From Alistipes sp. (GTDB taxonomy: Bacteria > Bacteroidota > Bacteroidia > Bacteroidales > Rikenellaceae): a stretch of 42,572 nt of DNA. The notes beneath the pieces were generated by a model, which had not been told where the DNA came from, did no database searches, and saw only the letters and a program-made list of their open reading frames with translations. Below, in pieces: positions 1 to 42,572 of this stretch. A program made the position numbers and the translations under genes. Each line of letters begins with the position of its first letter. The stretch's first letter is position 1. Location: positions 1-42,572 of the forward strand of contig JAFVWO010000050.1 in assembly GCA_017501625.1 (NCBI GenBank), read 5' to 3'.

Positions 1-1026
1 AATCTTCCACGTAAGACCGAAGGTGAAGTACGAACCCTTGCCAAATGCCGTGCCATCAGGATTGGTGTTGCGACCTATATTATATGCATAGGCGGCATGT
101 AGGCGCACATCGTGATTGCCACGACCACCAAGAGGGTAGTATTCGACACCACCACCCACACGTGTCATCTCCGTGCCCGGGAAGAGCCCCGAGGCGGTGA
201 CAGCGCTATCGCCAATCTTGTCGTAGGTAGCCTTAGCAAAGATGTTCACGCGATTAACGATGAGATACGAGAACTCGCCCATGATAGAGAAGTTGTCGAA
301 AAGCAGATCCTTGGCCTTAGGACCACGATTCATGAGGTCGAGCTGAATCTTAGCATCGCCAAACTTGAATTGGTTGCCAAGAGCGATATACTTGTCGAAC
401 TTACCCGCAGCGTACTCCATAAGGTTTGCCGACCAAAGTGCTGTGTAGCATCCATGTGTGCCTGTCCAGTGGAGGTTGAAGGCAAAGTAGTTGTTCGTGC
501 TGCGATCATAGGGGCTCTGGCTCACCTGCAAGAGGATGGTGTCGTTACCCTCGTTTGTCGTGTAGGCTACGCTCGCACCAAGCTGATAGCACGATACATT
601 GTTCCAAAACTCAGAGCAGAAATAGAGGTCGATAGGTGCTCGGTCGTACTCCCAGCCACCAATCATAAGAACCTGCTTACCGCCCGATATTGCCCAGTTA
701 TCCGTAGGCTTATAGGTGAGTGTAAGCCAGTCGGTATTGTGCGCAAAGCTGCTGAGCGAGTTTACGCGGTTGAAGCGCTGGCGCCACGAATAGGTGAACT
801 TCTCGGAAATCTGACCATCCATGCGGAGGTTGAAGTAGCGCACCTCGAAGCCTGAAGCATCGGGTTGCGGTTGGCCTGCAAGAGATTGGGCGAGATAGTC
901 GAAACGTGCCTCAACACCGAGTTTGAAGATGTCGTTGATGTCGCGGCCATCGTCCTGAGCCTTAGCTACGTGTGTACACAATGCCATGGCGGCAAGACAT
1001 AGAATAGTGGTAAAGGTCTTCTTCAT
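1..1026 (-). CDS. Porin, OprO/OprP (phosphate-selective) type, C-terminus cut by window edge
   Basis: Translation from the ATG at 1026 runs open to base 1, about 342 codons, with no stop inside the window, so the last residues lie outside. It starts MKKTFTTILCLAAMALC and has a signal peptide that should be cut after AKA, giving a mature start of QDDGRD. The rest alternates aromatic and polar residues (YSWRQRFNRVNS, TDWLTLTYKPTDNW, MIGGWEYDRAPIDLYF, YFTFGLTWKI), as expected for a 16-stranded outer-membrane porin. The pattern, including the early region with a GGK(Q)xxxxGGWEYD-like stretch, fits the Porin_O_P family of Bacteroidota. Substrate cannot be told from sequence. A minus-strand promoter (TACCTTTG) lies about 40 nt upstream, so the gene is probably monocistronic here. 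Confidence 0.75.
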   Translation of the reverse strand, partial: MKKTFTTILCLAAMALCTHVAKAQDDGRDINDIFKLGVEARFDYLAQSLAGQPQPDASGFEVRYFNLRMDGQISEKFTYSWRQRFNRVNSLSSFAHNTDWLTLTYKPTDNWAISGGKQVLMIGGWEYDRAPIDLYFCSEFWNNVSCYQLGASVAYTTNEGNDTILLQVSQSPYDRSTNNYFAFNLHWTGTHGCYTALWSANLMEYAAGKFDKYIALGNQFKFGDAKIQLDLMNRGPKAKDLLFDNFSIMGEFSYLIVNRVNIFAKATYDKIGDSAVTASGLFPGTEMTRVGGGVEYYPLGGRGNHDVRLHAAYAYNIGRNTNPDGTAFGKGSYFTFGLTWKI

Positions 1027-1065
1027 ATAGTAAAATTTAGATTATGATATGCCTAAAATAATATA

Positions 1066-1073
1066 CAAAGGTA
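1066..1073 (-). promoter_or_regulatory. Bacteroidota -7 box for the porin gene
   Basis: On the minus strand the sequence reads TACCTTTG, matching the TAnnTTTG box, with a TTTG about 18 nt further upstream as the -33 element. It would start transcription near 1059 and leave a leader of about 33 nt before the ATG at 1026. Confidence 0.6.
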
Positions 1074-1198
1074 ACAAAACAATTCAAAACGCAAAATCTT
1101 GTGCCCTAAAAAAATGAGTTTCAGCTGCCGATATTACTCATATAGGGCCATAATGCAAAAAAATGGAGTTTTGTTATTGCGTATTGCAAAAATTTAAT

Positions 1199-1206
1199 TA
1201 TCTTTG
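1199..1206 (+). promoter_or_regulatory. -7 box of the tRNA promoter
   Basis: TATCTTTG with a TTG 19 nt upstream (1177-1179). The tRNA starts 23 nt after the box. Confidence 0.6.
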
Positions 1207-1228
1207 CACCGCGAAACGTGAAAACGTC

Positions 1229-1302
<74 letters not shown>

Positions 1303-1346
1303 CAAAAGGGGGATGACTAAAAAGTAACTTAGTCATCCCCCTTTTG
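1303..1346 (+). terminator. Intrinsic terminator after the CAU tRNA (hairpin 1 of repeat A, copy 1)
   Basis: An 18-bp perfect inverted repeat: 1303-1320 (CAAAAGGGGGATGACTAA) pairs with 1329-1346, and the right arm ends in TTTTG. The same GGGGATGAC...GTCATCCCC hairpin recurs next to repeat A copy 2 at 21128-21159, so it belongs to a larger repeated unit. Confidence 0.8.
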
Positions 1347-1350
1347 TTAA

Positions 1351-1470
1351 GAGGTTGAATAAAAAGATGTAGTTTTAGGCTTGCGAAGCCCGAAAAAGCG
1401 GAGTTTACTTGGCGTAAATGAGCATTTTGAGGGCGAGCATAACGCAGAAATACACTTTTTATTCAACCTC
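1351..1470 (+). repeat. Repeat A, copy 1 (120-bp palindromic element)
   Basis: Outer arms GAGGTTGAATAAAAAG at 1351-1366 and CTTTTTATTCAACCTC at 1455-1470 are complementary. The interior matches the reverse complement of 20998-21117 apart from a few bases. The element lies just after the tRNA terminator and ends 16 bp before the stop codon of the convergent lipoprotein gene. It probably serves as a bidirectional terminator or is a small non-autonomous mobile repeat. Confidence 0.85.
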
Positions 1471-1486
1471 CTTTTGTTTTTTTATG

Positions 1487-2497
1487 CTATATGCGTGGCT
1501 TTATAGTGCCGGTAAACTGGAGCGCTATCGTGTCGCCCGTAGTCATCGTATAGTTTGCCGTAATGCTGTGTATGATAGCACCCGTAGCACTACTTACGAC
1601 CGCAACAGTGGCGCTACCCTCCGTGATACGTATGAAGTCTTGCTGACCAGCAAGCAGGATGTAGGTATACTGTTGGTCGCTGGTCATCGACGAGCCATCA
1701 CCCAACGGGTAGGTGCCAGCGGGCAGGTACTCGCCACCAAGAGGCGAGTAGAAGTCGATAAAGAGCGTGTGACCCTTAACATCGTCGTAGAACGATACAT
1801 AGTCGTTGCGAAGACCATTTGTCTGCATGATGTCTACACTTGCGGTGATGTTGTCGACGAAACAGTACGTAGCATCGCCTACGTATCCATTCGTGGTCTT
1901 GACAACGAGTGTGCTGGCTAAGGTGATATCCCCCTTGCTGTTCTTCGCAGCACCATAAATCTCGTAGGTGGCACCCGCAATAAGTTCTGTGGCCTCTATT
2001 ATCGTCGTGGTGTTGGCATCAGCCACGGTACCCTCAAGCATGACATCCTCGCCTGTTAACACCGCTGTTGTCTGTATGGTGCATAGCCAACGTACCTCCT
2101 CGGCATTGGCGCTCGTGAGCTCGAATGAGATGCTGTTCTCGGCAATCTCTTTCACATGAAGAGATATCTCAGCAGCTGCCACATTGACATTATCGTTGCC
2201 GCCCTCGTCATTGCCACCCTCGTCGTTGCCGCCCTCGTCATTGCCGCCCTCGTCGTTGCCGCTCTCGTAGTTGCCGCCCTCGTCGTTGCCGCCCTCGTCA
2301 TTGCCGCCCTCGTCATTGCCACCGTGCTCTTCGTTGGGCTTATTCATGTCATCATCGGGAGTGCCGTCGATATCGTCGTTGGGGAGTTGCCCGGGAGTGT
2401 TGTTATTTACACCTGAGCTCTTGCCGTCGTTGTTATCCTCGCATGCTACGATGGTGAACGACAGTATGAGCATAGCCAATAGTTTTATGAATTGCAT
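1487..2497 (-). CDS. Surface lipoprotein with NDEGG-repeat linker and FnIII-like domain
   Basis: I chose the ATG at 2497 over the upstream GTG at 2524, which overlaps the plsX stop, because it gives a clean lipoprotein signal: MQFIKLLAMLILSFTIVAC with lipid-anchored Cys19 of 336 residues. A low-complexity acidic linker follows, with about nine NDEGG pentapeptides encoded by 15-bp tandem repeats. After it comes a fibronectin-III-like beta-sandwich (from about AAEISLHVKEI to LVVKTTNG). The C-terminal beta-rich domain, with a GTYPLG motif and ending ITANYTMTTGDTIALQF, resembles tails seen in many Bacteroidales lipoproteins. No enzymatic motif is visible. It lies directly downstream of plsX on the same strand and may be cotranscribed, though its function looks unrelated. 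Confidence 0.75.
   Translation of the reverse strand: MQFIKLLAMLILSFTIVACEDNNDGKSSGVNNNTPGQLPNDDIDGTPDDDMNKPNEEHGGNDEGGNDEGGNDEGGNYESGNDEGGNDEGGNDEGGNDEGGNDNVNVAAAEISLHVKEIAENSISFELTSANAEEVRWLCTIQTTAVLTGEDVMLEGTVADANTTTIIEATELIAGATYEIYGAAKNSKGDITLASTLVVKTTNGYVGDATYCFVDNITASVDIMQTNGLRNDYVSFYDDVKGHTLFIDFYSPLGGEYLPAGTYPLGDGSSMTSDQQYTYILLAGQQDFIRITEGSATVAVVSSATGAIIHSITANYTMTTGDTIALQFTGTIKPRI
2193..2327 (-). repeat. 15-bp tandem coding repeat (NDEGG units)
   Basis: About nine 15-bp units, on the + strand CCCTCGTCATTGCCG with C/T and A/G third-position variants. One unit is diverged to encode NYESG. They form the linker of the lipoprotein. Units of near-identical sequence are prone to slippage, so linker length may vary between strains. 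Confidence 0.85.
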
Positions 2498-2523
2498 AAT
2501 CGTGGTAGTGTTATAGGTTTGCA

Positions 2524-3579
2524 CTATTCGTTGGGTTTATCTGCCTCGCTCTTCGATGTCTGAAGTGCCTCGCGGAGCTTCGCGGGGAAGTTACTCTTAA
2601 TGTCGCGTTCCATGGAGCGTATCATGCTGCATATAGCACGTGCCGACGAGCTGCCATGGCCAATCATCACGGGGGCATTTACGCCCATGACCTGAAGGCC
2701 ACCAACGCTCTCGGCGTTCATTGCATCCCAGAAGTCCTGCTGCCAGTATAGCTTGGGCACAAGGCGGCCAAGCACGGGGCGTAGCATCCTACGCAGGCTT
2801 GGTATGCCACCTCCGAGGCGGTGGTTTATGCGGTATAGTGCCTCGGCCATCTTGAGAAGGCTGTTGCCCACAAAGGCATCGGCAACGACAACATCGCCAA
2901 TCTTGCCTGTGAAGATATACGATGCCTCGACATTGCCAACGAAGTTATAGCGACCATCGGCCTTCATGAGGTCATATGTGGCCTTCGCTTGGGCATTGCC
3001 CTTGCCCTCCTCCTCGCCGATGTTCAGAAGCGCCACACGTGGGTTCTCCATCTGGAGTGCCGACTTAGCGTATATCGAGCCGAGAAGACCATATTGGGCT
3101 AATACCTCGGGCTTGGCATCGACGTTGAGACCTACATCCATAAGCACGGCGCGACGTATGCCGTGTTCTGCAGACACGGTGGGTATGAGCGTGGCAAGTA
3201 CAGGACGTATGACACCCTCGATGGGCTTGATTACCTGCATCGAACCCACCATCATGGCGCCTGTTGAGCCGGCGCTTGCGAAGCCGTCAATCTTACCCTC
3301 GGCAAGGTCGCGAAATCCCACGGTGATGCTCGAATCGCGCTTTGCAACGAAGGCCTTGGCGGGATGGTCGCCCATCTCGATGACCTCCGTCGTTGCCACA
3401 ATGTCGAAGTGCTCCTCGGGGCAGTTGTGTTTTTTGAGGAGCTCGATGATGCGCTCCTTGTCGCCGTAGAGTACTATGCGGCTATCCTTGTCGATATGTT
3501 TGAGCGACATTATGGCACCCTCGATAGCAACCTCGGGGGCGAAGTCACCACCCATAGCATCGATACCAATCTTTATCAT
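2524..3579 (-). CDS. plsX: Phosphate acyltransferase PlsX
   Basis: PlsX converts acyl-ACP and phosphate to acyl-phosphate for PlsY, the first committed step of phosphatidic acid synthesis in most bacteria. It is a peripheral membrane protein. The 351-residue product starts MIKIGIDAMGGDFAPEV, the family signature, and keeps the NIGEE and GFVGNSLLK-like segments. Length is typical (330-350). Gene order yceD-rpmF-plsX is the widely conserved arrangement that normally continues into fabH. Here a lipoprotein gene follows instead. About 90 bp separate it from rpmF, with no obvious terminator between them, so an operon is likely. Confidence 0.95.
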   Translation of the reverse strand: MIKIGIDAMGGDFAPEVAIEGAIMSLKHIDKDSRIVLYGDKERIIELLKKHNCPEEHFDIVATTEVIEMGDHPAKAFVAKRDSSITVGFRDLAEGKIDGFASAGSTGAMMVGSMQVIKPIEGVIRPVLATLIPTVSAEHGIRRAVLMDVGLNVDAKPEVLAQYGLLGSIYAKSALQMENPRVALLNIGEEEGKGNAQAKATYDLMKADGRYNFVGNVEASYIFTGKIGDVVVADAFVGNSLLKMAEALYRINHRLGGGIPSLRRMLRPVLGRLVPKLYWQQDFWDAMNAESVGGLQVMGVNAPVMIGHGSSSARAICSMIRSMERDIKSNFPAKLREALQTSKSEADKPNE

Positions 3580-3669
3580 AGGGATTCGGTTTTAGGTTTA
3601 GAATAGAGGTGTTATAAAAAAGAAAAGCACTACCGTCGTGCGGTGTGCTCTTCCTCTCTTTTGTGAAGA

Positions 3670-3855
3670 CTACTCAGCTGCCTTCTTCTCAATTGCGAGC
3701 TTACCGCGGTAGAAGCCACACTCGGGGCATACGCGGTGGTAGAGTACTGCTGAACCGCAGTTTGAGCAGGTTACTACAGTGGGAACTACTGCCTTGTAGT
3801 GAGTTCTTCTCTTGTCTCGACGTGTAGACGAAACTTTGTGTTTAGGATGTGCCAT
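3670..3855 (-). CDS. rpmF: 50S ribosomal protein L32
   Basis: A 61-residue protein starting MAHPKHKVSSTRRDKRRTHY, the conserved basic N-terminus of L32. A zinc-ribbon pair follows: C-S-N-C at about residues 30-33 and C-P-E-C at about 44-47. This is the C+ (zinc-binding) form. L32 sits near the peptide exit region of the large subunit. It lies about 90 bp downstream of the DUF177/YceD gene and upstream of plsX, the standard neighbourhood. Confidence 0.96.
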   Translation of the reverse strand: MAHPKHKVSSTRRDKRRTHYKAVVPTVVTCSNCGSAVLYHRVCPECGFYRGKLAIEKKAAE

Positions 3856-3948
3856 ACTACAATATAATTTTTAAGTTTTTAAGTTTCTTTTTCAGCATTG
3901 CCCCGTGCCTGACGGATAGACCCGCAGCGTTGCCTTATATTCTATTCG

Positions 3949-4515
3949 TTACTCTTCGTTACTCTCTAATTTGCGTTTCAGTGCCGCGAGAACACTCTTG
4001 TTGTAGTCGTCTAAGCCCTGCACGTCGCTCTCCTCCACGGCAGCCTCCATGCGCTCCATCTCCTCCTCCGTGGCCTCGCTGAACGATGCCAGCATCTCGG
4101 GATTACAGCCGCCCTCCTCGTGTACGCGACGGTAGGGTAGCGACAACACGATGCTCTCGTAGATATACTGCGTGAGGTCGAGGTAGTCCTCCGCGGGCGA
4201 CATCCACAGCACCTCGCCGTCGTAGTCGTCAATCTCGTCGGAGAACTTAACCACAAGGTCGCCCTCGTAATCCACCGCTATGGGGCAATCCTCCAAGCAG
4301 CGGTCGCACTCGCAGATAACCTCGCCATCGATGGTTACGTTGAGCTCCAACATCGTCTCACTGCGCTTGAGCATAACGTGCGCATTGCAACGGCCACCCT
4401 TAATCTCCACTCGATCATACGCCTCAAACAACGCATCATCTACCTGAAAATCATACTCGTAGCTACCACTCTTAAGCCCCTTATAGGCTATCGTGTACAA
4501 TGCATTTTGCTCCAT
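3949..4515 (-). CDS. yceD: YceD/DUF177 family protein (23S rRNA accumulation protein)
   Basis: A 188-residue acidic protein of the DUF177 family, linked in E. coli and plants to 23S rRNA accumulation. The family hallmark is the cysteine cluster CECDRCLEDC near residues 84-93, followed by an acidic C-terminal part. I chose the ATG at 4515 (MEQNALYTIAYKGL) rather than the in-frame ATG at 4536, because the promoter box CAAATTTA at 4534-4541 (TAAATTTG on the minus strand) puts the transcript start near 4528, downstream of the earlier ATG. It is first in the yceD-rpmF-plsX operon. The acidic tail is typical. Confidence 0.88.
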   Translation of the reverse strand: MEQNALYTIAYKGLKSGSYEYDFQVDDALFEAYDRVEIKGGRCNAHVMLKRSETMLELNVTIDGEVICECDRCLEDCPIAVDYEGDLVVKFSDEIDDYDGEVLWMSPAEDYLDLTQYIYESIVLSLPYRRVHEEGGCNPEMLASFSEATEEEMERMEAAVEESDVQGLDDYNKSVLAALKRKLESNEE

Positions 4516-4533
4516 TTCAGCACAATTAGTCTG

Positions 4534-4541
4534 CAAATTTA
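4534..4541 (-). promoter_or_regulatory. -7 box for the yceD-rpmF-plsX operon
   Basis: TAAATTTG on the minus strand with TTTG 20 nt upstream (4562-4565), a good match to the Bacteroidota consensus. Its position decides the yceD start. Confidence 0.65.
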
Positions 4542-4572
4542 CGACAAAAAACTAAAATCTGCAAATTATTAC

Positions 4573-4580
4573 TATTTTTG
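4573..4580 (+). promoter_or_regulatory. -7 box for the unknown gene at 4621
   Basis: TATTTTTG on the plus strand, about 40 nt before the ATG. I see no clear -33 TTTG. It is divergent from the yceD promoter about 35 bp away. Confidence 0.45.
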
Positions 4581-4620
4581 TAGCACAAATTTCAATCATT
4601 TTACACAAAACTGTTCGATT

Positions 4621-5013
4621 ATGGCGGGGTTTACTATTAGAGTCGATTGTAAGGATGATGCGTTTTGGCGCTTCAACTATGTTGTTATGTGTAGTGTGCG
4701 ACGTGGTGGTGAGGAGGTAGAGTTTCTTAAGCACCGTAGCGAGATAGCACCCGTAGGTGCCGAGCTTCGTGAGAAACCTAAGGGCTACAATGCGGAGCGT
4801 GGTGTTGTGCTCAGTAGTACCGATGCCGAGGAGCTTACCTTATATATATATGTAATCCCGCATACGCTCCCGCGCGAGAACACCACACGCGACATTGCGC
4901 CACTTAATATGTCGCTCATCGTCGAACATGGCACAACACAAGTACTTAAACGCTGGGTGGAGATAAACCCATGGTCGGGAGATAACATAGAGCTCAACCT
5001 TAAAGGTGAGTAA
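4621..5013 (+). CDS. Hypothetical protein, about 130 residues, no family recognised
   Basis: The open frame extends upstream to 4378 but runs through yceD and its promoter. The ATG at 4621 (MAGFTIRVDCKDD) follows a TATTTTTG box and gives 130 residues. There is no signal peptide or membrane segment. The predicted chain is rich in beta-strand patterns (WRFNYVVMCSVRRGG, ELTLYIYVIPHTL, MSLIVEHGTTQVLKRWVEI), suggesting a small cytoplasmic beta-sandwich. Codon use resembles the neighbouring core genes. It stands alone between yceD and groL, convergent with groL. I cannot assign a function. Confidence 0.6.
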   Translation: MAGFTIRVDCKDDAFWRFNYVVMCSVRRGGEEVEFLKHRSEIAPVGAELREKPKGYNAERGVVLSSTDAEELTLYIYVIPHTLPRENTTRDIAPLNMSLIVEHGTTQVLKRWVEINPWSGDNIELNLKGE

Positions 5014-5233
5014 ATAATTGGTAATGAGTAATAGGTTTTGATGGGTTCCTATAGGTCCTTATGGGTTTCAATGAGTTACTATGGGGTACTTTGTCATCCT
5101 GAGTGGAGCGTTTTAGTTGGCTGCGACAATCTCGTAGAGCCCCATTTGACCTACTGGAACTTATAGTAACCTATTTTTGTTGATGGCAAATAGACCCCAG
5201 CCCTCGACACTCGCCATGGTAAATAATTAAGTA
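5014..5233. other. Intergenic DNA between the unknown gene and the groL terminator
   Basis: No ORF worth calling. It holds short related phrases (ATGGGTT, ATAGGT, ATAGTAAC) and GTCATCCTGAGTGGAGCG near 5094, which resembles degenerate intergenic repeats common in Bacteroidota. A shorter relative, ACTGAGTGGAGCG, is at about 12271. Confidence 0.4.
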
Positions 5234-5278
5234 TATGTTTAGAGGGTGGCTAATTTTTTTAGCCACCCTCTAAACATA
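5234..5278 (-). terminator. groL terminator (bidirectional)
   Basis: An 18-bp perfect stem, 5234-5251 with 5261-5278 (arm TATGTTTAGAGGGTGGCT), around a T-rich loop. It lies 17 bp after the groL stop and could also stop plus-strand transcripts from the gene ending at 5013. Confidence 0.85.
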
Positions 5279-5294
5279 TTAGCGTAACAGTCTA

Positions 5295-6929
5295 TTACAT
5301 CATGCCACCCATGCCGGCAGCGCCTGCGGGCATGCCGGGAAGGGGATTGTCCTCCTTCTTCTCGGCCAAGACGCACTCCGTCGTGAGGAACATCGAGGCG
5401 ATAGAGGCGGCATTCTCCAAGGCTACGCGCGACACCTTTGTAGGATCGATGATACCTGCAGCGAGCATATCCTCATAGCGGTCGTCACGAGCATTGTAGC
5501 CAAAGGCGCCCGTGCCCTCCTTAACCTTATTAACCACAACCGAGCCCTCGCCACCGGCGTTGGCTACAATCTGGCGCAGAGGCTCCTCGATAGCGCGCTT
5601 GACAATCTGGATACCCGTGGTCTGGTCGTCATTCTCGCCCTTCATGCCCTCGAGCGATGCTACGGCACGGATGTAGGCAACACCACCACCCGGCACGATG
5701 CCCTCCTCTACGGCGGCACGTGTAGCTGCAAGAGCATCATCTACGCGATCCTTCTTCTCCTTCATCTCTACCTCTGTGGCGGCACCTACGTAGAGTACGG
5801 CAACACCACCGGCGAGCTTCGCCAAGCGCTCCTGAAGCTTCTCGCGGTCGTAATCCGACGTTGCATTCTCGATAGAGGCGCGAATCTGCTGTACACGGGC
5901 AGCGATGGCCTCCTTAGTGCCGGCACCATCGACGATGGTCGTATTCTCCTTATTCAATGTCACCTTCTCCGCAGTACCGAGGGCATCGAGGCCTGCATCT
6001 TCGAGCTTCATACCCTTATCCGACGATATTACAGTGGCGCCTGTGAGCGTAGCTATATCCTCGAGTATCTCCTTGCGACGGTCGCCAAAGCCCGGGGCCT
6101 TGCATGCGGCAATCTTAAGCGTGCCGCGGAGCTTGTTTACGACGAGAGCTGAGAGAGCCTCGCCATTAACATCCTCGGCGATGATGAGGAGCGAGCGGCC
6201 ACTCTGTGCCACGGGCTCAAGGATGCCCATAATCTCCTTCATCGTCGAAATCTTCTTGTCGGCAATGAGGATGAAGGGCTTGTCGAGCTGTGCCTCCATC
6301 TTCTCGGTGTCGGTGATGAAGTATGCCGAGATGTAGCCGCGGTCGAACTGCATACCCTCGACAACGTCCACATGTGTCTTCGTGCCCTTGGCCTCCTCCA
6401 CGGTGATGACACCCTCGTTGTTAACCTTGGCCATAGCCTCGGCTATGAGCTTACCTATTTTGCGGTCGTTGTTTGCCGAGATTGTTGCCACCTGCTCGAT
6501 CTTGTCGAAGTCCGAGCCTACAACCTGACTCTGCGACTTGAGCGACTCGACAACCCTCTCTACGGCAGCGTCGATGCCGCGCTTGAGGTCCATGGGGTTG
6601 GCACCGGCTGTTACGTTCTTGATACCTACAGATATGAGCGACTGCGCAAGGACTGTAGCCGTCGTTGTGCCATCACCCGCATCGTCGTTGGTCTTTGATG
6701 CCACCTCGCGCACCATCTGCGCACCCATGTTGGCAAACGTATCCTCCAACTCTACCTCCTTGGCTACGGTCACACCATCCTTTGTTACCTGTGGTGCACC
6801 GAACTTCTTGTCGATGATTACGTTGCGACCCTTGGGGCCAAGTGTCACCTTCACGGCGTTGCATAGTGCATCTACACCCTCCTTAAGAAGCTCTCTTGCC
6901 TCTACGTTATATCTTATCTCCTTTGCCAT
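5295..6929 (-). CDS. groL: Chaperonin GroEL (Hsp60)
   Basis: A 544-residue group I chaperonin that folds proteins in an ATP-driven double heptamer ring with GroES, in the cytosol. Family landmarks: [15 protein letters not shown] start, [10 protein letters not shown], the ATP-site run [14 protein letters not shown] with the catalytic Asp near residue 87, [21 protein letters not shown] near residue 400, and the flexible Gly-Met tail ending GAAGMGGMM. Length is standard. It is 81 bp downstream of groES on the same strand with no terminator between them, so the two form one operon. Confidence 0.98.
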
Positions 6930-7010
6930 AATTGTCTTAAAAATTGTCTTAAAGATTACTACTTACCACCTCGATTGATTCCCTATTGTTGGTCATCGCG
7001 CAAGAGTGTA

Positions 7011-7283
7011 TTATTCGATAACGGCGATGATGTCCGACTGCTTCATCACGAGGTAGTCTTCGCCCTCGTAGTTAAGCTCCGTGCCGGCATACTTGCCATA
7101 CATTACTGTGTCGCCAACCTTCACCTCCATCTTAACCTCTGCGGTGCCGGGGCCTGCTGCTATCACCTTACCCATTAGGGGCTTCTCCTTAGCTGTGTCG
7201 GGGATGTAGAGACCACCTGCGGTCTTCTCCTCTGCCGGATTGGGTTTCACCAATACGCGGTCTGAAAGTGGTTTTACTGCCAT
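7011..7283 (-). CDS. groES: Co-chaperonin GroES (Hsp10)
   Basis: A 90-residue lid of the GroEL cavity. It begins [19 protein letters not shown] and has a mobile loop around [15 protein letters not shown], including the GGL/I-type hydrophobic contact that docks on GroEL. It ends with the strand [15 protein letters not shown]. First gene of the groESL operon. Its upstream region holds a sigma-54-like promoter and a perfect inverted repeat (separate entries). Confidence 0.97.
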
Positions 7284-7357
7284 AGTTTTATGCTTTTTTA
7301 TGTTTTAGTTAATATTTAATCCAATTTAAGCCTCTCTGCTTGCGATTTGGTGTCGCG

Positions 7358-7372
7358 GCAATCACTGTGCCA
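7358..7372 (-). promoter_or_regulatory. Sigma-54-type -24/-12 promoter of groESL
   Basis: The minus strand reads TGGCACAGTGATTGC, preceded by TTT. This fits TGGCACNNNNNTTGC with the diagnostic GG-N10-GC spacing. A start about 12 nt downstream gives a leader of roughly 63 nt before groES. I see no TAnnTTTG box as close to the gene. Function is inferred from sequence only. Confidence 0.55.
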
Positions 7373-7400
7373 AAACTCGCGTGTCATACGTTAAAACCCT

Positions 7401-7424
7401 ATTTTGTCACGCGACTGACAAAAT
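7401..7424. promoter_or_regulatory. Perfect inverted repeat upstream of groESL
   Basis: ATTTTGTCA, six bases, then TGACAAAAT: a perfect 9-bp dyad about 28 bp upstream of the -24 element. The same half-site with the same spacer edge (ATTTTGTCAGTCGCG) occurs upstream of dnaK at 18738. This is a candidate activator or repressor binding site for chaperone genes. Confidence 0.6.
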
Positions 7425-7735
7425 GTCATAGTCTATGATTGTCGTAATAGTCCCCTCTAACGTAATCTTATTGCCGATAGGCGTGTGCAAGCTTGTGTAG
7501 ATGCTCTTCAATCTTGGCACGACGCTTATATGTGTGGGACTTTGCACCATTTACATACTGCGCATTGAGCTCTCATTTATACCCATTGCAATATATTTCT
7601 ACAAAGGTAACACTTTATTTTCATAAAGAAATATCGCGGGTATTATTTTTAATACCTGCAAAGTGGCAAGCGCGATAAAGTGCTAAATTTTATTGCAATG
7701 CCCTCGCGAGTGTTGTTCGTTTCAGAAATTATACT
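7425..7735. other. Intergenic DNA upstream of groESL
   Basis: No convincing gene. A minus-strand box TACCTTTG (7600-7607) could start a second, longer groESL transcript or an RNA of its own. A 34-codon minus-strand frame ending at 7469 has protein-like composition (KRRAKIEEHLHKLAHAYRQ) but no start codon after its upstream TGA. Confidence 0.35.
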
Positions 7736-7743
7736 TAATTTTG
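7736..7743 (+). promoter_or_regulatory. Putative promoter of the LRR lipoprotein gene
   Basis: TAATTTTG with TTG 20 nt upstream (7713-7715). It is the best consensus match ahead of the gene at 8066 and implies a leader of about 315 nt. Confidence 0.4.
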
Positions 7744-7745
7744 TG

Positions 7746-7911
7746 GTGCTATCCGCGTGATAGCAGACATATTGAAAGTGTTTTCGTAAGTCTTTACAAG
7801 AAAATGTGGTAGTTTTCAAAAGCAAAAGGATGACGAACAGCACTCATTTCTTGTATAGCTATGTGGCTATGCACAGTCTGTGCATATACCCCATACTATC
7901 CAAGTGTGGGG
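7746..7911 (+). promoter_or_regulatory. Hairpin-rich leader of the LRR lipoprotein gene
   Basis: Three stem-loops lie in the predicted leader: GCTATC/GATAGC near 7747-7763, TGCACAG/CTGTGCA at 7870-7884, and CCCCATAC/GTGTGGGG at about 7889-7911. None has a T-run, so they are not simple terminators. No known riboswitch core was recognised. Confidence 0.35.
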
Positions 7912-8065
7912 CATTGTATCGTTTGTTTTTGCTTGGGTTTTACCACAACCCTCTTGTAGATAAACGGGATTCATCTCCACACTTTCTTAGTTTAATATAA
8001 CCCGCCGTGATGGAGGTGTGCGGTATTGTTTGCGACAAACAATTATTAACCTAATACAACAATCT

Positions 8066-11000
8066 ATGAAAAAGCTATTTGCGCTTATGGCCATAGTTTT
8101 GGCCGTAGTAGTGTCATCGTGTCAGTATGATGATACAATGGTGTGGGAGCGATTCGACGACCACGAGAATCGAATCACACAACTTGAGGAGCTGTGTCGC
8201 GAGATGAACACTAACATCTCGGCACTGCAAAGCATCGTTGAGGCGTTGCAGAACAACGACTTTGTTACGAGCGTAACACCCGTTACGGAGGGCGGTGAGA
8301 CTATCGGTTATGTCATTACCTTCTCCAAGAGCGGAACTGTCACCATCTACCATGGTGAGGATGGCGCTGACGGTAAAGATGGTATAAACGGTGCCGATGG
8401 CAAGGATGGAGTTAATGGTGCTGATGGTAAAGATGGTGTCGATGGCGCTGACGGTAAGGATGGTATAAACGGTACCGATGGCAAGGATGGTGCTGACGGT
8501 GCTGATGGTAAGGATGGTGTTACACCGACGATTGGTGTGCGTCAGGATGAAGACGGCATCTACTATTGGACTATCAATGGTGAGTGGCTTACGGATGATG
8601 CCGGTAACAAGATTAAGGCTGTAGGCGTTGACGGCAAAGACGGTGTCGATGGAGCTGACGGCAAGGATGGTATAAACGGTACCGATGGCAAAGATGGTGT
8701 CGATGGTGCTGACGGCAAGGATGGTATAAATGGTGCCGATGGTAAGGATGGTGCTGATGCCATTGCTCCTCAACTTAAGATTGAGAATGATTACTGGTGG
8801 ATATCTACCGATGGTGGTTTGACGTGGACACAGCTTGGTAAGGCGAAGGGCGAGGATGGTGTCAACTACTGTGAGGTGTTCAAAGGTGTGTCGGAGGATG
8901 ACGACTATGTATACTTCACGCTTGCGGATGATAGCACCATCGCCGTGCTTAAGGATAAGGAGTTTACATTGGAGCTCGCCACCGAGAAATTCAACTACTC
9001 GTTGGGCTATACCTACACTATAGGCTACACAATCACGGGAGCAACCTCTGCAACAACGCTTGAGGTTATCGGCTCAAACAACCTTCAGCCTACAATCGAG
9101 AGCTATGCTCTGAACGAGGGCGTTGCTACTGGCGAGATTACGGTTGAGATGCCTAAGACCATTGTTCCACACGCTACCGTAGCGGTACTTGCGGGTGATG
9201 GTCGCAGCAAGGTGGTGATGAAGGCCGTACACTTCTACTATGAGGGTAACGATGATATTGAAGATGGCGTTCTTGTCATCACCTCGGGTGAGGCTCTCGA
9301 ATTTCCGAAGGATGGAGGTGTCGTTGAGGTTGATGTTCAGACCAACCTAAGCTATCGCGTAGATATTCCCGAAGAGTATTCATGGCTTACTGTTGCCGAG
9401 ACACGTGCATCACTCCGCGAGGAGACTCTGACATTTGCGGCCGAGGCTAACGAGGGTAACCCGCGCCACGCCTTTGCCTATATCATCGACCTTGCCGATA
9501 ACAGCATAGCTCAGACACTATGCTTCACTCAGGCGGCCGACACCACGCTTATGGGCGAGGAGGTTGTCTTTGTCGACGAGCTGCTTGGAGCATATATGAT
9601 TAAGAACTTCGACACAAATCAGGATGGTGTGCTCTCTAAGGATGAGGCTCTTGGCGTTGCTAATGTAGCTGTAGATAAGAATGTTGCCGACCTTACGGGC
9701 CTTGAGTGGTGTACTAACCTTAAGTCGCTCTCGTGTGCCTCAAATAGCTATCTCACGGCACTCAATACAACTCCCTATGCTCAGCTTGAGGAGTTGGATA
9801 TTAGCGGGTCGAAGATTACGTCGCTCGACCTTAGTAACAACCGTCGCCTGAAGCGACTCATTGTATACTCTTCAAAGCTCACGGCGCTTAATGTTGAGAA
9901 TAACAACGAGCTTGTTACTCTAAAGTGTTATTCGATGTCTAATCTCGCGAACACTACCCTTACGTTGAATAACCATCCCTATCTTGAGTATCTTGATTGT
10001 CAGAAATCTAAGCTCACTAAGCTCGATATAGCAAGTTGTTCGTCACTACAAACACTATATTGTCAGAACAATAGCATCTCGAAGCTCGATATTACCAATT
10101 GTCGCAACCTTGAGATACTTGATTGTAGGTCCAATACGATTGAGGAACTTAATTTCGCTAATACCACGAAGCTGCGTACTTTGGATTGCAGCGGTAATTA
10201 TATGACTAAGCTCAACCTCTCGGCATGTATGAATCTTCAGTATATCTATGATCAGATCTATTCATATAATGAACTCGATTTGCCATACCTTAGGGAGTTG
10301 AACTTGGGCTCTATACCGAGCATTAAGAGCCTTAGTATAGCTACGATTGGGACAGATGAGCTATACACCCTGAAGGTTAGTGGCGAGTGTCTTACATCGC
10401 TAACAGTAACGGCTCGTAACAAAAATATCAATGGCTTGTCTCTCGATTTACCGAACCTTAAATCGCTCTCAATCACGGGATATATGGGCACCGAGGAGGA
10501 TTTCGATGGCGTGCCTAACCTTAAATCGTTGGAACTCTCTGCCAATGTGCTCACCAAGCTCGATATGGCAAAATCACCGCTTCTGGAGTCGCTTAACATC
10601 ACTTCGGCTATCCATCTGCTCGACTTGAATATTGCGAATAATAAGCAACTTAAGAGCTTATTTATAGGTGAGGCAGGCGTAGTATTGAGCGCGATAGACC
10701 TCTCTAATAACACCGAGCTAACGAGATTGGTCATAGAGAAGGCCACTAACCTCGAGCGCTTGGATTTGTCCAACTGCCTAAAACTCTCATATGTATCATT
10801 AAGTTCTATACAGTCGCTGTCATATATTAATTTTGGCGAAAATCCAAATTATATTAATGTTTCACCATTTGATAGGTATGCCAGAGGTAATGGTTGGGAG
10901 TATCTCGGTGCCACTCTCGCAAGTGATTTGACGATTGTTGCGCCTCTTGCCGAGTCGCTGAATGTGTATGATGTCGCAGCGAATATCAAGCTTGATATTA

Positions 11001-11785
11001 CGGGGTGTCCCAAGTTGAGGAGCCTAGATGTCGAGGAAACATACAGAACGACAAATTATTATGGTGTAACAGAGTTAGACCTCAGCAAACAGACAGACCT
11101 AAGGACACTCTCGGTTGTTTGCAATAATCTCGACCTCGATTTTGACCTTAGAAACCACACTCCGCTGACATCTATACAGATACAAGGAACTTGTAATACG
11201 GTTAATGCCTCAAACCTTAAGAGCGTTGAGAGCATATCTCTTGGTAGCTGTGCATCGGTAGATATAAGCGGCTGTACGGCATTGACAAGTTTTGAGGCAG
11301 CAACAATCAAAGAACTTGACTTTAGCAACTGCCCGAATCTGAGGACATTTGCCGCACAGTGTAACTTCGAGCATCTAAATTTGAGCAATATGTCACAGCT
11401 CCAAGAGGTAGATTTACGTAATAGTCCGCTTCTTGATTCATTAGATGTTAGCGGTTGTAGCAACCTCTCCTCTTTAAGGTGTAACCACTCACCATGGCTC
11501 GCGGCTATAAATTTGGATGGATGTACAGCATTATCAGCATTATATCTATCATATTGCGAGAGACTGGCATCAATTGACCTTAGCGACTGTACGGCATTGA
11601 AATCGCTAGAGTGCGAGTTGTGTTCATTCACACAACTCGATGTGTCGTACTGCTCGGAGCTCACATCACTCGATTGTAGCCCGATGTCTACCTTGGAGAC
11701 TCTCTATGTTAATGCTACGCAGAATGAGAAACTTTCTCGTCACACAAACTATATCCCCAATAATACGAATATCGTAGTGAAGTAG
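8066..11785 (+). CDS. Giant surface lipoprotein: coiled-coil, collagen-like stalk, BACON-like, EF-hand-like, LRR array
   Basis: I take the ATG at 8066 (MKKLFALMAIVLAVVVSSC), giving 1239 residues with lipidated Cys19. The frame opens earlier with a GTG at 8018 that spoils the signal. Domains in order: short coiled-coil at about 25-65 with the NRITQLEELCREMNTNIS pattern typical of DUF4988-like lipoprotein heads; two Gly-X-Y collagen-like blocks (GADGKDG units) at about 99-151 and 187-232; a beta-rich part; a BACON-like domain at about 401-493; one EF-hand-like loop DTNQDGVLSKDE at about 515-526; then about 30 leucine-rich repeats of 20-23 residues (L-x-x-L-D-x-S-N/C pattern, many with conserved Cys) to about 1225. 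Likely an exposed adhesin or ligand-binding protein. The ligand is unknown. Confidence 0.85.
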   Translation: MKKLFALMAIVLAVVVSSCQYDDTMVWERFDDHENRITQLEELCREMNTNISALQSIVEALQNNDFVTSVTPVTEGGETIGYVITFSKSGTVTIYHGEDGADGKDGINGADGKDGVNGADGKDGVDGADGKDGINGTDGKDGADGADGKDGVTPTIGVRQDEDGIYYWTINGEWLTDDAGNKIKAVGVDGKDGVDGADGKDGINGTDGKDGVDGADGKDGINGADGKDGADAIAPQLKIENDYWWISTDGGLTWTQLGKAKGEDGVNYCEVFKGVSEDDDYVYFTLADDSTIAVLKDKEFTLELATEKFNYSLGYTYTIGYTITGATSATTLEVIGSNNLQPTIESYALNEGVATGEITVEMPKTIVPHATVAVLAGDGRSKVVMKAVHFYYEGNDDIEDGVLVITSGEALEFPKDGGVVEVDVQTNLSYRVDIPEEYSWLTVAETRASLREETLTFAAEANEGNPRHAFAYIIDLADNSIAQTLCFTQAADTTLMGEEVVFVDELLGAYMIKNFDTNQDGVLSKDEALGVANVAVDKNVADLTGLEWCTNLKSLSCASNSYLTALNTTPYAQLEELDISGSKITSLDLSNNRRLKRLIVYSSKLTALNVENNNELVTLKCYSMSNLANTTLTLNNHPYLEYLDCQKSKLTKLDIASCSSLQTLYCQNNSISKLDITNCRNLEILDCRSNTIEELNFANTTKLRTLDCSGNYMTKLNLSACMNLQYIYDQIYSYNELDLPYLRELNLGSIPSIKSLSIATIGTDELYTLKVSGECLTSLTVTARNKNINGLSLDLPNLKSLSITGYMGTEEDFDGVPNLKSLELSANVLTKLDMAKSPLLESLNITSAIHLLDLNIANNKQLKSLFIGEAGVVLSAIDLSNNTELTRLVIEKATNLERLDLSNCLKLSYVSLSSIQSLSYINFGENPNYINVSPFDRYARGNGWEYLGATLASDLTIVAPLAESLNVYDVAANIKLDITGCPKLRSLDVEETYRTTNYYGVTELDLSKQTDLRTLSVVCNNLDLDFDLRNHTPLTSIQIQGTCNTVNASNLKSVESISLGSCASVDISGCTALTSFEAATIKELDFSNCPNLRTFAAQCNFEHLNLSNMSQLQEVDLRNSPLLDSLDVSGCSNLSSLRCNHSPWLAAINLDGCTALSALYLSYCERLASIDLSDCTALKSLECELCSFTQLDVSYCSELTSLDCSPMSTLETLYVNATQNEKLSRHTNYIPNNTNIVVK
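8362..8520 (+). repeat. Collagen-like coding repeat, block 1
   Basis: About nine 18-bp-scale units of the GGTGCTGATGGCAAGGAT type encode GADGKDG(I/V)NG, a Gly-X-Y triplet pattern. Units are close to identical and may vary in number by slippage or recombination with block 2. Confidence 0.85.
8626..8762 (+). repeat. Collagen-like coding repeat, block 2
   Basis: The same GADGKDG-type units as block 1, separated from it by a short non-repetitive module containing DEDGIYYWTINGEWL. The order stalk, YYWTINGEWL module, stalk is therefore seen directly. Confidence 0.85.
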
Positions 11786-11802
11786 GGTAGTATATGTTGA
11801 TT

Positions 11803-11868
11803 GAGAGTGAATAAAAAGAGTATTTCTGCGGTAAACATGCATGAAACTACATCTTTTTATTCACTCTC
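11803..11868 (+). repeat. Repeat A, copy 3 (internally shortened, 66 bp); likely terminator
   Basis: Arms GAGAGTGAATAAAAAG and CTTTTTATTCACTCTC match those of copies 1 and 2 except at the outer positions, which changed on both sides and still pair. About 54 bp of the interior is missing. It starts 17 bp after the stop of the LRR lipoprotein gene and is followed by TTTTT, so it can act as that gene's terminator. Confidence 0.8.
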
Positions 11869-12065
11869 TTTTTGTGGTTGCGAAGGGTGGCGTGGAGAGT
11901 ATAGCAAGTTGATTTTAGGGCGTTTGGGAAGCTTAGTGTTTTTTAGAACCCTTAAATTCATAAAATTGCCTGAACTCGCAACCGCTACGTGTCATCTCGG
12001 GTATACTTTTATATACCCACGTCATCGCGAAGAATTGTATCCGACGGCTACACTGATACGCAATA
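11869..12065. other. Intergenic DNA with hairpin GGGTATA/TATACCC
   Basis: No supported ORF. The hairpin at about 12000-12018 (GGGTATA, CTTTTA-like loop, TATACCC) recurs almost unchanged at about 12233-12254, so two copies bracket repeat B copy 1. Confidence 0.45.
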
Positions 12066-12197
12066 TCGCACTCCGCAACGAGGTATATTCAGCGGTAGAT
12101 GCCCACGTTGGGACATGGTATCAACTATCGCTCCTCACCGCCACGGATGCCCCCGCCTCGGCATGACGAGTCTATTTATACTCCACCGGCTATTTAG
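12066..12197 (+). repeat. Repeat B, copy 1 (about 130 bp)
   Basis: Matches the reverse complement of about 18494-18625 at roughly 85-90 percent by eye. Shared phrases include ATCGCACTCCGCAACGA, GGTAGATGCCCACGTTGGG, CAACTATCGCTCCTC and GCCTCGGCATGACGAGT. There is no ORF or terminal repeat that would mark it as an insertion sequence. Confidence 0.75.
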
Positions 12198-12427
12198 GTT
12201 GCGCCCTTTGTTGCAGCGACCCATCACTCTTGCGGGTATACTTTCATATACCCGCAATACAAAATGTTATACTGAGTGGAGCGTGGAGAGAAGTGAGGGG
12301 GTGTGAGTGTTTTTGAGGCGTTAGGGGGTAGTCATGAATATTATCAATAGAGTAATTCGATACCAAGAGTTTTAACAAACTGTCGGGGTCGAAGACTACA
12401 CCTCAAATTATAGATGTCTATCCGCTT
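12198..12427. other. Intergenic DNA downstream of repeat B copy 1
   Basis: Contains the perfect hairpin TGCGGGTATA/TATACCCGCA at 12231-12256 and the degenerate ACTGAGTGGAGCGTGGAGAG repeat near 12271. No gene recognised. Confidence 0.4.
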
Positions 12428-12949
12428 TTACTTGGGAGAATTTATGCGGAAGCCAAAGTTAGCATATATACAGCATTTATTTGATATTGCCGATTTATAG
12501 GTGTCTATATAGCGTATGCCAATGCCGATATATGGTCCTCTGTTAAACTCGAATTTTGCCCCAAGGTCATAGGCCATAGCGCCCCATTTACCGCCAAGTG
12601 TCGACTGCACCTTGGGTGCTATAGCCAAGCCCCAATTCTGAGATTGCACAACCTTATACTCGGCGCTGATACCTAAATAGCCCTGCTCGGTAAAGGTTTT
12701 ACTATTGTGAAAAAGGCCTGTGCTGGCTGCAAGGGGTATATGTACGGACCATCTGTCGTTAAAATGAAAACCATACGAAGCCTCGATATCCATCATGCTG
12801 AAGTTGTTGTCGCGCCTTGCGAATGTGCTACCCGCCCTCGTCTCGGCAGTAAATGACATATAGAAGTTCTTTTCGGGCTTCTGTTCTTGTGCCATAGCCA
12901 CTGATGCAAACATCGTAAATAGCATGACAAAGATAATTCGCGCTCTCAT
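12428..12949 (-). CDS. Small outer-membrane beta-barrel protein
   Basis: A 173-residue protein with a signal peptide (MRARIIFVMLFTMFASVAMAQ, cut after AMA). It is followed by about eight amphipathic strands rich in aromatic and glycine residues (ASYGFHFNDRWSVHIPL, QGYLGISAEYKVV, GPYIGIGIRYIDTY), ending YANFGFRINSPK. This fits an OmpA/OmpW-like 8-stranded barrel of the type annotated as outer membrane beta-barrel protein in Bacteroidota. A minus-strand box TATCTTTG at 13001-13008 lies about 50 nt upstream. It is transcribed separately from the TPR regulator upstream, since a hairpin stands between them. Ligand or role unknown. Confidence 0.7.
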   Translation of the reverse strand: MRARIIFVMLFTMFASVAMAQEQKPEKNFYMSFTAETRAGSTFARRDNNFSMMDIEASYGFHFNDRWSVHIPLAASTGLFHNSKTFTEQGYLGISAEYKVVQSQNWGLAIAPKVQSTLGGKWGAMAYDLGAKFEFNRGPYIGIGIRYIDTYKSAISNKCCIYANFGFRINSPK

Positions 12950-13000
12950 AATTTATACAAATAATTTTTGTTGTTAATAACAAGTCTCAATATCTATTCG

Positions 13001-13008
13001 CAAAGATA
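13001..13008 (-). promoter_or_regulatory. -7 box for the beta-barrel gene
   Basis: TATCTTTG on the minus strand, leader about 45 nt. The -33 element is poor. Confidence 0.5.
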
Positions 13009-13095
13009 GTAAATATTTTCCTAATAAAAATAGAAAATACCCTTAAAAGTGCATCACACATATCTTGTCTAACGCTTTGATATACAACAAAATAC

Positions 13096-13129
13096 AAATA
13101 GTGTGATATTTCAAAATATCACACTATTT
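13096..13129. terminator. Hairpin between the TPR regulator and the beta-barrel gene
   Basis: A 16-bp perfect stem (AAATAGTGTGATATTT with its complement) and a 2-nt loop. It lies about 80 bp beyond the stop of the TPR gene on the minus strand and is flanked by A/T runs. It probably ends that transcript. Confidence 0.6.
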
Positions 13130-13210
13130 TGCATATTTTAATAATGTGTTGAATATCAGGAAATTACCCCCCCCCTCAAAATTTTGTCGCTGTGATAAAA
13201 ATTTTAAGGC

Positions 13211-14923
13211 TTAGGGCATCTCTTCGAGGATAATTTGGGCGTTTGGAGTATTAAGTTTTGAGATTTTATTACGCAGGCGGTATTTACGTGTAAGGATATT
13301 GCCCGTAGTCTCGCCCACAAAGATACTTATACTCTTGGCCGAGAATCCTGCATATATATAGCATAGTAGCTTAATATCGCGTGGCGATATACTGGGAATC
13401 TCGGTGCGCACCAAATTTATGGCATTACGTTTATATTGATTTACAATCTTCTCCAGCTGTGCTAATGTTCCCTTGTCGTTGGCGAACTTGTTTATCTCTA
13501 TTCTCACTTGTTCGTAGATACTCTCCTTCTCGCGACTAATTCCGTGAGTTTCGTAGTATGTATTACTAAGTTTATCCAACAATTTGTACTGCTTATGGAA
13601 TAGGTCTGCCACTTGGCTGTGCATCTCCCTAATCATGGAGGTGTGTGCCTCCTCTTGCTTAGATATATGTTTTGAAATCTCCGATATGTGTCGCTCCTTG
13701 TCTTGTATAGAGTGCTGCAGTTCGGTGGCCAAATCCATATATTTGCTAATCTCCAAATCTTTTGATATGACGCGATGTCTTGCGTACATTATTATAATAA
13801 CTATACATAATAGTGCGACAACGAATAGTGATACGTAGATTTGTGTATTCTTCTTTAGGCGGTAGGCATTGAACTTTGCCTGATTATGGAAATATTCCTT
13901 TTGTACCGATTCTATTGGCTGTTGTAAGATATCATGTAATTGAATCCTTTGTTTGTTGATGCCGGCAGTCAAATAACTATACGCTTCATCAGTCCGTCCC
14001 ATTTTGTTGTATGTGCTTGCCGACTGAAAGTACATACATACAGTGTCATTGGCATTTGTAGTCTGCTCCCAAGCTCTTCGTAAATACTCTTCTGCTTGTC
14101 TATGATTGTTCGATGCCGCATAGTAATTAGCAACAGCGCTTAAATATCCAGATGAGGTTGGTTGGTTAATATTTTTTTGCGTTATGTTAATTATGTCACC
14201 ACAATGCTCATAATCTCCCACCATATCGTATAGAATGATAAGATTTTCATAACAACCGGTCTCAAGACCTATATCGCCTAATGCGATTGCATATTTTAAA
14301 GCCTCGTTGGTGTATTTGATAGCCTCATGTTTGTCCTCAAGATTTATATAGGCGTGACCAATATTATGCAATGCGTATGCTTTGTGATATTGTAAGTCTG
14401 TTTGTGAATAATGGCTATATGCCTGTTTGGCTGCCGTTAGCCATTTGTTGTAATCGTAGAATAAACTATATATGTTTCCTATCTCAGTATATAGTAGACC
14501 TGCCAAGTAGTTGTCATTTAACTTGTCGAGTAGCTCTTCGGCTTGAGTATATGCTATGATAGCATGCGTATAATCGCCTTTGTTGGATAATATTCGTCCT
14601 TGGTAGTAGTACGACATAAATTTATAGTGCACATTGTCGGACTCTTCGTAGTACTCTACGGCATCATCTATGAGCGTAGCATCTGTCTCGTCGATATAGT
14701 TTTTATCCTTGGCTTGGGTAAGCAGCAGGGCATAGCGCGCCTTGGTGCCACGCGAAGCTACGGTTGTTATATCGATACCCTCAAGGAGGACTAACGACGA
14801 GTCGGGGCGCTCGACCATCAACTCTTCTGCCTTGTCTAACATCCGCTCAACATCGCGTGATGAGGAGCAGGAGCACAAAAGCACGAGTGATATTCCTACG
14901 GTGATGTGTAATAAGTGCTTCAT
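13211..14923 (-). CDS. Membrane-anchored TPR protein with C-terminal LuxR/GerE-like helix-turn-helix region
   Basis: 570 residues. The N-terminus MKHLLHITVGISLVLLCSCSSS is a lipoprotein-type signal. About eight tetratricopeptide-like repeats follow (residues 25-330, e.g. NKGDYTHAIIAYTQAEELL and LEDKHEAIKYTNEALKYA). A transmembrane helix comes next (about 354-375, YVSLFVVALLCIVIIIMYA), then a coiled-coil (about 380-480). The C-terminal segment ISPRDIKLLCYIYAGFSAKS has the look of a LuxR-type recognition region (S-x-R-E/D...LCYIYAGFSxKxIS). Bacteroidales carry many such regulators, which couple a periplasmic TPR sensor to a cytoplasmic DNA-binding tail. A truncated paralogue lies just upstream. 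Target genes are unknown. Confidence 0.72.
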   Translation of the reverse strand: MKHLLHITVGISLVLLCSCSSSRDVERMLDKAEELMVERPDSSLVLLEGIDITTVASRGTKARYALLLTQAKDKNYIDETDATLIDDAVEYYEESDNVHYKFMSYYYQGRILSNKGDYTHAIIAYTQAEELLDKLNDNYLAGLLYTEIGNIYSLFYDYNKWLTAAKQAYSHYSQTDLQYHKAYALHNIGHAYINLEDKHEAIKYTNEALKYAIALGDIGLETGCYENLIILYDMVGDYEHCGDIINITQKNINQPTSSGYLSAVANYYAASNNHRQAEEYLRRAWEQTTNANDTVCMYFQSASTYNKMGRTDEAYSYLTAGINKQRIQLHDILQQPIESVQKEYFHNQAKFNAYRLKKNTQIYVSLFVVALLCIVIIIMYARHRVISKDLEISKYMDLATELQHSIQDKERHISEISKHISKQEEAHTSMIREMHSQVADLFHKQYKLLDKLSNTYYETHGISREKESIYEQVRIEINKFANDKGTLAQLEKIVNQYKRNAINLVRTEIPSISPRDIKLLCYIYAGFSAKSISIFVGETTGNILTRKYRLRNKISKLNTPNAQIILEEMP

Positions 14924-14955
14924 AGGTTTGTCTGTTTACCATATACCCGCTGCAA

Positions 14956-15222
14956 CTACTGCACACGTATGCGCTTGCCTATAGCTATGCGATCAATATT
15001 TATGTCGAGGTTGAGTTCTGCTAATACAAGCCGATAATGAGCCATATCCTTATGGCCGTGAATATTCTCGGGGTCAATTGAGTTGATGATGCTCAAAGCC
15101 GAGTCTGGATGGTCAATCATAGTTCTCTCCGCCCTCTCAATAAGTTTGATGGTATCACTATGTGTCGTACAACTACCCAATGTTAACAAACAGATAGCAA
15201 TGGCATGTATCCAACCCCTCAT
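14956..15222 (-). pseudogene. Truncated paralogue of the TPR/HTH regulator (N-terminal fragment)
   Basis: 88 residues: a lipoprotein signal (MRGWIHAIAICLLTLGSC) and then KLIERAERTMIDHPDSALSI, which lines up with MLDKAEELMVERPDSSLVLL in the downstream full-length gene. After about 60 aligned residues it diverges and stops at 14956, only 33 bp before the start of the full-length gene. All later TPR, membrane and HTH parts are missing. It may be a relic of a tandem duplication, though it could still make a small secreted lipoprotein. It starts 15 bp after the rarA stop. Confidence 0.65.
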
Positions 15223-15237
15223 AGATAATAGATTTTG

Positions 15238-16515
15238 TTATTTTTGATACTTATCACCCCATAGTGTGCGCATACGCTCGGCAATTTTCTGCTCTTGGGC
15301 GTTCTGCTCATTGGGGGTATAGAAGCGTGTGCCGCTAAGGCTCTCGGGGAGGAACTCCTGTTGCACGAAGTTGCCCGCATAGTCGTGGGCATACTTATAG
15401 TCGGCGCCATAGCCGAGCTTATCCATGAGTTTCGTGGGGGCATTACGCAAATGCAGGGGCACAGGCCTATTTGTTGTGTCGTGCTCGACCATTTGCAGTG
15501 CCTTATTGATAGCCGCGTATGCCGAGTTGCTCTTGGGGCTCGTGGCGAGGTATATCGTCGTCTCGGCCAGCGTGATGCGTGCCTCGGGCATGCCTATCTT
15601 ATGCACCGTGTCGAAGCAGGCGTTAGCCAAGAGCAGGGCGTTGGGGTTGGCAAGGCCCACATCCTCCGAGGCGAGGATGACAAGCCTGCGAGCGATGAAG
15701 CGTGGCTCCTCGCCACCGGCAAGCATACGTGCGAGGTAGTATATCGCAGCATTGGGGTCGCTGCCACGCACCGACTTGATAAAGGCGGAGATGACATCGT
15801 AGTGTTGCTCGCCCGACTTATCGTAGAGGGCTATATTTTGTTGTAGACAGTCGGTGACACGCTCATCGTCGATGATGATGTCGCCATCCGAGGCGCCGAC
15901 GATGATGTCGAGGATATTTAGTAATTTCCTCGCATCGCCACCCGAGAAGCGGAACAAGGCCTCCGTCTCGCGCACCTCGACATGTCGCCTCTGAAGCTCC
16001 GCATCGGTAGTGAGGGCGCGGTCGAGGAGCGTTTGCAGCTCGCCATCGTCCATGGGCTTAAGGACATATACCTGACATCGGCTCAAAAGTGGCGATATAA
16101 CCTCGAATGAGGGGTTTTCTGTCGTAGCACCTATGAGCGTGACGATGCCCTGCTCCACAGCACCGAGCAACGAGTCCTGCTGCGACTTGTTGAAGCGGTG
16201 AATCTCGTCGATAAAGAGAAATGCGGGGCGGGCATTGAAGAGGTGTTGGTTTTTGGCCTTCTCGATGACCTCCCTCACATCCTTAACGCCCGAAGTCACG
16301 GCAGAGAGGGTGTAGAAGGGCCTATCGAGGGCATTGGCGACAATCTTCGCCAATGTCGTCTTACCCACACCCGGGGGGCCCCAGAGGATAAACGATGGCA
16401 CACCCCCCGTGGCGATAAACTTGCGGAAGACACCGTTGTCGCCAACCAAATGTTTCTGCCCTATGTAGTCGTCGAGGCTCTGTGGGCGCAGGCGCTCGGC
16501 CAAAGGTTGTGACAT
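15238..16515 (-). CDS. rarA: Replication-associated recombination protein A (MgsA/WRNIP1-type AAA+ ATPase)
   Basis: A 425-residue clamp-loader-like ATPase that works at stalled replication forks. Walker A is GPPGVGKTTL near residues 45-54, Walker B FLFIDEIHRF near 98-107, sensor 1 GATTENPSFEV near 129-139, and the arginine-finger region SPLLSRC. The C-terminal tetramerisation domain has the usual YKYAHDYAGNFVQQEFLPE signature. Full length for the family. The ATG is 3 bp after the stop of the nucleoside permease gene, so the two are cotranscribed. The permease does not bear on its job. Confidence 0.95.
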   Translation of the reverse strand: MSQPLAERLRPQSLDDYIGQKHLVGDNGVFRKFIATGGVPSFILWGPPGVGKTTLAKIVANALDRPFYTLSAVTSGVKDVREVIEKAKNQHLFNARPAFLFIDEIHRFNKSQQDSLLGAVEQGIVTLIGATTENPSFEVISPLLSRCQVYVLKPMDDGELQTLLDRALTTDAELQRRHVEVRETEALFRFSGGDARKLLNILDIIVGASDGDIIIDDERVTDCLQQNIALYDKSGEQHYDVISAFIKSVRGSDPNAAIYYLARMLAGGEEPRFIARRLVILASEDVGLANPNALLLANACFDTVHKIGMPEARITLAETTIYLATSPKSNSAYAAINKALQMVEHDTTNRPVPLHLRNAPTKLMDKLGYGADYKYAHDYAGNFVQQEFLPESLSGTRFYTPNEQNAQEQKIAERMRTLWGDKYQK

Positions 16516-16518
16516 ATA

Positions 16519-17862
16519 TTAGTGCTTTGCCTCAGCAATCTTCGTGCGGTCGTGCTTATAGCGGAAGAGTATCATAAACATCACGGCGACAATCAGCGCG
16601 TATGCCGCGAAGATAAACCATGTCGTCTGCCAGCCATTGGCATACTCGGGGCGCGAAACGAGGTGGCCACCATCCCATGTGCAGAAGTGGTCTACGACCT
16701 TGCCGGCAATATATGTACCTACCGAGGCGCCGATACCGTTGGTCATAAGCATAAACAGACCCTGTGCGCTGCCCTGCATGCTCTTAGGAGCCTCCTGCTG
16801 CACGAACATGGCGCCCGAGACGTTGAAGAAGTCGAAGGCTACGCCATATACTAAACATGAGCATACGAGGGCGACGATGCCCATGATGCTCTCCGTCGTA
16901 CCCACACCAAAGAGGCCGAAGCGCAGCACCCATGCGAACATGGCGATGAGCATAACATTCTTGATGCCGAAACGCAAGAGGAAGAACGAGGTGAGGAGGA
17001 TACACAGCGCCTCAGATATCTGCGATAGCGACACGAGCATCGTGGGGTTGCTTGCAAACCAGCTCTCCGACGTTGCCGAGAAGCTCTCTATATAGGGCGT
17101 GGCATAGCCGTTGGTTATCTGCAACGACACGCCGAGGAGCATAGAGAAGATGAAGAACATGGCCATCTTCTTGCTCTTGAAGAGCACGAAGGCATCCAAG
17201 CCAAGGCGCTCGGCAAGGCTCTTCTTACCCACCTCTTGGCTGAGCGGGCACTCGGGTAACGTGAATGCATAGAGGCCGAGGATGACACCCAAGCCACCAC
17301 TCATGACAAGCTGCATATATGTCTGCTGTGCTGTGAGCTCCAAGCCAAACGATAGGCTGTTTACGAGCCACATCGAGGCGATGAAGCCTACTGTGCCAAG
17401 AGTACGTATCGGCGGAAAGGCCTTGACGAAATCCAAGCCCGAGCGTGTGAGCGTGCCAAAGGCCACGGTATTGGATAGCGCTATCGTAGGCATGTAGAAC
17501 GCTACACTTATTACATAGGGTATAAACACGGGCCATATATCGGCTACATACTCCGCATTGCCGGCATTGGCCTCGGCAAGCAGCGTAGCCTCGTAGCCGA
17601 AGTATGCCGCAACGAGCATGAAGCCACCGGCCAAGAGGTGCGATAAGCCTAAGAGTCGCTGTGGCTGAATATACTTGTCGGCAATGATGCCCATAATCGC
17701 GGGCATGAAGATTGAGACAACACCCTGAGCGATATAAAACCACGATATATAGGCACCAAGGCCTACCTTGCCCAAAAACTGACCTACACATGTGAGGTAG
17801 GCTCCCCACACGGCAAACTGTAGGAAGTTCATAACAATCAATCGAGATTTGATATTCTTCAT
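16519..17862 (-). CDS. MFS nucleoside permease, NupG/XapB-like
   Basis: A 447-residue inner-membrane protein with about 12 hydrophobic segments. It starts MKNIKSRLIVMNFLQFAVWGAYLTC, and the N(F)LQFxVWGxY phrase is characteristic of the nucleoside:H+ symporter family. Later segments such as PAIMGIIADKYIQPQRLL carry the MFS loop 2-3 signature. In Bacteroidota these are usually annotated NupG/nucleoside permease. The specific substrate (adenosine, inosine, uridine) cannot be read. A TACCTTTG box at 17913-17920 precedes it, and rarA follows in the same transcript. Confidence 0.85.
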   Translation of the reverse strand: MKNIKSRLIVMNFLQFAVWGAYLTCVGQFLGKVGLGAYISWFYIAQGVVSIFMPAIMGIIADKYIQPQRLLGLSHLLAGGFMLVAAYFGYEATLLAEANAGNAEYVADIWPVFIPYVISVAFYMPTIALSNTVAFGTLTRSGLDFVKAFPPIRTLGTVGFIASMWLVNSLSFGLELTAQQTYMQLVMSGGLGVILGLYAFTLPECPLSQEVGKKSLAERLGLDAFVLFKSKKMAMFFIFSMLLGVSLQITNGYATPYIESFSATSESWFASNPTMLVSLSQISEALCILLTSFFLLRFGIKNVMLIAMFAWVLRFGLFGVGTTESIMGIVALVCSCLVYGVAFDFFNVSGAMFVQQEAPKSMQGSAQGLFMLMTNGIGASVGTYIAGKVVDHFCTWDGGHLVSRPEYANGWQTTWFIFAAYALIVAVMFMILFRYKHDRTKIAEAKH

Positions 17863-17912
17863 AATCAGTATGTTTTATATTTTTTATTTCACATGTATTG
17901 CAAAAATCTTAA

Positions 17913-17920
17913 CAAAGGTA
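17913..17920 (-). promoter_or_regulatory. -7 box for the permease-rarA operon
   Basis: TACCTTTG on the minus strand, about 50 nt before the ATG at 17862. It is divergent from the tRNA-Gln promoter 46 bp away. Confidence 0.5.
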
Positions 17921-17965
17921 TGAAATTTTTTTTACATTTTTCTTTGCAATTAAAAAATAATGTTC

Positions 17966-17973
17966 TACTTTTG
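17966..17973 (+). promoter_or_regulatory. -7 box of tRNA-Gln
   Basis: TACTTTTG with TTTG at 17943-17946, a spacing of 19, a full match to the Bacteroidota consensus. The tRNA starts 19 nt after the box. Confidence 0.65.
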
Positions 17974-17991
17974 CACCGTCAAAACAAATAT

Positions 17992-18062
17992 TGGGCTATG
18001 GTGTAATGGTAACACTACAGATTCTGGTCCTGTCATTCTTGGTTCGAATCCAGGTAGCCCAA
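17992..18062 (+). tRNA. tRNA-Gln(CTG)
   Basis: A 71-nt cloverleaf: acceptor TGGGCTA/TAGCCCA, anticodon loop TTCTGGT with anticodon CTG, T-arm CTTGG-TTCGAAT-CCAGG. The U1-A72 acceptor start is typical of glutamine tRNAs. CCA is not encoded. An A-C mismatch sits at the bottom of the anticodon stem (31-39). A terminator follows within a few bases. Confidence 0.92.
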
Positions 18063-18151
18063 CTAAAGCGACTCTCAGTGCGAGGGTCGTTTTTTTGTTG
18101 TATGTTTTGCAATAGGGTAGTGTTCCACTACCGCCACGTGTAGGCATGTAC
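18042..18151 (+). repeat. Direct repeat around the tRNA-Gln 3' end, copy 1
   Basis: Begins in the T-arm of tRNA-Gln (GTTCGAATCC) and runs through the terminator to about AGGCATGTACC. It recurs 332 bp downstream with a handful of differences. Confidence 0.85.
18067..18098 (+). terminator. tRNA-Gln terminator
   Basis: CGACTCTC pairs with GAGGGTCG (one G-T pair) and is followed by TTTTTTT. A duplicated copy stands at about 18400-18430. Confidence 0.8.
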
Positions 18152-18373
18152 CATTGATGCGAGCATCATAGACACGCCTACACGCGCCACAGCTACGCTG
18201 TCCCTATTGCAAACGTCATAATCGCTATGTGGGTTGTGCTGTCTGATTCTCACTCCATTGTGGTTGAGCCGATAGGGTTACGATTTATTGCTCGTCCTTT
18301 GCGCTGTGCGCAAATGCCTGCGCTATTTTTTAATGGTATCGGCTCTACTTTGCAATGGCGGGCCATTGCTGCA
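18152..18373. other. DNA between the two tRNA-Gln 3'-end copies
   Basis: About 220 bp with no ORF of note. A TACTTTGCA phrase at 18346-18354 resembles the tRNA promoter box. It is followed by the dyad GCAATGGC/GCCATTGC (18352-18369), so a second tRNA promoter may survive here without its tRNA body. Confidence 0.4.
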
Positions 18374-18485
18374 GTTCGAATCCAGGTAGCCCAACTAAAG
18401 CGACTCTCAGTGCGAGGGTTGTTTTTTTTGTTGTCTGTTTTGCAATATGGTAGTGTTCCACTACTGCCACGTGTAGGCATGTACC
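18374..18485 (+). repeat. Direct repeat of the tRNA-Gln 3' end and terminator, copy 2
   Basis: Copies GTTCGAATCCAGGTAGCCCA and the terminator exactly where the real tRNA has them, but the 5' two-thirds of a tRNA are absent. It continues in parallel with copy 1 to about 18484 (differences such as TAGGG/TATGG and ACCGCC/ACTGCC). This is a decayed second tRNA-Gln gene or an integration scar. Confidence 0.8.
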
Positions 18486-18493
18486 GGCTCAGT

Positions 18494-18625
18494 CTTAATA
18501 GTCGGTGGAGTATAAATCAACTCGTCATGCCGAGGCGGGGTATTCGTGGTGGCGAGGAGCGATAGTTGCTACCATGCCCCAACGTGGGCATCTACCACTT
18601 AATATACTTCGTTGCGGAGTGCGAT
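18494..18625 (-). repeat. Repeat B, copy 2
   Basis: Reverse complement of repeat B copy 1 at 12066-12197, with long identical stretches separated by single changes. The two copies are inverted and enclose the beta-barrel gene, the TPR regulator, rarA, the permease and tRNA-Gln. Confidence 0.75.
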
Positions 18626-18737
18626 GATGCAGGCATGGATAGCGTGGGTAGTTATTTGATAGCGCTTTACCCAATCTCCCCATTCTCCCCAGACTCCCCA
18701 TAACTGCGCATAGAGGCTGTGGTGTCAATCAAATGCC
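18626..18737. other. Intergenic DNA before the dnaK control region
   Basis: A C-rich stretch with four CTCCCC-like phrases at about 18675-18701. No gene or hairpin of note. Confidence 0.3.
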
Positions 18738-18780
18738 ATTTTGTCAGTCGCGGGCTGTGTGGCATGTCACTTTTGTCACG
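18738..18780 (+). promoter_or_regulatory. TTTTGTCA sites upstream of dnaK
   Basis: ATTTTGTCAGTCGCG at 18738-18752 is identical to one arm plus spacer of the groESL dyad. CACTTTTGTCACG follows at about 18768-18780, and a third relative, GTGTCACTTTTGG, at about 18797. Shared only by the two chaperone promoters in this window. Confidence 0.5.
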
Positions 18781-18821
18781 TTTTAGTAAATATGAGTGTC
18801 ACTTTTGGCGCATTTTTTTGT

Positions 18822-18837
18822 TTGGTATGCCGTTTGC
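18822..18837 (+). promoter_or_regulatory. Sigma-54-like promoter of dnaK
   Basis: TTGGTATGCCGTTTGC has the GG-N10-GC spacing, and TTGC at -12 is perfect, while the -24 box TTGGTATG departs from TTGGCACG at two positions. Its start would lie near 18849, leaving a 68-nt leader, close to that of groES. Confidence 0.4.
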
Positions 18838-18916
18838 CATGCTCTATTTCGTCGAGCGGAAGATGCTGCGACAGCGAAACGTGTAAAATATTAATTAACA
18901 AAATAAACTAACGATT

Positions 18917-20812
18917 ATGAGCAAGATTATTGGTATTGACTTAGGTACGACAAATTCGTGCGTAGCAGTAATGGAGGGTAACGAGCCCGTTGTTATTCCC
19001 AACGCCGAGGGACACCGCACAACACCTTCGGTTGTTGCCTTCACCGAGGGCGGTGAGCGTAAGGTGGGCGACCCCGCAAAGCGTCAGGCTATCACCAACC
19101 CCAAGCGCACGGTGTTCTCTATTAAGCGCTTCATGGGTGAGCGCTACGACAATGTGGTTGCTGATATCCAGCGTGCCCCCTATACCATAGTTAAGGGTGA
19201 CAACAACACTCCCCGTGTGGAGATTGATGGTCGTCAGTATACACCTCAGGAGATCTCGGCTATCACACTTCAGAAGATGAAGAAGACGGCGGAGGACTAC
19301 CTCGGTCAGGAAGTTACGGAGGCTGTTATCACCGTGCCGGCATACTTCTCTGACTCGCAGCGTCAGGCTACGAAGGAGGCGGGTGAGATTGCGGGCCTCA
19401 AGGTGCGTCGTATCATCAACGAGCCCACGGCAGCAGCCCTTGCTTATGGTCTCGACAAGAAGCAGAATGATATGAAGATTGCCGTATACGACCTTGGTGG
19501 TGGTACCTTCGATATCTCTATCTTGGAGCTTGGTGACGGTGTATTCGAGGTTAAGTCTACCAATGGTGATACTCACCTCGGTGGTGATGACTTCGACCAC
19601 GTGCTTATCGACTATATGGCTGAGGCCTTCAAGGCTGAGCACCATATCGACCTTCGTCAGGATCCCATGGCGCTCCAGCGCCTCAAGGAGGCTGCCGAGA
19701 AGGCCAAGATTGAGCTCTCGTCGGCTACGACTACGGATATCAACCTCCCCTATATCATGCCTGTAAATGGTATTCCTCAGCACCTTGTGATGTCGCTCAC
19801 GCGCTCTAAGTTTGAGCAGCTATGCGACCACCTTGTGCAGAAGACCATAGAGCCCTGCCGCATAGCTCTCCGCGATGCCGGTCTTCAGGCAAACCAGATT
19901 GATGAGGTCATCCTCGTAGGTGGCTCTACACGTATCCCTGCAATCCAGAAGGTCGTTGAGGAGTTCTTCGGAAAGACTCCTAACCGCTCGGTTAACCCTG
20001 ACGAGGTTGTTGCCGTAGGTGCTGCAATTCAGGGTGGTGTCCTCACTGGCGAGGTTAAGGATGTGCTCTTGTTGGATGTTACGCCCCTTTCGCTCGGTAT
20101 CGAGACCCTTGGTGGCGTGATGACGAAGCTTATCGATGCCAACACTACCATCCCTACACGTAAGAGTCAGGTATTCTCTACGGCTGTAGATAATCAGCCC
20201 TCGGTGGAGATTAACGTATGTCAGGGTGAGCGTGCCATGGCTGCAGATAATAAGTCTATCGGTCGCTTCCACCTCGATGGTATCCCCGCCGCTCCCCGCG
20301 GTGTTCCTCAGATTGAGGTAACCTTCGATATCGATGCCAATGGTATCCTTAACGTGTCGGCCAAGGATATGGGCACGGGCAAGGAGCAGAAGATTCGTAT
20401 CGAGGCCTCGAGCGGTCTTACCGATGCCGAGATTCAGCGTATGCGCGACGAGGCTAAGGCTAACGAGGAGAAGGATAAGAAGGAGCGCGAGCGTATCGAG
20501 AAGATTAACGCTGCCGACTCTAATATCTTCGCTACCGAGAAGCAACTCAAGGAGTATGGCGATAAGCTCCCCGCTGATAAGAAGGGCGCTATCGAGGAGG
20601 CTTTGGGCAAGCTTAAGGAGGCGCACAAGGCTCAGGATATCGCAGCTATAGATACAGCTATTGAGGCACTCAACGCTGCATGGCAGGCCGCCTCGCAGGA
20701 TATCTACGCTCAGCAGCAGGCACAGCAGGCGCAGGGTCAGCCTAATGGCGGTGCTCAGCAGGATGCCAACCAGCAGCAGCCCGAGGATGTGGAGTTTGAG
20801 GAGGTAAAGTAA
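18917..20812 (+). CDS. dnaK: Molecular chaperone DnaK (Hsp70)
   Basis: A 631-residue Hsp70 that binds and releases unfolded peptides in an ATP cycle with DnaJ and GrpE. ATPase motifs: [16 protein letters not shown] at the N-terminus, [18 protein letters not shown] near residue 190, and [16 protein letters not shown] near 330. The substrate-binding part starts after [19 protein letters not shown]. The C-terminus is Gln/Ala-rich and ends EDVEFEEVK, the usual acidic tail. No dnaJ or grpE is adjacent. The stop is followed after 13 nt by the two-hairpin 3' element. Confidence 0.98.
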
Positions 20813-20825
20813 GCTTTTCTTGAAT

Positions 20826-20913
20826 TTCTTGTGATAAGGGGTCGCTTGCGGCCCCTAACAAAAAATGCCACCAATGGGACGTACACCAAGTACTACCTAT
20901 CGGTGGCTTTTTT
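20826..20913 (+). ncRNA. Two-hairpin 3' element, copy 1 (after dnaK)
   Basis: Lead TTCTTGTGATAAGG, hairpin 1 GGGGTCG/CGGCCCC (loop CTTG), an A-rich spacer, and hairpin 2 GCCACC-A-ATGGG ... CCTAT-C-GGTGGC with an A-C mismatch and inner TAC/GTA. It ends in a T7 run, so this copy can terminate transcription. It shares architecture and many bases with copies after mreB, the oxoamine synthase and aspS. Confidence 0.65.
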
Positions 20914-20997
20914 GCCGATGTATGCTCCCGCTACGACTGTTCGGTAGAGTGAAAGATGTTAGAAACACCACTTTGGACATGAGTAATTAGAAACATT

Positions 20998-21117
20998 GAG
21001 GCTGAATAAAAAGTGTATTTTGTCGTTATACTCGCCCTCAAAATGCTCATTTACGCCAAGTAAACTCCGCTTTTTCGGGCTTCGCAGGCCTAAAACTACA
21101 TCTTTTTATTCAGCCTC
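20998..21117 (-). repeat. Repeat A, copy 2 (120 bp, opposite orientation to copy 1)
   Basis: Arms GAGGCTGAATAAAAAG and CTTTTTATTCAGCCTC. The body matches the reverse complement of copy 1 almost base for base, with identical length. The GGGGATGAC hairpin follows at 21128-21159 in the same relative order as in copy 1, so the repeated unit is about 165 bp and includes both hairpins. Confidence 0.85.
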
Positions 21118-21127
21118 TTAACAAAAC

Positions 21128-21159
21128 GGGGATGACAAATTTACTTTTTAGTCATCCCC
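21128..21159 (-). terminator. Terminator-like hairpin of repeat A copy 2
   Basis: GGGGATGAC/GTCATCCCC stem with an A/T-rich loop, starting 14 bp beyond the stop of the Omp28-type lipoprotein gene. It probably ends that transcript. Confidence 0.6.
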
Positions 21160-21173
21160 ACGTTATTCGCAGG

Positions 21174-23855
21174 TTAGAATGTGTAGACGAAGGTATACTC
21201 TGTGCTGTCGGTAAACTGCAACGTGAGGCTCATTTTGCCCTGTAGCACGGTCATCGTACCATCTGTTACCGCCTTGCTTATACCATCAATCTTTACACTA
21301 TCGGCGTGGAATTGACCCGCGTTGCAAGCGTAGCTTCTTGGGGTTGTAAATTGATACTTTCCATCGTTGATAGATGTCGTTGTACCCCAATAGTCGCCTA
21401 CGTACACCTTGAGTGAGGTGTTGCCACCATCCGTAAAGGAGTAGGTATGCAGATAGCTGCCCAAAAGCGTATCGCTATAAGACATTGTCGAGAGCTTTAT
21501 GGCGTTCTCGTCATCGCCTTCGGGGACGTCGCCACTGTCATTATCGTCGCCATTATTACCACCGGCACCCGATATATACTCGTAGTCCAAGGTGCTATTT
21601 ATGGGGCACACGGCGCAGTTGACAACCTCGTAGCCACCCGATGAGGCATCATTATCGGCGCTAACGATAGCTATAACCTCGAGGTTGTTGGCGTTCCAGC
21701 TCGCATCAATGGGGAGCTGATAGCTGCGGCTCACCTCAAAGCCTACGGGGAGGGTGGCAAGCTCATCACCTGCCATGTCGCGCTTGCTGTAGGGTGTGAC
21801 TATCTCGCGCAGGGCGTGGTTATAGACGTAGTGGTGCTCTTTGTAGCCATTCGACTGGTTGGGTGATTGGATATTGTTCTCCAACACCCATACGGCAAGG
21901 TAGTACTCCTGCTCCAAGGCCGATGTCACATCTACGTTGATGTTAAGCGTGCCGCCCGACACGGAGGTTTCCATGGCGATACCTACGGCAGCACCATGCT
22001 TACTATGGTATGAGTTGAAGATGTTGCGCATCGTGGTATTCACGAAGTAGTCATCGCTATCCCCGCGAGGTATAATGCCTCCAAAATAGTTAAGGTAGAT
22101 GGTGGGTAGGCCACTAACACCTTGGAATGAGTACATGTCTGCGGCGGCCTTCGAGTATGCGGGGTCGCTGCTCGACATCTTACCCGCATGGAGTGTTACC
22201 TCGTGGTAGTACTCCTTGAACTCCGATGCAGCGAGAGCATGTAGGCGGTCCATGGCTGTGGGGCAGTAGCCGCAACCCATGTCAGTATGGTCGAGGATTA
22301 GGATGCGGTGGCTAAAAAGCGATGTTGTGCCGGAGCCTCCACCCGTACCTTCGCCCACGGTCTCACCATTGATAAAGTCATAGCCCACGATATAGTTGGC
22401 ATAGGGCATCCATGAGGCGTGTTGTTTGTATGTCTCTACGGCACTCTCAGGAACATATATCAGCGCTCCGATATAGCTGTAGCCTCCTGTAGGGCTGTCG
22501 CACAGCAGGGCGCTGTCGCCAAGCGTGGGAGGCGTTGTGGCACGTATATATATCTTCTGTATGTCGCGACTATTGGTGAAGGCATAAGGACCGATGTTCT
22601 CTATGCCGCTACCAATGTGCACCTCCTTAAGGCCTGTTGTCGCAAAGGCTGCCTGGCCTATGCTCTTAACCGAGTGAGGCAGGTAGATGGTCTCCAAGGT
22701 GCTTTGGTTATAGAATGCCAGTTGGTTGATGGTTGTCACCGCTGCATCGAACTCTATGGCGTAGAGCGAGTAGCACTGTCCATTGGCACAAGCACCAAAG
22801 ATGTGATTCGTTATGTTGGCATCTGTAGGTGAAGACTGTATTGTCAGCTGCCCACCCGTAGTGTTGTACCATATAGAGTTGTTGCCGGGGAACTTCTTCT
22901 CCACCTCACCTGCACCCTCCTCGGGGACATAGTCGAAGGCACGCATGCCCTGTATAGCATTGCGGTCGATGGCAACGCTCTTATCTGTAGACTTTGTCAT
23001 CGTGCCACCATTAGTGTCGGTAATAACTATGGTTATACCCTCGGTGAAGGTCTGAGGCAATAGGCCGATGTAGAATGTTGTCGCTGTTGTGGCGTTAAGC
23101 ATCGCGCCACCCTCGCACGTGAGTGTCATGGCCGTTGTGGGGCTCTCTGTGGCTACGAATGATGCTGTAGCATCCTCAGTGTTGATGACAATATCGCCTG
23201 CAAGCTGCTCGCCCTTGTTGCCTGTGAGCGTGATGCTTGCTATGGCGTGACTTGCACCTGTGAGTTCCACCTTCAGCCAACCATACACATTTCTCAGTGT
23301 CATGTTGTTTGTGGTGCTCTGTGCCACGAGGATGTTGCCACCCATGCCGTAGCTACCCTCGGCGTAGCTCTGTGTGGCCGTCACCGTCGCTCTCACGCTG
23401 TTATCCTCCTCGTTGTAGAGGTATGCCTCGTTGTCGGGGTAGAGCACAACGATGTTGCCCTCTACCTCGGGCGTTGTAACCTCCCCAACAGGCTCTATCG
23501 TGCCCTCGGTATCGCCCGTAGCACCTTGGAACTGCCACTGCTGGCGTGTCGCGCTCTTGTAGAATACCGTGAGAAGGTCATCTTCGTTCCATACGGTATG
23601 TAGCTCCTCGTTGAGCTGTATGCGTGTGTCGTTACCCTCAACGCCTACGGTTATAGATATGCTTTGGTTCTCCTCATTGTCGGGATTATCTCCATTGGTG
23701 TTCTCCTCCTCGCTTGGCGTATTCTCATCGTCAGGCTGCTCTATATTATCGGTGTTATCCTTGGGCGTGTCGATGTCGTTATTTGTCTCGGTGCATGCAA
23801 CCATGGCAACCATGGCAAACAAAAGTATAAATGCTCTCTTCATAATAACTCTCAT
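21174..23855 (-). CDS. Multidomain surface lipoprotein: fimbrillin-like, BspA-like LRR, Omp28/thioredoxin-like
   Basis: 893 residues. The ATG at 23855 lies 1 nt after the stop of a small ORF. An ATG at 23843 (MKRAFILLFAMVAMVAC) would keep the same lipobox. An acidic Asn/Asp/Glu-rich linker (about 22-65) precedes a fimbrillin-like beta domain (about 65-320, with WNEDDLLTVFY and VYGWLKVELTG). Next come BspA-like repeats (about 350-480, IEFDAAVTTINQLAFYNQST, LKEVHIGSGIENIGPYAF). Then an Omp28-type thioredoxin-fold region (about 515-760) carries DHTDMGCGYCP, a redox-type CxxC. A beta tail follows (about 800-893, ending DSTEYTFVYTF). Probably surface-exposed. Whether the CGYC pair is redox-active is unknown. 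Confidence 0.8.
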   Translation of the reverse strand: MRVIMKRAFILLFAMVAMVACTETNNDIDTPKDNTDNIEQPDDENTPSEEENTNGDNPDNEENQSISITVGVEGNDTRIQLNEELHTVWNEDDLLTVFYKSATRQQWQFQGATGDTEGTIEPVGEVTTPEVEGNIVVLYPDNEAYLYNEEDNSVRATVTATQSYAEGSYGMGGNILVAQSTTNNMTLRNVYGWLKVELTGASHAIASITLTGNKGEQLAGDIVINTEDATASFVATESPTTAMTLTCEGGAMLNATTATTFYIGLLPQTFTEGITIVITDTNGGTMTKSTDKSVAIDRNAIQGMRAFDYVPEEGAGEVEKKFPGNNSIWYNTTGGQLTIQSSPTDANITNHIFGACANGQCYSLYAIEFDAAVTTINQLAFYNQSTLETIYLPHSVKSIGQAAFATTGLKEVHIGSGIENIGPYAFTNSRDIQKIYIRATTPPTLGDSALLCDSPTGGYSYIGALIYVPESAVETYKQHASWMPYANYIVGYDFINGETVGEGTGGGSGTTSLFSHRILILDHTDMGCGYCPTAMDRLHALAASEFKEYYHEVTLHAGKMSSSDPAYSKAAADMYSFQGVSGLPTIYLNYFGGIIPRGDSDDYFVNTTMRNIFNSYHSKHGAAVGIAMETSVSGGTLNINVDVTSALEQEYYLAVWVLENNIQSPNQSNGYKEHHYVYNHALREIVTPYSKRDMAGDELATLPVGFEVSRSYQLPIDASWNANNLEVIAIVSADNDASSGGYEVVNCAVCPINSTLDYEYISGAGGNNGDDNDSGDVPEGDDENAIKLSTMSYSDTLLGSYLHTYSFTDGGNTSLKVYVGDYWGTTTSINDGKYQFTTPRSYACNAGQFHADSVKIDGISKAVTDGTMTVLQGKMSLTLQFTDSTEYTFVYTF

Positions 23856-23856
23856 T

Positions 23857-23982
23857 TTACCAATCTAACTCATCTTTTACATAGGGGTCTTCCATGCTTG
23901 TTGAAAAGCCGTGCTCTACGGCCACCTCCGTTACCAAAATCTCTGGCGCGAGGTACACATCTTTGGGATAGTACGCTGTCAT
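23857..23982 (-). CDS. Small ORF (41 residues) directly upstream of the multidomain lipoprotein gene
   Basis: The ATG at 23982 opens MTAYYPKDVYLAPEILVTEV, continues VAVEHGFSTSM and ends with the acidic VKDELDW, stopping at 23857. Only one base separates its TAA from the lipoprotein ATG, and a TATCTTTG box stands about 65 nt upstream. Composition is protein-like and the Y-x-x-P-E-I-x-V-x-E-V-x-V-E-x-G-F-x-x-S pattern resembles short peptides I recall upstream of surface-protein genes in Bacteroidales. That resemblance is from memory, not a search. It has no signal peptide or membrane segment. Translational coupling with the lipoprotein is likely. Confidence 0.6.
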   Translation of the reverse strand: MTAYYPKDVYLAPEILVTEVAVEHGFSTSMEDPYVKDELDW

Positions 23983-24046
23983 TGGGTCTCGATGTTAATA
24001 GTTCGTATGTTTTATAATTCTCGATGGTGGATGTAACATCCTAGTA

Positions 24047-24054
24047 CAAAGATA
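24047..24054 (-). promoter_or_regulatory. -7 box for the small ORF and lipoprotein operon
   Basis: TATCTTTG on the minus strand, about 65 nt before the small ORF. Confidence 0.5.
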
Positions 24055-24237
24055 TAGCATTTTTTTTGTGTCTACAAAATATTTTGCCCTATTTTTAGGC
24101 ATAGGTGTGACAGATGATACGGACGGTAGTAACAAACTAAGATTAGTAATAGGGGTGTTAGCATGTGTTACTACAGTTACTACTATTATTCGCACTACTA
24201 ATTACCAATTATACGTATAATATTAGATAAATTGTTG

Positions 24238-24245
24238 TATCTTTG
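24238..24245 (+). promoter_or_regulatory. -7 box of rnpB
   Basis: TATCTTTG ends 5 nt before the first base of the RNA, which also fixes where initiation occurs relative to this box in this genome. Confidence 0.65.
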
Positions 24246-24249
24246 CCGC

Positions 24250-24595
24250 GGATGTGCGCTCCATCGCTGCCACCTTAGGGTGGGGGAGGAAAGTCCGAGC
24301 AACAGAGAGCACCGTGCAAGTTAACGGCTTGATATGCGTAAGCGTATAGTAGCGTAGAAGAAAATAACCGCCCGCAAGGGTAAGGGTGAGAAGGCGGGGT
24401 AAGAGCCCACCGCGAGGGTAGCAATACTCCTCGGCAGTACGTCTCACGGGTTGCAAGACCATGTATACCGACAACTAAGGGTTGCTCGTCCAATGTCGGG
24501 GGGTAGGTTGCTGGAGGCGACAAGTGATTGCCGTCGTAGATAAATGATGGAGGCTCTGCTTCGGCAGAGTACAGAACTCGGCTTATAGCGCATCC
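24250..24595 (+). ncRNA. rnpB: RNase P RNA, class A
   Basis: The catalytic RNA that removes 5' leaders from tRNA precursors. Diagnostic blocks are in order: GAGGAAAGTCCGAGC near the 5' end (P4 5' strand region), a CCGCCC...AAGGGTGAGAAGGCGG block, GGTAAGAGCCCACCGCG, and near the 3' end ACAGAACTCGGCTTATAG. The ends GGATGTGCGCT and AGCGCATCC pair as P1. Length of about 346 nt is normal. It stands alone with its own promoter and terminator. Confidence 0.97.
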
Positions 24596-24600
24596 AAAAA

Positions 24601-24635
24601 ACAAGGTGTCGGCCATCACGGCCGACACCTTTGTT
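24601..24635 (+). terminator. rnpB terminator
   Basis: ACAAGGTGTCGGCC pairs with GGCCGACACCTTTGT around the loop ATCAC, followed by TT. Confidence 0.85.
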
Positions 24636-24697
24636 TATAAATTGGTATAATCAGTAATTTCAATTACTCACTCCTCACTTCTCATTACTCATTGGAA

Positions 24698-26029
24698 TTA
24701 AAGTCTTGCCTTGATGGCCTTCGACTCCTCCTCATATCCGGGCTTGTCGAGGAGCGCAAACATATTCTTCTTGTATGCCTCCACGCCGGGTTGGTTGAAG
24801 GGGTTTACACCGAGCATATATCCCGATATGCCGCAGCCCTTCTCGAAGAAATAGAGGAGCTGACCTATAGTGCGCTCGTCGATACGCTCAATCTCGATGA
24901 GCATATTGGGCACACCGCCATCGACATGTGCTATGCGCACGCCGAGCTCAGCCATCTTGTTAATCTCCGATAGACGCTTGCCCGTAAGGAAGTTGAGGCC
25001 GTCGAGGTTGGCGCTATCGGCCTCCACCTTGACCTCATATTTTGAGTTCTTCACCGAGATGATTGTCTCGAACAGGGTGCGCTCACCCTCCTGAATATAC
25101 TGTCCCATAGAGTGTAGGTCGGCAGTGAGCGTTACGCTTGCTGGGAATATGCCCTTGCCATCCTTACCCTCCGACTCGCCATAGAGCTGCTTCCACCACT
25201 CGGCGATATACTGCAACTTGGGCTCATACGAGCCGAGAATCTCTATCTTCTTACCCGCCTTGTATAGCTCGTTGCGCACGATGGCATATTGTGCTGCGGG
25301 GTTGTTCTCGATGGGCTGATCCATGGCCGTCATGCGCTCCATGTCGCGGGCGCCCTCAACGAAGGCCTCGACATCGACACCTGCAACAGCCAACGGCAGA
25401 AGTCCTACGGGCGAGAGTACCGAGTAGCGGCCACCGACGTTATCCTCGATGACGAAGGTGGGGTAGCCCTCCTGTGTGGCGAGGGTCTTCAGAGCACCAC
25501 GTGCCTTGTCGGTGATGGCCACGATGCGCTCGGCAGCCTCAGCCTTGCCGTAGCGCTTCTCTATCTCGGCCTTGATAAGGCGGAAGGCGATGGCGGGCTC
25601 GGTTGTCGTTCCCGACTTAGATATTACGATGGCTGCGATAGAGTACTCCTTCACCGCCTCCATAAGCTCGTATGTGTAGTCCTCCGAGATATTCTCACCT
25701 GCGAATACTACCACGGGGTTGTCGTGCTTCTTCTTGAGGCTCTCGAATGAGTTGCTCATAGCCTCCAATACGGCCTTAGCACCGAGGTATGAGCCACCGA
25801 TGCCTATGCATATAACTACCTCTGCACGCTCGCGGAGTTTCTTGGCTACAGCCTTAATCTCGGCCATGTCGCCATCTGTTATCGACGTGGGAAGGTTTAC
25901 CCAGCCGAGGAAGTCGTTGCCGGCGCCCTCGCCAGTGTGAAGTAGTGCATTGGCGCGACGTGCAGCCTCCTGCATCTCTGTAGTGATTGCTACACCTGAG
26001 TGTGCAGCGTTAAACTTGATAAGCTCCAT
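24698..26029 (-). CDS. pgi: Glucose-6-phosphate isomerase
   Basis: A 443-residue cytoplasmic isomerase of glycolysis and gluconeogenesis, of the shorter Bacillus-like type (about 445-450). Motifs: [13 protein letters not shown] near residue 75, [13 protein letters not shown] near 135-147 (SIS-fold sugar-phosphate site), and [12 protein letters not shown] near the C-terminus containing the catalytic lysine region. The start ATG ([12 protein letters not shown]) is the natural one. gpsA ends about 27 bp away upstream on the same strand, so gpsA-pgi are likely cotranscribed, joining sugar-phosphate flow and glycerol-3-phosphate supply. Confidence 0.97.
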
Positions 26030-26055
26030 ATTGTTGTATGTTTAATTGTTATGCG

Positions 26056-27060
26056 TTATTTGAGTATCTGTATGAGCGATTGCATGGCTTCGCGTGCCGA
26101 TGCTCGGTTGTAGAGCACCTCCCACACCATGTCGGCGATGGGCATGTCGATATTACGGCGCATAGAGCTCTGGCGTATACACTCTGCGGCATAGTAGCCC
26201 TCGGCAATCATCGTCATCTCGTTTAGGGCGCTCTTCACGGAGCATCCCTTACCTAAAAGCGTGCCAAGACGGCGGTTGCGGCTTAGCGGTGAGTAGCACG
26301 TCACGAGCAGGTCGCCCATGTATGCTGCCGAGTTGATGTCGCGCCCTTCGATTGGCACGGCGTTGTCGATGAAGTGTTTCATCTCGGCGGCGCAGCCTGC
26401 GATGAGCACGGCGAGGAAGTTGTCGCCATAGCGCAGACCTACGGCTATACCCACGGCCAAGGCGTATACGTTCTTCATGATGGCTGCGGCCTCCACGCCC
26501 AATACGTCATTCGATAACGAGCAGCGGAAGAAGTCGTTGGCAAGGACACTGCGCACACGCTCGGCTGTGGCGCTATCCTCCGATGCCACCGTGAGGTACG
26601 ACAACTGACACTGCCCCACCTCTTCGGCATGCGAGGGGCCTGTTACTACGGCGAGGTTCTGCATCGGAACATCGTAGTAGCGGTTCATGTGCTCGACAAT
26701 CGTGAGATAGTCGCCGGGGATGATACCCTTGATTGCCGATACGATAATCTTATCCGATAGGTCCTCCGTTAGAGGCTCCAAAAAGCTCTTCATGAATGCC
26801 GAGGGCATGGCAAGGAATACGATGTCGGCATTGCGCACAACAGCGTTGATGTCCGACGAGGGTGTGATGAACTCCTTGTCGATATAGCACCAAGGCAGGT
26901 ACTTTGAGTTACGGCTGCGCGAGTGTAGCGACTCGCGTATCTCATCATTTAGCACGAGCCAATCTACGTGGTGATGATTAACCGTAAGTGTCTTGACAAT
27001 CGCAGTAGCCCAACTGCCGTAGCCCAGTACGGCACATTTAGGTCTCATTTCTGACTTCAT
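26056..27060 (-). CDS. gpsA: Glycerol-3-phosphate dehydrogenase [NAD(P)+]
   Basis: Makes sn-glycerol 3-phosphate for phospholipids. The frame opens at 27156, but I place the start at the ATG at 27060 (MKSEMRPKCAVLGYG; 334 residues), because a TAATTTTG box at 27078-27085 puts the transcript start near 27071. An ATG at 27048 is also possible. The Rossmann motif GYGSWATAI is at about residues 11-19 and IVSAIKG near 105. AAAIMKNVYALAVGIAVGL holds the catalytic lysine region, and SRNRRLGTLLGKG is the substrate-binding stretch. Family-typical length. It works downstream of pgi-linked sugar phosphates and beside plsX in lipid supply. Confidence 0.94.
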   Translation of the reverse strand: MKSEMRPKCAVLGYGSWATAIVKTLTVNHHHVDWLVLNDEIRESLHSRSRNSKYLPWCYIDKEFITPSSDINAVVRNADIVFLAMPSAFMKSFLEPLTEDLSDKIIVSAIKGIIPGDYLTIVEHMNRYYDVPMQNLAVVTGPSHAEEVGQCQLSYLTVASEDSATAERVRSVLANDFFRCSLSNDVLGVEAAAIMKNVYALAVGIAVGLRYGDNFLAVLIAGCAAEMKHFIDNAVPIEGRDINSAAYMGDLLVTCYSPLSRNRRLGTLLGKGCSVKSALNEMTMIAEGYYAAECIRQSSMRRNIDMPIADMVWEVLYNRASAREAMQSLIQILK

Positions 27061-27077
27061 AGGTAAAAAATTATTGA

Positions 27078-27085
27078 CAAAATTA
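27078..27085 (-). promoter_or_regulatory. -7 box for gpsA
   Basis: TAATTTTG on the minus strand with TTTTG/TTTGC phrases further upstream. It supports the gpsA start at 27060 and is divergent from the mreB-side promoter. Confidence 0.5.
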
Positions 27086-27131
27086 ACAAAAAAAATGTGA
27101 AAACTCTTGCAAAATGTCCATATCTTTTTCC

Positions 27132-27139
27132 TATCTTTG
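27132..27139 (+). promoter_or_regulatory. Promoter upstream of mreB
   Basis: TATCTTTG with TTG 22 nt upstream (27107-27109), a strong match. The predicted start near 27146 precedes a terminator-like hairpin. Confidence 0.6.
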
Positions 27140-27145
27140 CAAGTG

Positions 27146-27240
27146 AGTAATGACATGTTTGATGCAAAATGGCTGTAACTGTCTGTTGCTTAGTTAGTTG
27201 TTGCCTTTTGACACTCGCTGTGGCGAGAGTCGTTTTTTTT
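27146..27240 (+). ncRNA. Candidate small RNA or attenuator leader upstream of mreB
   Basis: The stretch from the predicted start to the T8 run at 27233-27240 would be about 95 nt. It ends in GACACTCGC-TGTG-GCGAGAGTC (8 of 9 pairs) plus T8, a textbook intrinsic terminator 72 bp before the mreB ATG. A short ORF within it (MAVTVCCLVSCCLL from 27170) has four Cys codons and runs through the hairpin. I cannot tell a separate RNA from an attenuator. Confidence 0.4.
27210..27240 (+). terminator. Intrinsic terminator between the promoter and mreB
   Basis: 9-bp arm with one A-A mismatch, 4-nt loop TGTG, then TTTTTTTT. Confidence 0.65.
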
Positions 27241-27311
27241 GTCTGTGGAGTACTGCGATACAGGTAAAATCAGAGGGCGAAACCAAAAAATGCAAATAAA
27301 ATAGTAGATAT

Positions 27312-28340
27312 ATGGGACTTTTTTCACTTACGCAGGAATTAGCTATTGACCTCGGTACGGCCAATACGCTCATCATGCACAATGGCAAGGTTGTCGTTGA
27401 CGAGCCTTCGATTGTTGCTCTCAGCATTAAGACCGGTGACCTCATGGCCATAGGTCATAAGGCGCGCCTTATGGATGGTAAGACACACTCTAACATCCGC
27501 ACTATTCGTCCTTTGAAGGATGGTGTTATCGCCGACTTTGAGGCTACGGAGCTTATGCTTCGCGGTCTAATCAAGAAGGTTGGTGCTACGCGCGGTATGT
27601 TCGCGCCCTCGCTACGCATGATGATATGTATCCCTTCGGGTTCTACGAATGTGGAGATTCGTGCCGTGCGCGACTCGGCACAGCATGCCGGCGGTCGCGA
27701 GATATACCTTATCTTCGAGCCTATGGCTGCAGCTCTCGGTGCCGGCCTCGATGTTGAGGCTCCTGAGGGTAACCTTATCATCGACATCGGTGGTGGTACG
27801 TCGGAGATAGCATGTATCTCGCTTGGCGGTATTGTATGCTCGAAGTCTATCAATGTGGCGGGTGATGTCTTTACCAACGACATCCAGAACTACATCCGTC
27901 AGCAGCATGGTATACGTATCGGTGAGCGCACTGCCGAGGATATAAAGTGTGCCATAGGTGCTGCCGTGCCTGAGCTCGAGAATGAGCCCGAGGATTACAT
28001 CTTCACAGGCTCGAATATGCTCACCAACCTGCCGCAGACCGTTACGCTCAACTATAGCGAGATAGCCTACGCCCTCGATAAGTCGCTCGTGAAGCTCGAC
28101 AACGCACTTATGGAGGTGCTCGAGAATATGCCTCCCGAGCTATACTCCGATGTTGTGAAGAATGGTATCTACCTTGCCGGTGGTGGTGCTCTTATCAAGG
28201 GTCTCGACCAGCGCCTATCGAAGAAGTCGGGTCTTCCCGTGCATATTGCCGACGATCCCCTTCGTGCCATTGCGCGCGGTACATGTATAGCCCTCAAGAA
28301 CATAGGTAACTTCTCGTTCTTGATGGGTGGAGAGAAATAA
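27312..28340 (+). CDS. mreB: Rod shape-determining protein MreB
   Basis: A 342-residue bacterial actin that forms membrane-bound filaments guiding the elongation machinery. Motifs: phosphate 1 AIDLGTANTLI (residues 11-21), VVDEPSIVAL, LIIDIGGGTSEIACISLGG (phosphate 2, near residue 160), and IYLAGGGALIKGLDQRL near the C-terminus. Length and start (MGLFSLTQELAIDLG) are standard. First gene of the mreB-mreC-mreD-mrdA-rodA set, but separated from mreC by 279 bp holding the 3' element and a hairpin, so it may also be transcribed alone. Confidence 0.97.
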   Translation: MGLFSLTQELAIDLGTANTLIMHNGKVVVDEPSIVALSIKTGDLMAIGHKARLMDGKTHSNIRTIRPLKDGVIADFEATELMLRGLIKKVGATRGMFAPSLRMMICIPSGSTNVEIRAVRDSAQHAGGREIYLIFEPMAAALGAGLDVEAPEGNLIIDIGGGTSEIACISLGGIVCSKSINVAGDVFTNDIQNYIRQQHGIRIGERTAEDIKCAIGAAVPELENEPEDYIFTGSNMLTNLPQTVTLNYSEIAYALDKSLVKLDNALMEVLENMPPELYSDVVKNGIYLAGGGALIKGLDQRLSKKSGLPVHIADDPLRAIARGTCIALKNIGNFSFLMGGEK

Positions 28341-28349
28341 TCCGGCAAT

Positions 28350-28431
28350 TTGTTGTGATAAGGCATCATCTACTTCCGCTAACGAATTATCTCGTCAATG
28401 GGCAGTACGCTTTAGTACAGCCCATCGTCTC
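28350..28431 (+). ncRNA. Two-hairpin 3' element, copy 2 (after mreB)
   Basis: Lead TTGTTGTGATAAGG begins about 9 nt after the stop. Hairpin 1 is weak here. Hairpin 2 shows AATGGGC-AG-TAC, loop GCTTTA, GTA-CA-GCCCAT, which matches the other copies in the core while the outer stem differs. No T-run follows, so this copy is probably not a simple terminator. Confidence 0.55.
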
Positions 28432-28579
28432 GAAATTCGCCGAGCGTTGTATCTGCACCATTCTCGCAACAAATTAGGTCGCATGGGTGTTAGAGGGTAG
28501 TAGGTAGTGGTTGATTAATTAAATCCCTCGGAGCTCCATAGGAACTCACAAATAATACTCCACGAAAGAGTAAAGTAAC

Positions 28580-28610
28580 GAGGCTGTCGCTTATAAGGCA
28601 GCCTCTTTTA
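28580..28610 (+). terminator. Terminator-like hairpin just before mreC
   Basis: GAGGCTG/CAGCCTC around TCGCTTATAAGG, followed by TTTTA. The arm ends 14 bp before the mreC ATG. Confidence 0.5.
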
Positions 28611-28619
28611 AGCAAAGAT

Positions 28620-29456
28620 ATGCATCGTTTAGTAGAGTTCATAAAGCGCATATACGTCCTTGTCGTATTCCTCCTCCTCGAGGTGGGTGCGCTGTGGAGT
28701 TATGCTACATCCTCGTCATATGCTGAAGCGAAGATTTTATCGCGCACAACAGCTGTAGGCGGGGCTGTAAGTGGTGTGATAACGGATGTGGGTCACTTCT
28801 TCTCGCTCCCCGAGGTCAATCGTCGACTCACGGCGCGTGTTGCGGAGCTCAACGAGGAGCTTGAGAGTGCCGAAGCGTTGCTCTACGCCTCGGGTCTCGA
28901 CACCACGGCGATGGCTATGTTTGAGGATAGCAATCACCATTTCCGCTATCATCCTGCACGTGTGGTGTCGATGACGACAAATCGCAAGAAGAACATCATC
29001 GTGTTGGATAGAGGCACGATAGACGGTGTGGCACGCGACATGGGTGTTATAACGCCCGACAACGAGCTTGTGGGCTATGTCGTGTCGTGCTCGGAGCACT
29101 ATGCTGTGGTGATGCCCATGCTCAATATCGACTTCTCGACAGGAGGACGCATCGTCGAGAACGACCACGTATGTGTGATACGTTGGACGGGGGAGTCGAG
29201 GTTTGAGGTTGAGGCTGTGGAGCTCTCGATATACTCCGAACCCAAGCGAGGCATGGAGGTGGAGGTGCGCTCGGAGCGCCTGCCCTCGGGAATCACGGTG
29301 GGAACAATCGAGGAGTATGAGCTTAATAGTGCTAAGTCGGCATATACGGCAACGCTGCGTATCGCTGCCGACATGGCGACACTCGATAATGTGCTTATTG
29401 TCGAGAATACGCATTATGGCGAGATTGAGGAGCTCATAAAGCAGGTGGAAAACTAA
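28620..29456 (+). CDS. mreC: Rod shape-determining protein MreC
   Basis: A 278-residue bitopic protein that links MreB inside to PBP2 in the periplasm. It has a short cytoplasmic tail, one membrane helix (about 11-30, YVLVVFLLLEVGALWSY), and a coiled-coil (about 65-90, VNRRLTARVAELNEELESAEA). The MreC beta-barrel pair follows (from about YHPARVVSMTTNRKKNIIVLDRG to YTATLRIAADM). IVLDRGTIDGVARDMGVI is the characteristic segment. mreD follows after 16 bp. Confidence 0.93.
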   Translation: MHRLVEFIKRIYVLVVFLLLEVGALWSYATSSSYAEAKILSRTTAVGGAVSGVITDVGHFFSLPEVNRRLTARVAELNEELESAEALLYASGLDTTAMAMFEDSNHHFRYHPARVVSMTTNRKKNIIVLDRGTIDGVARDMGVITPDNELVGYVVSCSEHYAVVMPMLNIDFSTGGRIVENDHVCVIRWTGESRFEVEAVELSIYSEPKRGMEVEVRSERLPSGITVGTIEEYELNSAKSAYTATLRIAADMATLDNVLIVENTHYGEIEELIKQVEN

Positions 29457-29472
29457 CATAGGTGAAGAGGCA

Positions 29473-29985
29473 ATGTTTAAGAATATATCATACTTTTGGT
29501 TGACGCTGGCGCTACTTGTAGCCGAGATATTTATCCTCGACCAACTATCCATAGCCATGTGGTTGCGCCCCATGCTCTTTCAGTTGATAGTCATACTGCT
29601 GCCGATGGAGTGGCGCACGATATGGGTGCTTGTGGTGTCGCTCGTGGTGGGTGTGGTGATGGATGTGTCGCTTGGAGGTGCAGGACTATATACGGCTACG
29701 CTTCTTCCGCTTGCTGTCGTGCGTCGCACGGTGATGTACCTCACGACACGACGTAGCGTGGAGCCCGGCGATCAATCACCGTTGCTTACACGTATGAGTC
29801 AGCGACAGTTGATGATATATGTCGGGGCGATGATTTTTGTTCACCATCTGCTCTTCTTCTGGCTGGAGACTATGTCGATGGTGTCGCTGTGGCATCTTGT
29901 GGCAACAATCATCATGAGTACGCTACTATCGGTGGTCATAGCATGGCCTATTGTTCGACTCTTCCTCTCTAAAATTGTAAGGTGA
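29473..29985 (+). CDS. mreD: Rod shape-determining protein MreD
   Basis: A 170-residue polytopic inner-membrane protein of the elongation complex with about five hydrophobic segments (WLTLALLVAEIFILDQL, FQLIVILLPMEW, WVLVVSLVVGVVMDVSLGGAGLY, LMIYVGAMIFVHHLLFFWL, LVATIIMSTLLSVVIAWPIV). The V(M)D(V)S(L)GGAGLYTAT phrase is the family mark. It overlaps mrdA as TGATG, so the two are translationally coupled. Confidence 0.9.
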   Translation: MFKNISYFWLTLALLVAEIFILDQLSIAMWLRPMLFQLIVILLPMEWRTIWVLVVSLVVGVVMDVSLGGAGLYTATLLPLAVVRRTVMYLTTRRSVEPGDQSPLLTRMSQRQLMIYVGAMIFVHHLLFFWLETMSMVSLWHLVATIIMSTLLSVVIAWPIVRLFLSKIVR

Positions 29986-31865
29986 TGTACCAGAACGAAG
30001 GATACGTGAGATATAGGATATTGAGGATTGTGGTGCTTGGCATTGGCGCTGTAATCCTCATGCGTCTCTTTGCTATGCAGATTCTCGATGATGGCTACGA
30101 TGAGCGTGCCACTCAGAATATGTTACGCACGGAGGTGGAGTACCCGATGCGTGGTGAGGTTCTCGACCGTAATGGTGAGTACTTGGTTAAGAGCCGAGTA
30201 TGCTACGATGTTATGGTCGTATATCGCGAGTTGCCGAAGGAGGGCTTCGACACGCTGCGCCTCATGACCATCCTCGATATGTCGAAGGAGGCTCTTACGA
30301 AGCGCCTGAGAGAGGCATCGCGTAGCCCGCGTGCTGTAACGCTTGTTGTGGGCTACCTTTCGCAGGAGGGCAAGCTTCTCTTGGATGAGGGTGGCTTCTC
30401 GGGTTTCCATACGCGCTTCCGCACGGCACGTGAGTATCCGCGAAAGATTGGTGGCAACCTCCTCGGTTATGTGAGCGAGATTACGCAGGGGCAGTTGCAG
30501 CGTAGCGAGTACGACTATTACGAGGCGGGCGACTATATCGGTACGCAGGGCGTAGAGTCGGCTTACGAGACACTGTTGCGCGGTGAGAAGGGCGTGAGCT
30601 ACCGCATATACGACTCGCACGGCGCCGTGCAAGGCTCCTATAACGATGGCGAGAATGATGTGCAACCCATTAAGGGTGCGCAGCTCACGTCGACGATAGA
30701 TGCACGCCTACAGGAGTTTGCCGAGCAGATGATGGAGGGAAAGATAGGCTCGGTGGTGGCTATCGAGCCCTCGACGGGAGAGATTCTTGTGATGGTGTCG
30801 TCGCCGACGTATAACCCCGACCTTATGGTTGGTCGTGCCCGCTCGGCAAACTATGCGAGCATGTTACACGACCAGCGACAGCCGCAGTTTAATCGTGCTG
30901 TCAAGGCTAAATATCCTCCGGGCTCGACGTTTAAGCTTGTGCAGGGACTCATAGGCTTGCAGGAGGGTACGCTGCGTGCATCGGATCGCTACCCCTGTAA
31001 CAATGGCTATAGCTATGGCACACGTAAGATGGGTTGCCATCCACATTCGTCGCCTCTCGACCTGCGTGATGCTGTGGCGTAGTCGTGCAACGCCTACTTC
31101 TGCTATGTCTTTAAGGATATGATTACCAACACGAAGTATGGTAATGTGAAGGAGGGTGTGCGCGTGTGGAATGACTATGTATATAGCTTCGGCTTTGGGC
31201 GTAGGCTCGGCACGGATCTCTATGGCGAGGGCGCAGGATATGTCCCCACGCCGGAGTACTACGACCGTGGATATAATGGCCGCTGGAATTGGGGTACGGT
31301 GCTTTCGTGCTCTATCGGTCAGGGTGAGATGGGATGTACACCGCTACAGATGGCCAACCTTGCAGCCATTGTCGCAAATCGTGGTTACTACTATGTGCCA
31401 CACCTTATAAAGCGTATCGAGGGTCGTGACTCGATAGACAGGCGCTTCTACGAGCGCCACTATACGATGGTCGACTCGGTGAACTTCGTGCCTATTGTCG
31501 ATGGTATGTGGCGTAGTGTGAACGTGTCGGGAACATCGCGCACGGCATACCTCGAGGGCTTGGATGTATGTGGCAAGACGGGTACGGCACAGAACCCGTT
31601 GGGCGCTGACCACTCGACATTCCTGTCGTTTGCACCGAAGAACAACCCGAAGATAGCAATCTCGGTATATGTCGAGCATGGTGGCTTCGGCTCGGCTATC
31701 GCTGTGCCCATCGCGAGCCTTATTGAGGAGTTGTATCTCACGGACACGATACGTCGTCCCGAGTTGTTGGAGCGAGTGCTTAACTTCAAGCCTAACTACG
31801 CACGCTACGACGAGAAACAGCGCAAGTATGATGCGGAGCGCCAAAAGAAGAACGAAAAGAGGTAA
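29985..31865 (+). pseudogene. mrdA: Penicillin-binding protein 2 (MrdA), interrupted by an in-frame TAG at codon 366
   Basis: Class B transpeptidase of rod elongation, about 627 codons. The N-terminal anchor is about residues 8-30 (YRILRIVVLGIGAVILMRLFAM). The pedestal includes YPMRGEVLDRNGE. The active-site S-x-x-K is Ser314-Thr-Phe-Lys317 (PPGSTFKLVQG), and the K-T-G motif is Lys531-Thr-Gly533 (CGKTGTAQNP). Both halves lie in one frame with no length anomaly, but codon 366 (31080-31082) is TAG in the stretch LRDAVA-stop-SCNAYF. The S-x-N motif (Ser367-Cys-Asn369) starts at the very next codon. A single C-to-T change from CAG (Gln, a fitting residue here) would explain it. A second start at 31119 would make only the C-terminal part. 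Nonsense allele, readthrough or sequence error cannot be told apart here. Confidence 0.9.
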
Positions 31866-31871
31866 AGGATT

Positions 31872-33311
31872 ATGATTTCGGATTACAACATATCGCGACG
31901 TAAGGGTAGCAATGCGCTCTTTGGCTCTATCGACAAGGTGGCCTTGGGACTCTATGCGTTGATTGTCATAATTGGCGTATTTTGTATCACCTCAGCCTCG
32001 TATGACCCCGATAACGGCAGCATCTTCTCGCTTAGCCACAACTATATGAAGCAGATTGTGTGGGTCGTAATATCGTGGACGATGGCAATCGTGGTGTTAT
32101 TGCTGGATAGACGCCTATTTCACATGTTTGCATATCCTGCATATATATTGGGTATCATGGCATTGCTTGCGGCACTGTTCTTTGGTCGCGAGGTCAACGG
32201 TGCTAAGGCGTGGTTCGAGCTTGGAGGCATGCGTATACAGCCGGTGGAGTTCGTTAAGATAGCCACGGCGTTGATGATGGCACGTGTGATGAGCGACTAT
32301 GTCTTCAATATCAATCGCCTTACGGATTTGGTTAAGGTTGCGGGTGTGATACTTCTGCCGTTGGGCATCATCGTCTTGCAGAACGACACAGGCTCAGGCT
32401 TGGTGCTGGGAGCCTTCCTCTTTGTGTTGTACAGAGAGGGTCTGTCGAAGTATATATACTTCCCGATAATCTTCACCATTGTGCTCTTCGTGGTGTCGTT
32501 TATCTTCTCGCCTGTTGTGATTTTTACCGCCTTATTGGTGCTCTTTACACTCTATAGCGCACTCAAGACGGGGGCTATTGCCGGCCATGCCCGCTTCCTA
32601 TGCTGTGTATTGTTGGCGGCGCTGCTCTTGGCGCTGCTCACACCCCTTAGCGGCTATGCCTCGATGATGATTGTCTGCGGTGTGGCAGCCCTCTTGCTTG
32701 CGGCTGTGGCGCTCAAGACACGCACGATGATGCTCCTTTGGCCGATACTGATGTTTGTCTATGCCATGCTCTTCGTGCCTACAACGGATGTCCTCTTCTC
32801 GCACCTCGAGGAGCATCAGAAAAACCGAATACTCACCTTTGTAGGCCTTGTTGATGACCCTCGCGGTGTGGGTTATAATGTCAACCAGTCGCAGATAGCC
32901 ATAGGCTCGGGCGGCATGTGGGGTAAGGGCTTTATGGAGGGTACGCAGATAAAGTACGACTTTGTGCCGGAGAAGCATACCGACTTTATCTTCTGCATCG
33001 TGGGCGAGGAGCAGGGCTTCTTCGGGGCGTTTATCGTCGTGGCGTTGTACTTAGCCCTCATTTTACGACTTATGCGCATGGGCGAGCGTATCAAAGAGCC
33101 CTTTGGCAGGGTATATTGCTACTCGGTTGCGGCAATACTGTTGCTTCACGTATTAGTAAACATAGGTATGACCATAGGCATCATGCCCGTTATGGGTATC
33201 CCGTTGCCACTTATGAGCTACGGAGGGTCGTCGCTTGTGGCCTTCACCCTGCTGATAATGATAGCAATACGCCTTGATGCCACGACGTCGGATAACGACA
33301 TCTACGCGTAA
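31872..33311 (+). CDS. rodA: Rod shape-determining protein RodA (SEDS glycosyltransferase)
   Basis: A 479-residue SEDS-family peptidoglycan polymerase and partner of PBP2. About ten hydrophobic helices are visible, with an enlarged middle section (about 190-300) of extra membrane segments compared with the usual 370-420 residues. Signatures are in order: FGREVNGAKAWFELGG (W-x-x-x-G type loop), NDTGSGLVLG, VPEKHTDFIFCIVGEEQGF with the conserved E-H-T-D-F region, and MSYGGSSLVAF near the C-terminus. It begins 6 bp after the mrdA frame ends, the standard arrangement. Confidence 0.94.
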   Translation: MISDYNISRRKGSNALFGSIDKVALGLYALIVIIGVFCITSASYDPDNGSIFSLSHNYMKQIVWVVISWTMAIVVLLLDRRLFHMFAYPAYILGIMALLAALFFGREVNGAKAWFELGGMRIQPVEFVKIATALMMARVMSDYVFNINRLTDLVKVAGVILLPLGIIVLQNDTGSGLVLGAFLFVLYREGLSKYIYFPIIFTIVLFVVSFIFSPVVIFTALLVLFTLYSALKTGAIAGHARFLCCVLLAALLLALLTPLSGYASMMIVCGVAALLLAAVALKTRTMMLLWPILMFVYAMLFVPTTDVLFSHLEEHQKNRILTFVGLVDDPRGVGYNVNQSQIAIGSGGMWGKGFMEGTQIKYDFVPEKHTDFIFCIVGEEQGFFGAFIVVALYLALILRLMRMGERIKEPFGRVYCYSVAAILLLHVLVNIGMTIGIMPVMGIPLPLMSYGGSSLVAFTLLIMIAIRLDATTSDNDIYA

Positions 33312-33334
33312 TACAAACAAATAATACTCGAACT

Positions 33335-34114
33335 ATGAATAAGGAACGTCTGATATTTCTCACCAACGATGACAGCTATATGTCTAAGGGCTTTCGTGCT
33401 GCTGTGGAGCTTGCGCGGGAGTTCGGTCGTGTTGTTGCCATCGCCCCCGATAGGGTGCAGAGCGGCATGAGCCAAGCCATCACCATCAATAGTCCGCTCT
33501 TTATGCGTGAGGTTGAGGCTTCGGATGATACTACGATATATGCCTTCTCGGGCACACCCGTCGATTGTGCCAAGATAGCCTTTGACCACATCTTTGCCGA
33601 GCGTAAGCCCGACCTTGTGCTGTCGGGTATAAACCATGGCTCGAATGCCGCTATCAACGTCATGTATTCGGGAACTATGGGTGCAGCGATTGAGGGTAGT
33701 TTCTATGGTGTGCCCTCTATAGGGTTGTCGCTCGACGACCACGCTCCGGATGCCGATTTTCGCGGGGCAGTGAAATATGGCAGGGAGATTATCGCCTCGG
33801 TGCTTGCTACGGCCGATATGTTACCCCGCCCCCTGTGCCTTAATGTCAATGTGCCACGCTGCGCCGAGGGTGATATTCGAGGTATACGTCTTTCGCGTCA
33901 GACACGCGGCTTCTGGAGGGAGGAGTTTTACGCCCGCCAAGATCCGCATGGGCGTGACTACTATTGGCTCACGGGAGCCTTCCAGAATGCAGAGCCCGAG
34001 GCGGAGGATAGCGACGAGTGGGCCTTGGCTCATGGCTATGTAGCCGTTGTTCCGGTGCAGACCGACATGACGGACTACCGCATGTTGAATAGTTTGAGGG
34101 AGGTGATAAAGTAA
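33335..34114 (+). CDS. surE: 5'/3'-nucleotidase SurE
   Basis: A 259-residue metal-dependent nucleoside-5'(3')-monophosphate phosphatase. Metal site: LTNDDSY (residues 9-15), with the conserved adjacent Asp pair. Other motifs: APDRVQSGMSQAIT near 45-58, SGTPVDCAK near 73-81, and SGINHGSNAAINVMYSGTMGAA near 98-119. The family's NDDG has Ser instead of Gly. Length is normal. 23 bp after rodA, in the same run of genes. The association with cell-wall genes is probably positional. Confidence 0.94.
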   Translation: MNKERLIFLTNDDSYMSKGFRAAVELAREFGRVVAIAPDRVQSGMSQAITINSPLFMREVEASDDTTIYAFSGTPVDCAKIAFDHIFAERKPDLVLSGINHGSNAAINVMYSGTMGAAIEGSFYGVPSIGLSLDDHAPDADFRGAVKYGREIIASVLATADMLPRPLCLNVNVPRCAEGDIRGIRLSRQTRGFWREEFYARQDPHGRDYYWLTGAFQNAEPEAEDSDEWALAHGYVAVVPVQTDMTDYRMLNSLREVIK

Positions 34115-34126
34115 CACAGAGAGGTT

Positions 34127-35149
34127 ATGCGTGGGGCTGAGATTGCGATGATTGTCTGCATAGTGATGCAGATAGGTGCTATGGTGTTGGCACTTCTTCT
34201 TGTCAACCAGACGAAGTATCGTGCGCTGTGGTGGTGCTGTATCATAGGCCTTGCGATGCTCACCGCCGAGCGTGTTCTTCAACTCTTCGAGTGGGATGGC
34301 GTGGATATATCGAACCTTGCGTTTGCATGGGTGGGGACAATCGTGTCTGTAAGCTTCTCGGTGAGTGTTGTCTGCGCCCACATGCTTGTGCGCCATGTCG
34401 ACCGTATGACCAACCACCGTCGCATGCTCGAAAATAGCCTTATGACGGCGGTGTTACGTACCGAGGAGCGCTCGCGTGCCTCCTTCTCGCGTGAGTTACA
34501 CGACGGCTTAGGGCCGCTGCTCTCCTCTGCCAAGATGTCCATCTCGGCACTTCAGCGCGCCGAACTAAGCGATAAGGATCGCAGTACGCTTGCTAACACC
34601 TCGGCTGTCATTGATGAGGCCATACGCTCGCTGCGCGAGATATCGAATAACCTCTCGCCTCATATTCTCAATAACTTCGGTCTTGTGCGCGGCATCAAGA
34701 ACTTTATAGATAGGGTTGTTACGCTACACGATGTAAAAATCAACTTTCGCACGTCGCTGCGCACCGAGCGCTTTGACTCCAACATTGAAGTTATCCTCTA
34801 CCGCGTTGTGTGTGAGCTTATTAATAACTCGCTGAAACATTCGGGCTGTAAGACCATAGACCTACACCTCGAACTTCGGGACAATCGCCTGAATATTGAG
34901 TATCGCGACGATGGCCACGGTTTCTCGCTTCAGGATGCCGATAATGCGGGTATGGGCCTCTCGAACATACGCTCGCGCATATCGTCGCTGAGTGGCAAAC
35001 TTACACTTACAAGCCAGCCGGGTAGGGGCATGTCGGCATACATATCCGTGTCTACGGATAGTGCCATCATACGCCTCTCGAGCAGTGAATACGACCAACT
35101 ATATAACACACCTAAGAATGACAAGAAACGTAAAAATAGCTCTCGTTGA
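34127..35149 (+). CDS. Sensor histidine kinase, NarX/DesK-like (HisKA_3)
   Basis: 340 residues. Membrane part: about three hydrophobic stretches (MIVCIVMQIGAMVLALLLV, WWCCIIGLAMLTAERVL, AFAWVGTIVSVSFSVSVVCAHML) with almost no periplasmic sensor. Phosphoacceptor box RASFSRELHDGLGPLLSSAK with His near residue 127. HATPase_c domain: N-box ELINNSLKHSG, G-boxes EYRDDGHGFS and GMGLSNIRSRI. It probably senses something within the membrane or through partners. It overlaps the response regulator by 32 bp and lies 12 bp after surE, so it is part of the cell-shape operon. Confidence 0.88.
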   Translation: MRGAEIAMIVCIVMQIGAMVLALLLVNQTKYRALWWCCIIGLAMLTAERVLQLFEWDGVDISNLAFAWVGTIVSVSFSVSVVCAHMLVRHVDRMTNHRRMLENSLMTAVLRTEERSRASFSRELHDGLGPLLSSAKMSISALQRAELSDKDRSTLANTSAVIDEAIRSLREISNNLSPHILNNFGLVRGIKNFIDRVVTLHDVKINFRTSLRTERFDSNIEVILYRVVCELINNSLKHSGCKTIDLHLELRDNRLNIEYRDDGHGFSLQDADNAGMGLSNIRSRISSLSGKLTLTSQPGRGMSAYISVSTDSAIIRLSSSEYDQLYNTPKNDKKRKNSSR

Positions 35150-35768
35150 TGACCATACGCTCTTTCGTACAGGCTTGCGTGGTCTGTTGTCGCAACGCGA
35201 TGACTTCGAGGTTGTTGCAGATGTGGGCAGCGGTGAGGAGTTTATAGAGCTGCTCCCCACGATAGATGTAGACGTTGTCTTTATGGATATCTCGATGCCC
35301 GGTATGGATGGTGCCGAGGCTACGCGCCGTGCTTTGCAGTTGCGTCCCGACCTGCGCATCGTCACGCTCTCGATGTATGGCGACGACCACTACTATACGC
35401 TGATGATGGAGTGTGGTGCCTCGGGCTTCCTGCTTAAGGACTCGGATATAGATGAGGTTTATGCTGCTGTCGATACGACGATAGCGGGTGATAGCTACTT
35501 CAGCTCTGCACTCCTCGGCTCACTCACACGTAACATGAGTCGCTTGGCTTCGGGTGTCGAGGAGGATGACGATGCGCTCTCGGATCGCGAGATAGAGATT
35601 CTCGTTGAGGTGTGTCGTGGTCTGTCGAATCAGGAGATTGCCGACAAACTTTTTATCTCGAAGCGTACCGTGGATAAGCATCGTGCCAATATTCTCGAAA
35701 AGACGGGGTGTAGGAATACCGCCAACCTTGTGGTCTACGCCATAAAGAATCGCCTCGTGGAGATATAA
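35118..35768 (+). CDS. LuxR/NarL-family response regulator
   Basis: The frame opens upstream at 34992, but the ATG at 35118 (MTRNVKIALVDDHTLFRTG) is the receiver start, giving 216 residues. Receiver domain: acidic pair DD at about 11-12, phosphoacceptor in VVFMDISMPGMDG near residue 56, and Lys in FLLKDSDIDEV. C-terminal LuxR HTH: LSDREIEILVEVCRGLSNQE to SKRTVDKHRANILEKTG (about 150-195). It overlaps the kinase gene's end and is clearly its partner. Targets unknown. A strong terminator follows at 35790. Confidence 0.93.
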   Translation: MTRNVKIALVDDHTLFRTGLRGLLSQRDDFEVVADVGSGEEFIELLPTIDVDVVFMDISMPGMDGAEATRRALQLRPDLRIVTLSMYGDDHYYTLMMECGASGFLLKDSDIDEVYAAVDTTIAGDSYFSSALLGSLTRNMSRLASGVEEDDDALSDREIEILVEVCRGLSNQEIADKLFISKRTVDKHRANILEKTGCRNTANLVVYAIKNRLVEI

Positions 35769-35789
35769 CCATTTTTTTCTGCGCCACAC

Positions 35790-35850
35790 GTAGCCCTCGG
35801 TGGAGAGATAAGTATTTTTACTTATTTCTCTTTCGAGGCTACTTTTTTTT
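35790..35850 (+). terminator. Terminator of the mre-rod-surE-two-component operon
   Basis: A long imperfect stem GTAGCC...AGAGATAAGTA / TACTTATTTCTCT...GGCTAC, followed by T8, starting 22 bp after the response-regulator stop. Confidence 0.8.
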
Positions 35851-35884
35851 GTTGTCTCAGATTAATAAAAACCATAAAAAATAT

Positions 35885-35892
35885 TACCTTTG
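35885..35892 (+). promoter_or_regulatory. -7 box for the oxoamine synthase gene
   Basis: TACCTTTG about 85 nt before the ATG at 35977. Confidence 0.55.
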
Positions 35893-35976
35893 CAGAGATA
35901 TTTATTGGCGTTGTGAGTGCTGTGAGGTGCTTGTGGCGACTCGTAAACAGGAAGTTTTAACTAAACATACGCAATA

Positions 35977-37245
35977 ATGGTAGATATTTTTGATCGCTTA
36001 TCGAAGAATGCCGGCGGCCCCATTGGTCAGTATATGTCGGCAGTACACGGCTATTTTGCATTCCCCAAGCTTGAGGGTGAGTTGGGTCCTCACATGACCT
36101 TCCGTGGTAAGCCTGTGTTGAACTGGAGTTTGAACAACTATCTCGGTTTGGCTAACCATCCCGAGGTGCGTGAGGCTGATGCCGAGGGTGGTAAGGAGTT
36201 TGGTATGGCCTACCCCATGGGTGCTCGTATGATGTCGGGACAGACGAAGTATCACGAGCAGTTGGAGCGTGAGCTCGCCGAGTTCGTAGGTAAGGAGGAT
36301 GCCTTCCTTCTCAACTACGGTTATCAGGGTATGATTTCTATCATCGACTGTCTGCTTACACCCCGCGATGTTGTCGTCTACGACAAGGAGTGCCACGCAT
36401 GTATCATCGATGGTCTTCGTATGCACCCGGGTAAGCGTTTCGTATATGCACACAACGATGAGGACTCTCTTCGTCTACAGCTTAAGCACGCCACGGAGCT
36501 TGCCGAGGAGCAGAAGGGTGGTGTCCTCGTGATTACCGAGGGTGTCTTCGGTATGAAGGGTGACCTCGGCTTCCTCGATGTCATCGTTAAGTGCAAGAAG
36601 GACTTTAGTTTCCGTCTCCTTGTTGATGATGCTCACGGCTTCGGTACTATGGGTACTAACGGCCGTGGTACGGGTGACCACTTTGGTGTGCAGGATGAGA
36701 TTGACGTCTTGTTCAACACCTTCGCTAAGTCAATGGCCGGTATCGGTGCTTTCGTGTCGGGTCCTCGTTGGCTTATCAACCTCTTCCGTTACAACATGCG
36801 CTCGCAGCTCTATGCTAAGTCGTTGCCTATGCCTATGGTCATCGGTGCGCTCAAGCGTCTTGACCTTATACGCAAGCACCCAGAGTATCAGGAGAAGCTT
36901 TGGGAGATTACCCGCGCATTGCAGAAGGGCCTCACGGACAATGGCTTCAACATCGGTGTTACGCAGTCGCCCGTGACCCCCATCTACATGAAGGGTGGCA
37001 ACGAGGAGGGTACAAACCTTATCGTCGACCTTCGCGAGAACTACGGTTTGTTCTGCTCTATCGTAATCTACCCCGTTATTCCTAAGGGCGAGATTATCCT
37101 TCGCGTTATACCTACTGCAGCCCACACTATGGAGGATGTGGAGTACACCATCAATACGTTCAAGGCTGTACGCGCGAAGTTCGAGGCTGGTGAGTATATC
37201 AAGCCTATACCTCAGATGGCTGATCCCGACTTTAAGGTTCGCTAA
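35977..37245 (+). CDS. PLP-dependent alpha-oxoamine synthase (serine palmitoyltransferase/KBL family)
   Basis: 422 residues. Such enzymes condense an amino acid with an acyl thioester and release CO2, giving sphingoid-like, sulfonolipid or aminoketone bases. Motifs: NWSLNNYLGLANHPEV near 49-64, PMGARMMSGQTKYHEQLE near 78-95, LLVDDAHGFGTMG near 209-221 (PLP-binding Asp and His), and TFAKSMAGIGAFVSG near 248-262 with the Schiff-base Lys. The N-terminus carries about 25 extra residues relative to KBL and BioF. No kbl/tdh or bio partner is adjacent. In Alistipes a member of this family makes the first intermediate of sulfonolipids (cysteate plus acyl-ACP). Serine or cysteate as substrate cannot be decided here. 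A two-hairpin 3' element follows. Confidence 0.82.
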   Translation: MVDIFDRLSKNAGGPIGQYMSAVHGYFAFPKLEGELGPHMTFRGKPVLNWSLNNYLGLANHPEVREADAEGGKEFGMAYPMGARMMSGQTKYHEQLERELAEFVGKEDAFLLNYGYQGMISIIDCLLTPRDVVVYDKECHACIIDGLRMHPGKRFVYAHNDEDSLRLQLKHATELAEEQKGGVLVITEGVFGMKGDLGFLDVIVKCKKDFSFRLLVDDAHGFGTMGTNGRGTGDHFGVQDEIDVLFNTFAKSMAGIGAFVSGPRWLINLFRYNMRSQLYAKSLPMPMVIGALKRLDLIRKHPEYQEKLWEITRALQKGLTDNGFNIGVTQSPVTPIYMKGGNEEGTNLIVDLRENYGLFCSIVIYPVIPKGEIILRVIPTAAHTMEDVEYTINTFKAVRAKFEAGEYIKPIPQMADPDFKVR

Positions 37246-37250
37246 TCTCA

Positions 37251-37345
37251 GTCTTGTATGATGAGCCGCCTCTTTGCGGCACATCCCTAAACGTAGACTA
37301 CAACGGGCTGTACGTTTTACTACTATCCCGTTGTAGTTGCTTTTT
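37251..37345 (+). ncRNA. Two-hairpin 3' element, copy 3 (after the oxoamine synthase)
   Basis: Lead GTCTTGTATGATGAG, hairpin 1 GCCGC-CTCTTT-GCGGC at 37265-37280, and hairpin 2 ACTACAACGGG / CCCGTTGTAGT at 37298-37337 around CTGTACGTTTTACTACTAT, then CTTTTT. The most diverged copy: stem bases are almost all different from the other copies but still pair, and the TAC-containing loop is kept. Confidence 0.55.
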
Positions 37346-37429
37346 GTGATAGGCAATATTCGCATTTTTGAAAATGGGAAAGTGCGGCTATTGATTTACT
37401 TTCGCTGAATAGATTACCATTTACTAAAC

Positions 37430-37762
37430 ATGAAGCAATACATATTCCTGCTCCTTGCCATCATCTTTGAGGTGGCGTGGGCTGTGCTGCTGAAGTATAC
37501 CGATGGCTTCACACGACTATGGCCCTCTGTTGCGACCCTCGCAACATACCTCGCAGCGCTATACTTTCTCAACCTGACGGTGCAGACTATGCCTGTGGGC
37601 ATCGCTTATGCCGTATGGGCGGGTACGGGTATGGTGCTTATAGCCCTGTTCGGTGTCGTCGTGTTGAAGCAACACCTCGATATTCCTGCTATTGTCGGCC
37701 TCGCGCTCATCGTCGCGGGCGTATTAGTCCTAAACCTCGGCTCTAAGAGCGTAACACACTAA
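37430..37762 (+). CDS. Small multidrug resistance (SMR) family transporter
   Basis: A 110-residue protein with four membrane helices. The functional Glu lies in IIFEVAWAVLLKY (helix 1), which is like the guanidinium exporter Gdx (EVxWAxxLKYTxGF). The later part, GTGMVLIALFG and DIPAIVGLALIVAGVLVLNL, is closer to EmrE/Qac pumps. Works as a dimer exchanging H+ for cations. The substrate class is unclear because the signatures are mixed. The serine hydrolase gene starts 2 bp after its stop, so they form a transcript. Confidence 0.88.
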   Translation: MKQYIFLLLAIIFEVAWAVLLKYTDGFTRLWPSVATLATYLAALYFLNLTVQTMPVGIAYAVWAGTGMVLIALFGVVVLKQHLDIPAIVGLALIVAGVLVLNLGSKSVTH

Positions 37763-37764
37763 CT

Positions 37765-39024
37765 ATGAAAGACAACACACGTGTATCGCTCTCCATCGTC
37801 GTATGGATACTCCTCTTTGTGGGATTTGTCGCTATGGGTATTCATGGCATTACGCACATAGATGCCGGTAGTGAGGTTGAGATTGTTGCCGCCAGCAATG
37901 AGCAGCGCATAGAAAGGGTTGCACCCGATAGCGTGGGGCTCGATTCGTGCGATTTACGCCGCATAGCCCCGCTTGTCGAGGAGCATGTTGCGCGTGGCGC
38001 CTTTTCGGGGGCTGTTGTTGCCGTTGTGCGGGGTGATAAGCTCGCTTATATTAAGGCTTTTGGCTCGTGTGATGATGTGCCGATGTCGGAAGATGTGCGT
38101 TTTGACCTCGCCTCGCTCACCAAGCCTGTTGTTGTGGCTACGGCCGTGATGCAGCTTGTTGAGTGTGGCATGTTACGCCTCAGCGAGCGCGTTAGCGGCA
38201 TAATACCCGATTTCGAGGGGTGGCACGATGAGGAGGACGAGGAACATGCTATCACCATCCTCGACCTTATGACCCACACCTCATGTCTACCCTCGTATGT
38301 CTCGATTGAGCGCCTATGTAGGGAGTATCCCGACTCTGCGGTTGTGGCACGTGAGGAGCTTATGGATTATATAGCCCACTGCGATAGGGAGCTACCCGAG
38401 GAGGAGGGGGCAAGTCGATATAGTTGCTTAAACTATATTGCCCTTGGTGCTGTTGTTGAGAAGATTGCGGGCATGTCGCTCGATGAGTATGCCGATAAGT
38501 ATATTTTCGAACCTCTAGATATGCACGACACATGTTTTACCCCTACTGACGAGCATGCTGCATTGTGCGTGCCTACATCACCTACGCTTTGTGGTGTTGT
38601 CCATGACCCTTTGGCGCGAGAGATTATGGGTGGCGTGTCGGGCAATGCAGGGCTCTTCTCTACGGCCGAGGACCTCGCCATATATGCTGCGATGCTCCTT
38701 TGTGGCGGCACATGGCGAGGTGTTGAGGTGCTCTCGCCCCTCAGTGTCGATGCTATGTTCGTTCTCCCCTACGGTTACGATGTTGCAGGGCGTACACTCG
38801 GTTGGAGGGCTGCACGCTCGGTATATGTTGCTGCGGGCGACCTTCTTGCGGGCGATAACACCATTGTGCATACGGGTGCTACGGGAACATCTATTGTGGT
38901 AAATCGTAGGCATAATATTGCCGTTATCATCCTCACAAACCGCACCTTTGGCACGGCAACAGCGACAGATATCCATGATTTGCGCTCGAAGGTGTGTAAT
39001 GTCGTAGCGGCAGCAATAAGGTAG
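37765..39024 (+). CDS. Serine beta-lactamase-fold hydrolase (class C/esterase family), membrane-anchored
   Basis: 419 residues. One N-terminal membrane helix (about 8-28, SIVVWILLFVGFVAMGIHGI) places the rest outside. Active-site S-x-x-K is in LASLTKPVVVATAV near residue 116. The second motif lies in RYSCLNYIALG, of the YSxxN type. The third is HTGATGTS near residue 372, replacing K-T-G as in many S12 esterases and D-aminopeptidases. Probably acts on peptidoglycan peptides or esters rather than beta-lactams, but the substrate is unknown. It follows the SMR gene at once and ends before a perfect terminator. Confidence 0.85.
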   Translation: MKDNTRVSLSIVVWILLFVGFVAMGIHGITHIDAGSEVEIVAASNEQRIERVAPDSVGLDSCDLRRIAPLVEEHVARGAFSGAVVAVVRGDKLAYIKAFGSCDDVPMSEDVRFDLASLTKPVVVATAVMQLVECGMLRLSERVSGIIPDFEGWHDEEDEEHAITILDLMTHTSCLPSYVSIERLCREYPDSAVVAREELMDYIAHCDRELPEEEGASRYSCLNYIALGAVVEKIAGMSLDEYADKYIFEPLDMHDTCFTPTDEHAALCVPTSPTLCGVVHDPLAREIMGGVSGNAGLFSTAEDLAIYAAMLLCGGTWRGVEVLSPLSVDAMFVLPYGYDVAGRTLGWRAARSVYVAAGDLLAGDNTIVHTGATGTSIVVNRRHNIAVIILTNRTFGTATATDIHDLRSKVCNVVAAAIR

Positions 39025-39039
39025 ATGTGTAATACCAAA

Positions 39040-39075
39040 AAATAACTCCTTCCGAATGTTCGGAAGGAGTTATTT
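39040..39075. terminator. Bidirectional terminator between convergent genes
   Basis: A 17-bp perfect stem (AAATAACTCCTTCCGAA with its complement), 2-nt loop TG. It serves the hydrolase gene on the plus strand and the TPR gene on the minus strand. Confidence 0.9.
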
Positions 39076-39091
39076 CTTTGATACCCATCTA

Positions 39092-40036
39092 TTACTGAGC
39101 GCTGAGGGCAGCAATAACAGCCTCGGCGTTAGCCACGTTGTTACCGGCAGTCACGTTCTTCATGGCTGCGATAGCCTCGTTGAACTGCTCCTTCTCGTTG
39201 TAGGCAACACCAAGGAGATAGTAGATGTCGCTACGACCCTCGTCTGTTGTCTGTGCCTCGATGGCGGCAGCAGAGAGCTCAATCATCTTATTAAAATCCT
39301 TCTTGCCGTAGTATGCCTGCATCGTAATCTTCGCAGCCATCGCAGCATCGTCGAGCTGCTCGGCCATGGCGATGATGCCGTCGTAGTCGTTGGCCATCTG
39401 GAGCTTTGCAACCTCGTTGTTGGTGTACATATCCATCTTAGCCTGAGCTGCGGTGATAGCCTCAGCAAACTTATCGGGGTTGAGAGATGCTATCTTGGTG
39501 CATATCTTCATTCCCTCCTGATACTGCTCGCTCTTGAAGTAGCTCTCAGCGAGGTTCAATGCCATATCCGTATTGCGGGGGTCGGCAGCGTAGCCCTTAG
39601 AGAATACCTCGATAGCCGTAGCGTAGTCCTCAGAGTTGAAGGCATCGGCACCCTGCACCTGATATACCTGACCTATGAGCGTGCGGTTCTTGTTCATAGA
39701 TGCTACATCCTCGTATAGCTCAGCGAGATTTGCCGCCTCGGTGAAGTTGGCTACGGCCTCCTCATACTGCTTAGCGTTAACAGCAGCAACACCCATCTTG
39801 TTGTAGCACGTAACGATGAACTTCTTCGAGCCGGCGATGGCCTTCAGCTGGTTTGCATCGGGCTCGTCGATATCCCAACCTGCATCAATAACGCTCTGGA
39901 ACTGCGCGATGGCATCTGTGAAGTTACCAGCCTTAGCGTTACCTACACCCTGCTGGAAGGTTGCTACAACGTCAGTCTGAGCAAATAGTGTAGTTGCACC
40001 CATCAGGGCAACAACCGTCATAAGAAATTTTTTCAT
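39092..40036 (-). CDS. Secreted TPR-repeat protein
   Basis: A 314-residue protein with a signal peptide (MKKFLMTVVALMGATTLFAQ, cut after LFA). About six tetratricopeptide-like repeats follow (AGNFTDAIAQFQSVIDAG, AKQYEEAVANFTEAANLAEL, SEDYATAIEVFSKGYAADPR, SEQYQEGMKICTKIASLNP, KEQFNEAIAAMKNV). No lipobox or membrane helix, so it is probably periplasmic and works as a protein-binding scaffold. A TAACTTTG box at 40095-40102 stands about 60 nt upstream. It belongs to a set common in Bacteroidales, function not established. Confidence 0.8.
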   Translation of the reverse strand: MKKFLMTVVALMGATTLFAQTDVVATFQQGVGNAKAGNFTDAIAQFQSVIDAGWDIDEPDANQLKAIAGSKKFIVTCYNKMGVAAVNAKQYEEAVANFTEAANLAELYEDVASMNKNRTLIGQVYQVQGADAFNSEDYATAIEVFSKGYAADPRNTDMALNLAESYFKSEQYQEGMKICTKIASLNPDKFAEAITAAQAKMDMYTNNEVAKLQMANDYDGIIAMAEQLDDAAMAAKITMQAYYGKKDFNKMIELSAAAIEAQTTDEGRSDIYYLLGVAYNEKEQFNEAIAAMKNVTAGNNVANAEAVIAALSAQ

Positions 40037-40094
40037 AATAGTTCTAATATTATTTTGTTTAATTAGTTTTCGTCGTTAAGGTCAAAACCAACTA

Positions 40095-40102
40095 CAAAGT
40101 TA
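40095..40102 (-). promoter_or_regulatory. -7 box for the secreted TPR gene
   Basis: TAACTTTG on the minus strand, leader about 50 nt. Confidence 0.5.
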
Positions 40103-40139
40103 CGATATTATTTTTGAATATCAATACTTTCGCATCCAC

Positions 40140-40601
40140 TTATTTGCGTAGCTCGCCAAAAAAACGTGTCATCAGGGCCTCGCACTCGTTCTGTAGCACG
40201 CCTCGTGTGACCACCGTCTTGGGGTGCATAATGCGCTCGGAATAAGTCGAATAGCCCCTTTTGGGGTCAGCCGTACCATATACTAAGCGCCCTATCTGGC
40301 TCCATGCCAACGCACCCCCACACATGACACATGGCTCGACGGTCACGTAGAGCGTACACTCGGCGAGATACTTGCCCCCGAGTGTCGACATCGCCGCTGT
40401 TATTGCCTGCATCTCGGCATGTGCCGTGGCATCCATCAACGTCTCCACAAGGTTGTGACCGCGACCTATAACCCTGTCGCCAGCAACGACAACAGCGCCT
40501 ATGGGAACCTCCCTCTTTGCTAACGCACGCTCGGCCTCGGCTATTGCCATGCGCATATATTTTTCATCTTTTGAGGTGTCAAAAACACTTTTTTTCTCCA
40601 T
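40140..40601 (-). CDS. tadA: tRNA adenosine(34) deaminase TadA
   Basis: A 153-residue zinc deaminase that converts A34 to inosine in tRNA-Arg(ACG). Zinc site: HAEMQAI near residue 61 and PCVMCGGAL near 90-98, the H-A-E and P-C-x-x-C pair. N-terminal YMRMAIAEAERALAKREVPIGAVVV is the normal family start. The catalytic Glu in HAE is present. Its promoter box (TATCTTTG, minus strand) at 40645-40652 stands only 7 bp past the aspS box in the plus direction, so the two starts are back to back. Confidence 0.95.
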   Translation of the reverse strand: MEKKSVFDTSKDEKYMRMAIAEAERALAKREVPIGAVVVAGDRVIGRGHNLVETLMDATAHAEMQAITAAMSTLGGKYLAECTLYVTVEPCVMCGGALAWSQIGRLVYGTADPKRGYSTYSERIMHPKTVVTRGVLQNECEALMTRFFGELRK

Positions 40602-40629
40602 AGAAAGTCTATCTTCGTTGAAAAATTAT

Positions 40630-40652
40630 TACCTTTGTGAGTTGCAAAGATA
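40630..40652. promoter_or_regulatory. Overlapping divergent promoters of tadA and aspS
   Basis: Plus strand TACCTTTG at 40630-40637 for aspS (ATG 40693) and minus strand TATCTTTG at 40645-40652 for tadA (ATG 40601). The expected starts overlap, so RNA polymerase could bind only one at a time. Confidence 0.5.
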
Positions 40653-40692
40653 TAAAAAAGCGAGAATAATATAAAATCTAAAATAAAACACT

Positions 40693-42450
40693 ATGTATAG
40701 GACACATAATTGCGGTGAACTCCGCATTGAAAATGTAGGTCAGACGGTGACCCTCGCAGGTTGGGTGCAGAAGGTGCGCAACCTCGGTGCTATGGCCTTC
40801 ATCGACCTGCGCGATCGCTATGGCATCACGCAGATTACCGTCGAGGAGCACTCTACGGAGGCTGTTAAGGCTGTGGCTGCGGAGGTAGGCCGTGAGTTTG
40901 TATTGCAGGTGACGGGTAAGGTTATTGAGCGCTCGTCGAAGAACTCAAAAATCGCCACCGGCGATATAGAGATATCGGCTACCGAGCTTAAGATACTTAA
41001 CCGTGCCGTGACACCTCCCTTCACCATCGAGGAGGAGTCGGATGGTGGCGACGACCTGCGTATGAAGTACCGCTATTTGGATCTACGCCGCCCACCGCTC
41101 CAGCGTGCTATGATTCTACGTCACCGCATGGCTCAGGCTGTGCGCCAGTTCCTCGACAAGGAGGGTTTCCTCGAGATTGAGACTCCCTATCTTATCAAGT
41201 CTACGCCCGAGGGTGCTCGTGACTTCATCGTGCCCTCGCGCATGAACCCCAACCAGTTCTATGCCCTTCCGCAGTCGCCACAGACACTGAAGCAGTTGCT
41301 TATGGTTGCGGGCTACGACCGTTATTTCCAGATTGTACGATGCTTCCGCGATGAAGACCTTCGTGCCGACCGTCAACCCGAGTTTACGCAGATAGACTGC
41401 GAGATGTCGTTTGTCGAGCAGGAGGACGTCCTCGAAATCTTCGAGCGCTGGGCACGTTACATGTTCAAGGAGGTGATGGATATAGAGTTTGCCGAGCCCT
41501 TCCGTCGTATGCCGTGGATTGAGGCTATGGAGAAGTATGGCTCGGATAAGCCCGACCTTCGTTTTGGTATGACCTTTAGCGATATAACCGACCTCGCCCA
41601 TGGTCACAACTTCGTTGTCTTCGACTCGGCAGAGTATGTCGTAGGCTTCGCAGCTGAAGGCTGTGCATCGTATACGCGCAAGCAGATAGACGAGCTCACG
41701 GAGTTCGTCAAGCGCCCACAGGTGGGAGCCAAAGGCCTCGTGTGGATTCGTGTGGATGCTGAGGGTGGCGTGAAGTCGTCTATCGACAAGTTCTTCAGCC
41801 CTGAGGAGGTTAAGGCTATAGCTGAGCGCACGGGTGCTAAGGCCGGCGATATGGTCTTCATCCTCTGTGGCGAGAAGTTTAAGACACTCACACAGCTTTG
41901 TGCTCTCCGTCTGGAGGTTGCCGAGCGCCTTGGCCTTCGCGATCCCAAGAAGTTTGCACCACTATGGGTTGTCGACTTCCCGATGTTCGAGTGGGATGAG
42001 GAGACACAGCGCTTCTACGCCATGCACCACCCCTTCACCTCGCCCAAGCCCGAGGATGCCAAGTATTTCGATACCGGCGAGTTGGGTAAGATGCGTGCCA
42101 ACGCCTACGACTTTGTATGTAATGGCACAGAGATTGGCGGTGGCTCTATACGTATCCACGATGCAGAGCTTCAGGCTAAGGTGTTCAACGCCCTTGGCTT
42201 CACCCCCGAGGCAGCGGAGGAGCAGTTCGGCTTCTTGATGAACGCATTTAAGTATGGAGCACCTCCTCATGGAGGTCTCGCCTTCGGCTTCGACCGTTTG
42301 TGCTCGCTCTTTGGCGGCTCCGACTCTATCCGCGACTACATCCCCTTCCCGAAGAATAATGCCGGTCGTGATGTTATGCTCGATGGCCCATCGCCCGTAG
42401 CTCAGGCACAGTTGGATGAGTTGTTCCTTGCGCTTGTAAAGCCCGAGTAA
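40693..42450 (+). CDS. aspS: Aspartyl-tRNA synthetase
   Basis: A 585-residue class IIb synthetase of the bacterial type, charging tRNA-Asp. N-terminal OB-fold anticodon-binding domain ([19 protein letters not shown]), then motif 2-like [18 protein letters not shown] near residues 219-236, [11 protein letters not shown] near 195, and motif 3 [15 protein letters not shown] near 534-548. The inserted GAD domain lies in the middle. Length matches bacterial AspRS. The start [11 protein letters not shown] is supported by a TACCTTTG box 56 nt upstream. The 3' two-hairpin element begins at the stop codon. Confidence 0.97.
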
Positions 42451-42451
42451 T

Positions 42452-42536
42452 TTCTTGTGATAAGGGGCTATTCTCGGCCTCTCAATCATCAGCCCGAATG
42501 GGAAATACGCTAAGTATGTCCCATCCGGGCTGATTT
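42452..42536 (+). ncRNA. Two-hairpin 3' element, copy 4 (after aspS)
   Basis: Lead TTCTTGTGATAAGG starts 2 nt after the aspS stop. Hairpin 1 AGGGGC/GGCCTCT includes a G-T pair. Hairpin 2 CAGCCCG-A-ATGGGA / TCCCAT-C-CGGGCTG pairs except for one A-C mismatch, with inner TAC-GCTAA-GTA. No long T-run follows. Nearly identical to copy 1 in lead and core. Confidence 0.65.
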
Positions 42537-42572
42537 CATGTCGAGACCAAGCCTAACCCCTTCTGACAAGAA

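Follow-up and report, generated by a model that had tools for sequence, protein, structure and literature searches.

A private in-frame TAG in the PBP2 gene (mrdA) of an Alistipes draft genome is most likely an assembly error or a very recent mutation

In a stretch of 42,572 nucleotides of Alistipes DNA (the window; contig C38 of the assembly G000), the gene for PBP2 (mrdA) was confirmed to be broken in the consensus by an in-frame TAG, as described in a first-pass annotation of this DNA. The TAG is most likely an assembly error or a very recent mutation, and not a novel form of genetic decoding. It is present in the consensus, it is private among the relatives that were read, and the gene remained under strong selection until very recently; that the cells themselves lack the TAG is our inference. 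In the following, G-numbers designate genomes and L-numbers designate fetched loci. The relevant features of the window are:

17992..18063, plus strand: tRNA-Gln(CTG), the near-cognate tRNA that a read-through model would use
27312..28340, plus strand: mreB, intact (PF06723, E=4.4e-118)
28620..29456, plus strand: mreC, intact (PF04085, E=7.4e-26)
29473..29985, plus strand: 170-aa ORF of mreD size, its name resting solely on its position; its last base overlaps the ATG of PBP2
29985..31865, plus strand: mrdA (PBP2), 626 codons and a TAA stop, with one internal TAG (TIGR03423, E=1.7e-133)
30924..30935, plus strand: S-T-F-K active-site motif (residues 314-317), upstream of the TAG
31080..31082, plus strand: in-frame TAG at codon 366, a sense codon in 43 of 43 other Alistipes PBP2 genes read
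31083..31091, plus strand: S-C-N motif (residues 367-369), directly 3' of the TAG
31119..31121, plus strand: first in-frame ATG past the TAG (codon 379); a product re-initiated here would be without S-C-N
31575..31583, plus strand: K-T-G motif (residues 531-533)
31872..33311, plus strand: rodA, intact (PF01098, E=2.5e-86), beginning just past the PBP2 stop

Translation of positions 29985 to 31865 gave a single PBP2 frame of 626 residues with one internal stop, and the gene is otherwise free of internal stops and frame breaks. Under the standard code, the frame is interrupted by this TAG, which lies between the first and the second of the three motifs SxxK, SxN and KTG; the earlier statement that it separates Ser314/Lys317 from S-x-N and K-T-G could be verified. 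In Pfam searches, the upstream piece matched PBP_dimer (PF03717) and positions 1-98 of the 299 positions of the transpeptidase model (PF00905), and the downstream piece matched positions 102-295 of PF00905. Since the domains are split across both pieces, these represent one broken gene and not two genes. Apart from the TAG, the protein matches MrdA (TIGR03423) over its whole length, with the same three motifs and the gene order mreBCD-mrdA-rodA (mreD by position). The bit score of 444.5 is below the curated cut-off of 455, as it is in most of the genus, where 32 of 151 genomes score above it. The best solved relative is 7kis_A (MrdA), with which the orthologue from the genome G044 (L043), which has no internal stop, aligns over residues 14-588 (E=2.7e-66). 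A split protein with re-initiation was considered and rejected: no ATG, GTG or TTG is found between the TAG and S-C-N, and because the first start after the TAG is located downstream of S-C-N, re-initiation would be unable to restore this motif.

The neighbouring genes had been described as intact. This holds for MreB, MreC and RodA, which all gave Pfam matches above the curated cut-offs. For MreD it holds in part, as the ORF in its place gave no Pfam match at E <= 0.001, yet its open frame is kept in relatives, with a dN/dS of 0.07 compared with G044.

When codon 366 was compared among relatives, a sense codon was found in all 43 distinct other Alistipes genes read (37 distinct genes, i.e. 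43 rows less six named duplicates, and six further relatives) and in 14 of 14 loci from outside Alistipes. The remaining genomes of the genus were judged by the program's internal-stop flag only, 151 of the 180 genus genomes being searched. The four nearest PBP2 genes, with DNA identities to the window of 89% (G044), 84% (G105), 84% (G113) and 78% (G144), all encode Gln at this codon. The proposed change from CAG to TAG by a single transition holds. Other residues at this column are His, Thr and Glu within Alistipes, and Val, Asn, Arg, Gln, Glu or Thr outside it; because such varied residues occur in and outside the genus, the column is permissive. A stop common to relatives was looked for and none was seen at column 366 in the loci read. 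Stop symbols in L033, L038, L042, L009 and L056 correspond to positions 585-625 of the 626-residue query and were taken as gene ends. In these alignments, the TAG is private to G000 among the relatives read. The first-pass annotation had named a sense codon at 31080-31082 in related assemblies as the finding that would speak against it, and sense codons are indeed present there, in relatives of other species.

Compared with G044, the dN/dS of PBP2 was 0.036 for the codons before the TAG and 0.022 for those after it, which can be set beside 0.021 for rodA, 0.010 for mreB and 0.061 for mreC. Changes on the G000 branch were polarised using G105 and G113 as outgroups, and 66 synonymous and 10 non-synonymous codon changes of ambiguous polarity were left out. 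Of the changed codons assigned to the branch, 35 synonymous and 4 non-synonymous ones lie before the TAG, and 29 synonymous and 1 non-synonymous after it. The total of 64 synonymous and 5 non-synonymous changes compares with ∼216 non-synonymous changes expected if the gene were neutral, and the 95% Poisson upper limit for the neutral share of the branch is ∼5%. Judged by these substitution patterns, purifying selection on PBP2 was strong both before and after the TAG. Therefore, if PBP2 is dead, its death would fall within approximately the last 5% of the branch. The selection record also implies that the TAG is absent from the living population, or is very recent, or that the product is still full length. 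Relaxed selection or further lesions, which would mark an established pseudogene, were not seen in the window PBP2.

TAG is used as a normal stop in this genome, as had been stated. It ends 5 of 26 hand-listed ORFs in the window and, in a gene-call sample covering 641 kb of G000 (∼40% of the genome), 192 of 512 calls, compared with 279 ending in TAA and 41 in TGA; among G000 calls matching G044, 81 of 224 end in TAG. The gene for RF1 (prfA) is full length, with 357 of 361 model positions matched and no stop. Use of TAG as an amino acid codon, by a genome or prophage that reassigns it via a suppressor tRNA, has a probability close to nil on these counts, and genome-wide recoding is rejected. 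No CTA anticodon was present among the 24 tRNAs found in G000, although in a bin that is 80% complete a tRNA of this kind may have been missed. For crAss-like phages from human faeces, reassignment of TAG to Gln (code 15) is backed by proteomics (PMC9523058). The window PBP2 resembles those phages in having TAG where its nearest relatives have Gln, but G000 differs in having one such site, with TAG otherwise terminating and no CUA tRNA found.

To survey internal stops, 830 gene calls of G044 were used, of which 223 were matched at >= 80% in the 641-kb sample, 208 of these being covered to >= 90%. Twelve stop rows from 10 G044 calls were flagged and judged by mismatch periodicity. PBP2 was the only mid-gene stop with a clear third-position bias among the 223 matched genes. 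Two further flagged calls with this bias had stops at codons 27-28 and were read as different start sites, five without it look like out-of-frame calls, and L118_14 (TAA at codon 40 of 225) and L140_5 (TAG at codon 53 and TAA at codon 89 of 369) are candidate early stops. Two split matches were also obtained, a clear one-base frameshift in L161_2 (DUF4301) and an ambiguous match with several gaps in L120_4 (424 aa). In the reverse control, in which G000 calls were matched to G044, 4 stop rows and 0 split rows were obtained, and three of the stops were within the first 47 codons.

A real TAG that is partly read through by a near-cognate tRNA would yield some full-length PBP2, and elongation might then be dose-dependent; we regard this as improbable. 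The varied residues at column 366 suggest that several inserted amino acids might do, and tRNA-Gln(CTG) is encoded in the window, with both Gln(CTG) and Gln(TTG) tRNAs present in G000. Misreading of UAG as Gln in E. coli has been reported in earlier work cited in a passage of PMC5289835. However, the base after the TAG is T, and the same source includes the statements that a +4 U reduces read-through in E. coli and yeast and that UAG-U is cited as a low read-through context in yeast, although in bacteria the +4 U effect is described there as acting mainly at UAA and less at UAG. Further, a site that is used should be common to relatives, and TAG was found in 0 of the 43 relatives read; an intact RF1 and the common use of TAG as a terminator also argue against it. 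Suppression by tRNA-Gln(CUG), one of the three options that the first-pass annotation had left unranked, is possible in principle, but none of the findings supports it. In a stricter version, a genuine TAG would be fixed in this Alistipes population, and the little PBP2 that is needed would come from near-cognate read-through at a low level, so that rod elongation would be dose-limited by termination efficiency; this is more improbable still.

The assembly itself offers a simpler source of the TAG. G000 is an Alistipes draft of 1.62 Mb in 108 contigs, 80% complete and with 3.4% contamination. Its ftsI on contig C95 is 88.9% identical over 2942 bases to G044, in line with the 89% of the window PBP2. 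A second ftsI-like gene on contig C71 (loci L003 and L110) is 98.8% identical over 4032 bases to G038, another Alistipes species, and this similarity probably marks C71 as a contaminant of the bin that belongs to that other species. Gut MAGs of Alistipes from roe deer, sheep, yak and water deer make up the six nearest named genomes. These hosts are among the seven of a 2021 ruminant-gut study in which the contigs for binning were obtained by assembling single samples and by MEGAHIT co-assembly of samples from the same region (PMC8199421); the MAGs, or G000, may have originated in that study. The DUF4301 gene on contig C100 (L115, ∼10265) has a one-base gap compared with the intact 477-codon gene of G044, and its mismatches by codon position (23, 10 and 161) keep the third-position bias. 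By this pattern, the frameshift is a second fresh lesion in G000, of the kind left by errors or very young mutations. Identity between G000 and G044 is uniform around the TAG (0.82-0.92 in each 100-base interval between 30500 and 31600). A local chimera was rejected, since no dip in identity is seen around 31080. Long cross-species k-mer collapse was not evident either: among the loci fetched by that stage, the longest exact shared stretch, the changed base aside, extends 12 bases to the left and 25 to the right (G044).

Internal stops in PBP2 were also searched for in other genomes with TIGR03423, using 151 genomes from the genus, 149 from the order and 149 from the class, which correspond to 445 distinct genomes because G000 is in all three sets and G238 and G284 are in two; some genomes, e.g. 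G123 and G092, gave weak matches only instead of a full PBP2 row. Among the matches listed, internal stops were found in G000 and in G010, G297 and G358, i.e. in 3 of 444 Bacteroidota genomes when G000 is excluded. In G010, a further genome of the genus (L202, contig C62, PBP2 from 2137), a TAA replaces the codon of the catalytic Ser314 (YPPG*TFKL), which is TCA or TCG in five relatives fetched; G297 (L208) has an internal TAG at PBP2 position 74 and G358 (L210) an internal TGA at position 186. Like the window PBP2, these are single in-frame stops in otherwise long frames, in one genome each, but they differ in stop codon or position, that of G010 being on the catalytic serine codon itself. 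The location of the G000 and G010 stops in catalytic motifs was considered as clustering and dismissed as coincidence, the G297 and G358 stops being elsewhere. For comparison, no internal stop was found among the matches listed for gyrB (151 + 149 genomes, 299 distinct) or for rpoB (107 of 151 genomes matched), and a Fisher test on rounded counts (3/445 vs 0/416) gave p = 0.25. This hints, if weakly, at tolerance of PBP2 stops as opposed to random error. Sporadic PBP2 stops are rare and not unique, and there may be a mild tolerance of PBP2 loss. Literature searches found no paper on premature stops and assembly or strain error in metagenome-assembled genomes and none on mrdA nonsense with mecillinam and ppGpp; for transposon essentiality of Bacteroides PBP2/mrdA, nothing on point was found by title and start of abstract.

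If the TAG is a real, very recent nonsense allele, which we consider a possible but clearly less favoured reading, the product would be a PBP2 of 365 residues with the membrane anchor, the pedestal and a truncated transpeptidase. Cross-linking by the Rod complex would be lost, cells would be round or slow-growing, and the allele might be carried by a low-growth niche or by one strain among several. One transition is enough to create it, and the gene is otherwise intact, as expected of a very young change; the stops in three other genomes, with none among the gyrB and rpoB matches listed, point in the same direction. The E. coli Rod system is marked as non-essential on M9 and essential on LB in PMC6207328. 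On the other side, strong selection persisted over all but ∼5% or less of the branch, and no decay is seen in mreB, mreC or rodA. A full-length but catalytically inactive PBP2 (S330C) exerts a strong dominant-negative effect in E. coli (PMC7793260), and blocking of PBP2 by mecillinam sets off a futile cycle that is cytotoxic (PMC6207328); by analogy with these effects, a truncated PBP2 partner could be costly. The PBP2 pedestal of E. coli is implicated in binding and activation of RodA (PMC6207328), and the 365-residue product would keep the pedestal without a working transpeptidase; given the dominant-negative effect of S330C, the allele should be costly. A second functional PBP2 was not found in the 80% complete bin. 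Four transpeptidase matches were obtained in G000, namely the broken PBP2, a lower-scoring match on C34 (model positions 1-245 of 299) and two that are ftsI-like by length and context; the match on C34 is presumably a class A PBP. A real and tolerated TAG would mean that a gut Alistipes lives with little or none of the transpeptidase that partners RodA, and would be a natural test of the extent to which the Rod system is dispensable in Bacteroidales.

Probably, and ahead of a recent nonsense allele, read-through and recoding in this order, the TAG is an assembly or consensus error, or a minority, unfixed variant that is present in the consensus; among the options of the first-pass annotation, this is the one that the analysis favours. 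A sporadic one-base change would have entered the consensus of a metagenome-type draft assembly, and most living cells of the species would have a normal, functional PBP2 encoded by mrdA in a typical mreBCD-mrdA-rodA cluster. The comparisons that favour an artefact are the sense codon in all relatives, the selection that was kept and the second fresh lesion in DUF4301, together with a fragmented, mixed bin and the sporadic PBP2 stops in other genomes. Against it, a young real lesion would look alike, and with one clear mid-gene stop and one clear frameshift in the 641 kb sampled the assembly is not full of lesions; the uniform identity to G044 around 31080 and the contrast between PBP2 and gyrB/rpoB in listed stops also count against it. 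The main lesson of the present evidence is that a single stop in a core gene of a draft, metagenome-type genome should be backed by reads before any biological conclusion is drawn from it.

Elsewhere in the window, ∼3.4 kb (20844-24237) are without a match in the corresponding contig of G044, in which the flanks are only ∼190 bases apart. This segment encodes a protein of 893 aa (21174-23855, minus strand) with Omp28 and BspA-type leucine-rich-repeat matches. At 8018-11785, an ORF of 1255 aa combines DUF4988, collagen-like repeats and leucine-rich repeats and perhaps encodes a surface protein.
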